From Desulfamplus sp. (GTDB lineage Bacteria; Desulfobacterota; Desulfobacteria; Desulfobacterales; Desulfobacteraceae): DNA of 64,000 bases. Of the stretch, positions 1-64,000 are shown piece after piece; position 1 is the first letter of the stretch; the number at the start of each line of letters is the position of its first letter. The stretch lies in NCBI GenBank assembly GCA_015232455.1, contig JADFZQ010000008.1, forward strand, positions 62,001-126,000. Reading direction: 5' to 3'. The notes under the pieces are model-generated. The model had not been told where the DNA came from and searched no databases. It saw only the letters and a list, made by a program, of their open reading frames with translations. Position numbers and translations under genes: made by a program.

Positions 1-1
1 A

Positions 2-529
2 ATCTCTGCATGGTTACTTCATAAAGATTCCAAACATAGTTTAAATGCAAAAGGAGCTTTTTTTCACATGCTTGGAGATATGCTAACATCTGTTGCAGTA
101 ATGGTAAACGGTTTAATTCTTATTTTTAAAGAATGGTATTGGATTGACCCGCTTCTCTCTTTTTTGATTGTAATCTTTATTTTAAAAAATTGCTGGTCAA
201 TACTAAAAGAGGCGAGTCTTATATTAATGAATGCAACCCCTAAAGATATTGATATCAATAAAATCAAGGAGTCTCTTGAAAAAATGCCAGACGTTTGTGG
301 TGTTCATTACATTCACGCATGGCAGCAAAGCTCTTCAAGTATAGCGTTTTCTGCCCATATTGTTGTTAATGACCAACTTATAAGTCAGACAGAGACCTTG
401 GCTCAGACTATCCGTGAACATCTTATGAAATATTTTAGAATTGACCATCCGATTCTGCAATTTGAAACATTTGCCTGCGGAAACGGAACAATGCTGTGTG
501 AAATGTCGTGTGCAGGAGAAAAAGTTTAA
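2..529 (+). CDS. Cation diffusion facilitator (CDF) metal exporter, C-terminal part
   Basis: The reading frame is open to the left edge, so the gene starts outside the window. The first visible Met (position 68) is internal: the residues before it (ISAWLLHKDSKHSLNAKGAF) are typical of CDF transmembrane helix 4-5. The visible part holds the last two membrane helices (HMLGDMLTSVAVMVNG and a second near DPLLSFLIVIFIL) and the cytoplasmic dimerisation domain. CDF proteins export divalent ions (Zn, Co, Ni, Fe) by proton antiport. It converges on cooT, with a shared hairpin terminator between them. The metal specificity cannot be read from this part; next to CooT and a nickel-type uptake region, Ni or Co export is a reasonable inference. 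Confidence 0.88.
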   Translation: MSAWLLHKDSKHSLNAKGAFFHMLGDMLTSVAVMVNGLILIFKEWYWIDPLLSFLIVIFILKNCWSILKEASLILMNATPKDIDINKIKESLEKMPDVCGVHYIHAWQQSSSSIAFSAHIVVNDQLISQTETLAQTIREHLMKYFRIDHPILQFETFACGNGTMLCEMSCAGEKV

Positions 530-535
530 ATAAAA

Positions 536-590
536 AAGCCAAGAAAGATTTAAAAAAATAGTTTATCTATTTCAGAACTCTTCTTGGCTT
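536..590. terminator. Bidirectional hairpin terminator between CDF gene and cooT
   Basis: Arms AAGCCAAGAA and TTCTTGGCTT flank an AT-rich loop, with A-tract on the left and T-tract on the right, so it can end transcription in both directions. Its arms belong to the AAGCCAnGAAG hairpin family that also stands before several genes of the metal-uptake region. Confidence 0.75.
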
Positions 591-629
591 CTTTTTTCTT
601 TTAATTTGGAGAGAGTTTAGGAGTTTTAT

Positions 630-827
630 TTACACAAATCGTTCAAATAAAATCTTATGAGCAACAAGATTCATAGATTTTATCCTGCCTTTAACTATCT
701 TTTGCTCTCCAAAAATACTCATTATTCTATAACTGCTGTTATTATCTTCTGGCTCTATTAAATCAACAGACTCCATTAACAGCTCTTCTTTTCCATCTTT
801 TACCATATAAGCATTAGCTTCACACAT
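630..827 (-). CDS. cooT: CooT-family nickel-binding protein
   Basis: A 65-residue protein starting MCEANAYMVKDGKEE and containing SIFGEQKIVKGRIKSMNLV, which is the CooT family pattern. CooT is a small cytoplasmic protein of the CO-dehydrogenase nickel-insertion pathway; its Cys2 (present here) is the known nickel ligand. The start overlaps the end of the DUF3842 gene by 8 bases, which suggests translational coupling. The frame is intact and the length is normal for the family. A second, damaged copy lies at about 8.1-8.3 kb. The context (CDF exporter, Fec/Btu-type importer, His-rich protein) supports a role in nickel handling; which enzyme receives the metal is not shown here. Confidence 0.88.
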   Translation of the reverse strand: MCEANAYMVKDGKEELLMESVDLIEPEDNNSSYRIMSIFGEQKIVKGRIKSMNLVAHKILFERFV

Positions 828-1254
828 CTTTAAAGACCTCCTTAAGTTCGGTTTCGATAAGATATTTTATAAGGTGCGGTAGAGGTTCTCTATGAAAACC
901 TACGATAACCACATTTTCTTGATTAAGCGGGAGCAATATTTTTAAAGCTGACGCAGAAGTTACTGCCTCTGCCATCTTAGGTGTTACTTCCCCCATCATG
1001 GAATTTGCCCACGTAATGGCAATTGAGCCAATAACCACATCGGCTTTTTTTACGGTCTGAACAATGGCATTTTCTCCAGACGCTGCCCTATTTGCTCCTG
1101 CTTTCATCATTTGAGATGCAGCAATAGCATTTGTCCCTATTGCCGTTATTTCAAGAGATTCTCCGTAAAATTCTCGTAAATACTTGATAAGAGAGACGCC
1201 AATACCGCCCCCTTGACCATCTATAATACAAACTCGTTTATGCAAATAATTCAA
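820..1254 (-). CDS. DUF3842 family protein (Rossmann-like, unknown function)
   Basis: A 144-residue protein with an N-terminal nucleotide-binding-like stretch (VCIIDGQGGGIGVSLIKYL) and the conserved segments GTNAIAASQMMKAGAN and ITWANSMMGEVTPKMAEAV that define DUF3842. The function is unknown. It is translationally coupled to cooT (8-base overlap), and the same pair is repeated, damaged, at 8.1-8.6 kb, so the two proteins probably act together in metal handling. An IS200-type element sits between it and the upstream substrate-binding protein gene, so it may have lost its original promoter or operon link. Confidence 0.85.
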   Translation of the reverse strand: MNYLHKRVCIIDGQGGGIGVSLIKYLREFYGESLEITAIGTNAIAASQMMKAGANRAASGENAIVQTVKKADVVIGSIAITWANSMMGEVTPKMAEAVTSASALKILLPLNQENVVIVGFHREPLPHLIKYLIETELKEVFKDV

Positions 1255-1312
1255 ATCTCCTAAATAAATTTTATCATTTAATAATATGGATACACGCTAT
1301 AATTTGTCTTAG

Positions 1313-1957
1313 TCAAAGACCTCCAGCAGAGCTGGAGGCTTGAAAGATGGAACCGCTCAAAGCGGTTATTTTGTTAGCCGCTCACGAGCGGCTTTGTGAA
1401 TGCCTAAAGGCATGTTTATTCCCATAATTTTAGTTGCTCAAGACGTTTGTCTTCCTCTTCCTGATGCCGAATATATTCTCTTATCACGTTCTCGTCTCTT
1501 CCAACTGTGTTAACGTAATATCCTCTCGCCCAGAAATGCTGACCTGTAAAATTCTGCTTTCTTCCAAGGAAAGTGCGGGCTATATGGATAGCACTCTTAC
1601 CTTTTATGAATCCTATAACTTGAGATACCGCATACTTCGGCGGTATTGACATTATCATATGAACGTGATCGGGAAGCAAATGACCTTCTTCTATTATACA
1701 CTCTTTCTGTCCCGCTAATGACCTAAATATCTGACCTAACTCTTTTCTCAATTCAGCATAAAGAGCTTTTCTGCGATATTTCGGGATAAATACAACATGA
1801 TATTTGCAATCCCATTTAGTATGGTTTAAAGTAACTATATGTTCCATGAGAACTCCTTTCTTATTGAACTTTGAGCGGTTCATCTAAGGAGTTCTCTTTT
1901 ATATTCCCGTATATGTCAAACTTTGGGAGTCCTCCGGCAGAGCCGGAGGTTTACCTA
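1313..1957 (-). mobile_element. IS200/IS605-family insertion sequence (tnpA only)
   Basis: One Y1 transposase gene bounded by imperfect palindromes: CTCCAGCAGAGCTGGAG near 1321-1337 with further small hairpins to about 1415, and CCTCCGGCAGAGCCGGAGG at 1931-1949. Subterminal hairpins in place of terminal inverted repeats are typical of this family. It lies about 20 bp beyond the stop of the substrate-binding protein gene and splits that operon from DUF3842-cooT. The exact ends are inferred from the hairpins. Confidence 0.8.
1416..1847 (-). CDS. tnpA: IS200/IS605 Y1 (HuH) transposase TnpA
   Basis: The catalytic HuH pair is visible as HVHMIM, and the tyrosine helix as GYYVNTVGRDENVIREYI. From the chosen ATG (1847, preceded by AAGGAG) it has 143 residues, the usual IS200 TnpA length. 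The frame is open further upstream to 1883 but without a convincing ribosome-binding site. TnpA excises and inserts single-stranded DNA at the hairpin ends. It appears intact, so the element may be active. Confidence 0.92.
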   Translation of the reverse strand: MEHIVTLNHTKWDCKYHVVFIPKYRRKALYAELRKELGQIFRSLAGQKECIIEEGHLLPDHVHMIMSIPPKYAVSQVIGFIKGKSAIHIARTFLGRKQNFTGQHFWARGYYVNTVGRDENVIREYIRHQEEEDKRLEQLKLWE

Positions 1958-1971
1958 TGATAATTATAGGA

Positions 1972-3171
1972 TCAGTGATTTTCATACAACCCCCCAATTT
2001 TTCCAAAATCTTTTTTCATAGCCTCATAAACAGGCTTTCCAACCATGAATGTGTAAATCTCATCACATTTTTTTTCAGGATCAATATCTTTAAACTGTTC
2101 TGGATACAAAATTTTTGCAACCGAAAAAGCATTTGCAAGAGCTGTTTCAACATTGGTGGTGTAAAAGTTGAACGGCAAAAGTGTATAAACTTTTTTGTTT
2201 TGAAATGCCTTTAACGCATTATAAAATTCTGGTTTCTTAGCAATATCCTCTTTAATAAGTTTAAGTCCTCCGCCATCAATAAATATAAAATCAGGATTTA
2301 AAGATAAAAGTTTCTCCTTGTCAATAAAGATATGACTACCTTCTGAAGCCATATCTTTTAATTGTGAATCTGCAATATTTGCCACAATATTTTTTGCGTT
2401 TGCCCATTTGAGAGGGAGATAACTTTTTTCAGAACTTTCAATGCCGTGAGAGCCTCTCATGCCAATTCCGCCCACATAAACGGTTGGTTTCTCTTTCTCT
2501 TGCATACTCTTTTTATCTTGAGTATTCTTATCATCAATATCTTTAATCCCCTTATTTTGCAAATCGGTAACTGTTTTTTGCCCAAGCTCTTTTCTTGCAG
2601 ATTCAATAAAATTAATAACAGCTTCTGCCCGCTCTTCTCTGTCAAGAATTCTGCCAGCAAGCCTTAATGAGTCATAAATAAGTTCATCAAATGTGGCAAA
2701 TGCACCATAACTTAATACCACAATCGGAATATTTAACTGTTTCTGAATCTGATCAGCCAAAGATACCTCTGTCTGCGTCATAAAAATCAGATCAGGCTTT
2801 ACGCTTAACACTGCTTCCAAATCAGGCTTTTTGTTGATGCTTGCAGGTCCTCCTGGACCTATGCTCGGCAGTTTGGAAAGCTCAAGATTTGCCAACCAGT
2901 ATGGTCGTCCTCTGGGGTTAAGCTTTTCCATATTTTCCACACCAGCAAGTTTATCTTGAGCATCAAGATAGACAATAAGGCGAAGAGTTCCAGGACCAAG
3001 GCAGATAATTTTTTCAGGGTTGTGAGGCACGGTAAGGTTTCTGCCTATCATATCAGTTATATTAAGAGTTTCAGATAGTGCAAAACCTGCAAAACCAATA
3101 AAAGGCAGAAAGCTAATAGAATTTAGAGAAGCAATAAGAGTTATAAAGCAGATAATTAATATTTTTTTCAT
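1972..3171 (-). CDS. ABC transporter periplasmic substrate-binding protein (Fe/cobalamin/metal-chelate type)
   Basis: A 399-residue protein with an N-terminal signal peptide (KKILIICFITLIASLNSISF) and the Peripla_BP_2 fold signature: DMIGRNLTVPHNPEKIICLG at the start of the mature domain, then KPDLIFMTQ and YVGGIGMRGSHGIESSE. This class delivers iron, cobalamin or metal-chelates to FecCD/BtuCD-type permeases. A charged low-complexity loop (near NKGIKDIDDKNTQDKKS) sits mid-protein. It lies downstream of the ATPase and permease genes on the same strand. The true substrate is unknown; the surrounding nickel-type genes favour a nickel or cobalt chelate. Confidence 0.85.
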   Translation of the reverse strand: MKKILIICFITLIASLNSISFLPFIGFAGFALSETLNITDMIGRNLTVPHNPEKIICLGPGTLRLIVYLDAQDKLAGVENMEKLNPRGRPYWLANLELSKLPSIGPGGPASINKKPDLEAVLSVKPDLIFMTQTEVSLADQIQKQLNIPIVVLSYGAFATFDELIYDSLRLAGRILDREERAEAVINFIESARKELGQKTVTDLQNKGIKDIDDKNTQDKKSMQEKEKPTVYVGGIGMRGSHGIESSEKSYLPLKWANAKNIVANIADSQLKDMASEGSHIFIDKEKLLSLNPDFIFIDGGGLKLIKEDIAKKPEFYNALKAFQNKKVYTLLPFNFYTTNVETALANAFSVAKILYPEQFKDIDPEKKCDEIYTFMVGKPVYEAMKKDFGKIGGLYENH

Positions 3172-3228
3172 CTTTTTTTTATTCCTTTTATGTTTAAAAT
3201 ATCGATTTCCAGAAAAGTCTTTTTATGC

Positions 3229-3318
3229 AGCCCTGAGCTGAAGCTCTGGGCTAATTTCACCAAAGCCCTCTTAAGAGGGCTTCCTTTAGTTAGCCGAGGG
3301 CTTTAGCCCCGCGGCGAC
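3229..3318. repeat. Cluster of three palindromes (REP/solo IS200-end-like)
   Basis: Three hairpins in 90 bp: AGCCCTGAGCTGAAGCTCTGGGCT, then AAGCCCTCTTAAGAGGGCTT, then a GC-rich one around GAGGGCTTTAGCCCCGC. The order and the phrase 'TTAGCCG' before the last hairpin resemble the end of the IS200-type element at 1.3 kb, so this may be a solo end or REP-like derivative. It separates the ATPase and substrate-binding protein genes and could shape relative expression. Confidence 0.6.
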
Positions 3319-3348
3319 TTTATGTTTTAATTCCTTTTATGTTTAAAT

Positions 3349-4101
3349 CTATCCAATAGGAACAACAACTTTATGTCCACTAACATCAGCAATTAGAGCA
3401 TCAATCCCATAAACCTCTTTTATCATTTCAGAGGTAACCTCATCTTTATGGATAAACTTATAAACTTTATGGTGTTTCATCATTAGAAAGAAATCGGCAA
3501 ACCTGAACGCAAGGTTTAAATCGTGAATTGATACTATTGCAGAGAGATTCTGCTCTTTTACAATCTTGCGAACCATTGACATAACTTCAAATTGGTTTTT
3601 AAGATCAAGGTTGCTTGTAGGTTCGTCAAGCAGAAGCACTTGCGGCTCTTGAGCCAATGCACGGGCAATAACAACCTTTTGCATCTCTCCGCCGCTTAAT
3701 GAATTGACAGCTCTTAAAGCAAAAGAGTCAAGGTTCATCTTCTTGAGAATTCTCTCCACTATCTGAAAATCCTTATCAGATGCTGCCCATTTTATATGAG
3801 GTTTTCTTCCAAGAAGAACAGCATCAAATACTGTAAGAGACTCTTCAAAATATTTTTGAGGCATATATGCTATATGTTTGGCAATTTCCGACCCTTTCAT
3901 GGTCAAAACTTCTTCGTTATTGAGCATTACCGAGCCTTTGTGAGGAACAAGCACTTTGTTAAGGCATTTTAGAAGTGTTGATTTTCCAGCACCGTTTACA
4001 CCAAGAACACCAAGAACTAAACCTTTATCCAACTTAAATCCTATATCGTTTACGACATGGTGGCTGTTATAGGAAAATTGTATATTATTAACTGACAGCA
4101 T
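3349..4101 (-). CDS. ABC transporter ATPase (FecE/BtuD type)
   Basis: A 250-residue ATPase with Walker A GVNGAGKSTLLKC, Q-loop region HIAYMPQKY, signature LSGGEMQKV, Walker B VLLLDEPTSNLD and H-loop SIHDLN. It would power the adjacent FecCD-type permease at the inner membrane. All catalytic motifs are intact and the length matches the family. Its gene lies between the permease and the substrate-binding protein genes on the same strand, consistent with one operon. Confidence 0.92.
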   Translation of the reverse strand: MLSVNNIQFSYNSHHVVNDIGFKLDKGLVLGVLGVNGAGKSTLLKCLNKVLVPHKGSVMLNNEEVLTMKGSEIAKHIAYMPQKYFEESLTVFDAVLLGRKPHIKWAASDKDFQIVERILKKMNLDSFALRAVNSLSGGEMQKVVIARALAQEPQVLLLDEPTSNLDLKNQFEVMSMVRKIVKEQNLSAIVSIHDLNLAFRFADFFLMMKHHKVYKFIHKDEVTSEMIKEVYGIDALIADVSGHKVVVPIG

Positions 4102-4165
4102 TATTTTTTAATCCCTCTCATCATCTTCTATAGTATTCCAGAAAAATAAATTGGCAATTCCTATT

Positions 4166-4229
4166 GCCCCACCCCCGACCCCTCCCCAATGGAGAGGGAG
4201 ATAATTACTCACTCCCCTTGGGGAGGGGC
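4166..4229. repeat. Dispersed GC-rich palindromic repeat (PHPRPLP...GEG type)
   Basis: A CCCC/GGGG-rich inverted repeat (CCCCTCCCCAATGGAGAGGG followed by CTCCCCTTGGGGAGGGGC) between the permease and ATPase genes. On the plus strand it spells the PHPRPLPNGEG phrase known from spurious proteins over a widely dispersed repeat. It is not a gene. Confidence 0.6.
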
Positions 4230-4268
4230 AAAATAATTATCTGGAAATCTATAATAATTTTTCTTTCA

Positions 4269-5363
4269 TCATCTTCTAATCCCTTTCATAAGCAGATACA
4301 AAAACATGGGTGCACCCATAAAAGAGGTAAGAATACCAACAGGCAGATTTCCAGAGCCGATAATTAATCTTCCAGTTGTATCTGCTAAAAGCAGCAACGC
4401 AGCACCCACAGCAGATGAAAAAGGAATCACAAGCCTATGGTCAGAGCCGACAATACGCTTTGCAATATGAGGAGCAAGCAGCCCAACAAATGCAATAACG
4501 CCATGAAATGCCGTAATAACAGCAGATACAACAGCAGCAATCATCATTCCTTGAATACGCAGAGAGTCAACAGACACACCAAGCCCTTTTGCAGCCTCTT
4601 CACCAGATAACAAAGCGTTTAGATTCCAACGATGAAAAGTTACCCATACTGTGGAAAGAGCAATAATCAAAGCCATTATTCCGATTTCACTCCAGCTTGA
4701 ACGTGCAACATCTCCAAATGTCCAGAAAAGTGCTGATGCGATTTGTGTCTCTGACGCAAAGTATTGAATAAGCACTGTAGCAGAATTAAAAAGAGAAGAT
4801 AAGGCAACACCAGCTAAAATAATAGCCTCTGGAGATAGCCTTTTTAGTTTGGCAAGAATTAAAATTATCCATGTTGCACCCATTGCTCCGATAAATGCAA
4901 ACATAGGAATAGATGCAAATCTTCCAAAATTTATTAACTTATTAGATAATGAAGATTCAGCTAAAACAGATGCCCCAGCTCCACCTAACTCAAAAATAAT
5001 AATGCCGACAACTGCCCCAAATGCCGCACCTTGACTTATTCCAAGAGTTGATGACGAGCCAAGTGGGTTTCTTAAAAGCGATTGAATTATAAGCCCTGAA
5101 AGTGCAAGTCCCCAGCCTGAAATTACAGCAGCAATAATTCGCGGCATTCTTATATTCCAAACAACAAGATGGGAGTTGCCTTCAGCATTACCCAAAATAC
5201 CTTGAATAACGTGGCTTATGCTCAACTGATACGATCCCTTTGAAATTGCATAAATTCCAAGCAGAAGCGTAATTATAACCAATCCCGCAAATATAAGCTG
5301 TTTGCGTTTAACATCTTGATGATATTTCTCTGTTGCTGTGGTGTTGTCAGAATAACAGCTCAT
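4269..5363 (-). CDS. ABC transporter permease, FecCD/BtuC family
   Basis: A 364-residue polytopic membrane protein. The first helix (LIFAGLVIITLLLGIYAI) is followed by the FecCD hallmarks RMPRIIAAVISGWGLALSG and NPLGSSSTLGISQGAAFG, and near the C-terminus GVIAFVGLLAPHIAKRIVG, the ATPase-contact region. The family length is normal (about 330-360). It imports a metal chelate or corrinoid from the periplasm with the ATPase and binding protein encoded downstream, fed by the TonB-dependent receptor encoded upstream. Nothing in the sequence fixes the substrate. Confidence 0.92.
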   Translation of the reverse strand: MSCYSDNTTATEKYHQDVKRKQLIFAGLVIITLLLGIYAISKGSYQLSISHVIQGILGNAEGNSHLVVWNIRMPRIIAAVISGWGLALSGLIIQSLLRNPLGSSSTLGISQGAAFGAVVGIIIFELGGAGASVLAESSLSNKLINFGRFASIPMFAFIGAMGATWIILILAKLKRLSPEAIILAGVALSSLFNSATVLIQYFASETQIASALFWTFGDVARSSWSEIGIMALIIALSTVWVTFHRWNLNALLSGEEAAKGLGVSVDSLRIQGMMIAAVVSAVITAFHGVIAFVGLLAPHIAKRIVGSDHRLVIPFSSAVGAALLLLADTTGRLIIGSGNLPVGILTSFMGAPMFLYLLMKGIRR

Positions 5364-5383
5364 TTATAATTTCCTTATCTACA

Positions 5384-5466
5384 CCATAGGATAATCTATT
5401 GGTTTGTTTTGGCTAACTCCTTTTTTATTTCAAAGGAGGTTATATTTTTTTTGATTTATCCTATGG
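5384..5466. promoter_or_regulatory. Long intercistronic inverted repeat between receptor and permease genes
   Basis: Outer arms CCATAGGATAA (5384-5394) and TTATCCTATGG (5456-5466) enclose an inner palindrome (AACTCCTTT...AAAGGAGGTT). The transcript would form a nested stem between the receptor stop and the permease start, possibly a partial terminator, processing or stabilising site that sets receptor to transporter ratio. Confidence 0.55.
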
Positions 5467-5480
5467 CTATGGACTTGTGG

Positions 5481-7850
5481 TTAATATTCAAAAGAGACTG
5501 ATAAAATTGTAGTAAAAGGCGATCCTACATAATAACCTGTGCTGCCTGCTCGTGAGTCATCGCTTGCATTGATAGATGCTATATACTCTTCATCAAACAG
5601 ATTCTGTAACTGCAAAGCCACATTCATTGTTGTGCCGTCATTACTATTCTCTTTTTTGCTGTATGAGCTGCCAAACCATTTGACTTTACGGCTGTATTTA
5701 AGGTTCAGGTCAGCAGTGATAAAATCACCGACCTCCTCTTGATGTTCAACATCACCGTAACGCCTGCCAATATATTTTAACATCGGCACAACTTCTAACG
5801 AGCCGTTTGTGTTAAAATCGTGCCTGTAAATCATGCCTGTTTTAGCCATAAATTCAGGTGTATCAACAACTTGATTATCTTTTGAATTAAGAGTTTTTCC
5901 CTGATATGTAAGATTGTCATCGTATGTCATGCTGGTCCATGTTGGATTAAAAAATAGAGATAAATTAGATAAAACAAAAAGGTTTGTCTCAAGATCAAGT
6001 CCATATCCTGTAGCTTCCCCAACATTTTGCTGATAGCTTAAATTCACCCTTGGATCGTAAATTGTTGTCAAAAGGTTGTCGTGTGTGGAGTAGAAAAAAG
6101 CTGGCATAACCTCAAACAGACCACTTCTAAATCTTGCCCCAAGCTCAAAGTTGTCAGACAGCTCCATATTATAACCATTGAACATATCATTTAGGGTAAC
6201 GCCTGCTGTCTGAAATGTGCTTCTGTTGGTATTATACAGAGTGATTATAGGCACGTAAGAGTAAGGTCTTATGAAATTCTTTCCATAACTTGTGTAGATA
6301 TTTAAAGATTCTGAAAAGTTATACCCCATGCCGACTGTTGGCAGCACCTTTTCATACTCTTTCTCTTCTCGATAGAGATCAGCAGCCTTTACAAGCTCAT
6401 AGTTAGGAGCGGCAGATGTATAGCCTTGACTTGCAGGGTCTGTGTATGAAAAATATTTTAATCCTGCCTGCCAATCAAACTTATCAATATTTCCAGCAAG
6501 TTTCATAAACGGACTGTGGACAATGCCATCTCCATCATTTTCCGTGTACATTCCATAACCTTTATTGGCAAGGGTGAGAGGATCAAGGTTTTGGGTTATT
6601 ATTGTCATATCATTAGATTCAAACGCATATCCAAGAGAGCCGATAACAGATGACAGGTCTGAACTCATAAGCTCGCCTTCAAGCTGGGTTATCAAACCAT
6701 ATCTTTCAATATCTCTTGTTCTCTTTTGGATCAAACCGCCTTGAGTTGTAACTCCGCCTAAAATTTCTGTATCTTCGGTTGAGTAGTAAGGTTTGAAAGA
6801 TAAACTTAAGGAATCATTCAGGGTTATTGGAATGACTGACATTATATCTAAATTGTTGTAATCGCCTTTATTATAATCGTAATAGTAGATGTCTTGATTC
6901 TTAACACCTGTAAGTGTGCTGTTAAAGTCATTCTTGTAATTTGCACTCAAATCTTGAGTCTCTTGATATGAGAGAGCTTTATAAAGATTTTGTGAAAGAT
7001 CGTTGTAATTGAACCACACTTTAACGGCATCTTTATTACTACTTTTACTGTTTCCGCTAATCGGCTGCGTAAGCATCATGTTAAAGTTGTTTCTTGGTCC
7101 CAAATCTCCTGGTCCCTTCCATTTATCTGCATCAGTGTAGGAGTATGACATTGATACGCCAGTATTGATATTTGGTATTTTTCCTGAATCAAAACCTAAA
7201 AATGTTCTGCTGTATGAGTCCGTGCCTGTGCTTTCACTTAAAGTAAATCCAACTTTATCATTTAGGTCTGACCATTTTGGTTTAAGTTCAATAGCCCCGC
7301 CTCTTGCACCAACTCCAGTTCCAAAGTCGCTTGGCACAGCACCTTTATAAACTGAAATGCTCTCAAAATTTTCAGTATCATAAATGTATTCACGAGGTCC
7401 CATTGGGTTTCCTCCCCAATTTGGCACGCCCTCAACTGTCATTGAGCCAAGAAAGCCCCTCACTCCCCTGACTCTCACACTTCTCTGCTCTGCTGCCAAT
7501 CCATAAGGATCAGGAGTTTCAACACTTATTCCAGACAAAATATCAAGGCTTTCATAAACGCTTGTCTTTGCCTGATCTCCTTGAATATCCATACCTTTTT
7601 TGGTTATCTCGCTTCCTGTGTAAACAGTTTCAGAGGTCTCTTTGGTCGGAGTGATGAGTTTCTCGCTTGTAACCTCAATATCTTCAAGGCTTGTTATTAA
7701 ACCTTTTCTAACTTTTTCTTGTGCATTTGATCCAGATGTAATCGCAAACGATAAGAGAGCTATCACAAATATTATTAGTGTTTTTACGGTTATCTGTTTT
7801 GTCTTTGAATTTGTCATATTTACTTTGATTTTAGAAAAACATCTTTTCAT
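5481..7850 (-). CDS. TonB-dependent outer-membrane receptor
   Basis: A 789-residue protein. The start at 7850 has a good AAGGAG site. An N-terminal hydrophobic signal (IIFVIALLSFAITSG) leads to a TonB-box-like EDIEVTSEK, a plug domain (SVRVRGVRGFLGSMTVEGVP, SISVYKGAVPSDFGTGVGAR), then a long beta-barrel with many alternating aromatic strands and a terminal Tyr (TILSVSFEY). It is longer than BtuB. It would take up a chelated metal across the outer membrane using energy from the TonB-ExbBD proteins encoded at 20-22 kb. It is the first gene of the receptor-permease-ATPase-binding protein unit and is preceded by an AAGCCAnGAAG hairpin. Confidence 0.93.
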   Translation of the reverse strand: MKRCFSKIKVNMTNSKTKQITVKTLIIFVIALLSFAITSGSNAQEKVRKGLITSLEDIEVTSEKLITPTKETSETVYTGSEITKKGMDIQGDQAKTSVYESLDILSGISVETPDPYGLAAEQRSVRVRGVRGFLGSMTVEGVPNWGGNPMGPREYIYDTENFESISVYKGAVPSDFGTGVGARGGAIELKPKWSDLNDKVGFTLSESTGTDSYSRTFLGFDSGKIPNINTGVSMSYSYTDADKWKGPGDLGPRNNFNMMLTQPISGNSKSSNKDAVKVWFNYNDLSQNLYKALSYQETQDLSANYKNDFNSTLTGVKNQDIYYYDYNKGDYNNLDIMSVIPITLNDSLSLSFKPYYSTEDTEILGGVTTQGGLIQKRTRDIERYGLITQLEGELMSSDLSSVIGSLGYAFESNDMTIITQNLDPLTLANKGYGMYTENDGDGIVHSPFMKLAGNIDKFDWQAGLKYFSYTDPASQGYTSAAPNYELVKAADLYREEKEYEKVLPTVGMGYNFSESLNIYTSYGKNFIRPYSYVPIITLYNTNRSTFQTAGVTLNDMFNGYNMELSDNFELGARFRSGLFEVMPAFFYSTHDNLLTTIYDPRVNLSYQQNVGEATGYGLDLETNLFVLSNLSLFFNPTWTSMTYDDNLTYQGKTLNSKDNQVVDTPEFMAKTGMIYRHDFNTNGSLEVVPMLKYIGRRYGDVEHQEEVGDFITADLNLKYSRKVKWFGSSYSKKENSNDGTTMNVALQLQNLFDEEYIASINASDDSRAGSTGYYVGSPFTTILSVSFEY

Positions 7851-7928
7851 TTTTTTCGCTCCTTTTGATTGTTATTTTTCCTCATAAAAATTGTTAGAAA
7901 TAAATTGGCAAAACCCTTAAAAATAAAA

Positions 7929-7984
7929 AAGCCAAGAAAACTTTAAAAAATACATTACGTATTTTTAAGAAGTCTTCTTGGCTT
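7929..7984 (-). promoter_or_regulatory. Terminator-like leader hairpin before TonB receptor
   Basis: On the minus strand AAGCCAAGAAGACTT pairs with AAGTTTTCTTGGCTT, followed at once by a T-run. It ends 78 nt before the receptor ATG. It shares its arm sequence with hairpins before exbB, the 11.1-kb gene and the nikA remnant. It could simply terminate the upstream unit or act as a leader attenuator. Confidence 0.6.
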
Positions 7985-8102
7985 CGTTTGTAATTAACTT
8001 AGTCTTTTATCCCTTAGAGTCTTTTGATTTTTAAAAAGGCTCCAAGACCACAATAAATCTGAAAAGCGGCTTCATACCGATAATTCTGATAAATTAGCAT
8101 TT

Positions 8103-8558
8103 TTACGCCACTCTTTCAAACAGAATTTTGTGAGAAACAAGATTCATCGCTTTTATTCTGCCTTTAACTATCTTTTGTTCTCCAAAAATACTTATTATCC
8201 TGTATCTGCTGTTATCGTCCTCTGGCTCAACTATATCAACTGATTCCATTAACAGCACCTCTTGACCATCTTTTACCACATAAGCGTTAGCTTCATTTTT
8301 TAATATCTCCTTTAATTCTTCCTCTACAAGAAATTTTATCAGGTGAGGCAATGATTCTTTTTTAAAACCCGCAATAACTACCTTTTCTTGACTTAACGAA
8401 AGTAAAACTTTCAAAGCTAATGATGACATCACAGCTTCTGCCATCTTTGGCGTAACTTCTCCCATCATTGCATTTGCCCATGTAATGGCAATAGAACCGA
8501 TAATTACATCAGATTTTCTAACATTTTGTATTTTAGCTGTTATAAAACAAAAAGCCAC
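8103..8558 (-). pseudogene. Damaged second DUF3842-CooT copy, fused in one frame
   Basis: Residues from about SDVIIGSIAITWANAMMGEV onward match the DUF3842 protein at 0.8-1.25 kb, then run without a stop into a CooT domain (EANAYVVKDGQEV...SIFGEQKIVKGRIKAM). The first ~60 DUF3842 residues are missing and replaced by sequence read from a terminator hairpin. Compared with the intact pair, four bases (TGTG) are gone at the junction, which removes CooT Met1 and the nickel ligand Cys2 and joins the frames (ILKNEANAY). The only start is a GTG inside the hairpin. It is most likely a dead duplicate; a functional fusion is less likely because the nickel site is lost. Confidence 0.8.
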
Positions 8559-8596
8559 GAGTTCTCCTCCTTTGCAGGAGAGACCTTCGCGGCCTT
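8552..8596 (-). terminator. Terminator-like hairpin of the AAGCC family at the truncated DUF3842 start
   Basis: On the minus strand AAGGCCGCGAAGGTCTCTCC folds back on GGAGGAGAACTCGTGGCTT, followed by TTTTTGTTTT. It overlaps the apparent start of the truncated DUF3842 copy, so it probably marks the deletion junction where a former leader or terminator was joined to the middle of the gene. Confidence 0.6.
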
Positions 8597-8781
8597 TTTA
8601 CTTACTTGGTTTATTACCCTATTTTTATCTAAGTATTAATGTAAAGACAAATTCAAAAATGGATAATCAAAAAATATAGTTCAAATAATTTTCTTAAACC
8701 TTAAAATACAACCGCGTCCGGCTTCTGCCGACAACTTTATGAAAACAGGCGTATCAATAGGTTTAATAGATTCTAAATGGT

Positions 8782-9027
8782 TTAATGAGAGTGGCTGTGG
8801 GAATCTTTATCATGCCCCTCATGGTTATGGTCATGGCTGCCATGATCATCATGTCCATGCTGATGCTCCTCTGTGCAGTTGTCATGGCTGTGTTCATGTT
8901 TATGGGCATGGCTGTGTGAATGCTCATGCGGATGAACATGCTCATTTTCATCGTGTTTGTGAGGATGTTCATGAGTATGACTGTGATCGTGGCTGTGGTC
9001 GTGTTCATGTTTTTTCTTAATTTCCAT
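8782..9027 (-). CDS. Histidine-rich metal-binding protein
   Basis: An 81-residue protein in which 31 residues are His, mostly as HxH and HDH repeats with Asp/Glu, plus one Cys (DNCTEEH). The start at 9027 has a strong AAAGGAG site. There is no signal peptide, so it should stay in the cytoplasm as a nickel/cobalt/zinc store or buffer, comparable in composition to Hpn-like proteins and the His-rich tails of HypB or SlyD. It follows the flavin reductase-like gene by 62 nt. Overlapping long frames on both strands at this locus are shadows created by the repetitive codons. Confidence 0.82.
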   Translation of the reverse strand: MEIKKKHEHDHSHDHSHTHEHPHKHDENEHVHPHEHSHSHAHKHEHSHDNCTEEHQHGHDDHGSHDHNHEGHDKDSHSHSH

Positions 9028-9089
9028 AATAAAATCTCCTTTAGATGTAATTTTGTTAAAATTAAAAATCTAATAATATCATACTGCAT

Positions 9090-9698
9090 TTATTCCAGAT
9101 ATTTTGCTGCCATAGGGTCTTTGCCATTAGAAAACATGGCACCAAAAGGCTCGAATATATCAATATCAGAAGTTGTGCAAAAGTGCATTCCTTTTTTACT
9201 GCCAATCATCATAAGAGGTTTTGCTTTTTGTATGTCAAGTGTTTTATCAGATGTCAGATACATATCATCAACCTCAAGCCGTAAAACTTTTCCCATTACA
9301 AGAACATAATCAGATTCTTCATATATCTTAAAAAGTTCACATTCCATCCAAGCATAGCATCCTGCAATACCCGGAGCTTTGATTAATTCAGAAGGCTTCT
9401 CCTCAAGAGCTGCATCTTTAAATTCATCAACCTCTGGAGGGGTAAATTTTGCTGTAGGAACAACCTTGTCCGCAAGATCAGTTCCTGCAAGATTTACGAC
9501 AAATTCCCTCGTCTCTTTGATATTTACTAACGTATCCCGCCTTTTTGCCGAAGCAAGACAAATCAAATCTAACGGACGCAATACAGGCATAATGCAGGAA
9601 TATGGGGCAATATTTCGTATTCCCTCTTTGCTGACACTTGAAATAAAAGCAACTGGCAAAGGCATGAACCCTTCTCTCATAAACGATTTGAAAATCAT
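9090..9698 (-). CDS. Flavin reductase-like FMN-binding split-barrel protein
   Basis: A 202-residue protein with the flavin reductase-like pattern: [20 protein letters not shown] near the start (PRPIALVST-like), then FVVNLAG and [20 protein letters not shown]. Such proteins bind FMN and reduce flavins or metal complexes. Its place in front of the His-rich protein gene and within the metal-uptake region makes reductive release of an imported metal chelate a possible role, which is inference. The frame is intact. Confidence 0.8.
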
Positions 9699-9783
9699 AA
9701 TTTTACCTTTTGAAAATCTGATTTTGATATGATACCTATTTTTAGTGTAATACCTATAATAATAAAAAGAATAGGTATTTAGA

Positions 9784-9811
9784 GTAGAGACACACAGCCG
9801 TGCGTCTCTAC
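9784..9811. repeat. 28-bp palindrome GTAGAGAC...GTCTCTAC (copy 1)
   Basis: Arms GTAGAGACACACAG and CCGTGCGTCTCTAC. A near-identical palindrome occurs at 63050-63077. Here it lies between the exported FmdE gene and the flavin reductase-like gene and may act as a terminator or be a small mobile palindrome. Confidence 0.6.
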
Positions 9812-9830
9812 AATGCCATTATTAGTTGAA

Positions 9831-10985
9831 TTATTTAGTCAGCCCAAGTTTCTGCATTGGATCAACACCCGGTCTTGCCCAATCTTTTGGAGCAAAACCT
9901 TCTGGAAGTTCAAATGTGTGAAGAACTTTAACAAAAGATTCGGGCTGGTCAAGTCGCTCTAAATACCATAAATCAGAACAGAGCTTTGTGATAGTGGCAC
10001 TGATATAGTCAGGACATCCTGTATTGGGAAGTGTAATGCTGATAACAATACCATCCCATTTCTTTGTAGTACCGTCCTGACGGTATATTATTGTTGCGGC
10101 ATTTTTTACCTCTTCTTTCCATGCAGCACGATCATCTGCTGTGGAATAAAGCACTGAATATCCGCTTTTGCCGGGAGTTGCGTTCAGCAGTGTCATAAAA
10201 GCATCTTCTTTGCACCACGGCTGGACACTATGAACAAAATAGGCTCCGCCTGATGTTAAAGGAAAATAGGTTTTAATGTAATTTACAGCTAAAATACCTG
10301 ATGTAACGCCAGGACAGTAATGATCATGGAACTCAATTGATCTAAGAAGAGATTTGGGTACACCTTTTGCGGCTGCATTGGCAATAGTAACCACACGGAA
10401 TGCGTTATTGCCAAACACAAGCTGTTTATCAAATTTATCACTATATACAGCAGCATTTGCATAGAGATTATCAGGATTTATATTTTCAGAAGAGACAATA
10501 GAGAATAGTTCTGATGTCTCAACAGCAAGATTATCCATTATAACCTGATAGTAGCTCTTAGAATCTATATTAACGAAAAGTTTTGGAACAGCCGCTGGAT
10601 TTAACTGAAAATAAACGCACATACCAGTTGAAGGATAATGGATGGCAAACCAAAGAGGGTCATCGTAGTGTGAATGAACCTCTATTAATCTATTATTGCC
10701 TCTTGAGGCATTCGTAAGCTCTTGCAATCCGTCAAGACACCCTTCTGTTGAAGAGCCGTTGATTTCTGCATATCCTGCGTTTGTAAGGGTAATTGCTTTA
10801 ATTCCAGAGTTCATTCCAGTTCCTGTAATCTGTGATGCCTCGTAAGCGGCTCTAAGACCCACTACATTCCAAACTGTATAATTGCTGTCAAATTCAGCAG
10901 ACAAAGATATAGACGGGGCTATAAGAATTGCTATGCCTATAATTGCTGCTACCGTGCTGAAAAAATGTTTTTTATACCTGTTCAT
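9831..10985 (-). CDS. Exported FmdE-family protein
   Basis: A 384-residue protein from the ATG at 10985, which follows an AAAGGA site (an upstream ATG at 11003 overlaps that site and is less likely). A clear signal peptide (FFSTVAAIIGIAILIAPSISLSA) sends it to the periplasm. The second half carries the FmdE-type motif EFHDHYCPGVTSG (canonical FHGHxCPG) and later SVQPWCKEDA and NTGCPDYIS. FmdE domains bind metal through the His and Cys of that motif; their reaction is unknown. A periplasmic FmdE between TonB receptor and ABC importer genes could bind the incoming metal or ligand. Confidence 0.72.
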   Translation of the reverse strand: MNRYKKHFFSTVAAIIGIAILIAPSISLSAEFDSNYTVWNVVGLRAAYEASQITGTGMNSGIKAITLTNAGYAEINGSSTEGCLDGLQELTNASRGNNRLIEVHSHYDDPLWFAIHYPSTGMCVYFQLNPAAVPKLFVNIDSKSYYQVIMDNLAVETSELFSIVSSENINPDNLYANAAVYSDKFDKQLVFGNNAFRVVTIANAAAKGVPKSLLRSIEFHDHYCPGVTSGILAVNYIKTYFPLTSGGAYFVHSVQPWCKEDAFMTLLNATPGKSGYSVLYSTADDRAAWKEEVKNAATIIYRQDGTTKKWDGIVISITLPNTGCPDYISATITKLCSDLWYLERLDQPESFVKVLHTFELPEGFAPKDWARPGVDPMQKLGLTK

Positions 10986-11109
10986 TCTAAAGATTCCTTT
11001 CAATATTTAAAAGTTTATGTTTGTTGATAAAAATTCTTGTAAGACCCATAAAATAAAGGTCCATCTCTTATAAAAAGAGATTGCTTGTAGCTATTCATTA
11101 TGTCAACCA

Positions 11110-11892
11110 CTATATAAACCTTGCATAAGCAGGACGAAATACAGCTTCCATACACTGGCAGACTCTTTCTGCTTCTGACTCTGATCCAGAATAGGCTATC
11201 CAGCAATTCCATATATCATCGTAGCTCTGCCATCTGCTGCTGTCTGGTTTGGCAAGATTATCAAAATCATTGCTTTCATAAATTCTGCAAAAGGTCTGTA
11301 TCTTTTTGATAAGCCCATCTTCTGTATCTTCTCCACCTCTTGCCATGTAATCTGGATAAAGATCATCAAAAACCAATCCATAAATTATATGTTTAAACCG
11401 CCATGTCATCACACTCAAGGCTGGCTCTATCCAATTGCTGTTTTTCTGTTTCAACTCTTCTCTAAAGGCTTTTTTCCCATCATCAAGAGATGATCTCAGT
11501 TTAGTTTTTGTTTCAGACATATTAATTTTACCGTCTTCTTGCAGCGGTATATATGATTTACGCCAATCTTCATAAACCTGCTTTATTTCTTCCTGCGTAT
11601 TTAGGCTTATATTTGGTAACTCCTTTTGGTTAAGCTGCATATCTTCTGAAAGCCGTATTAACCCTTTTTGAGATAAATAAGAGTAGGCAATGTTATTCTT
11701 AACCTGATGACCTTCTGTAATACATTTATAGTATATAGCTACATGCAGGTCTTCATTAATAAGGATATATGCCCCGCTTCTCTGGCTTACATAAGGCATA
11801 GATGTAAACAACCCTCTCTCATGCAGATCAAAGATGCTTGGGCTTTTATATTTTGGTTTATAAAGAACAAACCACCCCTTTGGAATTGTCAT
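11110..11892 (-). CDS. Uncharacterised protein in metal-uptake region
   Basis: A 260-residue protein starting MTIPKGWFVLYKPKYKSPS, mixed alpha/beta, with an acidic and Gln-rich middle and an aromatic-rich end (DDIWNCWIAYSGSESEAERV). There is no signal peptide or membrane segment, and I do not recognise a family. It is preceded by an AAGCCAnGAAG leader hairpin, 65 nt upstream of its start, as other genes of the region are, which ties it to the same regulon by position only. The next gene downstream encodes the exported FmdE protein. Confidence 0.6.
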   Translation of the reverse strand: MTIPKGWFVLYKPKYKSPSIFDLHERGLFTSMPYVSQRSGAYILINEDLHVAIYYKCITEGHQVKNNIAYSYLSQKGLIRLSEDMQLNQKELPNISLNTQEEIKQVYEDWRKSYIPLQEDGKINMSETKTKLRSSLDDGKKAFREELKQKNSNWIEPALSVMTWRFKHIIYGLVFDDLYPDYMARGGEDTEDGLIKKIQTFCRIYESNDFDNLAKPDSSRWQSYDDIWNCWIAYSGSESEAERVCQCMEAVFRPAYARFI

Positions 11893-11957
11893 AAAATAGT
11901 TCTCCTTTTTTATTAATTTTAATTAGTTGATAATATTAGCTTTGCTTGAAAAACAAA

Positions 11958-12011
11958 AAGCCAAGAAAACTAAAAAATACATTAAGTATTTTTAAGAAGT
12001 CTTCTTGGCTT
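11958..12011 (-). promoter_or_regulatory. Terminator-like leader hairpin before the 11.1-kb gene
   Basis: On the minus strand GAAGCCAAGAAGACTTC folds on AGTTTTCTTGGCTT, followed by TTTTTGTTTTT, 65 nt before the ATG at 11892. The 5' arm is the same as in the hairpin before the TonB receptor gene. Confidence 0.58.
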
Positions 12012-12180
12012 CAGTTGTTTAGATTTTACTAAAATTTGTTATTCAGGAATTGAAACCTGAAATTTATTATATTCTTAAATAATTCTTCAGGGAATCAGAT
12101 TAAAAGGTAAATTAAGAAAAATCTGATTTTATAGGCTTCATGCCATTTTTTTACTTTTTACTTCAAAAAAATTATATCTT

Positions 12181-13146
12181 TTATACCTGCCAAAGCATAA
12201 CGCCTTGGCATATTTGGTGTTTATACTTAAAAATTCCATCTTCAGCCTTAGATTCAATATATTTGATAAGTTTTGCCTTTTTTTCCGGTTCAACGTCAGA
12301 GCTGCCATGCACAAAAAAGAGAATCGTCTCAAGAGTCTCTTCAATGCTCTCTGCCCGTTCATGTTCCCAGATGTTAAACTCAACATACGGACGATAGCCA
12401 AGTGCATAGATATAATTAAACGGATAGATAAAATCTCCGCCATGAGACTCAATATCTTCATCAAAAATCTCTCTCCAGATTTCTTTATAGGCATTTCTCC
12501 AGCCGCCGCCTGAAAATGTGCTAAGATAACAAAATCCACCTGATTTAGCTGATTTCATAGCTTTTAGTAAGGTTTCAGGATTTGAGATTCCAGGAGTCAT
12601 GGAGGCAAATACAAGATCAAATTTATCTTTAAATAAACCATCTTTAAAAGCAGTTTCAATATTAACTTCCTGCCAAGTTTTTTGAACAATATCAATCTGA
12701 TTACTCAAATCAATCTGGCTACTCATTTTTTTTTGATCTAATCTGCTTTTTTCTATCCGCCGTTTAAGTTCATTAATCATCTCACCAGATGGCTCAAGAG
12801 CTGTTACAACTGCCCCTAGCTCTGCCATTGGAATTGTCCAGTTTCCAGGACCCGCACCGATATCAAGAACTTTTGCCCCATCTTTTAATGCTCCCGCCTC
12901 CTTGAGCATTGATAAAATTTTCTCTTTTCGTTTCAATGCCTCTGGTGAACCACTTCTTTTAGCAAATCCGCCAGCCATTCTGTCCCATCTTTTGACAGGC
13001 TCATCACCATTATCACCATTTTGTTTTTCATTACCCAGCTCACTATTTTGGTCAGGCTTCTTAGAGTTATCAATCTGCTTTGACTTGGTGGCAGATAGCC
13101 AAAGCTCTTCCCAAAGTTGTTCATTTTTTGTTGGAAATAAAAACAT
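12181..13146 (-). CDS. Class I SAM-dependent methyltransferase (2)
   Basis: A 321-residue protein. Motif I is VLDIGAGPGNWTIPMAELGA, with a following acidic strand end VVTALEPSGEM, typical of class I SAM methyltransferases. The N-terminus (EQLWEELWLSATKSK) resembles that of the other methyltransferase at 13.5-14.5 kb, so the two are paralogues. An Asn/Asp/Lys-rich insertion lies after residue 20. It sits directly behind a gutted nickel-type ABC ATPase gene. Similar methyltransferases often accompany Nik-type importers; modification of a nickel-chelating small molecule is a possible job, but this is inference. Confidence 0.8.
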   Translation of the reverse strand: MFLFPTKNEQLWEELWLSATKSKQIDNSKKPDQNSELGNEKQNGDNGDEPVKRWDRMAGGFAKRSGSPEALKRKEKILSMLKEAGALKDGAKVLDIGAGPGNWTIPMAELGAVVTALEPSGEMINELKRRIEKSRLDQKKMSSQIDLSNQIDIVQKTWQEVNIETAFKDGLFKDKFDLVFASMTPGISNPETLLKAMKSAKSGGFCYLSTFSGGGWRNAYKEIWREIFDEDIESHGGDFIYPFNYIYALGYRPYVEFNIWEHERAESIEETLETILFFVHGSSDVEPEKKAKLIKYIESKAEDGIFKYKHQICQGVMLWQV

Positions 13147-13165
13147 GTCCGCTCCTTACAATAAA

Positions 13166-13452
13166 TTATTTTGTCATTTTATTAAGTTCCATCAACCTTA
13201 CAGCCTCTGCTGTTTGCTTCATATATGGTGTTGCAGGAGAATCAAATATTTCATTAAAAGCACCTTTTTCAATAAGATGCCCATTGTGCGTAACACAGAT
13301 ATTTTCTGCAATATATGAAACAGCTTTAAGATTATGAGAGATAAATAAGATAGAAACTCCGTGTTCCCTGTTAAGTGATTTTATCAGCTCAAGAATATTA
13401 AGTTTAGAAGCAGGAAATTTTCAACTTCTAAGAGTTTGGGCTTTTTATTCAT
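13166..13452 (-). pseudogene. NikE/OppF-type ABC ATPase remnant (both ends kept, middle lost)
   Basis: The start reads MNKKPKLLEVENFLL, the usual beginning of a peptide/nickel ABC ATPase, and then shifts frame at about 13425. Downstream another frame reads ILELIKSLNREHGVSILFIS, then HNLKAVSYIAENICVTHNGH and an FDSPATPYMKQTAEAV end, the C-terminal third with the H-loop (SHN). Walker A, signature and Walker B are all missing, so it cannot hydrolyse ATP. It lies between two intact methyltransferase genes in what was probably a nik-type operon. Confidence 0.82.
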
Positions 13453-13523
13453 TTTAAAAAATATTGTTATTGTGTTTTAGTAGTAATCTATAACGTCCAT
13501 GTCATCGCGGGCACAACAAGCTT

Positions 13524-14477
13524 TTACCAATTTCCCGCAGGTTTTACCTGAAAATTTAGTTTTTTCCACCAAACAATGCAGGTGTTCATCTCTTCTTGAT
13601 ATTCAATATTTCCATCTTTAATAAAATGTTTTAGAGCATTGTGGATTTTATTTTCAATATCAATAATACTTCTACTTTTGCTATTATCAATATTATCAGC
13701 TCTGTCTGAATTATCAGCATTATCTGAATCTGTTTCTTCTCCATCAATAAACATGCCAAAATATGCAGTGTAAAATCTTACCATATCCTCAACAGGACAT
13801 CTGAAAAGATAGCTGTTTGAAATATGCTTAATATTTGGCATTCTGCCGCTTGCGATAAGATAACCCATAAGATAAATAAGATGGATACCAGAAACAGGTG
13901 CAGCTCTATCCATAACCTCATTCCACAAAATATTGGGGATTTTTTGTGAATTTATGCCAGCACCAACCATTACCGCACAATAACCTTTTGTCCATGACTC
14001 CATCTTTCTTATTCCGTCTGGATTTAATGAAGGGGGAACAAAAGACGCTGTTACAAGATCATATTGAGTATCAGGAGAATAGCTGTCAAAAGGCGTGCAG
14101 ATTGTTTCAATGTTAAAAATGTTCTGTTTTAACGCTTCTCGTTTAAGAACATTGAGCATTGCAGAAGAGTAATCAATGCCTGTTACTTTAGCTGTATGAG
14201 CTGCCATTGGAATTGCAAGAGTCCCAGGTCCGCAGCCCGCATCTAAAACCGTTGACTCTTTATTGATTAAATTTTCTGCAATAAGAGTATTTACAGCGGT
14301 TTTTCCAAAATAGTCTCCATTTCCCCATATCTTAAGATAGATATCACTGATTGAATCAAAAAAATCGAGCCACGATTCTGGTTTTACAGATTGGCTTTTA
14401 GATAGAAAAGCAGAGCGTTTTGCCTCTGCCCACTGCTCTTCCCAAAATTTAACATTTATTATATCTTCATAATTCAT
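13524..14477 (-). CDS. Class I SAM-dependent methyltransferase (1)
   Basis: A 317-residue protein with motif I VLDAGCGPGTLAIPMA, then VTGIDYSSAML and a later YDLVTASFVPPSL strand. An N-terminal helix (VKFWEEQWAEAKRSA) is shared with the second methyltransferase. A Ser/Asp/Asn low-complexity insertion (near DGEETDSDNADNSD) interrupts the C-terminal part. It is intact although both flanking nickel-type transporter genes are ruined, which suggests a function that does not need that transporter, perhaps with the TonB/FecCD route. Confidence 0.82.
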   Translation of the reverse strand: MNYEDIINVKFWEEQWAEAKRSAFLSKSQSVKPESWLDFFDSISDIYLKIWGNGDYFGKTAVNTLIAENLINKESTVLDAGCGPGTLAIPMAAHTAKVTGIDYSSAMLNVLKREALKQNIFNIETICTPFDSYSPDTQYDLVTASFVPPSLNPDGIRKMESWTKGYCAVMVGAGINSQKIPNILWNEVMDRAAPVSGIHLIYLMGYLIASGRMPNIKHISNSYLFRCPVEDMVRFYTAYFGMFIDGEETDSDNADNSDRADNIDNSKSRSIIDIENKIHNALKHFIKDGNIEYQEEMNTCIVWWKKLNFQVKPAGNW

Positions 14478-14496
14478 GGTTATCTCTCCATTAAAT

Positions 14497-14761
14497 CTAT
14501 TTTTCTACAAGAACCGGCTTAAACAGATGATCCATCTCAAAATTTCCAAATTTTTTAGAACAGGCATAGAGGCTTATATCATGATAAATAGGAAGAATGG
14601 GTAAATTGTCATTTATCATCTGCTCTAATGCACGGTATTTATCTTTACGGCTTTTAACGTTCATCTCATAACGGGCAGATTCATTCAGCAGCAAAAACAT
14701 CTGCTGTGCAAGCTGACACCAGCATTATCCCTGCAAGAAAAGTTGATGCAAGTTTGTTCAT
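14497..14761 (-). pseudogene. NikA-type (SBP_bac_5) substrate-binding protein remnant
   Basis: The 5' end encodes a perfect signal peptide with ribosome-binding site (MNKLASTFLAGIMLVSACTA, then DVFAAE and a stop). In another frame the last ~55 residues follow: YRALEQMINDNLPILPIYHD then SLYACSKKFGNFEMDH, matching the C-terminus of nickel/peptide-binding proteins. Some 430 internal residues are missing. It is preceded by a promoter-like sequence and an AAGCC-type leader hairpin, so the control region outlived the gene. Confidence 0.82.
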
Positions 14762-14850
14762 GATTTTTCTCCTTTTAACGTAGCTCTCCGCTGCAACCGC
14801 AGAGATGTTAAACCAGCGATTTAAGGTTTTTTAGAAACTGCAAAATAAAA

Positions 14851-14899
14851 AAGCCATGAAGATATTTCTGAAACTTTCCAGAAACAGCCTTCATGGCTT
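14851..14899 (-). promoter_or_regulatory. Terminator-like leader hairpin before nikA remnant
   Basis: On the minus strand AAGCCATGAAGGCTGTTTCTGG pairs with CAGAAATATCTTCATGGCTT, followed by TTTTTTATTTT. It lies 89 nt before the remnant's ATG. Together with the small hairpin at 14937-14957 it forms a two-hairpin leader. Confidence 0.6.
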
Positions 14900-14936
14900 T
14901 GGTTATTTTAGCAGCTTTTTATTTACAGCTAACTTC

Positions 14937-14957
14937 TTACCGCCTTCATGGCAGTAA
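14937..14957 (-). promoter_or_regulatory. Upstream leader hairpin TTACTGCC-ATGAA-GGCGGTAA
   Basis: A short stem closing a five-base ATGAA loop. The CC-ATGAA-GG core repeats exactly in the 5' arm of the following terminator-like hairpin (GCCATGAAGGC). The exbB leader has the same layout (CC-AAGAA-GG at 22292-22317 before GCCACGAAGGC). Confidence 0.5.
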
Positions 14958-14970
14958 TTTTGTGTATTGT

Positions 14971-14999
14971 GAAATAAACAAAAAACATGGCGTTGTCAA
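14971..14999 (-). promoter_or_regulatory. Sigma70-type promoter for nikA remnant leader
   Basis: TTGACA (-35), a 17-bp spacer, then TATTTC (-10) on the minus strand, just upstream of the two-hairpin leader. The -35 is perfect, the -10 weak. Confidence 0.4.
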
Positions 15000-15013
15000 C
15001 ACTATACTCTTGT

Positions 15014-17266
15014 TTATGCACTTAATCTTTTGCTTGTAAATGTATTTTGAATATCATTCATTACAGCATTAAAGTTACCGTCAAACTTTTTGTTTACATC
15101 ATTATATGAGCCTACAAATCTCTGATAAATCGGATTTCCAAAAATTTCTCTCTCGTCAATACTACGTTGTGAGCTGATGTTTGACACAAATACATCTTTT
15201 ATCCTTTTTAGAACTACAATCTGCTCATCTGTAAAGCTGTATGTATGAATATAAGAAAGATAAAGTTTCTCAATCCTCTCTTTTGGTGTCGGTATTTTCT
15301 TTATCCCCGTTGCATGGAGTAAAAAATCCCATGCAGAGCCTTCTGGATAGTCATACATCTTTTGAAGATGCCCCTCGTCCATAAATGTATTTGGTGAAGA
15401 TAACCAATGGATAAACTGTGCAATCTCCTCTTCATCAGGCTGATACTCTGGCTGCTGTGCTTTTTCTTTTAATGCAACAATCACAGGTTCTTGACTCTTT
15501 TTCAACTCTTCCTCAAATATTCTTTTTGCCTCTTCAATAGGGATATTATCTTTTACAACAATAGAATCACCGTGAATCTCTACCCTCTGAATCAAATTTG
15601 CAGGGTCAGGGTTGTCAATTAAAAAATATTCGCCTTTTGGTTTTGCTGTTCCACCTGTTTTGGTTTCCTCTGCTTTTACAACTTTTATGTTCTCTTTTAG
15701 AGTCCCTTTTCCATTGTCTTCCATCTGTTTGCACAAACCAACAAAATCAAGAACCGTAAAGCTGAATTTGCCTGTTTTCAGGTCAAGACGTGTGCCGCGA
15801 CCAACCATCTGAATATATTTTCCAACTGATTTGGTAAGAGATGCAAATCCAATATAACGAACGCAGGGAATATCAACACCAGTAGTCAAAATATCAACTG
15901 ACGTAACCACATAAGGCTTACGATACGGACTTTTAAACCACGCTTTTAATGTTTCGTTAAGCTCATTATTCTCAGATATAACCGCCTCCGCATAATAGGG
16001 CTTTTCAGATAAATCTCTCTCAAAAACCTTGTTCACAGCTTTTGCTAACTCAATACAATGCGGCTGGCTTACACCAAAAAGTATTACCTTTTCTCCATAC
16101 TGGGTAATCTTTTTTAACTCTTCGGCAATGCGTAAACAGTTCTCTTCTGAAACAAATTTGCGGTTTAACTGTTCTAATGTCAGAGTTTTTTCTGCACCTA
16201 ATTCAATCTTATATTTCTTTTGTGGTTCTAAAACATGGTCAAAAGATACCCCTTTTTCTTTAGCTTCCTTGATTAATGATGAAATTAGCTCAACAGGTTT
16301 GTATGGAGCAAGAAAACCCTCGCTGATTCCTCTTTCCATATCAAACTGAAAATCAGGCTCTCCTGTTTCGCAGCCAAAAAGTTTGTATGTGTCAATAATT
16401 GCCAAATCTTCCTCATCAACTTCTGTCCCATCTTTTGCTACTGCAATTTTAGGGGTAGCGGTTAATCCAACTCTTGGGCACAGGAAATGGTCAAAAATCA
16501 GCTTTCTATTTACATTAATGCTGCGATGACACTCATCAACAATGATTAAGTCATAAAAATTGGAGTGCAAATCACTGTAAATAATCTCTAAAGTATCAAT
16601 AACAACCACATGAATACTTGCATTTTTTCTTGCCCTGAAATTTGATGTTGTTATCCAGCTTGAAGTGTATTCCCTGCTGATTAAGGAAAATCCATCATCA
16701 ACAGCCTGTTTTGCAAGCATTCTTCTATCAACTACAAACAGAATCCTTTTGGTTAGACCGCTTTGTAAAAGTGCTTTTACAAGTGCAACTGCTGTTCTGG
16801 TTTTTCCAAGTCCAGTTGCCATGTGAATCAACATTTTTTGCTTGCCTGACTTGTAATTCTCAATTATGGTTCGGATACATTGAAGCTGGTAATACCTGTC
16901 TTTTCCTATGGTTGAGTCAAAACCGCCTGCAATAGTTGTGTCAATGGCAATCTCTTTGTTAGAAGCAATCCGTTTCTGCTGCTCAATTTTGAGTTTCATC
17001 TCTTCTAAAGTCATAAAAGAGGTTACTTGCTTGAACTCACCAGCATCTAAACCACGCCACGTATTGTCGTAAAACAGAATTCTTTCTGCACTGCAAGCAT
17101 ATAAAAAGCGGGGTTTTAAAAGCTGAGTAACAATGGTGCGGAGTTTGAGTAAATCCTTGTTTTCCTTGTCTAAATTATTTTCGATTACTGCCAATACTTC
17201 ACCATTCAAATCTTGCAGCACTATATCTGGACGGATATTTTTAAGGGTTGAATAATCTTTCTTCAA
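15014..17266 (-). CDS. hsdR: Type I restriction enzyme R subunit (EcoEI/EcoKI-like), 5'-frameshifted
   Basis: A 750-residue motor and nuclease subunit. Visible: the end of the HSDR_N domain (IRPDIVLQDLNGEVLAVIE), Walker A LIHMATGLGKTRTA, DECH box IIVDECHRS, TATPK, the helicase motif IQMVGRGTRLD and an EcoEI-type C-terminal region. The first ~35 codons lie in another frame (17300-17397), so the natural start is cut off by a one-base frameshift near 17313-17318. The partner M and S genes are also ruined, so the system should be inactive. Confidence 0.85.
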   Translation of the reverse strand: MKKDYSTLKNIRPDIVLQDLNGEVLAVIENNLDKENKDLLKLRTIVTQLLKPRFLYACSAERILFYDNTWRGLDAGEFKQVTSFMTLEEMKLKIEQQKRIASNKEIAIDTTIAGGFDSTIGKDRYYQLQCIRTIIENYKSGKQKMLIHMATGLGKTRTAVALVKALLQSGLTKRILFVVDRRMLAKQAVDDGFSLISREYTSSWITTSNFRARKNASIHVVVIDTLEIIYSDLHSNFYDLIIVDECHRSINVNRKLIFDHFLCPRVGLTATPKIAVAKDGTEVDEEDLAIIDTYKLFGCETGEPDFQFDMERGISEGFLAPYKPVELISSLIKEAKEKGVSFDHVLEPQKKYKIELGAEKTLTLEQLNRKFVSEENCLRIAEELKKITQYGEKVILFGVSQPHCIELAKAVNKVFERDLSEKPYYAEAVISENNELNETLKAWFKSPYRKPYVVTSVDILTTGVDIPCVRYIGFASLTKSVGKYIQMVGRGTRLDLKTGKFSFTVLDFVGLCKQMEDNGKGTLKENIKVVKAEETKTGGTAKPKGEYFLIDNPDPANLIQRVEIHGDSIVVKDNIPIEEAKRIFEEELKKSQEPVIVALKEKAQQPEYQPDEEEIAQFIHWLSSPNTFMDEGHLQKMYDYPEGSAWDFLLHATGIKKIPTPKERIEKLYLSYIHTYSFTDEQIVVLKRIKDVFVSNISSQRSIDEREIFGNPIYQRFVGSYNDVNKKFDGNFNAVMNDIQNTFTSKRLSA

Positions 17267-17397
17267 GTTTGGGGGAATATCGTATATCTGTTGATACAGC
17301 AGAGTATCGCCAACTTTCCATTCCAGCCATAGTCATTGACTAACTTGTGAATGACAGGCAAATCTGTAGAGGTTGCTTCGTTAATTTTTCGGGTCAT
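17267..17397 (-). pseudogene. hsdR: 5' end of hsdR, out of frame
   Basis: From the ATG at 17397 the frame reads MTRKINEATSTDLPVIHKLV then NDYGWNGK, the usual start of EcoEI-type R subunits, and soon hits a stop. The -1 relative frame continues as GDTLLYQQIYDIPPNLKK into the long hsdR frame. A single lost base in an A-run (around 17315) explains it. Confidence 0.75.
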
Positions 17398-17431
17398 AAA
17401 TCTTCCTCAAAAAATTAGAATAGATTTATAG

Positions 17432-17812
17432 CTATAAATCATAGAGTTTTAGTCCGTGCAATTCAGCCATGAGTGCAAAATGCTTGTCTATGGCAAAAAG
17501 CTCCAAGTCGTTTTCAATAGCATTTTGAGCGATAATTAAATCTGCAATACCTACCTTATTGATACCATGTCTCAAGTTTTGAGTCTGCATGTATATGATA
17601 TTATTCCAATTTATGTTAATGCGTATCTTTGTAATTGTCATAAGCAACTGTTTTAGAGTTTTCTCTTTTTTATGATTAATAGATGGAATAAGCTCTGCGA
17701 GTATCAAGTCATTTACGCAGATATTGTTGGTATCAATTAAACCATTTAGTGGCAATGCACTTTCTGCTCCCTTGAAATACTCTATCCAAACAGAAGAATC
17801 AATTAAGACCAT
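17432..17812 (-). CDS. vapC: VapC-type PIN-domain toxin
   Basis: A 126-residue PIN ribonuclease. The acidic site residues are visible: Asp5 (MVLIDSSVWIEYF), Glu in LAELIPS, and Asp residues in VGIADLIIAQNAIENDLELF and FAIDKHF. It follows its antitoxin gene by two bases. VapC toxins cleave tRNA or rRNA when VapB is lost. The pair sits inside the type I restriction locus, between hsdS and hsdR, a common place for such modules. Confidence 0.88.
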   Translation of the reverse strand: MVLIDSSVWIEYFKGAESALPLNGLIDTNNICVNDLILAELIPSINHKKEKTLKQLLMTITKIRININWNNIIYMQTQNLRHGINKVGIADLIIAQNAIENDLELFAIDKHFALMAELHGLKLYDL

Positions 17813-17814
17813 AA

Positions 17815-18012
17815 TTATCTATTCCTGATTGTATCTAAATCTATTTCAAGGTCAATTTTTCCATAATATTTTTTTAACTCTTGGATTTTTTCTTTTTGTA
17901 TCAGATTCTGCAACGCTATTTTTATTAAATCTGTCTGTGTTTTTATGCGTGTAACAGTCATTGCTTCTTCAATAAGTTTTTCAGGTAAATCAAGTGTAGT
18001 TAGCATTTTCAT
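17815..18012 (-). CDS. vapB: VapB-type antitoxin
   Basis: A 65-residue protein of the type II VapB family: a short N-terminal DNA-binding region (TTLDLPEKLIEEAMTVTRIK then TQTDLIKIALQNLI) and a charged tail (YYGKIDLEIDLDTIRNR) that would wrap the toxin. It lies directly upstream of vapC on the same strand, and a promoter would lie above 18012. Confidence 0.83.
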   Translation of the reverse strand: MKMLTTLDLPEKLIEEAMTVTRIKTQTDLIKIALQNLIQKEKIQELKKYYGKIDLEIDLDTIRNR

Positions 18013-18029
18013 ATCTCCTTAAAATTGTT

Positions 18030-18245
18030 CTAACGGCTGGGAAAGCGTTTTCGTTGTAATGCAGTTGGTGGAGTTAGTGGGGATATATGGGAAGTAGATT
18101 TAGGATAAACCAAATTAATCCCTCTTGATTTAAGTTCAGTTTCACCACGTTTTATTTCCTCAAAAAGCAAACGAATATCATAGTTGAATTTTGCACCAAT
18201 AGAATCTTTTATGTCTCTTAGTTCTTTTATAATTTCATCACTCAT
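18030..18245 (-). CDS. Small protein of the type I restriction locus
   Basis: A 71-residue protein starting MSDEIIKELRDIKDSIGAKF, then NYDIRLLFEEIKRGETELKS. This resembles short helical proteins often found between hsdS and toxin-antitoxin or hsdR genes (SDEIIxELWxIKDxIAxxYxYD pattern). It overlaps the end of the hsdS fragment by 8 bases. Its function is unknown. Confidence 0.6.
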   Translation of the reverse strand: MSDEIIKELRDIKDSIGAKFNYDIRLLFEEIKRGETELKSRGINLVYPKSTSHISPLTPPTALQRKRFPSR

Positions 18246-18705
18246 CGTCTTGTCCTCCTAAAAGTTCTTCAGGTGTGCAAATATCAGACTCCACAACCTC
18301 AACACCCCACACATCAGCCAATATTTTCTCAATTCTCCTTTCTGCTTGAGCTTTCATTTTGCGTAAGCCTTCTAATATCTGCATTTGGGCATCTAATTCA
18401 GCTACTATTTTGAGTTGGGTGTCAATGTCATTCAAATAAGGAACATTAAAGCTCATCATATAACTTTGAGAAACTTTTACCATTGAAGGAGCTGCACCTT
18501 CAGGAACTTTACCAAAATAATCTCTGCCAATTTTTGAATTGAAACATAAAACGGCAAATTCTGGCAAAATCATTTTTTCATTAAATATTACTTTAGTAAG
18601 TAAATCAGAAAAAACAACATTTTCAACTTCCATTTTTGCAATAGCAGACAGAGCAACTAATTCTTTTGTATTTCCACGGCTATAAAAGAAATCACCTTTT
18701 TTCAC
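18238..18705 (-). pseudogene. hsdS: Type I specificity subunit (HsdS), C-terminal fragment
   Basis: The frame carries one target-recognition domain end (VKKGDFFYSRGNTKELVALS, MVKVSQSYMMSFNVPYLN) and the conserved helix (IVAELDAQMQILEGLRKMKA). It stays open upstream to 18804 (RSIGFNSSTQVKYTDEEKRD), so real HsdS sequence starts before the listed GTG. About the first half of HsdS is missing; the frame joins the hsdM 5' fragment at about 18.79 kb. Confidence 0.75.
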
Positions 18706-19163
18706 ATAAAAATTAGAAATATCTCGTTTTTCTTCGTCTGTATATTTAACTTGAGTGCTTGAATTAAAACCAATTGATCTTGCACTTTTTGGGGGAGATT
18801 TTCTTTATATACCTCCCTTGCACTCTGCAAAATAGTTGAATAAAAGGGGAAAAAGTTGTTGTTGAGTTCTGATAAAATCTGCTCGTTTGATACTGCTGAT
18901 AAATAGGAAAACAGGCGGTTTTCATTTGATTCCTCTTTGCCTGTTTTTGGATTTGCCCATTTATGATCTGGAGAAAATAGCTCTCTGAGGGGTTTAAACT
19001 CATCTTCTTGTTTTACTTTGGTCTCAAAAATTCTTAGGAGCAAAAGCTCAATAATATATTCAACCCTTTGAACAGGCGTTCCTGCTGGTCTTAACTTGTT
19101 GTGCAGTTTTTTTAGTGCATTGTTTGTCTTGTTATCTGCGTAATGAACTGTTGAACGTCCCAT
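18702..19163 (-). pseudogene. hsdM: Type I methyltransferase subunit (HsdM), N-terminal fragment
   Basis: Starts MGRSTVHYADNKTNNALKKL, then ...VQRVEYIIELLLLRIFETK, an HsdM-type N-terminal helical domain. After about 120 residues the sequence passes into hsdS DNA read in the wrong frame (tail LNIQTKKNEIFLIFM). The SAM-binding and NPPF catalytic regions are absent, so no methylation is possible. It is the product of one internal deletion spanning hsdM and hsdS. Confidence 0.72.
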
Positions 19164-19310
19164 ATTTATTTTAATCCATAGAATTTATAAAATTTATAGC
19201 CGTCTTGATTTAAATTTTCTCTTTATAACCTTTTAGACGGCTATTTTATATAAATTTTTTCAGAAAACAATTCAGGATTATAAATTAAGGAAACGAGTTT
19301 TTTACTTACA

Positions 19311-19928
19311 TCACAAACACCCCCGACAAATCTTTTTATCATCAACAAGCTCAAGTTTTGTTCTCATTGTTGGCTCACCACAGACAAAGCAAGGCTCAGA
19401 AGGCTCTATTTTTGCTTTTGGCGGTATCTCCATCTGCACACTTTTAACATTAAAAAGCTCTTGTGCAGGTGTTTCTAAAATATCTCTGCTTCTTTGAAGG
19501 TGAAGCTCTTGAAACCTTGCTTTTTCCTGATCTGTAGCCTCTTCAGCTCTTATTTTCTGAATAAGTGAGGAGTGTTCTTCATTCGGACTCATCATGTTTG
19601 GACGCATGGAAACGCGGACGCCTTTGCCAGAGTTGCGGCTGAATAGAGTTAAAGCCATCTTACCGTGGTCTTTATAAATAAAATTGCCTTTGCCAAAAGT
19701 GCAGCCTGTAAGCACCTGAACAGCATCAGCAGAACAGGCATCTGTCTCAACAATTGCAACAATCTCCTCATCAGGGGATCGCTCTTCGTTTAATTTTTGC
19801 ATACCTTCCAAAGCAGCCTTATAACCGATTGAGAGACCAGGGCAGATGTGTCCATGAAATTCAACACACTTTTTAAAATTTTCTGACTCCATAATATCTG
19901 TTTTTTTTGCATTACAACAATTACACAT
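19311..19928 (-). CDS. FmdE-family protein with C-terminal zinc ribbon
   Basis: A 205-residue cytoplasmic protein. The FmdE signature is FHGHICPGLSIGYKAA, followed by ETDACSADAVQVLTGCTFGK with conserved Cys residues, and a C-terminal CxxC...CxxC zinc ribbon (CFVCGEP and CRGC). The N-terminus MCNCCNAKK adds a Cys cluster. FmdE proteins were named from a formylmethanofuran dehydrogenase operon but are widespread in bacteria without that pathway; they bind metal, and their reaction is unknown. It follows tonB on the same strand and so belongs to the energised uptake region. Confidence 0.85.
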   Translation of the reverse strand: MCNCCNAKKTDIMESENFKKCVEFHGHICPGLSIGYKAALEGMQKLNEERSPDEEIVAIVETDACSADAVQVLTGCTFGKGNFIYKDHGKMALTLFSRNSGKGVRVSMRPNMMSPNEEHSSLIQKIRAEEATDQEKARFQELHLQRSRDILETPAQELFNVKSVQMEIPPKAKIEPSEPCFVCGEPTMRTKLELVDDKKICRGCL

Positions 19929-20028
19929 GATGATTTTCTCCTTAATTTATGAGTTGGGTTTATTATCAATTATTCAAATTAGGAATAAAAATTTAATAAT
20001 GCCTAAAACTTATACCCAGCAAGATCAT

Positions 20029-20058
20029 AGCATGGGACAACGATCGTTGTTCCATGCT
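20029..20058. terminator. 30-bp palindrome 3' of tonB
   Basis: AGCATGGGACAACGA and TCGTTGTTCCATGCT form a nearly perfect palindrome centred on CGATCG, two bases after the tonB stop. It probably ends or protects the exbB-exbD-tonB transcript before the FmdE gene. Confidence 0.55.
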
Positions 20059-20060
20059 AC

Positions 20061-20990
20061 CTATATTAATTTAAAATTTATTGTCAGCTCTAACTTCAAA
20101 GCATCTCTGGAAATTGACGCAGGAGGCTTTGCAAATGGAGCTGATCTTCTTACAGCTTCTAAAGCTGCCTTGTTAAGAGATTCATAATCACACGCTTTTA
20201 CAATCTCAAGTGAGTTCACATTTCCATTACTATCTATAATAAAACGGACACGAACACTGCCTTCTTGATTGCGTCTTCGTGCCATTTGGGGGTATCGCTT
20301 GTTTTTCTCAATCATAAGACGCATAGAGTTAAAGTATGCTTTTGCCAAGAGTTTGTCAGATTGGGAAGCTATAGGAGCTTTAACTAAGGCAGTGGCTTTA
20401 ACTACAGGTTGAGCAGCACTTTTTTGCGATACTCTATTTTGAGTAGTCGTTGTTGTTGGTGAAGATGAATGTGGCAAAGGCACAGGAGTTGGCATTGGTG
20501 GAACTTTTGCAATTGGTTCAACTCTCTTTTTTATCTCTTGAATCTTTTTTAAAGGCTTTTTCTTCTGTTCAACAATAACCTTTTTCTTAACTACTTTTAT
20601 CTTCTCTTTTTTCTCTTTTACAGGCTCTGGAATAGGGATAACAGGCTGGCTTATCCTTGCATCCTCTGTTATTGGAGGCGGTGGTATTACTGGTGTAGAT
20701 TCCACAACAGGCGGTGGGACTTCTACAGGCGGCTTTTCTAAAGGTGGAGGCGGTGTCTCTACTAAAGGAGATGGAATTACTGCTAAAGGGGCAGTTGCAA
20801 TTAGAGCTGGTTTTGAAATCTCTTGAAGCATAACCTCAATTTTTATTGGAGGTTCTGGCTTTTTGAAATCTTGTTTTAATCTGTAAATCTCTTTAATATG
20901 GAGAAATAAAAAAAGATGAACTACAAGAGAAACTGTAATCATTATTCCCATGTTGGGGCTGGCTGTCTGCTTTATCAATGTAATTGCCAC
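20061..20990 (-). CDS. tonB: TonB energy-transducing protein
   Basis: A 309-residue protein: one N-terminal membrane anchor (MGIMITVSLVVHLFLFLHI), a long Pro/Glu then Pro/Lys periplasmic spacer (VETPPPPLEKPPVEVPPP; EPVKEKKEKIKVVKKK), and the TonB C-terminal domain (NKRYPQMARRRNQEGSVRVR, FIIDSNGNV, AFAKPPASI). It couples the ExbBD proton channel to the outer-membrane receptor. It is last in the exbB-exbD-tonB unit and likely serves the receptor encoded at 5.5-7.9 kb. Confidence 0.92.
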   Translation of the reverse strand: MAITLIKQTASPNMGIMITVSLVVHLFLFLHIKEIYRLKQDFKKPEPPIKIEVMLQEISKPALIATAPLAVIPSPLVETPPPPLEKPPVEVPPPVVESTPVIPPPPITEDARISQPVIPIPEPVKEKKEKIKVVKKKVIVEQKKKPLKKIQEIKKRVEPIAKVPPMPTPVPLPHSSSPTTTTTQNRVSQKSAAQPVVKATALVKAPIASQSDKLLAKAYFNSMRLMIEKNKRYPQMARRRNQEGSVRVRFIIDSNGNVNSLEIVKACDYESLNKAALEAVRRSAPFAKPPASISRDALKLELTINFKLI

Positions 20991-21015
20991 AGTTGAAAAT
21001 CCTCTTTTACCTTAG

Positions 21016-21048
21016 AGATTTGATAACTTTTTAAAAGTTGTCAAATCT
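21016..21048. repeat. 33-bp palindrome AGATTTGA(C/T)AACTTTT..., copy 1
   Basis: The first of six copies in the window. It lies 24 bp after the exbD stop, between exbD and tonB, so it is transcribed within the operon. Arms of about 15 bp. Confidence 0.8.
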
Positions 21049-21071
21049 TTGAACTATTAAATCTATGCTCA

Positions 21072-21491
21072 TTAATTTTCATCACCCTTTTCAGTAGCAA
21101 TGTAGAGTTTGGAAGCACCAGCAGCTTTTGCAATATCCATAACCCTTACCGCACTGTTTAGCACAACTGCCCTGTCAGCCTTTATAATCACAAGCCTGTC
21201 AGTCTGATTGGCTATCATCTTCTGAAGTGTCGGAAGAAGTTCACTCTCCTGAATGAGTTTATCGTTAATATATGTCCCGCCATCTTTATCAACATAGACA
21301 GTAATCTCCTCAGAAATCTCTTCTTGAGTTGAAGTCTGCTTCGCTTGAGGCAGCTTTACATCAATACCCTCATCAACGATGAAATTTGCTGTCAACATAA
21401 AATAGATCAAAAGCATGAATACAATATCAATCAGCGAAGTCAGCGGCATCTGAATCTGATAGCGTGTTTTTGCCTTACGATGAACCAGCAT
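21072..21491 (-). CDS. exbD: ExbD biopolymer transport protein
   Basis: A 139-residue protein with a single N-terminal membrane helix carrying the proton-path Asp (MPLTSLIDIVFMLLIYFMLT), then a periplasmic domain (IDVKLPQAK, VYVDKDGGTYINDKLI). It starts 10 bp after exbB on the same strand. With ExbB it forms the motor that energises TonB. Confidence 0.93.
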   Translation of the reverse strand: MLVHRKAKTRYQIQMPLTSLIDIVFMLLIYFMLTANFIVDEGIDVKLPQAKQTSTQEEISEEITVYVDKDGGTYINDKLIQESELLPTLQKMIANQTDRLVIIKADRAVVLNSAVRVMDIAKAAGASKLYIATEKGDEN

Positions 21492-21501
21492 TACTAATCC
21501 C

Positions 21502-22167
21502 TTACTTTGAATCCTTCATTTGTTTCGACAAATCAGATGCTGGAGCAGAAATACTTTTTATGAAAGTTACTGAACCACCTTGAAGCTGTGCTTCATACCT
21601 GTCAACCCTTGAAACAAGATAACTGTGAGCAACAATAGTTGGCAATGCAACTGCAAGACCTAAAGCTGTTGTAAGCATAGCCTCCCAGATACCCCCAGCA
21701 AGAACAGAGGCGTTGACTTTTCCGCCCATCTCCTGAATCACCATAAAGGCTTTAATCATTCCTAAAACTGTGCCAAGAAGTCCAAGAATTGGGGCAATAT
21801 TGGCAATAGTTGCCAAAGTTTGAAGATTAGCAGAAAGGTCTCTGACCTCCTCGTCTGTGGCATTTAGAATAACAGTCTCAATAGTCTCTCTATCGCACCC
21901 TATTGCGTCAATTGCCTGTGCAAGAACATGCCCCATTGGAGATTTACTATTTTTTGCAAAATACAAAGCCTCCTTTGATTTGCCAGCCTTGAGCATATCT
22001 GCAATCTTTGAAGCAAGTCCATTACCTCTTCTCTTGACTCTTGCAAAATATATGAGCCTCTCAAGAAAAATGGCAAAAGCAACTACAGAGCAGGCAAGAA
22101 TTGGGATCATAAGAACTCCGCCTTTTTCTATAAGCCCTGCCATATCTTGAATCTGGAATATTTCCAT
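21502..22167 (-). CDS. exbB: ExbB/TolQ-type proton channel protein
   Basis: From the ATG at 22167 (behind GGAG) the protein has 221 residues; the longer open frame to 22215 runs into the leader hairpin region and is not used. Three membrane helices are visible (VLMIPILACSVVAFAIFLER; TIANIAPILGLLGTVLGMIK; AMLTTALGLAVALPTIVAHS), with the MotA/ExbB signature. It is first in exbB-exbD-tonB. A two-hairpin leader precedes it, so expression may be set by attenuation, as inferred for the other metal-uptake units. Confidence 0.93.
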   Translation of the reverse strand: MEIFQIQDMAGLIEKGGVLMIPILACSVVAFAIFLERLIYFARVKRRGNGLASKIADMLKAGKSKEALYFAKNSKSPMGHVLAQAIDAIGCDRETIETVILNATDEEVRDLSANLQTLATIANIAPILGLLGTVLGMIKAFMVIQEMGGKVNASVLAGGIWEAMLTTALGLAVALPTIVAHSYLVSRVDRYEAQLQGGSVTFIKSISAPASDLSKQMKDSK

Positions 22168-22200
22168 TAAAACGTCCACTCCTTTCCTTAAAAAAACAAA

Positions 22201-22253
22201 AAGCCACAAAAGCATAACAGATTTTTTATCTGTTTTTTATGCCTTCGTGGCTT
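22201..22253 (-). promoter_or_regulatory. Terminator-like leader hairpin before exbB
   Basis: On the minus strand AAGCCACGAAGGCATAA pairs with TTATGCTTTTGTGGCTT (two G-U pairs), followed by TTTTGTTTTTTT. It ends 33 nt before the exbB ATG, with only the ribosome-binding site between. As written this would stop transcription just before exbB, which is the logic of an attenuator. Confidence 0.62.
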
Positions 22254-22291
22254 GATTTACTGTAACTATCTTTATTAGCTCTGTTTAATTT

Positions 22292-22317
22292 GCATGTAAT
22301 CACCTTCTTGGTGATGC
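22292..22317 (-). promoter_or_regulatory. Upstream leader hairpin ATCACC-AAGAA-GGTGAT
   Basis: On the minus strand GCATCACC-AAGAA-GGTGATTACATGC forms a stem with a five-base loop. Its CC-AAGAA-GG core echoes the GCCACGAAGGC arm of the following terminator-like hairpin. It also carries AAGAAGGTGATTACATG, a possible start of a six-codon leader peptide (MQIKQS). Confidence 0.45.
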
Positions 22318-22452
22318 GTCTTTAAATTCAAATAGACAAAAAATTGGAGAGTGTCAACTATTTTTCAACAAAAAAAACAGAGAGTATTAACGCTGTAAGG
22401 AAATATTTTTATAGTAGTTAGCGAGTTTCAGCTATGAACTTTTGAATAAAAA

Positions 22453-23631
22453 TCATCGACTTGATTTCATGCCAAATAAAAAACGCAAAGCACCAATTCT
22501 TTTTACAAACAGTTCATATATAAAGGTGATAATAATAAATGAAAATGTGCTTAATAGCAGATATTTTAGCACGATAGAGATTCCCCAATTAACTATATAA
22601 AAACCAATTATGACAATTACTGTTTGGTGAATTATGTAAAACGGCAGGGTAGCTTCTCTGGCGTATATTTTTATTTCACTGTTGAAGTTAAGGTGTTTAG
22701 CACCAAAACCAAAGATTGATACAAGCCAGCACCACGAGTTGAAGGCTCTCGCAAAAATCGTTACTGGGTAACTAAATTTTCCTAAAATGGCAAGGTCAAT
22801 AACATTAAAAATCATCAGACTGCTTATCATCAGGCAGAGAATCAATGCAATATATCGAGAATTTTCAAAAGCTTCACTGCATATAGGATTAAAAGCTATG
22901 AAGAACCCGATCACAAATATTACAAGATATGAAAAAGGACTCCAGCCTCCGAAAGCTCTCATACCCACACCGTCTGGCTGTAAATTGACAACCAATTCCA
23001 TCAAAAAAAGAGGAATGGACAAAAGGAACACTGCCCCATTTTTTGCGAAAAACATGGATATTTCTGAAATCTGTTTGCGAAACCTTTCCATTTTAAAAAA
23101 AACAAAGAGCGGTAGTGTTAACAGAGTAAATACAAAAAGCATCTCAAGGTACCACAGATGAAGACCCATCCAAGCAAAATTGCCTCCAAAAGCGTATAAT
23201 CCTTCAAAATAATGGGGATAGAATTCTATAAAACTGCCGTCAAATTGAGCATGGCTGATACGTTCAATCCAGACTTGTAGCGGGATGAGAAACGCGAAGA
23301 TTCCAAAGATAAATGGAACAACAAGCCGCAGTAGGCGGTTCCAAATATATTGCGGCCATTTTCGGGTTGATAATGAATAGTATGAGCTTATACCGGAAAG
23401 CATAAAAAAAAGAGGCATGATCCATTGCGATACTACAACTACAAAAAGAGAAAGCCCTTCACTTAACTGGCTGTTTTTAACATGCCAATCCTCGTGATTG
23501 AAAAACCTTGCACAATGGAAAAAAAAGATAGTCAGCATCGCTAAGACATTGAGCCAATCCAGATAATCCAGTTTTGCTTGTTTTCCGTATCTATTCAAGT
23601 CATTTTTTTCCGTAATGTATAGACAAGACAT
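22453..23631 (-). CDS. Membrane acyltransferase (Acyl_transf_3 / OpgC-like)
   Basis: A 392-residue polytopic membrane protein with about ten helices. The N-terminal YLDWLNVLAMLTIFFFHCAR carries the family His; the later NRLLRLVVPFIFGIF carries the conserved Arg. Such proteins transfer acyl groups to sugars or surface polymers. It lies on the distal side of the integron-like array, behind a weak attC-like site, and could be the last cassette. The function is unknown beyond the family. Confidence 0.8.
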   Translation of the reverse strand: MSCLYITEKNDLNRYGKQAKLDYLDWLNVLAMLTIFFFHCARFFNHEDWHVKNSQLSEGLSLFVVVVSQWIMPLFFMLSGISSYYSLSTRKWPQYIWNRLLRLVVPFIFGIFAFLIPLQVWIERISHAQFDGSFIEFYPHYFEGLYAFGGNFAWMGLHLWYLEMLFVFTLLTLPLFVFFKMERFRKQISEISMFFAKNGAVFLLSIPLFLMELVVNLQPDGVGMRAFGGWSPFSYLVIFVIGFFIAFNPICSEAFENSRYIALILCLMISSLMIFNVIDLAILGKFSYPVTIFARAFNSWCWLVSIFGFGAKHLNFNSEIKIYAREATLPFYIIHQTVIVIIGFYIVNWGISIVLKYLLLSTFSFIIITFIYELFVKRIGALRFLFGMKSSR

Positions 23632-23653
23632 ATTACCAGCTCACTAACATCTT

Positions 23654-23708
23654 AAATAACCAGTATGTGCAACTCCATACATGGTTCTGGTGGAATGATG
23701 GGTTATTC
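23654..23708 (-). other. Weak attC-like site after the GNAT remnant
   Basis: On the minus strand GAATAAC and GTTATTT form complementary outer boxes 55 bp apart, with an imperfect inner repeat (CCATGTATG / CACATACTGG). As in many cassettes, the gene's stop codon (TAA) lies inside the first box. The boxes fit the RYYYAAC/GTTRRRY consensus only at the AAC/GTT core. Confidence 0.4.
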
Positions 23709-23961
23709 AGTGGCATATCTACCAGTTTTAAAGACTTCGTGGAAAGTAACGATATGCCCTGCCCTGTGGGTAGCACCCATTGAAAGATAGTGCGAAGAAG
23801 ATGAGAGATACAGCGAGAGCATTTTGGGTGCGTAGTGACTCAATGATGAATTGCTCCCTTTGGCTACTGATACGCAACGTCTTGAACACGGTAGCAGTTA
23901 CGTTACCTATGGCATTTAGGTCAGAGTCGGTTTCACTCCGAATAGTAATTTTTGGTTGCAT
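23703..23961 (-). pseudogene. GNAT acetyltransferase remnant (YhbS-like), interior deleted
   Basis: Starts MQPKITIRSETDSDLNAIGN then VTATVFKTLRIS...EQFIIESLRTQNALAVSL, a clear GNAT N-terminus of about 53 residues. It then jumps to FFALSFNGCYPQG, and after a frameshift to HIVTFHEVFKTGRYATE, the end of this family. Around 90 residues, including the acetyl-CoA loop, are missing. It cannot be functional. Confidence 0.7.
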
Positions 23962-24007
23962 TTGTTTCTCATCTTTCTCATTCTTCTGGCTAACTTATAT
24001 ATAATCA

Positions 24008-24345
24008 CTACCTTTTCTCTTCAGCTCTCAACCATCTGTAAACAAATCCGCTGGGTGAATGCTCTCCCTATCCATTTGAAGCAAGACCTCCTGCTAAACT
24101 GAAATACACTTTTCCGCTGGCTATCAAATATGGTAAACCTGTAAAAAGTCCGATTTTAAGAATTTTTCAGTCATAACCATCTGAAATTATTAATAACTAT
24201 TTTGGCATTTTCGACTTTTTACGAGACTATCAAATATAATATACCAGTTCCTAAAATTTCACCTGCTACCTGAGCTAAAATATAAGGAATCAAATCCGAT
24301 TCAGCCCGTCTGTCCAGAACAGTCTAAAGCAAAGCTAATCGGGTG
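24008..24345 (-). pseudogene. aqpZ: Aquaporin Z remnant, interrupted and deleted
   Basis: Pieces on the minus strand read ESDLIPYILAQVAGEILGTG then ILYLI, a 96-bp insertion, LIASGKVYFSLAGGLASNG then a TAG, GEHSPSG, and a C-terminal FVYRWLRAEEKR. These match consecutive AqpZ parts (SDLIPYI, YLIASGK, ASNGYGEHSPGG). The N-terminal third, including the first NPA region, and a segment before the last helix are lost. Confidence 0.65.
24131..24226. mobile_element. Small MITE-like insertion in the aqpZ remnant
   Basis: A 96-bp insert flanked by a 10-bp direct repeat (CTATCAAATA at 24121 and 24227) that interrupts the aquaporin reading frame at YLI|ASG. It contains inverted repeats GTAAAAAGTC and GACTTTTTAC. 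No gene inside; it must have been moved by a transposase encoded elsewhere. Confidence 0.6.
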
Positions 24346-24384
24346 TGGCATGGAAAGCTGAATAAACAAAACTGCATTATAATC

Positions 24385-24411
24385 GTGAACCGGTTGAACA
24401 TACGGTTAGAT
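24385..24411 (-). other. Half attC site at the end of the cyclase-like gene
   Basis: On the minus strand ATCTAAC (a perfect RYYYAAC box) contains the stop codon of the 24.4-kb gene and is followed by CGTATGTTCAACCGG, a possible L box. No matching second half (GTTRRRY with its L box) is found downstream, so the site looks truncated by the rearrangement that brought in the aqpZ remnant. Confidence 0.45.
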
Positions 24412-25101
24412 ATGTTTCATATTTAGATCAATTATCTGAATGGGTAGCATACCGTGAAATTTATTTGGAACGCCGTTTGCGGCCACAAGAATACGCTTAT
24501 ATAGTGCAAATGCTATTGTGTGTTGGATTCTATCAGCCCATGACCAAGATATAATTTCACCACTCCGAGAAAGTCCTTTCATGGATAAATAAGATTGAAA
24601 TTGCTCATATTCGGGCGGGTTCCATGAAATCACGGGATGGAGGCAAATTGAGCCACTTTTTTTAGGAGTTGGATAACACAACAAGCTATCAAATCCCCAC
24701 GCAGTTTTGAGGTGAGGCAAGTTATTTGCACAGGATATTCCTACCCATGTTTGTTGTGATTCTAATTCGTGTGCGTCAATCACTGCTTTGCCGTAAATCA
24801 AATTCCCCCAAGTGTATTCACCAAAAGTTATAGCACCTTTTACTGGAAATGATTGTTTGATACCTTCATTTAATATCGTCTTTGCCATTGCAATTAGTGA
24901 CTTTAAACCTTCTTCAGAAGGGTCTGCCGCAGCAAAAATAGTATCGGATAACATGGATAATTTTATTACGGATGATTCGTGAGCAGCTTGTTCTATTAAT
25001 GTAATCCATTCTTTAATTCGTAAGTCCAAATCTTTAGATTGAAGGTTTCGGACAATATTGCTGAAACCGAGTAAATCCAATAGAAGCACATATCCTTTCA
25101 T
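24406..25101 (-). CDS. Class III nucleotidyl cyclase-like protein (possible integron cassette)
   Basis: A 231-residue soluble protein. The pattern follows a class III cyclase fold: GYVLLLDLLGFSNIV (first metal Asp region, as in DIVGFT), SMLSDTIFAAADPS (second Asp region), then VKGAITFGEYTWGNLIYGKA and VIDAHELE, which corresponds to the GDAVNLAARLE helix. Several usual substrate residues are not obvious, so it may be catalytically altered. Similar stand-alone proteins are found next to defence genes, but I cannot name a family. It lies between a perfect attC and a half attC, which supports cassette origin. Confidence 0.6.
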   Translation of the reverse strand: MKGYVLLLDLLGFSNIVRNLQSKDLDLRIKEWITLIEQAAHESSVIKLSMLSDTIFAAADPSEEGLKSLIAMAKTILNEGIKQSFPVKGAITFGEYTWGNLIYGKAVIDAHELESQQTWVGISCANNLPHLKTAWGFDSLLCYPTPKKSGSICLHPVISWNPPEYEQFQSYLSMKGLSRSGEIISWSWADRIQHTIAFALYKRILVAANGVPNKFHGMLPIQIIDLNMKHI

Positions 25102-25126
25102 ATTGCCCTCTTAGGTTTCTGGAAAT

Positions 25127-25188
25127 GCCCAACATTAAGTTAAGCAGCATGAAGACCGCTTTGCGGGATTACTGCTTAAACGTTGGGT
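25127..25188 (-). other. attC recombination site after the GGDEF cassette
   Basis: On the minus strand ACCCAAC ... GTTGGGC are perfect RYYYAAC and GTTRRRY boxes, 62 bp apart. Inner arms GTTTAAGCAG and CTGCTTAAC are complementary with offset bases, and a variable hairpin (CCCGCAAAGCGG) sits in the centre. This is a consensus integron cassette site, oriented with the cassette genes on the minus strand. Confidence 0.85.
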
Positions 25189-25266
25189 TATATTAAGCCG
25201 TTGTCCGCATTGCTTTTAATACAACCATAAATCCACTAAATCCATAATAAAGCTCAAAATATCTAT

Positions 25267-27015
25267 CTAATCATTGTTTGCCAAAACGACTCGATTTCTT
25301 CCATCGTGTTTAGCCTTATAGAGTGCATTATCAGCCTTCTTCAGCAAGTTATCAGGTCCTCTATCTTGACCATCTTTGTCGCTTTTATTGAATCTGCCAT
25401 CATAATCAGTAACTGGGCACAGCGTAGCAACTCCAATACTAACTGTAACCACTCCCGCCTCGGTTCCCATTTTATGAGGAATATCCTGAGCCTGAACAGT
25501 TGCCCTGATTTTTTCTGCTACCTCAAATGCACGTTCTCCATCAATTCCGGGAAGGATTGCCACAAATTCCTCACCACCGTAACGGGCTGCAAGTTCACCA
25601 GAACGTCTGACGCAGGAATCAAAAGCGTGAGCTACGATCTTAAGACACTCATCACCTGCCTGATGCCCGTAATGATCATTGTATTTTTTGAAGAAATCAA
25701 CGTCAAGCATAACCAGAGAAATTGGCTGACATGAACGGGAAGCTCTCAGCCATTCGTTCAACAAAACTTCATCAAAGTAACGGCGATTGGCGATACCTGT
25801 AAGTCCATCAGTAGTGCTAATTGATGCAAGTTTAAGGTTGGCAGTTTGAAGTTGACTGTTGGATTCTTTCAGAGCAACTGCTTGATCTACCAGACTCTCG
25901 TTAAGATCAAGCAGGGTTTGACGATGCAGCCGATTTGTAATTACAAAATTCATACTTCCAAATATAAGTAAAACTATGAGAAATCCTATCAGCGATAACA
26001 AACCAAACCACCACAGACGATCTTGCTCAATGCGTTTAGCAGCCTCATTTATATCTCGAAGAACATAAACATTGATTTTACGATCCGAACTACTTCGAGT
26101 TGCCATCACATAAGGATATGGCTGATTTTTAAATAACACTAAATCATTGGAAAGGTAATCCGGCTTCTTTGTCAGGTCTAATGTCTCAAACTCTCTCCGC
26201 TTATACCGTTTCTCCCGATCTTCTGCACTTACTCCCTTAATTTTTCCATGCGGCAACATACGCATCAGCAGTGTCGTATCTCGCGTTAGAATAATTATAT
26301 CGTTCTCGTCTGTAACAAAAGCGTTCCGCTCCATGATCATAGGTAAAAGACTGTCAATATTTAATCTGGCACCAACAGCTCCAATGAATTTGCCGTTACT
26401 AAACACGGGAGACGAATAAAAAAGCCCCATAGCGTTTGTTACACGTCCAACAGCAAACTGAAGTCCGTTCTCTCCACTCTTTGCAGATAGAAAATATTTA
26501 CGATCTGCATAGTTGGTACCGATAAAGGCTTTGTCTTCAAGTGGATGCCCTTCTGCCACACAATCTCCCGCAGCATTCATAACAAATAGGCTATTTATTC
26601 CAATTTCAGCAACTATTTTACCAAGACGACAAGATAACCTGCTAAGTTCCGGATCAGTAGCCCACAACGCACTTCGTTCCTCCATCATCAATTCAGAAGG
26701 TTTCACATCTGAGCCAAACCGCATAAGCAGTGATATCAACGAAGGCTCGGTTGCCATAACTATCGGGATGCTGCGGATGTGATCAAGTCTGTTCCCTATA
26801 TTTGTATTTATTATATCAACGCTGCCATTTGCTTCAAGTCGCTCATTTTCAATGAGTTGCTTCATCCGCTCATCGGCTATAAATCCTGAGCCGTGCCATA
26901 CGGCAATAGACCACAAAAAGACAATGGCTGTCATGTAGGCAATTTTTATGAAAAATGGACGAATAATTACTCTAATTTTTTGTTGCTCTAAATCAACCAA
27001 CTTCTTAATTTTCAT
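25267..27015 (-). CDS. Diguanylate cyclase with Cache sensor domain
   Basis: A 582-residue membrane protein: helix 1 (FIKIAYMTAIVFLWSIAVW), a periplasmic double Cache-type sensor (LFVMNAAGDCVAEGHPLEDK, FIGTNYADRKYFLSAKSGEN), helix 2 (FGLLSLIGFLIVLLIFGS), a short coiled coil, and a GGDEF domain with A-site YGGEEFVAILPG, metal site VMLDVDFFKKYNDHYGHQAGD. The inhibitory site reads RSGE in place of RxxD. It should make cyclic di-GMP in response to a small extracellular ligand. It lies between two attC sites, so it looks like an integron cassette, unusual in size and type. Confidence 0.9.
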   Translation of the reverse strand: MKIKKLVDLEQQKIRVIIRPFFIKIAYMTAIVFLWSIAVWHGSGFIADERMKQLIENERLEANGSVDIINTNIGNRLDHIRSIPIVMATEPSLISLLMRFGSDVKPSELMMEERSALWATDPELSRLSCRLGKIVAEIGINSLFVMNAAGDCVAEGHPLEDKAFIGTNYADRKYFLSAKSGENGLQFAVGRVTNAMGLFYSSPVFSNGKFIGAVGARLNIDSLLPMIMERNAFVTDENDIIILTRDTTLLMRMLPHGKIKGVSAEDREKRYKRREFETLDLTKKPDYLSNDLVLFKNQPYPYVMATRSSSDRKINVYVLRDINEAAKRIEQDRLWWFGLLSLIGFLIVLLIFGSMNFVITNRLHRQTLLDLNESLVDQAVALKESNSQLQTANLKLASISTTDGLTGIANRRYFDEVLLNEWLRASRSCQPISLVMLDVDFFKKYNDHYGHQAGDECLKIVAHAFDSCVRRSGELAARYGGEEFVAILPGIDGERAFEVAEKIRATVQAQDIPHKMGTEAGVVTVSIGVATLCPVTDYDGRFNKSDKDGQDRGPDNLLKKADNALYKAKHDGRNRVVLANND

Positions 27016-27045
27016 TAAATACTTTTATCATCTTAGATTATTACG

Positions 27046-27170
27046 GTGGACTGATTTAACATACCAGTTTTTTGGAGATTGCTCAATTTTTCTAAGCATA
27101 TTTGTTATACAATTTTGCCGTCTAAAAAGTGAGCTATTATGAAACTTTCAGTCTAAATTTTTCAGTCCAC
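27046..27170. mobile_element. 125-bp terminal-inverted-repeat element next to attC
   Basis: GTGGACTGA (27046) and TCAGTCCAC (27170) are inverted arms, extended by AT-rich partial matches (AATTT). The right end touches the outer box of the attC site exactly. No coding capacity. It could be a MITE inserted at the cassette boundary or part of the cassette's leader. Confidence 0.45.
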
Positions 27171-27227
27171 TATAACGCCGCAATTTGCGGCGAGCGCAGC
27201 GAGTCCGACAACATTGCCTTGTTAAAG
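27170..27227 (-). other. attC recombination site after SIR2-HerA cassette
   Basis: On the minus strand CTTTAAC and GTTATAG are outer boxes (6 of 7 complementary). Inner arms GGCAATGTTGTCGG and CCGCAAATTGCGGC pair except for extrahelical bases, the feature that sets attC strand polarity; the centre is CTCGCTGCGCTCG. It begins 24 bp after the herA stop, which makes the SIR2-HerA pair a cassette. The outer boxes deviate at one or two consensus positions. Confidence 0.7.
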
Positions 27228-27250
27228 CTTTGCTTGCCGACAACATTGGA

Positions 27251-29074
27251 TTACTCATCCGAAATGCCACACCATCGATTAACGACCCCCATCAAATCAG
27301 CATCTTGAGTCGCGTCATTCGACCACCCGCTTGCGAATTTAATATCGTTAGAATTGGGCAATTTATCAGGTGATAACTCTCGAATTCTAATCCTGCTTGG
27401 GAGTGCTGCGGCCTCCCCGACAAAAATAGCCTCTCTTCTCGTAAGGGCAGATAACATTTTAGTTAAACCGCTCAAGCTGTCAGGCAAAAACCTAGAGACA
27501 TGCTCTTGATCACTAGAATTCGACAATCTAAGAACTATCCAAGAGTTACACTGGGAGAGAACAGTGCTTTCGACATCAGAAGGTCTTTGTGAAACGAGCC
27601 CCAGCCCTAATCCATATTTACGCCCTTCTTTTGCAATGCGTCGAATAGCATCTTGAGCTTCTTTGTATTGTGCTTCTCCATGGTTTGGTACGTAGCGGTG
27701 CGCTTCTTCGCAAATAAATAATACGGGATCTTTCTCTCTTTCATCCCTTGTCTGCCAAAGTTTGTATTGGAAAAGAAGACGGGATATTAATGCGGTTAGT
27801 GGTCCCGCCACCTCATTTGGCAAGCCTGATATATCTATGATACGAATATCTTTTCCATTTGCCTCACCGACAAACTGCGCCAATATGTCTTGTAGCTTGG
27901 GAGAGTCAGCTTCACTATACTCCGTTAGCAAAAAACTAAGCTGGGGATTTGAGCGAAGGACTTTGAGCTTTTTAAGTATGTTATCGATTTTATCGCGGCC
28001 TGATGAAGCAGCTAATTTTTCCTGCTTACCATCTTTGCGCCCTTGCACCTTGTCTATGTGCTTAACAAACTGCATCAATTTGAACGGAACGGGCTTGTCT
28101 CTATCAAAATTCAAGACCTGATCTTCATTTACACCATCAGAAAATGCGGCTTCTACTCCACCGGTTGGCTCAGCACCTACGTCCTGCACGTAGCCCGCCT
28201 CTAGCAATCTAGAATAGGTAATTGCCTCATAAACAATGTTATTTTGAGAGGTGGCTTCGTGTTCGGTCTTGCCAATGATTAACGACCTCAACTCATCACT
28301 AGACATAAGCCAATAAGGTAACTTCAATAGCTCTGCCTCATCCTCCACTGCAGACGCATCATTATATGCTCGGAATACTTTTGCTCTATCGCCAAAAGCA
28401 CTGGCATACTCACCGTGGGGATCAATCATGACAATTCTTGGCTTTAAGGTGGCGCCTCCAGGTCGATGATCTAGAACAGAGTGCAAAATTGATGCGACTG
28501 TTCCCGATTTCCCTGAACCAGTAGACCCTAATATCGCAAAGTGATGTCCAAACAGTTTATCAATATTCGCTCGGCATACCGCATTGTTGCCACCGATGTA
28601 ATTCCCAATTGGAACCATAGGTGTAATGGCTTCATCTTGAGCATTTGATTCTGCCGCTTTATAAACTGCCTCTAGTTCATCGTTTAGGCAAATATAGGCA
28701 CTTTGCAATGGCAAGGGGTAAGTTTCAACACCACGAGAAAATTCAAGTCGAGAATTCTTGTTAGACCAAGCACCCTGACCAAAGAGGTCTGCCTCTAAGA
28801 TACGAGCATCATCCTCTGCACTAATGAGTTGGTTGCTATCTTCAGCAATCAACTCAGATCTCATTTTGAGAGATCGAACGAACGCAAATAGCAGCTTTCT
28901 ACCAAAATGTACCTTAATGATACTGCCCATTTGCCCTACGGGATAAACTTGTCCGTCAACGGCACGAATGAGTTCATTAACACTATCGTCAATCTCTACG
29001 CGCAAATTATTGCCCGACACCTCAATAATTTTTCCTACCTTTAGCTCTTTCCGTGCTTGAAAAATATTGCTCAT
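27251..29074 (-). CDS. herA: HerA-like ATPase of a SIR2-HerA defence system
   Basis: A 607-residue HerA/FtsK-class ATPase (DUF87). N-terminal HAS-barrel-like region (VGKIIEVSGNNLRVEIDDSV), Walker A GSTGSGKSGTVAS at residues 183-195, Walker B with two acids LFICEEAHRYV, and the HerA arginine region (SWIVLRLSNSSDQEHVSRFL). HerA hexamers pair with SIR2 NADase subunits in the known SIR2-HerA antiphage systems. The start overlaps the SIR2 stop by four bases (ATGA), so both are translated together. An attC site follows. Base composition is less AT-rich than neighbouring genes, in line with transfer. Confidence 0.92.
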   Translation of the reverse strand: MSNIFQARKELKVGKIIEVSGNNLRVEIDDSVNELIRAVDGQVYPVGQMGSIIKVHFGRKLLFAFVRSLKMRSELIAEDSNQLISAEDDARILEADLFGQGAWSNKNSRLEFSRGVETYPLPLQSAYICLNDELEAVYKAAESNAQDEAITPMVPIGNYIGGNNAVCRANIDKLFGHHFAILGSTGSGKSGTVASILHSVLDHRPGGATLKPRIVMIDPHGEYASAFGDRAKVFRAYNDASAVEDEAELLKLPYWLMSSDELRSLIIGKTEHEATSQNNIVYEAITYSRLLEAGYVQDVGAEPTGGVEAAFSDGVNEDQVLNFDRDKPVPFKLMQFVKHIDKVQGRKDGKQEKLAASSGRDKIDNILKKLKVLRSNPQLSFLLTEYSEADSPKLQDILAQFVGEANGKDIRIIDISGLPNEVAGPLTALISRLLFQYKLWQTRDEREKDPVLFICEEAHRYVPNHGEAQYKEAQDAIRRIAKEGRKYGLGLGLVSQRPSDVESTVLSQCNSWIVLRLSNSSDQEHVSRFLPDSLSGLTKMLSALTRREAIFVGEAAALPSRIRIRELSPDKLPNSNDIKFASGWSNDATQDADLMGVVNRWCGISDE

Positions 29075-30261
29075 GGAACATCTCCTGTTCTGATAAACTG
29101 CGTTAGTCCATCAAAACGCCACCATGTATACTTGCTGGTATCGGATTCAGCTAAAGGAGTTGTTGAATTATGGTAGATGCCCAGTTCGCCAGCGACATAC
29201 ACTCTAGAACTAATTTTCGGACATCTCAGCCAGGCGTCTAAAGTCTTATTAATAACAACTCCATCTTTTGGCGCCTCTTGAATAAATGCAATAACCGTCG
29301 TTTGGTTGGACTCACTTCGCAATGCACTTTCAATTTCAGCATTAATATGGTCGTCGCCAAAACTATAACCACAAGTGATTAATGTATTTTGCTGGCCAAT
29401 CATTAAGGTTTTTCTCAAACCCAGAAATAGGTTGGCGAATGGGTCTTTCTGTGTTTCAACATACTTTGTTGCTTGGGGGTAAATCATAATATTTGCAGGA
29501 TTGGACAAGTATTTAGTTCCATATCGTGCACGCACTAGACCTAAGTCGTCATCTCTGTGCCAATCTATCGAACCATGTAATTTATATAGATGGTATGTAT
29601 TTGAATCCATCGCTGCATTCGAGAATTCATTTTCTGCATTCCAAAAACCTACAGCCCCACCTGAAAAGCCATCACAGACTATTTTCTTGTGTAGAGCTAA
29701 CGCGTCCTCAAGCAAAGTGTCGTAATTAGTAGTAAAAAATGTAGTTTTTGAGCGTTGTTCTAGATTTGATTTGCTAATCAATAATGCCTCTATAAATTTA
29801 TAATGAGGCTCTATTTCAACTATTGGGTTTTCCGCGCAACCAATCTCCTCTTCTATCGTGCGATCAGCATTAGCAGCGACGTATCCGTATCTAACAATCC
29901 CCCCGATAGCCTTTATAATCTCTATATATAGCTGCCTTAGCTCTTCACTGGTATAACTATTAGCGCCAATATATGCAGACTGGGTTCTTGATCGATCAGC
30001 AATAGCTAAAAGGTCACCCAAATGACTTAAGTAGTGTTCAACGTGGCAGTCATCAGCTAGATCTGCTTTTAGAGCTGCCAAAATTTCTTTTTCTTTGTCC
30101 CCAGAATCTTCTTCGATAATTCGTTCAACGCGACTCGTCAATGGATACATTAAAGGTATTTTTGAACCGAAACTTATCCCAGCACCAAAAAGCCAGCTTT
30201 GTCTGCTTTGGGAGCTTAAAAGTTGCTTTAAGTTTTCCAACCTAGTATCAAATTCTTCCAT
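29071..30261 (-). CDS. SIR2-domain NADase effector of SIR2-HerA defence system
   Basis: From the ATG at 30261 (behind GAAGAG) the protein has 396 residues; the longer frame to 30306 needs a GTG without a ribosome-binding site. Motifs of an active SIR2 fold: GAGIS at about 26-30, TTNYD at 177-181, catalytic LHGSIDW with His near 229, and CGYSFGDDHINAEI. On phage infection such proteins deplete NAD+ and stop growth; HerA binds and controls them. It is first in the cassette, next to the integrase remnant, where cassette expression is normally strongest. Confidence 0.9.
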   Translation of the reverse strand: MEEFDTRLENLKQLLSSQSRQSWLFGAGISFGSKIPLMYPLTSRVERIIEEDSGDKEKEILAALKADLADDCHVEHYLSHLGDLLAIADRSRTQSAYIGANSYTSEELRQLYIEIIKAIGGIVRYGYVAANADRTIEEEIGCAENPIVEIEPHYKFIEALLISKSNLEQRSKTTFFTTNYDTLLEDALALHKKIVCDGFSGGAVGFWNAENEFSNAAMDSNTYHLYKLHGSIDWHRDDDLGLVRARYGTKYLSNPANIMIYPQATKYVETQKDPFANLFLGLRKTLMIGQQNTLITCGYSFGDDHINAEIESALRSESNQTTVIAFIQEAPKDGVVINKTLDAWLRCPKISSRVYVAGELGIYHNSTTPLAESDTSKYTWWRFDGLTQFIRTGDVP

Positions 30262-30331
30262 AAGTTTCTCTTCAATTATTGCGGTATAGAACGCACAATC
30301 AGGCACATCATGAGTATGCTTTAACCATTTA

Positions 30332-30398
30332 TTATCAGGTCATTCTTACCTGATAATACCTTAAATTCCCTATTATCAAGGAAACATCTCCTTGATAA
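30332..30398. promoter_or_regulatory. Two tandem hairpins upstream of SIR2-HerA
   Basis: TTATCAGGT/ACCTGATAA (30332-30356) and TTATCAAGG/CCTTGATAA (30373-30398), each a perfect 9-bp stem with a 7-8 base loop. They lie between the SIR2 start and the integrase remnant, where attI and the cassette promoter would be. They may be operator repeats for a regulator or part of a divergent attI. Confidence 0.5.
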
Positions 30399-30532
30399 CA
30401 CCCTAAATCACAACTTATAAGGTTAATGTGTCAAAAATATTATTAATTCTGATAGGTAACTTTTTACTACATATAAAATATAAATATGTCAAGCACCCAA
30501 AATAAAAAATAATAGATGAAATTCATGATGTA

Positions 30533-30829
30533 ATGCTTATTAACTATTACTCAATTCATACGGAACGTTCATACTGCAACTGTATTAAAAGATACGTTTT
30601 GTTTAATAAAATGAAGTCGCGGGACGATCTTAATGGAGGAGAAGCTAAAATAGAGCAATTTCTCACTTATCTTGCATTAGGTCATAAAGACGTTGCAACA
30701 ACAATGATTTACACTCATGTTCTTGAATAGAGTGGTTATGGTGTAAAAAGCCCTTTTGATACTCTTGAATTAATCAAGAAGTCTTCCAGTAGATATGGAG
30801 TTCCAACAAGCCATTTAGATGATCTATAA
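30533..30829 (+). pseudogene. intI: Integron integrase (intI) remnant, interior deleted
   Basis: The first 46 residues (NYYSIHTERSYCNCIKRYVL ... GGEAKIEQFLTYLA) match the IntI core-binding N-terminus. They are joined in frame to the extreme C-terminus LGHKDVATTMIYTHVLE, which holds the catalytic Tyr region, then a TAG, then GYGVKSPFDTL, the usual IntI tail. About 250 residues with the Arg/Lys/His catalytic residues and the IntI patch are gone. Its orientation, facing away from the minus-strand cassettes, is the normal integron layout. Confidence 0.85.
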
Positions 30830-30991
30830 AATAGTTGGCGTACTTCATTGATTTAACGAATCTCTCTATCAAAACCCATCTCCTGCACATCTATTTCCAT
30901 CAAAAAGATGGCTAAACGATTGATGTAAAAATTACAATGACAAATAATGAATTAACTCATATAATATTAAAAGAAAAACTATACTTTTATA

Positions 30992-31060
30992 TATACTTTA
31001 AACGGGAATAAATTTAGCTTTTATATATGAAATAATGAACTTATGACCGAGAGCGTATAA
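30992..31060. repeat. Dispersed repeat with TTATGACCGAGAGCG end, copy 1
   Basis: About 68 bp with ACTTTAAACGG...AATAAATTTAGCTTTTATATAT...ACTTATGACCGAGAGCG. A close relative lies at 42024-42090, where the GGTCATAA/TTATGACC arms form an inverted repeat. It lies between the intI remnant and the nitroreductase gene and contains no gene. Confidence 0.65.
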
Positions 31061-31106
31061 ATATAAAATTCTCAATAAAATTGAATACAGGAGAAAACAA
31101 TTAGCC

Positions 31107-31766
31107 ATGCCACTTGTTGATTTATTAAAAAAACGCACTTCTGTCCGAGCGTTTCTTGACAAACCAGTTCCAGCAGAAACCATGAGACAAATATTTACAA
31201 ATGCCCAACTCTCGCCGTCAAATTGTAATGTGCAGCCTTGGCAGATATATGTTGTATCTGGAACAGAAAAAGATGTTTTAAAAGATAAGTTAATTAGAGC
31301 TGTTATGAAAGGTAAAGAACCAAATCCTGATTTTGACTGGAAAATAAGCTATAAGGGAATTCACCGAGATCGTCAATTTGGTTCTGCAAATGCACTTTAC
31401 AGTTCAATGGGTATTGAAAGAAGTGATAAAAATGCAAGAATGGTTGCTATGCTCAGGAATTGGTCTTTTTTTGATGCTCCTCATGCTCTTTTTTTTACAA
31501 TGGAAAAATATCTGAACATAATGGGAGCGGTAGATATTGGTATCTATGCCCAGACACTAACCTTATTGATGACTGAGCATGGTATTTCAAGCTGCCTTCA
31601 AGGTGCTTTAGGACAATTTCCTGACCCTGTGAGGGAATTTTTCAATATTCCAGAAGAACGCGGCATCTTATTTGGTATGTCTTTTGGCTATGCTGACGAA
31701 ACAGCAGCCGTAAATAGAACACAGACAGAACGTGAACCTGTGGAAAATTCAGTTATCTTTAGATGA
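31107..31766 (+). CDS. Nitroreductase family protein
   Basis: A 219-residue FMN-dependent oxidoreductase. Typical N-terminal pattern LLKKRTSVRAFLDKPVP and FMN site NAQLSPSNCNVQPWQIYVVS; later a TEHGISSCLQGALGQFPDPV segment and a GMSFGYADETAAVNR end. It starts with a good AGGAGA site. It is the first plus-strand gene after the integron-like region. The substrate is unknown; such enzymes reduce nitro compounds, quinones or enoates with NAD(P)H. Confidence 0.9.
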   Translation: MPLVDLLKKRTSVRAFLDKPVPAETMRQIFTNAQLSPSNCNVQPWQIYVVSGTEKDVLKDKLIRAVMKGKEPNPDFDWKISYKGIHRDRQFGSANALYSSMGIERSDKNARMVAMLRNWSFFDAPHALFFTMEKYLNIMGAVDIGIYAQTLTLLMTEHGISSCLQGALGQFPDPVREFFNIPEERGILFGMSFGYADETAAVNRTQTEREPVENSVIFR

Positions 31767-31782
31767 TAGCTTATTAATTGAT

Positions 31783-31853
31783 TTTCTGTAGAACTCATTT
31801 TTTTATCCAAATAAAATCAATGTGTAAATCCAAGTTTTGCAGAAACTCTATTA
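31783..31853. repeat. Dispersed AT-rich repeat ending CAAGTTTTGCAGAAACTC, copy 1
   Basis: Shares 'TTATCCA', 'TAAAAT(C/T)AA' and CAAGTTTTGCAG(A/G)AACTCTA with 56098-56164. The second copy also has TTGCAAAAC at its other end, giving an inverted repeat. Probably a small non-coding mobile repeat. Confidence 0.45.
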
Positions 31854-31887
31854 AAGCAGCGGATTGGCTCAAAGGGGTAATCTATAA

Positions 31888-32091
31888 ATGGATACATATA
31901 TCATAGTGGTTGGCTTAGGTCTTTTATTTTGGGGGCTTACCATGTTGGCAATAGTGAATGTTATTTCAAAGGATTTTGGCTCTATACAATACAAAGCATT
32001 TTGGGGTTTTATTGCACTTATCCCATTTGTGGGCTGGAGCATATATTTTATTTTTGGAGCAAGAAGAGGTATAAGAAAAGAATCAAAGTAA
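31888..32091 (+). CDS. Small two-helix membrane protein (PLDc_N-like)
   Basis: A 67-residue protein with two membrane helices (VVGLGLLFWGLTMLAIVNVI and FWGFIALIPFVGWSIYFIFG) ending in a basic tail. The ...ALIPFVGWSIYFIFGARR pattern is that of the phospholipase-D N-terminal-like small membrane domain. The function is unknown. It lies 115 bp before the ferredoxin-like gene on the same strand. Confidence 0.65.
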   Translation: MDTYIIVVGLGLLFWGLTMLAIVNVISKDFGSIQYKAFWGFIALIPFVGWSIYFIFGARRGIRKESK

Positions 32092-32205
32092 AAAAATGGG
32101 CTATTAGGAAAGATAAAAGAGAAATTCCTGAATTAATTTCAGTTTACTATCCAGAGTATATTATACAACAACTTATAAAATAAATAGTATTGAGGAGAGT
32201 ACAAA

Positions 32206-33261
32206 ATGACCGATGTTTATAAAAAACTTGCAATACATCTTGACCACACGCCTTGTGGGTTCCCAGCAACAGAATCAGGCGTTGAACTTAGAATATTAAA
32301 ACAGCTCTTTACAGAACAAGAAGCAGAGCTTGCATCTAATCTTATGATGATACCAGAAACACCACAAGCTATTGCTAATAGGATAAACAAAGATGTTGAG
32401 GCTATAGAACCTTTATTAAAAGATATGGCACAAAAAGGTCTTATTATGCACATAAGCAAAAACGGCTCTGATTCTTACATGACAATCCAGTTTGTAGTTG
32501 GAATATGGGAGTATCAGGTCAATCGTTTGACCGAGGAGCTTATTCGGGATGCCAACGAATATATACCATATCTGATGCAAGAGGAGTCAAAACACACGAC
32601 TCGCCAACTCAGAGTTATTCCAGTATCTAAGGCAATAAATGCTGATATGAAAGTTATGGATTATGAAGAGGCAGAAAAGATAATACTTGCCCAGTCAAAA
32701 ATTGTTATTGCCCCATGTATATGCAGAACAGAGCATAGAATAATCGGTAAAGGCTGCAACCACATGCAAGATGGCTGTTTTGTTTTTGGTGGTGGAGCAT
32801 ACTATTACGAAGGGCGTGGTATTGGTAGATCAGTTGACCATAAAGAGGCTCTTGAAGTTTTGCAAAAAGGAGTTGAACAAGGGCTTGTGCTTCAGCCCGG
32901 CAACTCTCTTAAAACTATGAATATCTGCATGTGTTGTAAATGTTGTTGCCATATCTTAGGATATATCAAACAATCTGATAAACCTTCAACAGTTGTAAAT
33001 TCAAACTATTTTGCTGTTGTTGATCAAGATAACTGCACTGCTTGCGGAGCATGTGAAGATAAATGTCCAATGGATGCAATAACTTTAGAACAAGTTGCAA
33101 AGATTAATAACGAACGCTGTATTGGATGTGGTCTTTGTGCAGTAGCCTGCGAATTTGATAGTATAAAACTTCAAGGTAAAGATAGTGCGGACAGATGGGT
33201 TCCTCCACCAACGGTTGTCGACACATATATGACTATTGTCAAAGAAAGAGGGTTAATATAA
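32206..33261 (+). CDS. 4Fe-4S ferredoxin-domain protein with helical N-terminus
   Basis: A 351-residue protein. N-terminal half: a winged-helix-like region (ETPQAIANRINKDVEAIEPL). Middle: Cys motifs CICRTEHRIIGKGCNH and CMCCKCCCH. C-terminus: two classical 4Fe-4S motifs, CTACGACEDKCPMDAI and CIGCGLCAVACEFDSI. This family is common in sulfate reducers beside crotonase and acyl-CoA genes, which matches the next gene (33 bp downstream). It probably passes electrons in CoA-ester metabolism; the exact partner is unknown. Confidence 0.82.
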   Translation: MTDVYKKLAIHLDHTPCGFPATESGVELRILKQLFTEQEAELASNLMMIPETPQAIANRINKDVEAIEPLLKDMAQKGLIMHISKNGSDSYMTIQFVVGIWEYQVNRLTEELIRDANEYIPYLMQEESKHTTRQLRVIPVSKAINADMKVMDYEEAEKIILAQSKIVIAPCICRTEHRIIGKGCNHMQDGCFVFGGGAYYYEGRGIGRSVDHKEALEVLQKGVEQGLVLQPGNSLKTMNICMCCKCCCHILGYIKQSDKPSTVVNSNYFAVVDQDNCTACGACEDKCPMDAITLEQVAKINNERCIGCGLCAVACEFDSIKLQGKDSADRWVPPPTVVDTYMTIVKERGLI

Positions 33262-33293
33262 AAAATAAAATCTAAAAAGGAATTTAATCAATA

Positions 33294-34073
33294 ATGGTTT
33301 ACGAAAATTGGATTTACATAAAAGAGGAATATATCGGAGTTCTTAAAGTTAATCGTCCAAAAATGTTAAACGCACTTTCAATAAGCACTGTTAAAGAGCT
33401 TTCAGCAATTGTGGACGAAATTGCACAAGACAGTGATCTCAGAGTACTTGTAGTTACTGGAGAGGGTGGAAATTTTGCTGCTGGTGCGGACATTTCTGAG
33501 ATGAAGGGGCTTTCTGGGGCATTTGCAAAGAATTTTGCAGTAAATGGTCAAACTGCATACAGAAAACTTGAGCTTCTTAAAGTTCCAGTAATTGCGGCAG
33601 TTTGTGGATTTGCACTTGGTGGTGGATGTGAACTTGCAATGGCTTGTGATATAAGAATTGCAGCAGATAATGCAGCTCTTGGTCAACCTGAAGTTGGACT
33701 TGGATTTCCTCCAGGGTTTGGCGGCACCCAAAGGCTTACAAGACTTGTAGGTCCAGCTAAAGCAAAAGAGCTTATCTTTACAGGTAACGTGATAACAGCC
33801 GCAGATGCAGAGCGTATAGGGCTTGTTAATCAGGTTGTTCCACAAGATCAGTTGATGGAAGTTGTTATGAAGATGGCAAGAAAAATATCTCGCAATGCAC
33901 CAATAGCTGTTCAGCAATGTAAAAAAGCCATTACAAGAGGAATGGATATAGATATGGAGTCTGCCCAAGAGATTGAAAGTGATGCTGCTGCATTCTGCGG
34001 AATGTCAGAAGATATTTTAGAAGGTGTTACAGCGTTTGTTGAGAAGAGAAAGCCTGTCTTTAAAAACAGGTAA
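33294..34073 (+). CDS. Enoyl-CoA hydratase/isomerase (crotonase family)
   Basis: A 259-residue protein of typical length. Oxyanion-hole motifs AAGADISEMKG and CGFALGGGCELAMACDIRIA, and the catalytic Glu region GQPEVGLGFPPGFGGTQRL with Glu in QPEVGLG and the second acid position in the DAERIGLVNQVV stretch. It probably hydrates crotonyl-CoA-like esters. The gene lies right after the ferredoxin-like gene, likely one operon; an insertion sequence follows 137 bp later. Confidence 0.92.
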   Translation: MVYENWIYIKEEYIGVLKVNRPKMLNALSISTVKELSAIVDEIAQDSDLRVLVVTGEGGNFAAGADISEMKGLSGAFAKNFAVNGQTAYRKLELLKVPVIAAVCGFALGGGCELAMACDIRIAADNAALGQPEVGLGFPPGFGGTQRLTRLVGPAKAKELIFTGNVITAADAERIGLVNQVVPQDQLMEVVMKMARKISRNAPIAVQQCKKAITRGMDIDMESAQEIESDAAAFCGMSEDILEGVTAFVEKRKPVFKNR

Positions 34074-34210
34074 TAAGTAGTACATAGATAATAAGATAAG
34101 TGCTGTAGGGGTGCAGCTACACTCTTTAAAACTTGCTGCTCCCTACAAAATATTTCACAGTTAACAATTACAAATAGATAACCAGAATAATTTCCGCCTG
34201 ATCAATTTGC

Positions 34211-35427
34211 GGTAGCACCCCACTTAACCGTGGTTGAACTTGAATTTGTTATAAAAATGAAGATTTTAAGAACTTTCTGCAACCTTTCATGCATGAGTTC
34301 TTATGAATCCGAAAACTGTTTTTTGTCCCCATGAGGATTGTGTTGCCCGTGGTCATATAGGCAAAGGCAATATCACAATTCACTCTAAAAAAGAGAAACG
34401 CTATCGCTGCAAGGAGTGTGGCAGGACATTCAGTGAGCGAAAAGGTAGTGCGTTATATCGTTTGCACAGACCGGCGGAGATGATGGTGACCGTACTGAAA
34501 CTTTTATCACATGGATGCCCCATTCCAGCCATTGTTGCCGCTTATGAGCTTGACGAACGGACTATAGCAGACTGGCAGCAGAAAAGTGGACAGCATGCCA
34601 AAGCAGTCCATGAAACTCTGGTAGAACAACCTCGTGAGCATAAACAAGTTCAGTCTGACGAACTCAGACTCAAGATATTTTCGGCGGTCCTGTGGATAGC
34701 AATGTCAATAACCCCGGTTTCCAGATTGTGGCTGGGGGCTGAAGTAAGTCATACCCGGGGACGTAATTTGATAACCTCAATGATAAAGCGCACTTCACGT
34801 TGTTGCAAAGGAACAGTGCTGTTAGTAACAGATGGACTGGTTACTTATATAAAGGCGGTCAAAAAGGCCTTCAGCATTTCTGAAGGAGGCAAAGGAAAAA
34901 CAGGACGTCCCCGCCTGATTTTCCCGCAGACCATCTTTTTAGCTCAAGTTGTCAAATCATACAGTTCCAAAGGGAAACGATATGTATGTCACGGAGTTCA
35001 CAAGTGTCTGTGCTGCTTCGGGTCTTTTGTTCAAATAGGCATGGCACTAAAGAACAGCACAGGAGGATTACTCAACACTGCCTGCATTGAACGATTCAAT
35101 GCCACGTTGAGACAATCCATAGCTGGCTTTGCCCGCAAGAGCCGATATCTTTTTCATAAACAGGAGATGGTTGAGTCAGCGGTATATTGGGTCGGAACAT
35201 GCTATAACTTTTGTACAGTTCATCGTTCACTGTCTTCTCAACTGCCCACAACGCCTGCTATGGCAGCTGGCATAACCGATCATCTATGGAGTGTCAAAGA
35301 GCTTCTGGAATACAAAGTGCGTCCTCAACCATGGGTTTTCAAGGGAAGAGGACGAAGAAGTAAAAAAACACTTGAACGCATCAAAAAATGGGCAACTTTT
35401 TAAACCACGGTTGAGTGAGGTGCTACC
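34211..35427 (+). mobile_element. Insertion sequence with 25-bp terminal inverted repeats
   Basis: Ends GGTAGCACCCCACTTAACCG and (reverse) GGTAGCACCTCACTCAACCG match at 23 of 25 bases. One transposase gene. No direct target repeat is visible in the flanks, and the right end abuts the middle of a universal stress protein gene, so a deletion next to the element is likely. Confidence 0.88.
34303..35403 (+). CDS. IS transposase with N-terminal zinc ribbon (IS1/IS1595-like)
   Basis: A 366-residue protein. The N-terminal zinc ribbon CPHEDCVARGHIGKGN...YRCKECGRTFS is followed by a helix-turn-helix-like stretch (GCPIPAIVAAYELDERTIAD) and a DDE-type domain with candidate acids in VQSDELRLKIF, LLVTDGLVTYIKAV and ACIERFNATLRQSI. 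Intact, so the element may be active. The family assignment is tentative. Confidence 0.82.
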   Translation: MNPKTVFCPHEDCVARGHIGKGNITIHSKKEKRYRCKECGRTFSERKGSALYRLHRPAEMMVTVLKLLSHGCPIPAIVAAYELDERTIADWQQKSGQHAKAVHETLVEQPREHKQVQSDELRLKIFSAVLWIAMSITPVSRLWLGAEVSHTRGRNLITSMIKRTSRCCKGTVLLVTDGLVTYIKAVKKAFSISEGGKGKTGRPRLIFPQTIFLAQVVKSYSSKGKRYVCHGVHKCLCCFGSFVQIGMALKNSTGGLLNTACIERFNATLRQSIAGFARKSRYLFHKQEMVESAVYWVGTCYNFCTVHRSLSSQLPTTPAMAAGITDHLWSVKELLEYKVRPQPWVFKGRGRRSKKTLERIKKWATF

Positions 35428-35808
35428 CACGTTGTTCCTGATATGCTGGAATATTATTCAACAGGAACAGGAATTGACATTTCAAGCCATATAGATCAAA
35501 AAAATAGAGAAGAGTTTAATAAAAAGAGTATTGAGACTGCTAAGAAGACGATTCAGGAGAGAATGAGAATTACCTCCCAACAGGTACTTAAAGAGATTCC
35601 CCATTGTCCCCTTTCAGAAGGTCGCATTATTGTAACTGCTGGTAATCCAATTGATGAGATAGTTAAAACAGCCGAAAGTGGTAAGTTTGACCTGATCATA
35701 ATGGGAACTCATGGGCATAGTAACCTTGAAGAGATTATGCTCGGCAGCACGGCAAGCGGTGTTATTATGAAATCTTTAGTGCCTGTTTTGGTGGCAAAAA
35801 GAGTTTAA
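35428..35808 (+). pseudogene. Universal stress protein (UspA family), N-terminus removed by IS
   Basis: Reading from the IS end: HVVPDMLEYYSTGTGIDISS, then later GNPIDEIVKTAESGKFDLII, MGTHGHSNLEEIMLGSTASG and PVLVAKRV, the C-terminal two thirds of a UspA domain with its ATP-binding G-x2-G-x9-GS/T pattern. The first ~40 residues (beta-1 and nucleotide-binding Asp) are missing and not found on the other side of the element. A later ATG (35443) could allow translation of a truncated product. Confidence 0.8.
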
Positions 35809-35925
35809 TCTAACATTTATTTTCAAAACCAATGAAGATTTTGTAAATTCAATATATTATTTACAGTAAAAAATTGCTGGTTATGAAAACAACATTAAAA
35901 AACAGAGAATTGAGATAAGAATAAA

Positions 35926-36525
35926 ATGGAGATTACAATCAAAACTGATAGCGGAGACACAACAAGCGAAGTTGGTAGAAAACTTGGCTCTCTGATTTCA
36001 AGCAACATAAACTCAAACAACACGGCTTTAGACAAAATAGCAATTGCTCTTTACGGTGGGTTGGGGGCTGGAAAAACTACATTTGTTCAAGGATTTGCAA
36101 GGGGTTTAGGTGTGCCTGAAAACTATTACATTACAAGTCCAACCTACAACATCATAAATGAGTATCCTGCAATAATACCTTCTAATATAACTACCGATAG
36201 TATAATTAATAAAAATATAGGTAATCAAATAGATACCTTAAAAAAACAGGTTCAATATTTAGATACTCTAACTTTATATCATCTTGATCTATATAGAATT
36301 GGTTCGCCAGATGAACTTGAATACATTGGTTTTGATGATGTTGTAGCCTCTGATAAGAGTGTTATAATAGTGGAATGGGCAGATATTATTGATTCATACC
36401 ATAAAAATATTATAAAATTTGACATTGAGATACGCATAGAGATAGACAAAGATTTTAACAGAGTTATATCTTTCATTCCTTATGGACTTGATTCATTAAA
36501 TCTGTTAAACCAATTCGCTGTTTAA
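35926..36525 (+). CDS. tsaE: tRNA t6A biosynthesis ATPase TsaE
   Basis: A 199-residue P-loop protein with Walker A YGGLGAGKTTFVQGFARGLG, the TsaE motif ITSPTYNIINEY, LYHLDLYRIGSPDELEYIG and VEWADII. It works with TsaB/TsaD to make N6-threonylcarbamoyl-adenosine in tRNA. Bacterial TsaE usually has about 150 residues; here an Ile/Asn/Asp-rich insertion (IIPSNITTDSIINKNIGNQI) follows the NEY motif. Next gene: lysC, 91 bp downstream, a common neighbour in this group. Confidence 0.92.
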   Translation: MEITIKTDSGDTTSEVGRKLGSLISSNINSNNTALDKIAIALYGGLGAGKTTFVQGFARGLGVPENYYITSPTYNIINEYPAIIPSNITTDSIINKNIGNQIDTLKKQVQYLDTLTLYHLDLYRIGSPDELEYIGFDDVVASDKSVIIVEWADIIDSYHKNIIKFDIEIRIEIDKDFNRVISFIPYGLDSLNLLNQFAV

Positions 36526-36616
36526 TTTAGAGTAAAAAATTCTTATTCTCATTAGCAACATATTAGTTGAGAATCAGAGTTTTGCGGGTTTTATTTTAAA
36601 AAAAGGAGTAACATAA

Positions 36617-37840
36617 ATGGCATTGAAAGTGCAAAAATTCGGAGGTACTTCGGTTGCCGATATTGAACGGATTAAAAAAGTTGCGGATCGGGTTATAAAA
36701 AGCCATGATCAAGGGGATAAAGTTGTTGTTGTGCTCTCTGCTATGGCAGGTGTTACAGACAGATTAATTGCGTTGGCAGAGTCAGCAGCCAGAGTTCCAG
36801 ACACAAGAGAGCTTGATGTTCTTCTTGCAACTGGTGAACAGACTACAGCAGCACTCCTTGCAATGATTCTAAAGGATAGAGGCTATCTTTCTACCTCACT
36901 TCTTGGTTTTCAAGCTGGGATAATAACTGATCAAAGTGCTGGTAAGGCAAGGATACTTGATATTGAGGCAGATAGAATTTTAAACTTACTTGATCAGGGG
37001 CATATTGTAGTTGTAGCAGGGTTTCAAGGTAGAGACATTAATGGAAATATCACGACACTTGGAAGAGGTGGCTCAGATACATCGGCAGTTGCTATTGCAT
37101 CGGCAGTTAAGGCAGATGTCTGTGAAATATTTACAGATGTTGATGGTGTCTATACAACTGATCCAAGAATATGCTCAAAGGCTCGAAAGATTAACAAAAT
37201 TTCATACGAAGAGATGCTTGAGATGGCAATACTTGGTGCAAAAGTGTTGCAGATTCGATCTGTTGAATTTGCTAAAAAATATAATGTACCCGTGCATGTC
37301 AGGTCATCATTTAATGAGGAGGAAGGTACAATGGTTGTAAATGAAAGTGCTGATATGGAAAGCGTTGTAGTTTCTGGGGTTACCTGTGACAAAAATGAGA
37401 CAAGAATCACATTGAAAAGAGTACCTGATCAACCGGGTGTCTCAGCAAAAATCTTTGGCGCCCTTGCTGATGCCAATATTATGGTTGATATGATTATACA
37501 AAATACTCGCTCAGGTGGTGAGACTGATGTAACGTTTACCGTAACAAAAACAGATTTTAGAAAAGCATGTGAAATATCTCAAGAGGTTGCAAAAGCAATT
37601 GGAGCAGCAGCAGTTTTAACTGCTGAAGATATTGCCAAAGTGTCAGTTATTGGACTTGGCATGAAGAGTAACTCAGGAGTTGCAGCTACTATGTTTAAGG
37701 CGTTGGCATCTGAAAATATAAATATAATACTTATTAGCACCTCTGAAATAAGAATATCATGCGTTGTTGAAGAAAAATATGCAGAGCTTGCTGTAAGAGT
37801 TTTGCATAAAGCATTTGGACTTGATTCAGAACTTAAGTAG
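36617..37840 (+). CDS. lysC: Aspartate kinase
   Basis: A 407-residue monofunctional aspartokinase: [20 protein letters not shown] at the start, the catalytic [31 protein letters not shown], and two C-terminal ACT domains ([20 protein letters not shown] and [18 protein letters not shown]). It makes aspartyl phosphate for lysine, threonine and methionine synthesis and is probably feedback-controlled through the ACT domains. A good AAAAGGAG site precedes the ATG. Confidence 0.96.
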
Positions 37841-37944
37841 CGGGTAATGTCTCATATCCGAATTTACCCCCTAAATTTATTGATTTATTGAAATTCTTGA
37901 ACTAAAGAATAGACAAAAACAAAACAATATATGGAGAGTGAAAA

Positions 37945-39153
37945 TTGTCTGACATTAAAAAAGTTGTGCTTGCCTATTCAGGCGGATTAGATACTTCTGT
38001 AATATTAAAATGGCTAATTGAGACCTATAAATGTGAAGTTGTAACCTTAACTGCTGATCTTGGGCAAGAAGAGGAGCTTGATGGACTTGAGGCAAAAGCA
38101 CTTAAAACAGGGGCAGTTAAGGCTTATGTTGAAGATTTAAGAGAAGAGTTTGTAAGAGATTTTGTCTTTCCTGCATTTAGAGCAAATGCAATATATGAAG
38201 GGCAATATCTTCTTGGAACATCAATTGCAAGACCTCTTATTGCTAAACGCCAAATTGAGATTGCACAAATAGAGGGAGCAGATGCTGTAAGTCATGGAGC
38301 AACTGGTAAGGGAAACGATCAGGTAAGATTTGAGCTAACTTACTTTGCTTTAAAGCCAAACATCAGAATTGTTGCACCGTGGAGAGAGTGGGACTTAACA
38401 TCAAGAACAAAACTTATGGAGTTTGCTGCAAATCACGGCATTCCAGTTCCACAGACAAAGGCAAAGCCTTACAGCACTGATCGTAATATGCTCCACATAA
38501 GCTATGAGGGCGGCGTGCTTGAAGATCCATGGTCTCCAGCAACTGACGATATGTACACCATGTCAATTAAACCAGAAGATGCCCCAGATAAACCAGAGAT
38601 TGTTGATATAACATTTAGACAAGGTAATCCTGTTGCAGTAAATGGAGAGGAGATGTCACCTGCGACATTGTTAAAGCACCTAAATACAATTGGTGGCAGA
38701 AACGGTATTGGCAGAATTGACCTTGTAGAAAACAGATTTGTTGGCATGAAATCAAGAGGAGTCTATGAAACTCCGGGTGGCACTATTTTAAGACTTGCCC
38801 ACATGAGCATGGAGTCAATAACCCTTGACAGAGAGGTTGCCCATTTGCGGGATTCGCTGATTCCAAAATATGCTGAACTTATTTACAATGGCTTTTGGTT
38901 CTCACCTGAAATGGAGCTTCTCCAAAAAATGGTTGATGAGACTCAAGTTAATGTATCAGGTCGTGTGCGTCTTAAACTCTATAAAGGTGGTTGTTATGTG
39001 CTTGGCAGAGAGTCTGATAATAGCCTTTATGATGAATCCTTTGCAACGTTTGAAGATGATAATGTTTACAGACAAAAAGATGCTGAAGGTTTTATAAGGC
39101 TTAATGCTCTTAGGTTAAGAATCAGAAACATTGCAAAAAATAGAAAAATATAA
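37945..39153 (+). CDS. argG: Argininosuccinate synthase
   Basis: A 402-residue enzyme: ATP pyrophosphatase motif [32 protein letters not shown], and the citrulline/aspartate-binding parts. It joins citrulline and aspartate in arginine synthesis. The start codon is TTG, preceded by GGAGAG at good spacing; no ATG lies nearby in frame. The stop lies 17 bp before the argH ATG, so argG and argH are co-transcribed. Confidence 0.96.
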
Positions 39154-39169
39154 ATTTGGAAATCTCATA

Positions 39170-40549
39170 ATGGCACAAAAACCTTGGGACGGCAGATTTT
39201 CCCAAACTACAGATAAAATGGTTGAAAAATTTACATCTTCAATTGATGTTGATAAAGCCCTTTATGCCTGCGATATTGAGGGCAGTATTGCCCATTTAAA
39301 GATGATGGCTCAACAATCAATCATCACACAAGATGAGGCTGCTGCTTTATTAAATGGTCTTGAAAAAGTTCGGGACAAAATTGAGAATGGAGAGTTTCAA
39401 TATTCAGATACACTTGAAGATATACACATGCACATTGAAAGTGCATTGGGCGAAGTAGTTGGAACTGTTGGAAAAAAACTTCACACAGGAAGAAGCAGAA
39501 ACGATCAAGTGGCTTTAGATGTAAGAATCTATCTAAAAAAAGAGACAAAAGCTATTATGGACTCTCTTCTTGATTTGCAAAAGGTTATTGTTACGACTGC
39601 CAAGCAAAATATTGATGTTGTGATGCCGGGATATACTCACCTTCAACGGGCACAGCCTGTTCTTTTTTCTCATCACCTTATGGCATATTATGAGATGTTT
39701 AAGCGTGATTACGAACGTTTTGAAGATTGCTTAAAACGCATTGATGTTATGCCGCTTGGTTCTGCTGCCCTTGCTGGCACAACCTATCCTATCAATCGCG
39801 ATCTAACAAGAGAGATACTTAAATTTGCAAAAGTATCTGATAATAGCATGGATTCTGTCTCTGACAGAGATTTTGTTATGGAGTTTATCTCTCATGCCAC
39901 AATCTGCATGATCCATTTTTCTCGTTTTTCAGAAGAGTTAATTCTCTGGTCGTCTTCAGAGTTTGCATTTATAACCATATCTGATGGCTTTACCACTGGC
40001 TCAAGCATTATGCCTCAAAAGAAAAATCCTGATGTTGCAGAGCTTGTTAGGGGCAAAACTGGTAGAGTTGTGGGAAATCTTATGGCAATTTTAACAATTA
40101 TGAAATCATTACCCCTTGCCTACAACAGAGATATGCAAGAGGATAAAGAGCCTCTTTTTGATACTGTAAATACTCTCAAAGCGTGCATTGACATCTATAC
40201 AGCTATGATTCCAAATATTTCAATTCACAAAGAGACAATGCTCAATGCCGCCCAAAAAGGGTATCTCAATGCAACTGATCTTGCTGATTATCTTGTTGTA
40301 AAAGGTGTGCCGTTTCGCGAAGCTCATTCAGTATCTGGTAAACTTGTTGGGTTTGCTATCACTAAATCTAAAGAGCTGCATGAACTAAAACTTGAAGAAC
40401 TAAAAATATTTTCTGATCTTATTGATGAGGATATTTTTGACTTTCTATCTATTGAAAAGATGCTCTCACGCCGCATTACACACGGAAGCACAAGTTATGA
40501 GAATGTGAGAAAAGCTCTTGAAAAAGCCTCCCATCTTTTAAATATTTGA
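39170..40549 (+). CDS. argH: Argininosuccinate lyase
   Basis: The chosen start (39170) gives MAQKPWDGRFSQTTDKMVEK, the family's normal beginning, behind GGAAA; a longer frame from 39131 overlaps argG and is less likely. About 459 residues. Fumarase/lyase signature GSSIMPQKKNPDVAE, with LHTGRSRNDQVALDVRIYLK upstream. It cleaves argininosuccinate to arginine and fumarate. A 33-bp palindrome follows six bases after the stop. Confidence 0.96.
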   Translation: MAQKPWDGRFSQTTDKMVEKFTSSIDVDKALYACDIEGSIAHLKMMAQQSIITQDEAAALLNGLEKVRDKIENGEFQYSDTLEDIHMHIESALGEVVGTVGKKLHTGRSRNDQVALDVRIYLKKETKAIMDSLLDLQKVIVTTAKQNIDVVMPGYTHLQRAQPVLFSHHLMAYYEMFKRDYERFEDCLKRIDVMPLGSAALAGTTYPINRDLTREILKFAKVSDNSMDSVSDRDFVMEFISHATICMIHFSRFSEELILWSSSEFAFITISDGFTTGSSIMPQKKNPDVAELVRGKTGRVVGNLMAILTIMKSLPLAYNRDMQEDKEPLFDTVNTLKACIDIYTAMIPNISIHKETMLNAAQKGYLNATDLADYLVVKGVPFREAHSVSGKLVGFAITKSKELHELKLEELKIFSDLIDEDIFDFLSIEKMLSRRITHGSTSYENVRKALEKASHLLNI

Positions 40550-40555
40550 CAACAA

Positions 40556-40588
40556 AGATTTGACAACTTTTTAAAAGTTGTCAAATCT
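40556..40588. repeat. 33-bp palindrome, copy 2
   Basis: AGATTTGACAACTTTTT paired with the reverse complement, six bases after the argH stop and 18 bp before the lptM-like gene. Confidence 0.8.
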
Positions 40589-40606
40589 ATAAAGGTATAA
40601 AATAAA

Positions 40607-40786
40607 ATGAAATATACTTTTTTGATCATATTGATTTTATCTCTATTTATGTTGTCATTAATTGGGTTAGGTTGCGGCAAAAAAGGAAATCCTATACCAA
40701 CAGCATCAGCCTATACAGTCTCTTCTTTGTCAAACCGTTCTAATTTAGAGATAGCTTCTAATCTAAACAGTTGCATCCAAAAATGA
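40607..40786 (+). CDS. lptM: Small lipoprotein, LptM (YifL)-like
   Basis: A 59-residue protein: a strongly hydrophobic signal (FLIILILSLFMLSLIGLG) ending at Cys, then CGKKGNPIPTAS, the CGxKGPL-like phrase typical of LptM/YifL lipoproteins that help the LptDE lipopolysaccharide translocon assemble. The lipobox (IGLGC) is slightly atypical. Its place right after argH is the usual one in many Gram-negative bacteria. The tail after residue 40 is Ser/Asn-rich and not conserved. Confidence 0.72.
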   Translation: MKYTFLIILILSLFMLSLIGLGCGKKGNPIPTASAYTVSSLSNRSNLEIASNLNSCIQK

Positions 40787-40830
40787 AATTCCAAAAAAAA
40801 CAATGAATTTAATCAAAGTGCAAAAGAGCA

Positions 40831-41352
40831 ATGAGTTTAACTAAAATGCAAAAAAACACTGTATTTATATCTATTGGCTCAAACATGGGTGATAAATACG
40901 CCAACTGCATCATGGGAATAGAGCATATCAAAAAACTTAATGAGACAGAGATTGTTGATATTGCCAATTTTTATAAGACCGAGCCTGTTGACTACAAAGA
41001 TCAAGATTGGTTTATAAACAGTGTGTTAAAAATTAAGACAACTCTTGAGCCTGAAATATTAATGGCAAACCTTAAAAATATTGAACAACGACTTGGTCAA
41101 TATGAAAAGAAAGTTAGATTTGGTCCAAGAATTATTGATCTTGATATTATTTTTTATGGGGATATGGTCATAAATAGAGATAATCTTACAATCCCACATC
41201 CAAGAATGGATAAAAGATGCTTTGTATTGAAACCTCTTTGTGATATAGCACCTGAAATAATCCACCCTATTTTGGGTTATAGTGCAAAAGAGCTTTTAAA
41301 AGAGGTTGAAGACGATCAAGAACAAAAAATAAGCAGGTTTGACTGCAATTAG
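40831..41352 (+). CDS. folK: 6-hydroxymethyl-7,8-dihydropterin pyrophosphokinase
   Basis: A 173-residue enzyme: [20 protein letters not shown], then [20 protein letters not shown], and the HPPK signature [15 protein letters not shown] followed by [20 protein letters not shown]. It transfers pyrophosphate from ATP to the pterin in folate synthesis. The stop overlaps the ribosome-binding region of the next gene. Confidence 0.95.
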
Positions 41353-41363
41353 TGGAGGAAATT

Positions 41364-42008
41364 TTGAAATTTTTTATAGATACAGCAAACATTGATGAGA
41401 TTAAAGATGCTAACAGTATGGGTATGGTTGATGGTGTAACAACCAATCCATCGCTTATTGCTAAAGAAAAAGGCGAGTTCAAAGAGATAATTAAAGAGAT
41501 ATGCTCAATTGTTGATGGACCAGTAAGTGCTGAAGTGATAAGCCTTGATTACAACGGCATGATTACAGAAGCCCGTGATCTTGCAAAAATTGCTGATAAT
41601 ATTGTTGTAAAGATTCCTATGACAATTGAAGGGTTAAAAGCTGTTAGAACTTTATCTAATGAGGGTATAAAGACTAACGTAACCTTAATCTTTTCAGCAC
41701 TTCAAGCTCTTATGGCTGCAAAAGCAGGAGCCACTTACGCAAGCCCTTTTGTTGGCAGGCTTGATGATCTCTCTGAAGATGGTATGCGTCTTATTGGTGA
41801 AATTGTTGATATATACTCAAACTATGGATATACAACTGAGATTATTGTGGCAAGCGTTAGAAATCCACTGCATGTTCTAAATTCCGCTCTTCTTGGTGCA
41901 GACATTGCTACAATTCCCTACAAAGTTCTGAACTCTCTTGCTTCTCATCACATGACAGACAAAGGGATTGCGGCATTTATGGCTGATTGGAACAAAAAAC
42001 ATAACTAA
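41364..42008 (+). CDS. Transaldolase / fructose-6-phosphate aldolase family protein
   Basis: From the TTG at 41364, which follows a perfect GGAGGAA, the protein has 214 residues and begins [20 protein letters not shown], as in this family; an upstream GTG would put the ribosome-binding site inside the gene. Motifs [12 protein letters not shown], the Schiff-base Lys in [15 protein letters not shown], and [20 protein letters not shown]. It is a small transaldolase (TalC/Fsa type) in sugar-phosphate metabolism. Transaldolase and F6P aldolase cannot be told apart by eye. Confidence 0.92.
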
Positions 42009-42023
42009 TTGATTAAAGATTGT

Positions 42024-42090
42024 TATACTTCAAACGGTCATAAATTTAGTTTTTATATATATAAAACTCAACTTATGACCGAGAGCGGTA
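42024..42090. repeat. Dispersed repeat with TTATGACCGAGAGCG end, copy 2
   Basis: Related to 30992-31060. ACGGTCATAA and TTATGACCGA are inverted arms around an AT-rich core. It lies 3' of the transaldolase-like gene and could act as a terminator. Confidence 0.65.
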
Positions 42091-42208
42091 TTTTATCTAT
42101 TAGTTAGATTTTTTTAGGTTTATTTGCTTGAGAGACAAGCCAGAGTAGGCAATATAGAGTTGAAAGAGTCTTATACAATTACAATATAGATGCTATATTG
42201 AGGATATT

Positions 42209-42820
42209 ATGACAATTTTGCAAAATAAACTTAACGTAACTGTTATGATGCTTCAAAAAAGTGCTGGAACAATCAAAAAAGTTTTGCTCAATCCAAACTT
42301 TATGACCCTGTCAAGAATTGCGTCAGTGCCTTTGCTTGTAGTTCTTATGATCTATCCTGGAAAACTTACGCTTTTATTGTCAGCAGTAGTCTTTTCGATA
42401 GCATCCATTACAGACTACTTTGATGGTTATTTTGCAAGAAAATATGGGCTTGTCTCTAATCTTGGTAAAATACTTGATCCACTTGCAGATAAGCTGCTTG
42501 TCTCATCTGCATTTATAATGCTGGTTTCTCTTAATTTTGTTCCAGCGTGGATTGCTTGTGCAATTATTGGGCGGGAGCTTGCAGTTACAGGGTTAAGATG
42601 TGTTATTATTGAGTATGGACAAGATGTTTCAGCATCATGGCTTGGTAAATACAAAACAGGTTTTCAAATTGCCTCTATTATTCCTCTTCTAATTCACTAT
42701 CCATATTTTGGTATTCATTTTGACTCAATTGGATATGTTCTTGTGTATGGTGCCCTTCTTTTTACACTTTGGTCAGGTGTAGATTATTTTATAAAATTTA
42801 AAAAACTTATCTCTTCGTAG
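42209..42820 (+). CDS. pgsA: CDP-diacylglycerol-glycerol-3-phosphate 3-phosphatidyltransferase
   Basis: A 203-residue membrane enzyme with the CDP-alcohol phosphotransferase motif: DYFDGYFARKYGLVSNLGKI then LDPLADK (DGx2ARx8Gx3Dx3D pattern). About five membrane helices. It makes phosphatidylglycerol phosphate. The ATG at 42209 follows GAGGAT at suitable distance. It converges tail-to-tail with the next gene, one base apart. Confidence 0.93.
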   Translation: MTILQNKLNVTVMMLQKSAGTIKKVLLNPNFMTLSRIASVPLLVVLMIYPGKLTLLLSAVVFSIASITDYFDGYFARKYGLVSNLGKILDPLADKLLVSSAFIMLVSLNFVPAWIACAIIGRELAVTGLRCVIIEYGQDVSASWLGKYKTGFQIASIIPLLIHYPYFGIHFDSIGYVLVYGALLFTLWSGVDYFIKFKKLISS

Positions 42821-42821
42821 C

Positions 42822-43445
42822 TCACTTTTCAACGATCTGACTCTTTTCTTCAATGATTTCACTCTTTTCAATAAATGATGCTAACTCTTGCATATTTCTT
42901 GATATAGCACTCATTGATTTTTCAACGCTTTGGCAAAAAGGATCGCTATTTCCAAGAGTCTGCCTTGATTTTTCAAGAAGAGCTTTACCAGCTTCCCAAT
43001 GCAGGCAAAGCTCTTTAAAAAGCTCTTTTCTCTGTTCATGCCTCTTTTTTTCTGCAAGAATAATTGCATCAAGTTTCTTAATTGAATACTCTACAAGGGC
43101 ATCGCGTGGAGTATCATGAGCTTTTGCTATCAACTCTAAAATATCTAAAGTTTTTCTGCTTAATACAAAAGTTTTTTGGACTCTATTGATCTGGTTAAAC
43201 TGCCTGACTCTTATATGTTCTGCTATATCATTCAACGACTTAACATCATCTATAAGGTGATCAAAAAGTGATTTTTGTTTAATACCAAGGTGAATAGCAA
43301 CAAGGCTTAATGAATCAATGGCTTTTGAAGAGAGCTTAAATGTTGCTCTTACTGATTGCTTACCTCTTAAATCAACCTCAATTGATGTTCCTTTAAATAT
43401 TGTGTTTGTATCTGAGTTGTCATTATTCTCTTCTGTATCTGTCAT
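42822..43445 (-). CDS. Uncharacterised helical protein
   Basis: A 207-residue, mostly helical, charged protein with an Asn/Asp/Thr-rich N-terminus (MTDTEENNDNSDTNTI). The middle has two similar stretches (ATFKLSSKAIDSLSLVAIHL and KTFVLSRKTLDILELIAKAH), an internal duplication that resembles a ribbon-helix-helix-like pattern, then a coiled-coil-like C-terminal region. No family is recognised. It may be the last gene of the hut unit (83 bp after hutI), but has no obvious link to histidine. Confidence 0.6.
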   Translation of the reverse strand: MTDTEENNDNSDTNTIFKGTSIEVDLRGKQSVRATFKLSSKAIDSLSLVAIHLGIKQKSLFDHLIDDVKSLNDIAEHIRVRQFNQINRVQKTFVLSRKTLDILELIAKAHDTPRDALVEYSIKKLDAIILAEKKRHEQRKELFKELCLHWEAGKALLEKSRQTLGNSDPFCQSVEKSMSAISRNMQELASFIEKSEIIEEKSQIVEK

Positions 43446-43527
43446 TATGAACCCTCTCTATTTTCCCTGTCACATTGAGCTAATCAGGTGTCAATTTAAG
43501 CAGTATGATTATAAATCTATATTAATA

Positions 43528-44880
43528 TTAGCTCACCCGTTCCCCACGTTTAAATACCTCAGTTACTGGTGAGACTCCAGCATGATACGCTAAAATTGCA
43601 GGAGAATTGCCATCCATCAAAAGAAAATCAGCTTGTTTACCAATATCTAAACTACCAACCCTATCTGCCATTCCAATTGCGTATGCACTATTTAAAGTTG
43701 CGGCAACTAATGCCTCTGCTGGTGTCATTCCCATATTTAGAACTGCAAGACCAATTACAAAAGGCATTGATTCACAATAACTTGACCCTGGATTACAGTC
43801 AGTTGCAAGGGCAACAGGAAGATTTTTCTCAATCATAACCCTTGCTCTTGCATAAGGTTTACGCAAACTATATGCAGTTGCTGGCAAAAGTGTTGCTACA
43901 ACTCCAGATTTTGCCATTTTTTCTATATTTACATCACTTGCAGCGAGAAGATGGTCAGCAGATGAAGCACAAAGCTCTGCTGCAAGACCAGCACCACCAA
44001 GATCATGGACTTCATCAGCATGTATTTTTATCTTCAGCCCATGATTGATAGCAGCTTCAAGCACCTTTCTACCTTGTTCTATTGAAAAGACTCCATTTTC
44101 GCAGAAAATATCGCAATAAGATGCAATTCCTTGAGCCTTTACCGCGGGTAACATCTCTTCAATTACAAGAGAAATATATGCGTCTGGATTTTCTCTATAA
44201 GCAGTTGGAATAGCATGTGCACCAAGAAAAGTTGCAACAATATCAAGAGGTGTGGTTTTATGAACAAGATCAATTGTCCGAAGCATTTTAAGCTCATTTT
44301 GTGTATCAAGTCCATATCCGCTTTTAATTTCAAGCGTTGTAGTGCCAAACTTCATAGCAGAAAGAGCATGTTTTAAAGTGTTGATATACAGATCATCTTC
44401 TGACGCTTTTAACACTTCTCTTACTGATGAGAGAATGCCACCTCCTTGTTTTAATATTTCAAGATATGGAGAGCCATTAAGCCTCATCTCAAATTCTGAC
44501 TCTCTAAGCTTTGCAAAACAGATATGAGTATGTGGGTCAACAAATCCCGGAATCAAACATTTCCCTTGGCAATCAATAGTTTTATCTATTTTATTTAGAT
44601 TATCCCTATTGTTGATTTCAGAAACATCTTCAGTATTGGTTGTCTCTTCATTATCTTCATCTTCATTATAGTCAGCATCATTTTCAAGATTATCAATATT
44701 ACAAATATCATTAATCCCTTTTATGTCGTCAATATTTCCAATATCAACGATGATTCCGTTTTTCACAAGAATTGCCCCATTCTCAAAATGGTTTAGAACT
44801 CCTTGAGAAGCTCCTGCACACGGTTTGCCTTTATCAATTGGAGTATAAATATTTGCATTTTTAAATAAGATTGTGGTCAT
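43528..44880 (-). CDS. hutI: Imidazolonepropionase
   Basis: A 450-residue amidohydrolase. Metal site FVDPHTHICFAKLRESEFEM, EIKSGYGLDTQNELKML, HADEVHDLGGAGLAAEL and ALATDCNPGSSYCESMPF. It opens imidazolone-5-propionate to formiminoglutamate. The family has about 400 residues; the excess is an Asn/Asp/Glu insertion at residues ~53-105 (ENDADYNEDEDNEETTNTED), between the N-terminal barrel strands and the metal site. It lies 12 bp after hutU. Confidence 0.94.
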   Translation of the reverse strand: MTTILFKNANIYTPIDKGKPCAGASQGVLNHFENGAILVKNGIIVDIGNIDDIKGINDICNIDNLENDADYNEDEDNEETTNTEDVSEINNRDNLNKIDKTIDCQGKCLIPGFVDPHTHICFAKLRESEFEMRLNGSPYLEILKQGGGILSSVREVLKASEDDLYINTLKHALSAMKFGTTTLEIKSGYGLDTQNELKMLRTIDLVHKTTPLDIVATFLGAHAIPTAYRENPDAYISLVIEEMLPAVKAQGIASYCDIFCENGVFSIEQGRKVLEAAINHGLKIKIHADEVHDLGGAGLAAELCASSADHLLAASDVNIEKMAKSGVVATLLPATAYSLRKPYARARVMIEKNLPVALATDCNPGSSYCESMPFVIGLAVLNMGMTPAEALVAATLNSAYAIGMADRVGSLDIGKQADFLLMDGNSPAILAYHAGVSPVTEVFKRGERVS

Positions 44881-44891
44881 TATCCCATCTC

Positions 44892-47081
44892 CTAAAAAAT
44901 ATCTTCAATAGCCTTATCAATCAACTTATCATCTGGCAGAAACGGAACAGTAACCTGATCTCCGTTGCTATTTTCCATGTTATAGTTGATCGCTACCTCC
45001 ATAGCATTTTTGTTTCTTGCCCAATTTCTTCTTGCAACTCCACCCATTACGTCCCATGACATAGCAGACCTGATAATATTGTCAACTCTATCGCTTCCAT
45101 CAAGAACTAAACCAAATCCGCCGTTAATCGCCTTTCCAATTCCAGTACCGCCTCCATTATGAAGAGCAACAAGCGACATTCCCCGTGCAGCATTTCCAGC
45201 AAAACAGTGGGTTGCCATGTCAGCACAGACATTACTGCCATCTTTTATATTTGCTGTCTCTCTAAATGGTGAGTCTGTGCCGCCCGGATCATGGTGATCC
45301 CGCCCAAGCATAATTGGTCCAACTTCTCCGTTTCTAACCATATCGTTAAATTTCAAGGCAATATTAACTCTACCAGCAGCATCTTGATACAAAATTCTTG
45401 CCTGACTTCCTACAACAAGCCTGTTTTTTAAAGCATCTCTTATCCAGATATAATTGTCTCTATCTTCTGCTCTTCTGTCTGGATCAATGCAAGCCATTGC
45501 TGCTTTATCTGTTTTTTCCAAATCTTCTGGTTTACAGCTTAAACAGACCCAGCGAAATGGTCCATATCCATAGTCAAAAATTGGTCCCATAATATCTTCA
45601 AAATATGATGGAAATACAAAACCATCTTTAGCATCAACTCCATTTCTTGTAACCTCAACAACTCCAGCATCAAAAACAGCCTTTAAAAATGCGTTTCCAT
45701 AATCAAAAAAGAAAGTCCCTTGTTTTGAAATCTCTTTAATAAGCTCATAGTGTTTTTTAAGGCTTTTATCTACCAATTTTTTAAACATTGCTCTATCTTC
45801 AGCAAGAAGGCGTGTCCTCTCTTCAAAAGTTACTCCTTGTGGGCAATATCCGCCATCATACACAACGTGGCAGGAAGTCTGATCAGAGAGCAAATCAACT
45901 TTGAAATAGCCATCATTAAAATTATCATGGCTTTTATTACTATCTTTTTCTTCTACTTTATTATTATCTTCTCTTTGCATTTGCTCGGCAATGTTATTTC
46001 TTCTTACAATATCCTCTAACAGATCAACAATATTTCCATGAAATGCAATTGAAGTTGCTGATTTCTCTTTTACAGCTTTAGATGCTATTGATAAAACTTC
46101 ATCAAGATCAGATGAAACAACATCAACCCAACCCTGCTCATGTCGTGTCTTGATTCTTGATAGATCAACTTCAGCAGTAATTGATACGGCACCAGCTATC
46201 TTAGCAGCTTTTGGCTGTGCCCCACTCATTCCGCCAAGCCCTGATGATATAAATAAAAGACCTGCAAGATCACCATCAGCCTCAACTCCACAAACCTTTC
46301 TTCCAGCATTTAAAAGAGTGTTGTATGTGCCATGAACAATGCCTTGAGGTCCTATATACATCCAACCGCCAGCAGTCATCTGACCATAAGATGATACACC
46401 CATCTGAGCTGCAATTTCCCAATCATCAGGGTTATCGTATAATCCCACCATCAATCCATTTGTAATAATCACACGAGGGTCTTCAGGCGATGATTTAAAC
46501 AGCCCCAAAGGGTGTCCAGATTGCATAACAAGTGTCTGATTTTCCGTCATAACCTCTAAATATTTTTTAATCAACCTGTATTGCATCCAGTTTTGGCAGA
46601 CACTTCCTGTTTCCCCATAAGTTACAAGCTCATAAGGGTAGAGTGCAACATCAAAGTCAAGGTTGTTGTCAATCATCAACTGAAAAGCTTTGCCAGCAAG
46701 ACAGTTGCCTTTATAGTTATCAATTGGTTTAGCCTTGATACAGCCCCAATCATCACGAGTTTGTAATTTATCATTTTGTGATATTGGATTTTGTGGTTCT
46801 GAGTTACTGCTGTTTTCTTCAATTTTATATGGTCTAAACCTATAACCATAAATTCGTCCGCGTGTTTTAAGTTCATCTAAAAACTCTGGAATCAAAGCGG
46901 CGTGATGTTTCTCTGGAATGTAACGCAAAGCATTTGCCAACGCTGTTTTAGTTTGGCTTTTGCTTAACCTAAAACCTCTTGCTGGTGCACGGCGGATTCC
47001 CTCTCTAAATGGTGGCATCTCTGGAAGTTCATCATCAAGCCTTATTTTCATGGCTTGGGATATATCTTTATTTGTAATCAT
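44892..47081 (-). CDS. hutU: Urocanate hydratase (long form)
   Basis: A 729-residue protein, longer than the ~555-residue classical enzyme. Urocanase motifs: YETGSVCQNW-like VTYGETGSVCQNWMQYRLIK, GLMVGLYDNPDDWE, GGWMYIGPQGIVHGTY, ISSGLGGMSGAQPKAAK (NAD+ region), and GGGTGIGKAINGGFGLVLDG. It hydrates urocanate to imidazolone propionate using tightly bound NAD+. Two Asn/Ser/Lys-rich insertions (SSNSEPQNPISQNDKLQ and DNNKVEEKDSNKSHDNFNDG) lie in surface regions. Confidence 0.95.
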   Translation of the reverse strand: MITNKDISQAMKIRLDDELPEMPPFREGIRRAPARGFRLSKSQTKTALANALRYIPEKHHAALIPEFLDELKTRGRIYGYRFRPYKIEENSSNSEPQNPISQNDKLQTRDDWGCIKAKPIDNYKGNCLAGKAFQLMIDNNLDFDVALYPYELVTYGETGSVCQNWMQYRLIKKYLEVMTENQTLVMQSGHPLGLFKSSPEDPRVIITNGLMVGLYDNPDDWEIAAQMGVSSYGQMTAGGWMYIGPQGIVHGTYNTLLNAGRKVCGVEADGDLAGLLFISSGLGGMSGAQPKAAKIAGAVSITAEVDLSRIKTRHEQGWVDVVSSDLDEVLSIASKAVKEKSATSIAFHGNIVDLLEDIVRRNNIAEQMQREDNNKVEEKDSNKSHDNFNDGYFKVDLLSDQTSCHVVYDGGYCPQGVTFEERTRLLAEDRAMFKKLVDKSLKKHYELIKEISKQGTFFFDYGNAFLKAVFDAGVVEVTRNGVDAKDGFVFPSYFEDIMGPIFDYGYGPFRWVCLSCKPEDLEKTDKAAMACIDPDRRAEDRDNYIWIRDALKNRLVVGSQARILYQDAAGRVNIALKFNDMVRNGEVGPIMLGRDHHDPGGTDSPFRETANIKDGSNVCADMATHCFAGNAARGMSLVALHNGGGTGIGKAINGGFGLVLDGSDRVDNIIRSAMSWDVMGGVARRNWARNKNAMEVAINYNMENSNGDQVTVPFLPDDKLIDKAIEDIF

Positions 47082-47130
47082 TTTACTTACTCCTTGTTTT
47101 ATATCGAAAATTATAAAATCTTGTGTTTAC

Positions 47131-48960
47131 TTAAATCTCCTCCCAACACAACCTATCAAACCCCAACGACACCACAGCAAAACTCTTTAATCTGAAATCT
47201 TTTCCTGAATATCTCTCTTTCAATATTTGGCTGTAGCCTTTTACTTGCTCAAGAGCATCTGTCATTGCCTCACGCATTTGGGGAAGATTTTCAAGCTCCT
47301 CAACTGACAATGCTTTTGCCTCTTCTCCGCTTACTCCAGCAGTTGCAAGGCTCACAAATTTAAACTCAATCAGCACATCAAAAAGCTGGAATTTCCGCAT
47401 ATCAGGGCGGATTATCATGGTTAAATCGGCAAACCGCCTGTCAATCTCTTTTTCCGAATCCATGATAAATAAAATATCGTTGTAAAGAAGCGTTAAGAAT
47501 GCTGTTTTAACGGTCAGTTCATTTGCCCAACGATAATCGCGGTTGCTAAAGATTTTGAAATAGCGATTTTCAACAAAACTACAAAGCTCTTTTATGTCGC
47601 CTTTTTGATAGAGCTTTTCAGCGGCACTTTTGCCATAGTCTCTATCCATTGGCTGAGGAAGCAGCATTTCATGGATTTGATCAATGTAGAGCCTTTTCAT
47701 CACTGTATTTGGAACTTTAAATCGAGTTTTAGCATGTATATCTTGCCCTGCAATTGTAAGAACTCCGAAATAGTAGAGAAACGAGACAAGAAAAGCCTTA
47801 TCGTGGCTTTTGTCTGATAACATACGCTCAATTCCAAATTTTTGGCTGATCTCTTCAATCGCAACTTCATGGTCGTCTTGCATCAAATCCAAAATAAGCT
47901 GCCGCCCTCCATTAATTTTAGAGATATAATCTAATTTTGCCTGTTCCATTGAAAGATTATGGTCAAGCATATTTTTTGGGGGTTTGCAGCTCTCTTGCAG
48001 GTTATCAAAAAAATAGAGTGCTAAAGTTGGATTATAGACTAAATTTGAATAGTCGTTTCCACTATCAATTGGGTCATCTGTTATATTATTGTCAGTAATA
48101 TCAACTGAAAAACGATAACCATTATAATAAATACGCATCAGTTTAATCAGCTCTTGTGCTTTAGCTTGCTCAATACCGCACTCTTGGGCAATTGTGTTTA
48201 CAGCATCTTCAACCTCTTTTGCAGTGAATCCGCATAGGTGATTATATTTAGGCTTAAAATATATGTTTTTGGCAATGTTAAATCCGCTTGTAATATCGCT
48301 CATAACCACAGGCGACACACCAGTAATGAAAATTCTGTCAAACACTGAATTTGATGCAGCAGCTTTAACATTTTTAAACACTGCTTTAAGTATCCCCTCT
48401 TTTTGCACCAGTGATTCATATTTCTCGCTTTTCATGATTGATGACATCATAACCTCATTGGCAAAATTATCATATTCGTCAATAAGAAGAAAAACTGGCA
48501 GATTTACAGACTGCATGGCATTAGATAAAGATTTAATTGAACTTAACGCATCTGCCTCATCTATTCTTATTTCTGGAATGTCATAATTTTTGTAATTCAG
48601 TATAAATTGCCTGATACACAAATTTATATGATTAAAAAGCGATTGACGAATATCGTCCAATGAGCCTGAAGCATCAATACACGAAAAATCCCATTTTAGA
48701 ATAAAATATGAATTGCGAAGAGGCGTTGGATTTTTTCCAATTTTGAGCTTACCAAACATATCGTCAAACTGATCTTTTTTAGCGACATCGTAGTAGTTCT
48801 CAAGCATGGATAAAAGAAGGGATTTGCCAAATCTGCGGGGCCGGAGGAAAAGTTGGAACTTATCTTTTTCTATACTGCTTATCAAATCTGTTCTATCACA
48901 ATAAAAGTAGTCTTTAAGCACGATTTCTCTAAAATCGCATATTCCATAAGGCAGCTTCAT
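47131..48960 (-). CDS. AAA-ATPase-like / PD-(D/E)XK family protein (DUF1703 type)
   Basis: A 609-residue protein. N-terminal AAA_ATPase_like domain: LPYGICDFREIVLKDYFYCD, then LRPRRFGKSLLLSMLENYYD (Walker A region) and FLLIDEYDNFANEV (Walker B). The C-terminal region holds DUF1703-like nuclease-fold residues (LIEFKFVSLA) after a linker. Such genes occur in many copies in anaerobes with unknown function. It has no known role in histidine use and interrupts hutC-hutU; it is probably a late insertion. Confidence 0.85.
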   Translation of the reverse strand: MKLPYGICDFREIVLKDYFYCDRTDLISSIEKDKFQLFLRPRRFGKSLLLSMLENYYDVAKKDQFDDMFGKLKIGKNPTPLRNSYFILKWDFSCIDASGSLDDIRQSLFNHINLCIRQFILNYKNYDIPEIRIDEADALSSIKSLSNAMQSVNLPVFLLIDEYDNFANEVMMSSIMKSEKYESLVQKEGILKAVFKNVKAAASNSVFDRIFITGVSPVVMSDITSGFNIAKNIYFKPKYNHLCGFTAKEVEDAVNTIAQECGIEQAKAQELIKLMRIYYNGYRFSVDITDNNITDDPIDSGNDYSNLVYNPTLALYFFDNLQESCKPPKNMLDHNLSMEQAKLDYISKINGGRQLILDLMQDDHEVAIEEISQKFGIERMLSDKSHDKAFLVSFLYYFGVLTIAGQDIHAKTRFKVPNTVMKRLYIDQIHEMLLPQPMDRDYGKSAAEKLYQKGDIKELCSFVENRYFKIFSNRDYRWANELTVKTAFLTLLYNDILFIMDSEKEIDRRFADLTMIIRPDMRKFQLFDVLIEFKFVSLATAGVSGEEAKALSVEELENLPQMREAMTDALEQVKGYSQILKERYSGKDFRLKSFAVVSLGFDRLCWEEI

Positions 48961-48996
48961 ATCTTCTCCTCCGATATTGTTTGGTTATATAAATTT

Positions 48997-49734
48997 TTAT
49001 ACAGTATCTAATTTATATACACCGGAAAGCGTCTTAAACCTTCCTCCAATACGATAAATAGAACCAGGATATGTCATACGAGTATGGGTAACAACTCTTT
49101 GGTTATCCCATGTTTGACGGTGCAGAACAAGGCACGGTTCATGTGGTTCCATGCTAAGAAGTTTTCGAGCCATAGCATCTGGAAGAACTGCCTCAACAAT
49201 ATGTTCTACATCAGTTAAAGCAGCAACACTGAGCAAATATTTTGAAGTTGTGATGGCTGTAAAGTCTTGATTAATATAATCAGGAGCAGATAGAGGATTG
49301 ACATATTGATCAGCAAGCATTACAGGCTTTCCGCTGTTTTTATGCACAATAACAGAATGGTAAAGCAGTGTACCAATTGGTATCTCCATAGCAGCAGCAA
49401 CTTCAGGATAGGCTTGCTCTTCTCTTAAAAAATGCACTTCAGATGAATGCACTCCACCGCGGCTTTTAATCTCCTCATCAATACTGCTTATCTCAAACAG
49501 AGCTGTTAAAGGTTTGGGGTGAGCAATATATGTTCCTACTCCTTGAATCCGTATTAGAAGCCCGCGCTCGGTCATCTCCCGTAATGCACGATTTACAGTC
49601 ATTCGAGAGACACCAAGTTCACGCACAAGCTGATTTTCAGAAGGTATTTTACTATCAGGCTTCCACTCTCCTGAGTGGATATGCTGCATAATATAATCTT
49701 TTACCTGTTCATACAGAGCTTTTGGACCTTGCAT
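48997..49734 (-). CDS. hutC: HutC-type GntR-family repressor
   Basis: A 245-residue regulator: N-terminal winged helix (IPSENQLVRELGVSRMTVNR, LREMTERGLLIRIQGVGTYI) and a C-terminal UTRA ligand domain (EVHFLREEQAYPEVAAAMEI...ADQYVNPLSAPDY, VLHRQTWDNQRVVTHTRMTY). HutC proteins bind urocanate and repress hut genes. A candidate operator (TTGTATTTACAA) lies upstream of the first gene of the cluster. Confidence 0.9.
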   Translation of the reverse strand: MQGPKALYEQVKDYIMQHIHSGEWKPDSKIPSENQLVRELGVSRMTVNRALREMTERGLLIRIQGVGTYIAHPKPLTALFEISSIDEEIKSRGGVHSSEVHFLREEQAYPEVAAAMEIPIGTLLYHSVIVHKNSGKPVMLADQYVNPLSAPDYINQDFTAITTSKYLLSVAALTDVEHIVEAVLPDAMARKLLSMEPHEPCLVLHRQTWDNQRVVTHTRMTYPGSIYRIGGRFKTLSGVYKLDTV

Positions 49735-49810
49735 TGTGCTATTAACCTCTCTTTTCCAGCCCTGAAATAAATTTAAGTGCTAAAAAAAATTTAAAAAATA
49801 TCATAAGCAT

Positions 49811-49843
49811 AGATTTGACAACTTTTAAAAAGTTGTCAAATCT
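49811..49843. repeat. 33-bp palindrome, copy 3
   Basis: Perfect copy, 13 bases after the stop of the MttB-family gene that ends at 49857, and upstream of hutC. Confidence 0.8.
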
Positions 49844-49856
49844 TTAAATTATATCT

Positions 49857-51326
49857 TTAACCTTTCTCCATTTTACTTTGAATCTCTTTTATTCCTTCAA
49901 TTCTCAATCTCTCAAGCTCTGCTGTTACTTTGTCATCAAGCGGTTCTGGCTTGTGGGTCTCAACTATTTTTCGCACCTCTTCTTTTACTCTATCTTCCAT
50001 TGTTGGTCTGCCTGATGCTTCCCACTGAGATATAGATTTGTGATTTAATAGTTTAGCCTGCCAAAGCTCATTTCTAAAATGCTGAATTGTATGTTTTTGC
50101 TGCAAGAAGTGTCCTCCTGGACCAACTGCCTCAATAACCTCACGGGCAAGGGTTTCTCGATTTACAGTAATTCCTTCAATAAACCGCTTTGCCATTCCAA
50201 CAATCTCATTTCCCATGACAAGTTGCTCAACAGAACACGCCATACCAGCAGCCATATATCCAACATCATGGATAAGATTTAATCCTGCAAGCCCTTGACT
50301 CAATATTGAAAACGCAGATTCAAGACCTGCTTGAGCATCAAGGCATTTTGAATCTGTTGCACCTGCAAGCCCCCAAGTTGGAAGCCCAAAAGATTGAGCA
50401 ACTTCAGCTTGAGCAGACAGCCCTAAGCTGTTTTCAGGAAGTCCCATTGCCATCAATCCTGAGGACATATTTAAAATTCCAACATTTGCACTCATCGCAA
50501 CTGGGCAGCCAGTTTTGCGAAGTTGTGCAATTGTAATGTGAATTAAAGATTCTGCTGTCATCTGAACAATCATGCCAGCCATTGTTACAGGTCCGGTTGC
50601 CCCTGCCTGAACAGTTGATCCTGGCAGTTGAGGCATATAACGGTCAGCAGATACAAATATTCTATCAACTATCTCATCTGGAAATGTTAAAGGAGCAATA
50701 GCTTCAGGATAGGCAATTATAAAGGGTTTTCTCCTAAGTTCGTCCATTCCGCCTGCTACAACTGCTGCCATCTCATAGACATATTCGCAGCCAAGCGGGG
50801 AGTAACCAATAAAAACCATTGGTTTTGTTGTGTTTGCAGCAACGACTGGAAACTCATGCACATCTGCTGTGTTTACAGGCACATCAAGCGATGAACCCAT
50901 TGGCATTACAAAATCTATATTCTTAAGAGCATCAGCAATTTTTGCCCCTCTTGCAATGTCGCTAAGTTGAGTCTCTCTAAATTCACCAGTAAAAGGGTCT
51001 TTGGTGTTTGGGCTTGCTGTAGAAGTTCCGTAGTGGCTTTTGCGTCCTTCAAGCTCCATTGAGCGTTCGCCTTTACGGTTATAAATAGTCCAACCTTTTG
51101 GAGTGGTTGCAAGACAAGATTCCACAATATATTGAGGAATGCGGATAATATCATCTTTTACAATTGCCCCAGCTTGAGCAAACATCTTTTGAGCCTCTTT
51201 GTGTTTGCACCTAAATCCTACTCTTTCAATAACATCATAAGCAGCTTGTCTTATTTCCCATATCTGATCTTCAGATAAAATACGCATACTTACGGAACGC
51301 TTTTCTGTTTGTGAAGATTGAAGCAT
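49857..51326 (-). CDS. MttB-family methyltransferase (non-pyrrolysine), hut-linked (1)
   Basis: A 489-residue member of the trimethylamine methyltransferase superfamily: TIYNRKGERSMELEGRKSHY, VQAGATGPVTMAGMIVQMTA, WGLAGATDSKCLDAQAGLES and GHFLQQKHTIQHFRNELWQA. The whole frame is open with no in-frame TAG, so it is not a pyrrolysine enzyme. Characterised non-pyrrolysine members move a methyl group from quaternary amines (glycine betaine, proline betaine, carnitine) to a corrinoid protein. It lies between hutH and hutC. No corrinoid partner is encoded in the window. A histidine-derived betaine is a reasonable substrate to test. Confidence 0.88.
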   Translation of the reverse strand: MLQSSQTEKRSVSMRILSEDQIWEIRQAAYDVIERVGFRCKHKEAQKMFAQAGAIVKDDIIRIPQYIVESCLATTPKGWTIYNRKGERSMELEGRKSHYGTSTASPNTKDPFTGEFRETQLSDIARGAKIADALKNIDFVMPMGSSLDVPVNTADVHEFPVVAANTTKPMVFIGYSPLGCEYVYEMAAVVAGGMDELRRKPFIIAYPEAIAPLTFPDEIVDRIFVSADRYMPQLPGSTVQAGATGPVTMAGMIVQMTAESLIHITIAQLRKTGCPVAMSANVGILNMSSGLMAMGLPENSLGLSAQAEVAQSFGLPTWGLAGATDSKCLDAQAGLESAFSILSQGLAGLNLIHDVGYMAAGMACSVEQLVMGNEIVGMAKRFIEGITVNRETLAREVIEAVGPGGHFLQQKHTIQHFRNELWQAKLLNHKSISQWEASGRPTMEDRVKEEVRKIVETHKPEPLDDKVTAELERLRIEGIKEIQSKMEKG

Positions 51327-51407
51327 TTTTTTTCTCCAAGTTTATAATTAGTTATAGATAGTCTTGCCCATATTTTTTCACCCGTATTTTTCGATAATTG
51401 TTGCATA

Positions 51408-51440
51408 AGATTTGACAATTTTTAAAAAGTTGTCAAATCT
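51408..51440. repeat. 33-bp palindrome, copy 4
   Basis: One mismatch to the perfect form (GACAATTTTT), six bases after the hutH stop. Confidence 0.8.
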
Positions 51441-51446
51441 TTCAAA

Positions 51447-52991
51447 TTAGTTCCCTTTAAGAGTACCAACCGCAGCTTCCACTGCATCAACAATCTCTCC
51501 GCTTTTTAATACCTTTACCATAGTCTCAATGTCAAGGTAGAGGTCTCTATCTTTATCAAGATATGGAACATGACTACGGACAACTTCATAAGCAACGCGA
51601 GTTCCAACTCCGCCTTTCATAGGTCTTGTCTCATTGAGAAGATCATAAGCTTGAGCTGCACATAAAAGCTCAATTGCCACAACATGCTCAACATTATCAA
51701 GAATCTCACGAGTCTGACGAATTGCAATTGTTCCCATGCTGACATGATCCTCTTTATTGGCTGATGTTGGGATTGAATCAACACAAGCAGGGTGGGCAAG
51801 CACTTTATTTTCAGATACAAGGGCTGCTGCTGCATACTGCCCTATCATGTATCCAGAATTCAAACCTCCATTATTGACTAGAAATGGAGGAAGATCGCTA
51901 AGTTGTGGATTAACAAGCCTCTCAATTCTTCTCTCTGAGACACTTCCAAGCTCTGCAATTCCCATAGATAAATAGTCTGCTGCCATTGCAATGGGCTGTC
52001 CGTGAAAGTTTCCACCGAGACGCACCTCTTCAGTATCTGCAAATATTAAAGGGTTTGTGGTTGTTGAGTTTATCTCAATATCAATTACCCGCATTGCGTG
52101 AGCAACTGCATCTTTGCTTGCTCCATGAATCTGCGGGGCACATCTTAAAGTGTAAGCATCTTGAATTCTTGCACATCCTTGATGGGAATCAATTATTTCA
52201 CTTCCTTGAATCATTCTTAAAATATTGTCTGCTGTTGCAATTTGTCCTGGGTGAGGGCGGATTTGGTGGATTCTTGGGTCAAACTCGGAGTTGCTGCCCA
52301 TTAAAACTTCAAGACTCATAGCACAGGCAATGTCAGCGGTTTTGGATAGACGCACAGCATCATTGACCACAAGCACACCAATTGCAGTCATAACTTGAGT
52401 GCCATTAATTAGTGCAAGCCCTTCTCCTCCTTGCAGTTTTAAAGGTTCAAGTCCAAGCTGTCTTAAAACTTCACCTCCAGCCATTCGTTTTCCATTATAT
52501 TCAGCCTCACCTCTGCCGATAAGAACTAATCCTAAGTGAGATGTTGGGGCTAAATCTCCACTTGAGCCGACTGAACCTTTTTCTGGTATAATTGGAGAAA
52601 CTCCTTTATTTAAAAAGGTCAGCATGTAGCGAATTGTCTCCATTCTGCAGCCAGAATAACCAAGAGATAAATCATGCACCCGTAACGCCATGATTGCCCT
52701 AACAACTTCTGACGGCAGAGGTCTTCCAACGCCGGCAGCATGACTCATCAAAATATTTTCTTGAAGCTGGCTTGTATCTTTTTCTGGAATTATGACGTTG
52801 CACATTGCACCAAAGCCTGTTGTAATGCCATAAATTACCTTTTTTTCTTTTACCCATTTTCTAATTAATGCACTTGTCTTTTCTACTCGTGCTTCTCCTT
52901 CTTGAGAAAAATCGGCAAAAGCATTGTTTCTGGCTACTGCTACTAAATCACTATTTGTTATGGGTTGTTTATCAAGCAAGATGGTTTGCAT
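51447..52991 (-). CDS. hutH: Histidine ammonia-lyase family enzyme
   Basis: A 514-residue enzyme with YGITTGFGAMCNV (catalytic Tyr53-54 region) and KGSVGSSGDLAPTSHLG. The MIO-forming tripeptide at 143-145 is Ser-Ser-Gly rather than the usual Ala-Ser-Gly. Also NGTQVMTAIGVLVVND and SANKEDHVSMGTIAIRQTRE. It should release ammonia, or a substituted amine, to give urocanate, which HutU and HutI then process. The flanking MttB paralogues raise the option that an N-methylated histidine is used. Confidence 0.92.
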   Translation of the reverse strand: MQTILLDKQPITNSDLVAVARNNAFADFSQEGEARVEKTSALIRKWVKEKKVIYGITTGFGAMCNVIIPEKDTSQLQENILMSHAAGVGRPLPSEVVRAIMALRVHDLSLGYSGCRMETIRYMLTFLNKGVSPIIPEKGSVGSSGDLAPTSHLGLVLIGRGEAEYNGKRMAGGEVLRQLGLEPLKLQGGEGLALINGTQVMTAIGVLVVNDAVRLSKTADIACAMSLEVLMGSNSEFDPRIHQIRPHPGQIATADNILRMIQGSEIIDSHQGCARIQDAYTLRCAPQIHGASKDAVAHAMRVIDIEINSTTTNPLIFADTEEVRLGGNFHGQPIAMAADYLSMGIAELGSVSERRIERLVNPQLSDLPPFLVNNGGLNSGYMIGQYAAAALVSENKVLAHPACVDSIPTSANKEDHVSMGTIAIRQTREILDNVEHVVAIELLCAAQAYDLLNETRPMKGGVGTRVAYEVVRSHVPYLDKDRDLYLDIETMVKVLKSGEIVDAVEAAVGTLKGN

Positions 52992-53080
52992 TTTATTTTG
53001 TCCTTTTTATTTACGCCCCGAAATAAATTTTAACCTTTTTCAAAATGGTTTTATTATAATTTTTGCAGCAAAGCATAGAT

Positions 53081-53113
53081 AGATTTGACAACTTTTAAAA
53101 CGTTGTCAAATCT
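53081..53113. repeat. 33-bp palindrome, copy 5
   Basis: One mismatch (AAAACGTTGTC), 28 bases after the stop of the second MttB-family gene. Confidence 0.8.
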
Positions 53114-53141
53114 TCAAAATATATGTTGTTGTTAAATTTAT

Positions 53142-54611
53142 TTAGCTAACCATGAAATTCTTCACAATATTCTCAATTGCCTGCTGTTTTTCTGTTTCAA
53201 CTTGCAATGGTTTATGGTTGTTAAGAATCTTATGAAGTTTAGTTCTTGCTCGATCAAGAAGTGAGGTTCTTCCTTGCTCTGCCCATTTTTCATGGCTTTG
53301 ACGACAGAAAAGCTCGGGCTTCCACTGAACTTTTCTTAAATGTTTGAATGTATGGGGTTGTGTTAAAAACTGTCCTTGTTCTGCACCTTTTGGAATAACA
53401 TCAAGTGCGAGAGTGTCATCATTAATTGGGATTCCTTTGTGCATTCTTCTTATTTGGTCAACCATTTCGTTTACAATTATTATCATCTCAAGACTTCCTG
53501 TAAGCCCAAAGTCAAGGTAGCCAACATCATGGTTTAGATTTGAACCAGCAAAAATAGACATAAAAGCCTCAAGTCCAGCTTCATAAGATGCCTGCATATC
53601 AGGAATTTGAGCATCGCTTGTGCCGCCATAACCCCAGTTTGGAATATCAAGGTAGTTGCTCATCTCAACCATTGCCATATAAGTCATCATATATTCAGGA
53701 GCATTGTATGAACATTGACTTGTTGCCATATCAAGAACAGCAGCACCAATACCCATTAAAAATGGCGAACCTTCAGCAGCAAGCTGATGAATTACCATTC
53801 CAAAGAACGATTCAGCAAGCCCTTGAACAATATGACCAGCAATTGTCATTGGTGCAGTTGAGCCTGCAATTGGAGCTGGCGAATAGATAACAGGTGATGC
53901 AGTTTCAGCACAAAATATAAGTTTATCAAGGCTGCTAAATGGGTGTTTTAACGGGCTTATCGGCTCATCATATTGAATCCAATATGGTTTTTCTCTTAGC
54001 TCTTTTTCTGAACCTCTTAAAACTTTAGAAATTTCCCACATTGCTTGAAGGTCTTTTTTGCCATCTGCTGTATTTACAATTGGCTTTGTTGAATTTTCCA
54101 TCATTGCCTTAAAGCTCTCTAAATAGGAGAAAGCGGGATTTATATCGTGCGGGTGGGCAAAAGACATTATAAAATCAATATTTGGAAGAGCATCGCAAAC
54201 TTTTGCAGCAATTTTAATATCTTCAAGAGTTGTGCGGTGTCTCTCCATCTTTTCTGATTCAACAGACCACATCAAATCAGAGCCTGTGCCAAAATATGCT
54301 CTTCTGCCGCCAAGGTCCATTGCATGGTTACCTTCACGATCATAAATTGCAATATTATTTGGAACGGTCTTGCGTGCTTTTTCAACAAGTGATGCTGGAA
54401 TTTTAATTAGATTGCTATCTTCATTAATACCTTTTTCAACTTTGCAACCTGCATCTTTAAGAAGTTTTAAAGCACCTTCGTGCATTACCTGCATTCCATT
54501 CTCTTCAATTACCTGCAAAGCAGAGTCATAGAGTCTTTTTTTATCATTGTCGCTTAAAAATGAGAGTTTTGGTTCAAAGCCTATTTCATAATTTGTGTTT
54601 GGCATTGGCAT
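53142..54611 (-). CDS. MttB-family methyltransferase (non-pyrrolysine), hut-linked (2)
   Basis: A 489-residue paralogue of the other MttB-family protein of this cluster: IYDREGNHAMDLGGRRAYFG, APIAGSTAPMTIAGHIVQGL, WGYGGTSDAQIPDMQASYEA and GQFLTQPHTFKHLRKVQWKP. It has no in-frame TAG, so no pyrrolysine. It is the first gene of the hut cluster, with the candidate HutC operator about 130 bp upstream, so it is expected to be induced with histidine (or urocanate) catabolism. The two paralogues have equal length but clearly different sequence; they may act on successive methyl groups or form a heteromer. Confidence 0.88.
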   Translation of the reverse strand: MPMPNTNYEIGFEPKLSFLSDNDKKRLYDSALQVIEENGMQVMHEGALKLLKDAGCKVEKGINEDSNLIKIPASLVEKARKTVPNNIAIYDREGNHAMDLGGRRAYFGTGSDLMWSVESEKMERHRTTLEDIKIAAKVCDALPNIDFIMSFAHPHDINPAFSYLESFKAMMENSTKPIVNTADGKKDLQAMWEISKVLRGSEKELREKPYWIQYDEPISPLKHPFSSLDKLIFCAETASPVIYSPAPIAGSTAPMTIAGHIVQGLAESFFGMVIHQLAAEGSPFLMGIGAAVLDMATSQCSYNAPEYMMTYMAMVEMSNYLDIPNWGYGGTSDAQIPDMQASYEAGLEAFMSIFAGSNLNHDVGYLDFGLTGSLEMIIIVNEMVDQIRRMHKGIPINDDTLALDVIPKGAEQGQFLTQPHTFKHLRKVQWKPELFCRQSHEKWAEQGRTSLLDRARTKLHKILNNHKPLQVETEKQQAIENIVKNFMVS

Positions 54612-54918
54612 AGTGGGATTCCTTTTAATTTTTTATTGTTGTGGCAATATTGTTCTTTGATTCACTATTTTGGGCGATGTTGTTATTCAATGTGTTATTT
54701 GGAGCATACTTTTGTTAATGAATTGGTAATTTGTCTGAACTTGTATTTACAACTATCTATTCATAGTATTTTCATATTTGATTTGTCAAGGCGTTATCTA
54801 AAGAAAATTTTTGCTTGATAAAATTTTTATAAAAGGTAGAAGTGTTCAAGCTCTGATTGATTAAAGTGTTAATTGCTAATACAGAATCATGGATTGATAA
54901 AATAAAGGAGTTGCGGGA
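54612..54918. other. Divergent intergenic region upstream of the hut cluster
   Basis: About 307 bp, very AT-rich, between the first hut-cluster gene (-) and the MNT gene (+). Apart from the TTGTATTTACAA palindrome I see no gene, RNA or repeat. Short frames here lack ribosome-binding sites. Confidence 0.6.
54741..54752. promoter_or_regulatory. Candidate HutC operator TTGTATTTACAA
   Basis: A palindrome with half sites TTGTA/TACAA, the pattern known for HutC repressors (TTGTATNNACAA-like sites). It lies upstream of the first hut-cluster gene, as expected for autoregulated repression by the hutC product. Found by eye once in this place. Confidence 0.5.
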
Positions 54919-55227
54919 ATGGATAAGAACGATGCTTTAAGAATAGCCCGACAATATGCATCTATTATCAAAACCAATTATGACTGCCAGCAATTTTTTA
55001 TGTTTGGTTCATACGCAAAAGGGACTAATCGTGAAGAGAGTGATATTGATATTGCGATTATTTTCAAGGAATTTGACAATCCAATAGATATACAATTAGA
55101 GCTGATGCGATTAAGGCGTAAAATAGATAGCAGGATTGAGCCTCACCCTTTTAGAGAAAAAGATTTTAATATTACAAATCCAATTGTAAATGAGATATTG
55201 CAGTATGGAGAAAAAATTTTCATCTGA
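54919..55227 (+). CDS. MNT-type minimal nucleotidyltransferase (orphan antitoxin-like)
   Basis: A 102-residue protein with the nucleotidyltransferase motif FMFGSYAKGTNREESDIDIA (GSx10DxD). Such MNT proteins usually neutralise a HEPN toxin by adding AMP to it, and the HEPN gene normally sits beside it. Here no HEPN frame is found on either side; instead the gene overlaps murI by 23 bases. It may be an orphan antitoxin or have another target. It starts behind AAAGGAG. Confidence 0.82.
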   Translation: MDKNDALRIARQYASIIKTNYDCQQFFMFGSYAKGTNREESDIDIAIIFKEFDNPIDIQLELMRLRRKIDSRIEPHPFREKDFNITNPIVNEILQYGEKIFI

Positions 55228-56065
55228 ATTTGCTGCCCCTGTAGGTGTTTTTGATTCTGGTGTCGGAGGATTATCTGTACTTAGGGAGATTCGTAAACAC
55301 CTCCCTTCTGAAGATTTAATCTATGTTGCGGACTCAGGATACGCCCCTTATGGCAATCGTTCAGCCGCCTTTATAGAAAATCGTGCAACTGCAATTACCC
55401 ATTTTCTACTTGACTCTAATGTCAAGGCTATTGTTGTTGCTTGTAATACAGTTACTGTAGTTGCAGTAAATAGACTTCGCTCATGGTGTCCCGTTCCAAT
55501 CATAGCAATGGAGCCAGCAATCAAACCAGCAGCAAATACCACAAAATCAGGAGTTATTGGCGTGCTTGCAACAACTCAAACTATTGCAAGTCCAAGCGTA
55601 TCAAGACTTTGTGCTATGTATGGCAACAATGTTGAAGTTCTATTACAACCGTGTCCCGGTCTTGTTGAGCAGGTGGAACAGGCAGAACTTACAACATTGT
55701 CAACACGTTCAATGATCTCTGACTATGTCTCCCCATTACTTAGTAAAGGAGCAGACACAATTGTTTTGGGTTGCACACACTATCCATTTCTTGGGCAGAT
55801 GATAAAAGAGGTTGTGGGACCAGATGTTATAATAATTGATCCAGCAGCTCCAGTGGCAAGAGAACTCTCTCGCCAACTTGCTAATCGCCAACTTACTTCT
55901 CTCTCAGATTATTTAGGCTGTGAAAATTTCTTTACGAGCGGCTCTGTATTACACTCAAAAGAGGTAACATCAAAACTTTGGGGAAAAGATGTTGAAGTTG
56001 AGGAGTTGCCCAGAAAATACTGCAAGTCTATAAGTTGTTTACCAAAATACGCAACTTGTATTTAA
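55205..56065 (+). CDS. murI: Glutamate racemase
   Basis: A 286-residue enzyme with PVGVFDSGVGGLSVLREI, the catalytic Cys in AIVVACNTVTVVA and the second in IVLGCTHYPFLGQMI. It provides D-glutamate for peptidoglycan. The start at 55205 (MEKKFSSEF) lies inside the end of the MNT gene, so translation may be coupled. The C-terminus (after KLWGKDVEVEELPRK) is short and basic, slightly longer than usual. Confidence 0.93.
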   Translation: MEKKFSSEFAAPVGVFDSGVGGLSVLREIRKHLPSEDLIYVADSGYAPYGNRSAAFIENRATAITHFLLDSNVKAIVVACNTVTVVAVNRLRSWCPVPIIAMEPAIKPAANTTKSGVIGVLATTQTIASPSVSRLCAMYGNNVEVLLQPCPGLVEQVEQAELTTLSTRSMISDYVSPLLSKGADTIVLGCTHYPFLGQMIKEVVGPDVIIIDPAAPVARELSRQLANRQLTSLSDYLGCENFFTSGSVLHSKEVTSKLWGKDVEVEELPRKYCKSISCLPKYATCI

Positions 56066-56097
56066 ATTACATTCTTCTATTTATTCGTCAATTGACC

Positions 56098-56164
56098 TCT
56101 TGCAAAACCCATTTCTTATCCAGTAAAATTAAGGGAACAATTCAAGTTTTGCAGGAACTCTAAT
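56098..56164. repeat. Dispersed AT-rich repeat ending CAAGTTTTGCAGGAACTC, copy 2
   Basis: CTTGCAAAAC at the left and GTTTTGCAGG at the right form an inverted repeat around TTATCCAGTAAAAT. Related to 31783-31853. Confidence 0.45.
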
Positions 56165-56202
56165 AACTCTAAATTATATAAACCTAAAATTAGGTGGCTT
56201 AC

Positions 56203-56688
56203 ATGAAAATAAAATTCTTTGCAATTGGTGGCACTATTGACAAGGTCTATTTTGATGCACTAAGTAACTATCAAGTCGGTCCTCCTGGGATTGAAAATAT
56301 TATAAAAGAGGCAAGAGTAAATTTTGATTATGAAGTTGTCTCTCTTCTTAAAAAAGATTCTCTTGATATGACACAAGAAGATCGAAACATGATATATGAA
56401 GCTCTATTAAAAGAAGAGAGCAAACATATTGTCATTACACACGGAACAGATACTATGATTGAAACAGCCATGGTGCTAAAGTCAATTAAAGACAAGGTTA
56501 TTGTCCTTACTGGTGCTATGGAACCTGCCTGTTTTAAATCAAGCGATGCCTCATTTAATCTTGGCAGTGCTGTAGCCGCAGTTCAAACGCTTTCACCTGG
56601 AGTATATATCGCAATAAACGGAAGAGTATTTGATCCTGCAAATATAAGAAAAGATAGAGATTTAAAACAATTTACAGAAAAGATATAG
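56203..56688 (+). CDS. Asparaginase-like protein, N-terminal domain only
   Basis: From the ATG at 56203 (behind AGGTGG) it has 161 residues. The asparaginase motifs KFFAIGGTIDKVYFDALSNY (first catalytic Thr in GGTID) and IVITHGTDTMIETA (second Thr in HGTDT) are both present, then VIVLTGAMEPACFKSSDAS. Standard type I/II asparaginases are about 330 residues with a second domain; this is the catalytic domain alone. Similar short forms exist. It could hydrolyse asparagine or another amide. Confidence 0.82.
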   Translation: MKIKFFAIGGTIDKVYFDALSNYQVGPPGIENIIKEARVNFDYEVVSLLKKDSLDMTQEDRNMIYEALLKEESKHIVITHGTDTMIETAMVLKSIKDKVIVLTGAMEPACFKSSDASFNLGSAVAAVQTLSPGVYIAINGRVFDPANIRKDRDLKQFTEKI

Positions 56689-56739
56689 TACTCTCACATT
56701 GAGTTAAACCCAATATTTAATAGAACTTTGACATAAGAG

Positions 56740-58134
56740 ATGACAGAAAAACAAAGTATTAATCAGAAAAAGAGTTTTGGAAAAAAATCTGCCTCAATAA
56801 AAACAGCTAAAAAAGTTAAGATAGCTGATGCTGCAATAAATTACCTACCTCTTAATGCAGTTGTTGCAAATAAAAATGGCGATATATTTGAGCTTGAAGA
56901 TTATGGAGCTGTCGGTATGGGGGGAGGCTCTGAGCCAATCCTTCTAACACGAGGTCAGTCAGTTGAGATGCCTTATGGAAGCGAACTTATGATGCTGCCT
57001 TACGCTAAACCTGTTGTATTTAGTTTTGATAAAGGTATATTTGAAGTATTGCATGAGAATCCATATCAGTCAGATGAAGAGATATTCCCAGTTGCTATAT
57101 TTAACTCACCAGGTTACGTGAATCGCTACTTTTGTGCTTATGAACATTGTAAAAAAGATTACCTTCTTCCACTCTTTTCTTACGGGGCATGTGGTTGGGA
57201 TAGCTATAACTCAGATAGTGGTAATTTTATGTCTGCTGCAATATGTGTTGATACAGAACCTCGTCAAGATTTAAGGTTTATGCCTCATGATGGTATTGTT
57301 GCAGGTGTTCAAGAGATGAAGATTAAATATCCAGATAATCGTTTAATGCGTCATCTTGAAAAATGTGCTTTAACTTATGGTTGTCCAGCAGCAAAGAATT
57401 TTTTTTTGGGTAGATATGAAGCACCAATACCAACATCAAAAACGTGTAATGCCAACTGTCTTGGTTGTATTTCTCTTCAGATAGAAAATAACCTTATGGC
57501 GTGCCAAGATAGAATATCTTTTATCCCAAAACCTTTAGAAATTGCACAAATAGCTTTAGAGCATTTTTCAAAGGTTAAAAACAGCGTTGCAAGTTTTGGA
57601 CAGGGGTGCGAAGGTGATCCATTGACAGCTTTTCATGCTATTGAGCCAGCTATTAGATTGATACGAGAAAAAATAGATATTGGAACAGTTAATATGAACA
57701 CAAATGGTGGTATGGCTGATAAGCTATCAAAATTATTTGATGCTGGTCTTGACTCTGTCAGAATAAGTATGAACTCTATAAGAGAGAGGTGTTATAGCAC
57801 TTATTTTCGACCTAAAACTTACACATACAACGATGTTATAAAAAGTATTGAAATTGCAAAGCAAAAAGGGAAATTTGTCTCTATCAACTATCTTAACTGC
57901 CCGGGTGTTACTGATGCAGAGTTGGAATTCAAAGCACTTAAGGAGTTTTTAAATCGTTACCATATTGATATGATCCAATGGAGAAATATGAATTACGATC
58001 CTTTAAGTTATTTTAGAATAATGGAGCAAGCTGGTGGAAAAAGTTATCCACTTGGTATGGAGGTTATTATAAAAGAGCTTGAAAGAGATTTCCCTAACCT
58101 AAGACACGGATACTTTAATCCACCAATAAATTAG
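56740..58134 (+). CDS. Radical SAM protein
   Basis: A 464-residue protein. The cluster motif is CNANCLGC (Cx3Cx2C) at about residue 230, unusually far from the N-terminus, followed by SFGQGCEGDPLTAFHAIEPA and NMNTNGGMADKLSKLFDAGL then DSVRISMNS, the usual radical SAM barrel strands. The first 200 residues form a separate domain (ENPYQSDEEIFPVAIFNSPG, SYGACGWDSYNSDSG) after a Lys-rich start. Related proteins occur in other Desulfobacterota, function unknown. A clear terminator follows. Confidence 0.85.
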   Translation: MTEKQSINQKKSFGKKSASIKTAKKVKIADAAINYLPLNAVVANKNGDIFELEDYGAVGMGGGSEPILLTRGQSVEMPYGSELMMLPYAKPVVFSFDKGIFEVLHENPYQSDEEIFPVAIFNSPGYVNRYFCAYEHCKKDYLLPLFSYGACGWDSYNSDSGNFMSAAICVDTEPRQDLRFMPHDGIVAGVQEMKIKYPDNRLMRHLEKCALTYGCPAAKNFFLGRYEAPIPTSKTCNANCLGCISLQIENNLMACQDRISFIPKPLEIAQIALEHFSKVKNSVASFGQGCEGDPLTAFHAIEPAIRLIREKIDIGTVNMNTNGGMADKLSKLFDAGLDSVRISMNSIRERCYSTYFRPKTYTYNDVIKSIEIAKQKGKFVSINYLNCPGVTDAELEFKALKEFLNRYHIDMIQWRNMNYDPLSYFRIMEQAGGKSYPLGMEVIIKELERDFPNLRHGYFNPPIN

Positions 58135-58151
58135 TCAAATTGGCAAAGATA

Positions 58152-58196
58152 CTGTTTACAAAAAATATTGATAGAACAAGTAAACAGCGTTTTTTT
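58152..58196 (+). terminator. Rho-independent terminator after radical SAM gene
   Basis: CTGTTTAC (58152-58159) pairs with GTAAACAG (58180-58187), then CG and seven Ts. It lies 18 bp after the stop. Confidence 0.75.
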
Positions 58197-58241
58197 AAAA
58201 GGTTGCAACAAAACAATTAATTATGGTATTAAAATTTTATT

Positions 58242-58574
58242 ATGAAACAGTATGTAATAGATGGGTTAAGTCCCTATGATTATGAAAGATTAAAAAAGTA
58301 TTGCGATGAGAACTTTGGAGAACCATCTTTAGGAGCAGTTTATTGGGTTGAAATTGATGAGTCTATTCTTAACTCTATGCAAAAAGAACACATTGACTGT
58401 AAACCCTATTATTTTGCTCTTGAGCTTTATGAACAGCGTCTCTCAAGCGAATTTCTAGTTAGAATTAAAAAGCATATTAAATGCGATTGTATGGGATATG
58501 CTGATAAAAAACAGAGAGAGTGGCTTATGGATAAGATTGATGGAATATTAGCAACTCTTGATATAACAATATAA
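58242..58574 (+). CDS. Uncharacterised small protein
   Basis: A 110-residue acidic, mixed alpha/beta protein starting MKQYVIDGLSPYDYERLKKY; contains IDESILNSMQKEHIDCKPYY and a KCDCMGYADKKQREW stretch with two Cys. No family is recognised; the length and the position before rnj (77 bp) suggest a real, lineage-specific gene. Preceded by a weak ribosome-binding site. Confidence 0.6.
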   Translation: MKQYVIDGLSPYDYERLKKYCDENFGEPSLGAVYWVEIDESILNSMQKEHIDCKPYYFALELYEQRLSSEFLVRIKKHIKCDCMGYADKKQREWLMDKIDGILATLDITI

Positions 58575-58651
58575 GACTAATATATTTCCTCCTTAACAGC
58601 AATGCTGTTAAATCTATCATTAGGAGGATAATCGGAGAATAATTTAAAGTC

Positions 58652-60460
58652 ATGCTAAAAATAATACCCCTTGGTGGTTTGGGTGAAATTGGTCTTAATA
58701 TGATGGTTATAGAGTATGAAGAGACCATATTTATTATTGATGCAGGGCTTATGTTTCCTGAAGATTATATGCTTGGCGTAGATATTGTTATACCTGATAT
58801 GGAATATTTGCGAGAAAACAGGGAAAAAGTTAAAGCTATTATTCTTACCCATGCACATGAAGACCATATTGGAGCAATAACATATTTACTCCGCGAAATA
58901 TCAGTCCCTATATATGCAACTGCATTTACCCTGCGTTTAGTCAAAAATAAACTCCAAGAGTTTGATCTCCACAATAACGCCATCCTTAAACAAATCTCAC
59001 CTGGAGAAAGTATCATAATTGGGCATTTCTCAATTGAGTTTATAAGGGTTAGCCACAGCACTGTTGATGGGGTAGCTCTTGCAATACAGACACCAGTTGG
59101 TCTTATTATCCACACAGGTGATTTTAAAATAAATCACTGTTTTGAAGAGTCTAATATTACAGATATATCTCGCTTTGCTCGTCTTGGTGAAGAGGGGGTT
59201 TTGGCTCTTTTATCTGATTCAACTAATGTTGAACGTGAAGGATATACAGATTCAGATCAAAAGGTTGGAGAAGCTCTGGCTACTGTTATATCAGAAAGTG
59301 ATGGCAGAGTTATTATTGCACTTTTTGCATCAAATATCTTTAGAATACAGCAGATTATCAATATTGCTATAAATACAAGACGAAAAGTTGTATTTAATGG
59401 AAGAAGCATTGAGCAGACAGTTGTAGCAGCCCGTGAACTTGGCTATATCAACTATCCAGACAGTTTGATAATTGATGTGAAAAAGGTCAACTCTTATCAA
59501 GATTCAGAGGTTCTTATAATTACGACAGGCAGTCAAGGAGAACCAATGTCTGCCTTGGCTCGTATGGCAACAGGTTTCCACAAACAGGTGAACATTAGAA
59601 AAGGGGATAGTGTTATTTTATCCTCTAAATCAATCCCGGGAAACGAAAAGGCAATATCTAATATTATCAATAACCTATACAGAAGGGGTGCAAGAGTTGT
59701 TTATGACAAGATTGCCCCTGTTCATGTTTCAGGTCACGCTTGCCAAGAAGAGTTAAAATTGATGATAAGCCTAACACGTCCTCAATATTTTATCCCAATA
59801 CACGGAGAGTATCGCCACTTAGTTACACACGCACGCCTTGCTGAAAAATTGGGTATTCCAAGAAAAAATGTTATTTTAGCCGAAGATGGTAATATCGTCT
59901 CTTTTGAGAAAGGTCGCCCAGAGATTGAGCATGTAGATACTATCTTTGATAAATATAGCAATAAATATAAATTACTGAATAAAGATAGAACTCTAAATAG
60001 TAAAATTGGCAAAAACGATAATAAAATAGTTTCTAAAGTTCAACAAATTGAACAGAGCGTTGACGAGATAATTATTGGCAAGATTTCAGGAAGCGTTAAT
60101 AGCGGCAGGATTCTAATTGATGGAAAGGGTATAGGTGATGTTGGCAGAAGCGTTCTTAAAGAGCGAAGAAATCTATCTGAAGATGGGCTTGTTGTGGTCT
60201 CAATGATAATTGATGAAGAGACAGGAATTGTCCTTTATGGACCAGAACTTATCTCTAAAGGCTTTGTATTTGGAGCAGAGACAGGCTACCTTGTTGATGA
60301 TGCCCAATGTGTGATTCTTGAAATTGTTGAAGAGATTGAAGTTGGTGTTGAGTCAAGAGTTGATCAGATTAGATCGCGTCTTCAAAAAGCTCTTAAGCAA
60401 TATTTTTTCTTTACAATTAGAAGACGTCCTGTGATTGTTCCAATTATCATTGAAGTATGA
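58652..60460 (+). CDS. rnj: Ribonuclease J
   Basis: A 602-residue metallo-beta-lactamase/beta-CASP ribonuclease: IILTHAHEDHIGAITYLLRE (HxHxDH), IIHTGDFKINHC, LLSDSTNVEREGYT, ITTGSQGEPMSALARMATGF, PVHVSGHACQEELK and IHGEYRHLVTHARLAE. It matures and degrades RNA as an endo- and 5'-exonuclease. An Asn/Lys-rich stretch (LLNKDRTLNSKIGKNDNKIV) separates the catalytic part from the C-terminal domain. Its stop overlaps the ftsK start by four bases (ATGA). Confidence 0.94.
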   Translation: MLKIIPLGGLGEIGLNMMVIEYEETIFIIDAGLMFPEDYMLGVDIVIPDMEYLRENREKVKAIILTHAHEDHIGAITYLLREISVPIYATAFTLRLVKNKLQEFDLHNNAILKQISPGESIIIGHFSIEFIRVSHSTVDGVALAIQTPVGLIIHTGDFKINHCFEESNITDISRFARLGEEGVLALLSDSTNVEREGYTDSDQKVGEALATVISESDGRVIIALFASNIFRIQQIINIAINTRRKVVFNGRSIEQTVVAARELGYINYPDSLIIDVKKVNSYQDSEVLIITTGSQGEPMSALARMATGFHKQVNIRKGDSVILSSKSIPGNEKAISNIINNLYRRGARVVYDKIAPVHVSGHACQEELKLMISLTRPQYFIPIHGEYRHLVTHARLAEKLGIPRKNVILAEDGNIVSFEKGRPEIEHVDTIFDKYSNKYKLLNKDRTLNSKIGKNDNKIVSKVQQIEQSVDEIIIGKISGSVNSGRILIDGKGIGDVGRSVLKERRNLSEDGLVVVSMIIDEETGIVLYGPELISKGFVFGAETGYLVDDAQCVILEIVEEIEVGVESRVDQIRSRLQKALKQYFFFTIRRRPVIVPIIIEV

Positions 60461-62988
60461 AAAAAGAGCTTATAGCCATACTTATCTTATTTTTTGTGGT
60501 ACTAACATCGTTAAGTCTTCTCTCCTACTCTCCACTTGACCCATCAATTAACCATCAATCATTTTCATCAGAAAATATTCATAACATTTTTGGAATAGTA
60601 GGCTCACATCTATCTGGAATACTTGTTGATCTGTTTGGTGTTGCAGCTTTATGGTTTCCACTCTCTATGTTTTTAGCTTCTCTATCTTATCTAAGAGGTA
60701 AAAACTTCAGAGAGATTGTTATTCCAACTACAGGCTCTATTATAATTATGCTATCCACATCTGGGATATTGCCTATTATAAAAGAGAGTGTCTTTATTCG
60801 TGGTGGGATGGTTACATCAGGAGGATTCACAGGTTTAGCTATATCAAGATTTTTACTTGAATATACCAATATCTATGGTGCTGTTATTATCCTTATTTTT
60901 TTTATATTTGCAGGTGTGGTAATTGCCACTGGCATCTCTGCATATTCTCTTTTTTTGATTACCCGAGATTTTATATTAATAGTATTAAAATCCATAGGCT
61001 TAAAAACGTTGCAGACTCACACGCTTGCTATGCACATTTTTCAAAAAGTAAAAGCCAATGATGCTTTAAAAAGTGAAAATTTGAGTACCTTAACTAAAAT
61101 GTTTTTAAATAGAGTTGATATTAGTAAGCTCATCAATTTTAGACTTGATTTAAAAGCAATCTCTTTTAAAAAGAACTTATCAGATGTAGATTTTGTAACT
61201 AAAACATTAACCCAGACTACAACAGCACCAAATAATACCCCACCAAAACAGCCAAAAACAAAAAAATCTACATTCTCAACACAACAACCTGATTTAAAAT
61301 GTTATCAAGAATCAACACAACAACCTGATTTAAAAGATTATCAAGAATCAGCACAACAACCTGATTTAAAAGATTATCAAGAATCAGCACAACAACCTGA
61401 TTTAGAAGATTATCAAGAATCAGCACAACAACCTAATTTAAAAGATTATCAAAAATCAACACAACAGTTTAAATTCAACAATTCTTCAGAGGATAACACC
61501 TATTTTTCTACAAAAAATGGTGATTTTATCCTTCCTCCATTATCTCTTCTAAATCAGAGAACAAAACACAATGACATAACAGATATGGCTCTGTTAAAAC
61601 AAAAAGGGGAAATAGTTGAAAACAAACTTAAGGATTTTGGTGTAAAAGGTGAAATTGTAGATATTTTACCCGGACCTGTAATTACAACATTTGAATATCG
61701 ACCTGCCGCAGGGGTTAAAATAAGCAAAATTGTCAATTTAACCGATGATTTAGCCTTAGCATTAAGTGCATTGAGTATCCGCATTGTTGCTCCGATCCCT
61801 GGAAAAGATGTTGTTGGCATTGAGATTCCCAATGATAAGCGTGAGATGGTCGTCTTAAAAGAGCTTTTGTCGTCAAATGAGTTTTTAAACTCAGAATCAC
61901 GCCTAACCCTTGCTCTTGGCAGGGATATTGTTGGTAATCCTGTCTCAACAATAATGGATTCTATGCCTCATCTTTTAATTGCTGGAGCTACGGGAACAGG
62001 CAAGAGCGTTGGATTAAACTCCATGATTATAAGCCTTTTATATAAGGCAAAGCCAGATGAGGTCAAATTTATAATGGTTGATCCAAAGCGTATTGAGCTA
62101 TCTGTATATGACGATATTCCCCATTTGATTTCACCAGTAGTTACAGATATGAAAAAAGCCACAAATGCACTTTTCTGGGCAGTTAAAGAGATGGATAGAC
62201 GGTATGAACTTTTAGCTCAAAATGGTGTTCGTAACCTCTTGCAATATAATAAAATGGTTGAGCAGAAAGCAAACTCGTCAGTAGTAGATAGCAATTGTGA
62301 TAACGTCAACAATAGTACTAATATTGATAAGCTACCATATATTGTTGTTATTGTAGATGAGTTTGCTGATCTTATGATGGTTGCTTCCCGTGATGTAGAG
62401 TCTGCTTTAATACGTCTTGCTCAAATGGCACGAGCTGCTGGTATTCATCTTATTTTAGCAACCCAAAGACCTTCTGTTGATGTGCTTACAGGAATTATTA
62501 AAGCAAATTTTCCAACAAGAGTATCATTTCAAGTCTCCTCTAAAATAGATTCAAGAACAATCCTTGATACTAATGGTGCGGAGAGGTTGTTGGGTAATGG
62601 AGATATGCTCTTTTTGCCTCCGGGAACAGGCAGGCTTCAACGTATTCAAGGTGCATATATATCGGAAGAGGAGATATCACGAGTAACTTCATTTCTGAAA
62701 AAACAACAAAAACCAAGATATGTTGAAGAGATAACTGAGAAGTTAGATGGCGATGATGATACAGAAAATAGTGCAGAAGATTTATATGATGAAAAATATG
62801 ATGAGGCGTTAGCCCTTGTTCTAAAGACAAGACAAGCATCAATATCAAGCGTCCAGCGTCATTTAAGAATAGGATATAACAGAGCTGCAAGAATCATTGA
62901 GACTATGGAGAAAGAGGGAGTTGTTGGACCTCAAGATGGTTCAAAACCAAGGGAGATACTTATAAAGAGCTATGACTCTCCTAAATGA
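60457..62988 (+). CDS. ftsK: DNA translocase FtsK/SpoIIIE
   Basis: An 843-residue protein: four N-terminal membrane helices (ELIAILILFFVVLTSLSLLS and others to ~residue 170), a linker with five 13-residue repeats (ca. 275-340), and the motor with Walker A LIAGATGTGKSVGLNSMIIS, Walker B YIVVIVDEFADLMMVASRD, and a C-terminal winged-helix gamma domain (SISSVQRHLRIGYNRAARII). It pumps chromosome termini across the division septum. An Asn/Ser insertion (NSSVVDSNCDNVNNSTN) sits in the motor before Walker B. Confidence 0.95.
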   Translation: MKKELIAILILFFVVLTSLSLLSYSPLDPSINHQSFSSENIHNIFGIVGSHLSGILVDLFGVAALWFPLSMFLASLSYLRGKNFREIVIPTTGSIIIMLSTSGILPIIKESVFIRGGMVTSGGFTGLAISRFLLEYTNIYGAVIILIFFIFAGVVIATGISAYSLFLITRDFILIVLKSIGLKTLQTHTLAMHIFQKVKANDALKSENLSTLTKMFLNRVDISKLINFRLDLKAISFKKNLSDVDFVTKTLTQTTTAPNNTPPKQPKTKKSTFSTQQPDLKCYQESTQQPDLKDYQESAQQPDLKDYQESAQQPDLEDYQESAQQPNLKDYQKSTQQFKFNNSSEDNTYFSTKNGDFILPPLSLLNQRTKHNDITDMALLKQKGEIVENKLKDFGVKGEIVDILPGPVITTFEYRPAAGVKISKIVNLTDDLALALSALSIRIVAPIPGKDVVGIEIPNDKREMVVLKELLSSNEFLNSESRLTLALGRDIVGNPVSTIMDSMPHLLIAGATGTGKSVGLNSMIISLLYKAKPDEVKFIMVDPKRIELSVYDDIPHLISPVVTDMKKATNALFWAVKEMDRRYELLAQNGVRNLLQYNKMVEQKANSSVVDSNCDNVNNSTNIDKLPYIVVIVDEFADLMMVASRDVESALIRLAQMARAAGIHLILATQRPSVDVLTGIIKANFPTRVSFQVSSKIDSRTILDTNGAERLLGNGDMLFLPPGTGRLQRIQGAYISEEEISRVTSFLKKQQKPRYVEEITEKLDGDDDTENSAEDLYDEKYDEALALVLKTRQASISSVQRHLRIGYNRAARIIETMEKEGVVGPQDGSKPREILIKSYDSPK
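61281..61475 (+). repeat. 39-bp tandem repeats in the ftsK linker
   Basis: Five near-identical 39-bp units, with a partial sixth, encode the 13-residue unit S(T/A)QQPDLKDYQE. Units differ by a few bases, so copy number probably changed recently by slippage. Confidence 0.9.
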
Positions 62989-63049
62989 TTCGTGGAAATA
63001 TATACTGCTCAAGGTCATAAATTGAGGTTTGCTAAGAAAAGATTTAACA

Positions 63050-63077
63050 GTAGAGACGCACGGCAGTGCGTCTCTAC
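63050..63077. terminator. 28-bp palindrome GTAGAGAC...GTCTCTAC (copy 2) between convergent genes
   Basis: GTAGAGACGCACGG and CAGTGCGTCTCTAC between the ends of ftsK and coaX, so it can serve both as terminator. Near-identical to 9784-9811. Confidence 0.6.
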
Positions 63078-63125
63078 TTTCAATAACAGGCAGGATACAC
63101 TAATCAAATGGGGTGGTAAGTTAAG

Positions 63126-63923
63126 TTATTTAGAAAATATTGAATGACTGATAATTCTTAACCCCTCAAGCGTCAAAGCACTGTCAACCAATTCAATTGA
63201 CTCTGAAAGATCAGCAATAAGTGGAGCAAGTCCACCAGTTGCAATAACCATAGGCTCTGAGATACTTACCATTGGATTTGCCATCATCTCTTTTTTCATT
63301 CGTTGAACCATACCATCTACAAGTGCTGCGTTGCCGTGCATTACACCAGACTTTATACTATCAATGGTATCCTTTCCAATTACATAAAGAGGTGGCATAA
63401 ACATCTCAACCCTTGGAAGTCTTGAAGCTCTCTGAAACAAAGCCTCTGATGAGATCATTATCCCCGGAACAATTGCACCACCTAAATACTCACCTTTTTC
63501 TGAAATAGCATCAAAGGTAGTTGCTGTCCCAAAATCAATCACAATAAGGCTCTTTTTATATCTATTATATGCTGCAATGGCATTTACAATTCTATCTGCC
63601 CCAACTTCAGCAGGGTTATTGTAAAGAATGGGCATAAGGTCTCTTACAGAAGATGCTTGAATCCAAAGAGGTTTTTGTTTTAGATATTTTTCACAAAATT
63701 TATCAAGAATAGGAACAGTTGGTGGAACTACTGATGATATTACAACATTTTTTATATCTGATAATTTTATCCCTTTATCTGCAAAAAGGGCTTTAGCAAG
63801 GATATTAAATTCATCTGCTGTTGTATCTCTGATTGTTCTTATTCTCCAATCATTTATAAGCGTATCGCCACCAAACACCCCAAGGACTATATTTGTATTT
63901 CCAACATCAATAACAAGAAGCAT
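63126..63923 (-). CDS. coaX: Type III pantothenate kinase
   Basis: From the ATG at 63923, behind GGAG, the protein has 265 residues and begins MLLVIDVGNTNIVLGVFGGD; a longer frame to 63974 runs through a repeat palindrome and is not used. Family motifs: DVGNTN phosphate loop, GADRIVNAIAAYNRY, VIDFGTATTFDAISEKGEYL and GGAIVPGI. It makes the first step of coenzyme A synthesis, without the CoA feedback typical of type I. Confidence 0.94.
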   Translation of the reverse strand: MLLVIDVGNTNIVLGVFGGDTLINDWRIRTIRDTTADEFNILAKALFADKGIKLSDIKNVVISSVVPPTVPILDKFCEKYLKQKPLWIQASSVRDLMPILYNNPAEVGADRIVNAIAAYNRYKKSLIVIDFGTATTFDAISEKGEYLGGAIVPGIMISSEALFQRASRLPRVEMFMPPLYVIGKDTIDSIKSGVMHGNAALVDGMVQRMKKEMMANPMVSISEPMVIATGGLAPLIADLSESIELVDSALTLEGLRIISHSIFSK

Positions 63924-63963
63924 GAAAGCGTCTCCAATGATTATAAATAAAAATTGTGGATAA

Positions 63964-63996
63964 AGATTTGACAACTTTTAAAAAGTTGTCAAATCT
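63964..63996. repeat. 33-bp palindrome, copy 6
   Basis: Perfect copy at the right edge, upstream of coaX; by analogy with the other copies, a minus-strand gene probably ends just beyond the window. Confidence 0.8.
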
Positions 63997-64000
63997 GTTT

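Follow-up and report, generated by a model that had tools for sequence, protein, structure and literature searches.

We propose that a run of seven genes in a Desulfamplus-like sulfate reducer is an operon for the anaerobic use of a histidine betaine, an N-alpha-methylated histidine, as food, a reading that we consider probable on balance. The class of pathway, in which MttB-family methyltransferases demethylate a histidine betaine and feed the product into histidine utilization (Hut), is likely, and hercynine would be the simplest choice of substrate.

A predicted hut operon with two MttB genes

The run lies on the minus strand, at positions 43,528 to 54,611 of the window, the 64,000-nucleotide stretch of DNA that was analyzed. 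Its first gene encodes MttBa (53142..54611; PF06253), a non-pyrrolysine MttB-superfamily methyltransferase and the proposed histidine-betaine demethylase. It is followed by HutH (51447..52991; TIGR01225), a histidine ammonia-lyase with a Ser-Ser-Gly MIO triad and an ordinary histidine pocket; by MttBb (49857..51326; PF06253), a second, different MttB-superfamily methyltransferase and the proposed further demethylase; and by HutC (48997..49734; TIGR02018), the GntR-family repressor of histidine utilization. An AAA-ATPase_like protein with a subthreshold PDDEXK_9 match (47131..48960; PF09820), probably a passenger, precedes the long form (729 amino acids) of HutU, urocanate hydratase (44892..47081; TIGR01228), and the imidazolonepropionase HutI (43528..44880; TIGR01224). 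The intergenic gaps from MttBa to HutI, in the order of transcription, are 150, 120, 122, 36, 49, and 11 bases. The gene order, the single strand, and the coordinates of the original prediction are all confirmed.

Both MttB proteins match PF06253 over their whole length (260 bits for MttBa and 320 bits for MttBb, against a cut-off of 25) and fall below the cut-off of 525 bits of the pyrrolysine-MttB model TIGR02369, with 365 and 401 bits, respectively; they are 33% identical to each other. The absence of an in-frame TAG, noted from the start, is borne out: MttBa has Thr and MttBb has Ala at the pyrrolysine position, and there are no internal stops in any of the five MttB matches of the window genome, which represent four genes. 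The best PDB matches of MttBa are structures of MtgB (2qne, 188 bits; 9yce, 187 bits), and by sequence the MttB proteins here are clearly predicted to share the MtgB fold. The docked glycine-betaine site of MtgB is described, in the available text, as Y94, N199, R309, H345, and F353 (PMC6855144); at the aligned places MttBa has S, E, W, H, and G, so that His alone, one residue in five, is kept. Among characterized members of the superfamily without pyrrolysine the substrates are quaternary amines, and for most genes of the superfamily the substrate is not known, according to the accessible part of PMC8604678.

HutH and HutU are of ordinary kinds

Four of the proteins exceed their NCBIfam cut-offs: HutH (672 bits against 539), HutI (464 against 298), HutC (278 against 220), and, narrowly, HutU (414.5 against 375). 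HutU scores far below the cut-offs of the thiourocanate hydratase models NF058530 and NF058531 (300 and 334 bits against 930 and 880). HutH had been singled out as a variant enzyme on account of its MIO site. The Ser-Ser-Gly triad is present as described, and a special HutH is not supported, since the triad and the histidine-pocket residues, all of which are kept, are ordinary. Ser-Ser-Gly occurs in every Desulfamplus HutH read (the window, L092, L094, L203, L204, and L205, a survey that left out a second HutH match of D. magnetovallimortis), including at two Desulfamplus loci without MttBa; the HutH of L216 has it too, yet no MttB is found in that 12.7-kb locus. Among the MttBa-linked HutH proteins, 13 have Ala-Ser-Gly and 5 have Ser-Ser-Gly, and no motif was obtained from the other 9, which are fragmentary sequences or divergent lyases, in a tally that leaves out loci of twice-seen genomes. 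The idea of a special HutH was therefore rejected, Ser-Ser-Gly being independent of linkage to MttBa.

In sequence comparison, the window HutH matches ergothionase with 229 bits, against 444 and 415 bits for the best two histidine ammonia-lyases. Ergothionase, as far as PMC13405746 was available, has no MIO and eliminates trimethylamine from ergothioneine; the window HutH has Ser-Ser-Gly, taken to form MIO. With HutH and HutU both of ordinary kinds, a plain histidine skeleton should reach both.

The AAA gene holds the same place in L092, a 98% relative. In L203 and L204 it did not appear, and a different gene (in L203 a chemoreceptor by Pfam) separates HutU from HutI there; we rejected the AAA gene as a part of the pathway on the basis of this absence.

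Linkage of MttB and hut genes within the order

A search of 389 genomes of the order gave MttBa matches in 38, one per genome, at E <= 1e-120. In 14 of these 38 the distance from MttBa to HutH is at most 10 kb, as it is for 2 of 81 other MttBs among the matches listed, a comparison on which a Fisher test overstates independence because the genomes are related. The 81 controls are rows in genomes with a listed HutH, among the matches listed to E of about 1e-65; the 14 comprise 12 found from listed coordinates and 2 found by tblastn (G332 and G075, the latter a HutH fragment). The two controls near HutH (G002 and G062), together with G051, just beyond 10 kb, belong to one further MttB clade, and the clade that holds the window MttBa has eight rows, all hut-linked. 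The HutH association is thus one of particular MttB clades, not of MttBs generally. By hand-read counts, 33 of the 38 MttBa-bearing genomes have a HutH somewhere, versus 138 of the 351 that lack MttBa; the 5 MttBa genomes with no HutH match (G015, G031, G080, G084, and G301), which count against the histidine-betaine reading, include two that are 97% complete.

A hut gene stands within 11 kb of 27 of 70 MttBa copies, many of them on short contigs, a proportion that counts against the histidine-betaine reading. Six of the 27 depend on divergent HutH-like proteins (37 to 40% identity) at four loci, and 21 of 70 copies are left when those resting only on these lyases are set aside. The three of the four that were scored reach 483 to 501 bits, below the HutH cut-off of 539, and at three of the four loci (L155, L162, and L173) Cys replaces the MIO Ser; judged by sequence, these proteins may not be histidine lyases. 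MttBb is found near 14 of 70 MttBa copies. It adjoins HutH in L203 and L204, which belong to two further Desulfamplus genomes where MttBa gave no match at E <= 1e-120, and MttBa stands with HutH but without MttBb in L094 and L095. Neither arrangement would be expected under strict stepwise demethylation.

Clusters in Actinomycetota and Bacillota

The search for the same gene order elsewhere, suggested with the original prediction, found MttB-hut linkage in three phyla. In three Actinomycetota metagenome-assembled genomes, a single run on the same strand holds genes for a tungsten aldehyde oxidoreductase (AOR)-like enzyme, one or more MttBs, HutH, MttC, HutI, FtcD, FchA, HutU, and a methyl-tetrahydrofolate (THF) methyltransferase; at one locus, L154, the genes were verified against NCBIfam. 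The full operon is missing around most MttBa copies in Actinomycetota, which counts against the histidine-betaine reading.

The Bacillota clusters came from 24 loci of more distant MttBs (L179 to L202) that had been intended as a negative control and were counted as evidence because 8 of the 24 held hut genes. All eight of these hut-bearing loci have two adjacent, different MttBs. HutH is present in five of the eight; L190, L198, and L201 show HutU, and L201 additionally shows HutI. L187, L192, and L193 have MttC, MeTr, HutH, HutU, FtcD, and HutI, and L192, from Paradesulfitobacterium ferrireducens, additionally has an upstream ProV-type ATPase (341 versus 327 bits) and, at L192:7351-8316, an OpuAC binding protein (173 versus 21). 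Of 10 sites inspected, 9 carry the same residue in MttBa and in the second Bacillota MttB, though overall identity is 38%, and the shared residues include Y328 and F368, which are rare in other MttBs. The first Bacillota MttB agrees at only 6 of 10, which counts against the histidine-betaine reading. The link of MttB to histidine breakdown is no local accident.

Corrinoid, one-carbon, and transport genes

The window genome has one MttC-like corrinoid protein (L055:9119-9775), of the MtbC/MtgC kind and under the cut-off of every model. A methyl-THF methyltransferase gene (L055:9803-10603; NF005719, 331 versus 259 bits) adjoins it, with a corrinoid activator nearby. This pair is about 80 kb from the operon on the same contig; in Actinomycetota and Bacillota, the corresponding genes adjoin MttB and hut genes, and the L055 pair presumably serves the window MttBs. 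An acetyl-CoA synthase match and FtcD are also present. No match to the betaine transporters OpuAC and BCCT was found in the window genome, which counts against the histidine-betaine reading; the genome has five SBP_bac_5 genes, two of which share the operon's contig.

Proposed pathway and alternatives

In the proposed pathway, MttBa, aided by MttBb, would demethylate the alpha-nitrogen, quaternary at first and perhaps tertiary afterwards, with a corrinoid protein in the Co(I) state as the acceptor; the methyltransferase would pass the methyl groups on to THF, where Wood-Ljungdahl enzymes could oxidize them. The ordinary HutH would then deaminate the demethylated product, either histidine or N-methylhistidine, the latter losing methylamine, and HutU, HutI, and FtcD would carry it on to glutamate, loading another one-carbon unit onto folate. 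The order of steps and the number of methyl groups that each MttB removes are suppositions of this model. To our knowledge, characterized non-pyrrolysine MttBs halt after one methyl. Hercynine has three, two more than such an enzyme would account for, which counts against the histidine-betaine reading. The original prediction that MttBs demethylate a methylated histidine and pass the product to Hut gains support from the linkage in three phyla, the complete gene sets, and the betaine-type transporter in Bacillota. Its other branch, elimination of hercynine to urocanate by HutH, is not favored, given that ergothionase lacks MIO and is a more distant match than the histidine ammonia-lyases.

A fuller version of that branch, in which HutH would eliminate trimethylamine from hercynine and the MttBs would then demethylate the trimethylamine, we regard as very improbable. 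It has a precedent in ergothionase, a member of the same superfamily that acts in this way on ergothioneine (PMC13405746, available text); against it stand the MIO triad and entire histidine pocket of HutH, unlike the MIO-free ergothionase, and the lack in both MttBs of the pyrrolysine that the trimethylamine enzyme carries. An unlikely alternative is that the substrates are ring-methylated, the two MttBs converting the two isomers, 1- and 3-methylhistidine, to histidine in one step. The single-MttB loci beside HutH (L094 and L095; L203 and L204) would make sense if one step were enough, and the Dpp-type transporters near 20 of 70 MttBa copies would fit histidine peptides. However, the quaternary amines used by characterized MttBs without pyrrolysine (PMC8604678, in the part consulted) and the OpuAC/ProV betaine-type transporter of the L192 operon in Bacillota argue for a betaine, and no dipeptidase came to notice in passing among the cluster genes. 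The MttBs might also have glycine betaine or some other unrelated betaine as substrate, their proximity to hut genes reflecting only shared regulation or islands of catabolic genes. A Desulfobacterales genome may hold many MttBs, MttBa is present in genomes without a HutH match, and the window genome lacks OpuAC and BCCT, all of which would suit such a role; we nevertheless think it quite improbable, since HutH goes with certain MttB clades only (the 14 of 38 versus 2 of 81 among the matches listed), the association recurs in three phyla, and Y94, N199, R309, and F353 of MtgB are S, E, W, and G in MttBa.

Near 33 of 70 MttBa copies there is an AOR-like enzyme, both in Desulfobacterota and in Actinomycetota, and its role in the relatives' pathway is conjectural; one such protein is encoded at L042:6027-7907. 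In all 18 AOR-like proteins aligned, Tyr or Phe occupies the position of the catalytic His of Pyrococcus AOR, a hint of a different chemistry. This loss of the His, in 18 of 18, also bears on a conceivable role of the enzyme as a formaldehyde or aldehyde oxidase in the service of demethylation. In AOR-bearing clusters the food could be ergothioneine: the AOR-like enzyme would desulfurate it, two or three MttBs would strip the trimethylammonium group to corrinoid and THF, and histidine would enter Hut. The scores of HutU set it apart from thiourocanate enzymes, and the sulfur would therefore need to be removed before the HutU step, in line with this reading. AOR is absent from all 24 Bacillota-type loci and from the window operon, the genome's own AOR being on another contig; both absences speak against ergothioneine, which we regard as an unlikely food. 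A 2025 paper cited in PMC13405746 reportedly describes a gut pathway for ergothioneine catabolism.

Hercynine and ergothioneine are widespread products of fungi, actinobacteria, and cyanobacteria. If the histidine-betaine reading is right, one or the other would supply anaerobes with carbon, nitrogen, and methyl groups, and no trimethylamine would be set free; ergothioneine, if used, would be consumed free of oxygen and trimethylamine in two of the phyla, Bacillota having a version restricted to hercynine. For several MttB clades the hut linkage points to a definite class of substrate, and the clusters of Desulfosporosinus (sp. HMP52), Paradesulfitobacterium (P. ferrireducens PLL0), and Desulfamplus magnetovallimortis place it in named sulfate and metal reducers, where it is directly testable. 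No description of an anaerobic food route for histidine betaine was found in the literature searched, which covered few subscription journals, and hercynine is not mentioned by name in the available part of PMC8604678.

Comparison with known systems

The proposed system resembles the MtgB glycine betaine:THF system of Desulfitobacterium hafniense in its MttB without pyrrolysine, MtgC-like corrinoid protein, and methyl-THF methyltransferase. It differs in being hut-linked, in having two different MttBs, and in retaining just one of the five docked-site residues, the His; moreover, HutH would consume the product, which in the MtgB system is left as a dimethyl amine. MtpB, MtcB, MtyB, and MthB of Eubacterium limosum are likewise MttB paralogues that each handle one betaine or choline compound through corrinoid chemistry to THF, but none of them, in the portions of PMC8604678 and PMC12155760 available, has a substrate with a histidine skeleton. 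The HutH-HutU-HutI sequence with FtcD/FchA is that of the classical Hut pathway, to which the window operon adds two internal MttBs and the other two phyla add a corrinoid protein and a methyl-THF methyltransferase. With the ergothionase and thiourocanate route, the proposed pathway shares the breakdown of a histidine betaine through a urocanate-type intermediate; unlike that route, which is without MIO and releases trimethylamine according to the available text of PMC13405746, it would employ a MIO-type HutH and a HutU that scores under the thiourocanate-hydratase cut-offs.

Organization of the MttB-hut gene run

Seven genes lie on the minus strand of the window from 54,611 to 43,528, in the order of transcription MttBa, HutH, MttBb, HutC, an AAA-ATPase-like gene, HutU, and HutI, with intergenic gaps of 150, 120, 122, 36, 49, and 11 bases. 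Family searches confirmed the gene names of the original prediction, and its statement that MttBa (53142-54611) and MttBb (49857-51326) lack an in-frame TAG also stands, there being no in-frame stop in either. Both proteins scored below the pyrrolysine-MttB cutoff in a family model search, and alignment places Thr (MttBa) and Ala (MttBb) at the pyrrolysine position. The genome has four MttB genes; the nearest named record to MttBa is from a Desulfamplus metagenome-assembled genome (MAG) (98% identity; L124), which makes the host a Desulfamplus-like member of the Desulfobacterales. The AAA-ATPase-like gene inside the hut operon (47131-48960) has the same position in the 98% relative (L092) and is absent from the hut loci of two Desulfamplus genomes (L203 and L204); it looks like a passenger. 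An IS200-type transposase (PF01797) is encoded at 1416-1883.

The original prediction treated HutH, with Ser-Ser-Gly as its MIO triad, as a variant, a view that our analysis does not bear out. The residues that we take, from the Pseudomonas enzyme, to form the histidine pocket are all kept, and among 51 HutH-type sequences (some genomes being represented twice) they are invariant or altered in one. The triad begins with Ala in 40 of these sequences, with Ser in 10, and with Glu in 1. HutU scored far below the thiourocanate hydratase cutoffs. Since the HutH pocket is ordinary and HutU is not of the thiourocanate type, the compound that the pathway feeds to HutH appears, as judged from sequence, to be plain histidine or a very similar molecule.

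Further parts of the system are encoded elsewhere in the genome. One of two B12-binding_2 matches belongs to a corrinoid protein of the MtbC/MtgC type (L055:9119-9775, scoring under the cutoff of every model), on the same contig as the hut run and ~80 kb off. It adjoins a methyl-THF:corrinoid methyltransferase (L055:9803-10603; NF005719, 331 bits versus a cutoff of 259), and the pair lies ~7 kb past an AcsV/RamA-type corrinoid activator (L055:234-2303; AcsV model, 657 versus a cutoff of 800). FtcD, an acetyl-CoA synthase match (PF03598), and five SBP_bac_5 binding proteins were also found, and the genome gave no match to OpuAC or BCCT transporters.

Recurrence of MttB-hut linkage

Among 389 genomes of the order, MttBa (E <= 1e-120) was detected in 38, with a single match in each, and HutH (E <= 1e-90) in 171. 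HutH is present in 33 of the 38 genomes with MttBa versus 138 of the 351 without it (Fisher p 1e-8), and HutH and MttBa are no more than 10 kb apart in 14/38 cases, versus 2/81 for HutH and other MttB genes among the matches listed (Fisher p 1e-6); both p values are too small because the genomes are related. The 14 linked genomes are spread over seven families, and in the MttBa tree all eight rows of the clade containing the window's gene are hut linked. We examined 70 MttBa copies, 44 outside the Actinomycetota clade and 26 inside it; a hut gene lies within 11 kb of 27 (21 when divergent HutH-like lyases of 37-40% identity are left out), and MttBb within 11 kb of 14. The original prediction had proposed looking for such linkage elsewhere, and it was found in Desulfobacterales, Actinomycetota, and Bacillota loci. 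A further Desulfobacterales MttB clade (L213, L214, and L215; 37-38% to MttBa) is another candidate for the same job: HutH lies ~5-10 kb away, and a corrinoid protein is encoded close by.

Two other Desulfamplus genomes (G192 and G329) encode a 92% identical HutH, likewise with Ser-Ser-Gly, together with MttBb, HutU, and HutI, and gave no MttBa match at E <= 1e-120. In Desulfamplus magnetovallimortis, MttBa, HutH, HutC, HutU, HutI, and FtcD are grouped (L094 and L125), and the MttBb-like gene (47%) sits away from this locus. Either MttB alone can therefore be found at a locus with HutH. Between HutU and HutI, two Desulfamplus genomes carry a gene (L203:3486-5624 and L204:7836-9983) that is perhaps a substrate sensor; Pfam identifies the product of the former as a Cache-type chemoreceptor, and the latter has a similar start.

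In three Actinomycetota MAGs (L154, L159, and L169), the MttB and hut genes form a one-strand run: a tungsten aldehyde-oxidoreductase-like (AOR-like) enzyme, MttB(s), MttBa (52%), HutH, MttC, HutI, FtcD, FchA, HutU, and a methyl-THF methyltransferase, the L159 stretch starting inside the AOR gene. A Dpp-type transporter precedes the run in two of the three. In L154, HutH (685 versus 539), HutI, FtcD, HutU, and the methyl-THF methyltransferase exceed NCBIfam cutoffs; the matches for the corrinoid protein and FchA are subthreshold. Other Actinomycetota loci have MttBa without this gene set, and some MAGs have several copies. In L155, L156, L162, and L173, a divergent HutH-like lyase, 37-40% identical to HutH of the window, lies opposite MttBa; the three that were scored fall below the HutH cutoff, and Cys replaces the MIO Ser in three of the four.

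Among 24 more distant MttB loci (L179 to L202), eight contain hut genes. All eight are from Bacillota and have two adjacent, different MttBs that form two separate clades (42% identity between the pair in L192). HutH is found in five (L187, L189, L192, L193, and L200), HutU in L190 and L198, and HutU with HutI in L201, several of these stretches stopping at contig ends. The longest runs, from Desulfosporosinus (L187 and L193) and Paradesulfitobacterium ferrireducens (L192), contain a corrinoid protein, methyl-THF methyltransferase, HutH, HutU, FtcD, and HutI, with FchA additionally in L187 and L193. An OpuAC binding protein (PF04069, 173 bits) is encoded upstream in L192, along with an ATPase of the ProV type (TIGR01186, 341 versus 327) and a sigma-54 activator. 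The binding protein scored higher against OsmF (156 bits) than against the ergothioneine transporter EgtU (107 bits). By resemblance to the L192 transporter genes, similar ones precede the MttBs in L187, L189, and L201, and none do in L193. Of the individual clues, this betaine-type importer ahead of the MttB and hut genes points best to a histidine betaine. Genes for xanthine-dehydrogenase-family molybdenum enzymes, a call checked by Pfam for one L190 protein, lie in or beside the clusters of L190 (6718-10391), L187, and L189.

Two other proteins accompany these loci. The AOR-like enzyme is encoded within 11 kb of MttBa in Desulfobacterota and Actinomycetota (33 of the 70 copies) and in none of the 24 distant loci. 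Its nearest structures are AOR/FOR, and it retains the Cys motif and the first acidic site; the place of what we take to be the catalytic His of Pyrococcus AOR is occupied by Tyr (10) or Phe (8) in every one of 18 aligned enzymes. This subfamily (e.g., L042:6027-7910) may do other chemistry. The homolog in the window's genome (contig C55:171510-173270) shares 44% identity with the enzyme encoded next to MttBa in a relative (L042), and none of the other query genes lies near it. A 4Fe-4S protein of 330-370 aa, which has CNCR and CNCC motifs in addition to two ferredoxin motifs, is a recurrent neighbor of MttB or hut genes, present at 16 loci and in one fragment, from the three phyla of the MttB-hut loci and from one Anaerolineales MAG (e.g., L192:8703-9692, L154:13792-14895, and L043:14636-15745); no Pfam or NCBIfam model covers its whole length.

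Proposed substrate and pathway

In the MtgB docking model of PMC6855144, Y94, N199, R309, H345, and F353 interact with glycine betaine. The aligned MttBa residues are S111, E216, W326, H361, and G369, MttBa numbering here being alignment numbering plus one. E216 is retained in 65/70 MttBa and 26/27 MttBb rows; in 31 other MttBs, Asn is commonest at this position (14). At ten sites that we chose partly for their invariance in MttBa, the additional ones being putative pocket residues, the second Bacillota MttB matches MttBa at nine, among them Y328 and F368, both uncommon in other MttBs, and the first matches at six.

We propose a histidine betaine as the substrate. A corrinoid protein would receive its methyl groups from the MttBs, and the methyl-THF methyltransferase would pass them on to folate; HutH, HutU, HutI, and FtcD would break down the remainder. 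The weak points of this mechanism are that three methyl groups face two MttBs and that five of the 38 genomes with MttBa have no HutH match. Ring-methylated histidines are the strongest rival substrates, because a single demethylation would suffice for them. In mostly nonsubscription literature, we found nothing joining hercynine with MttB, or MttB with histidine ammonia-lyase; two papers bring together hercynine, anaerobic metabolism, and demethylation, and none of the further papers listed described a pathway of this type in the title or the start of the abstract. The enzymes of the proposed pathway are of known kinds; the coupling of MttB to Hut and the substrate class would be new.
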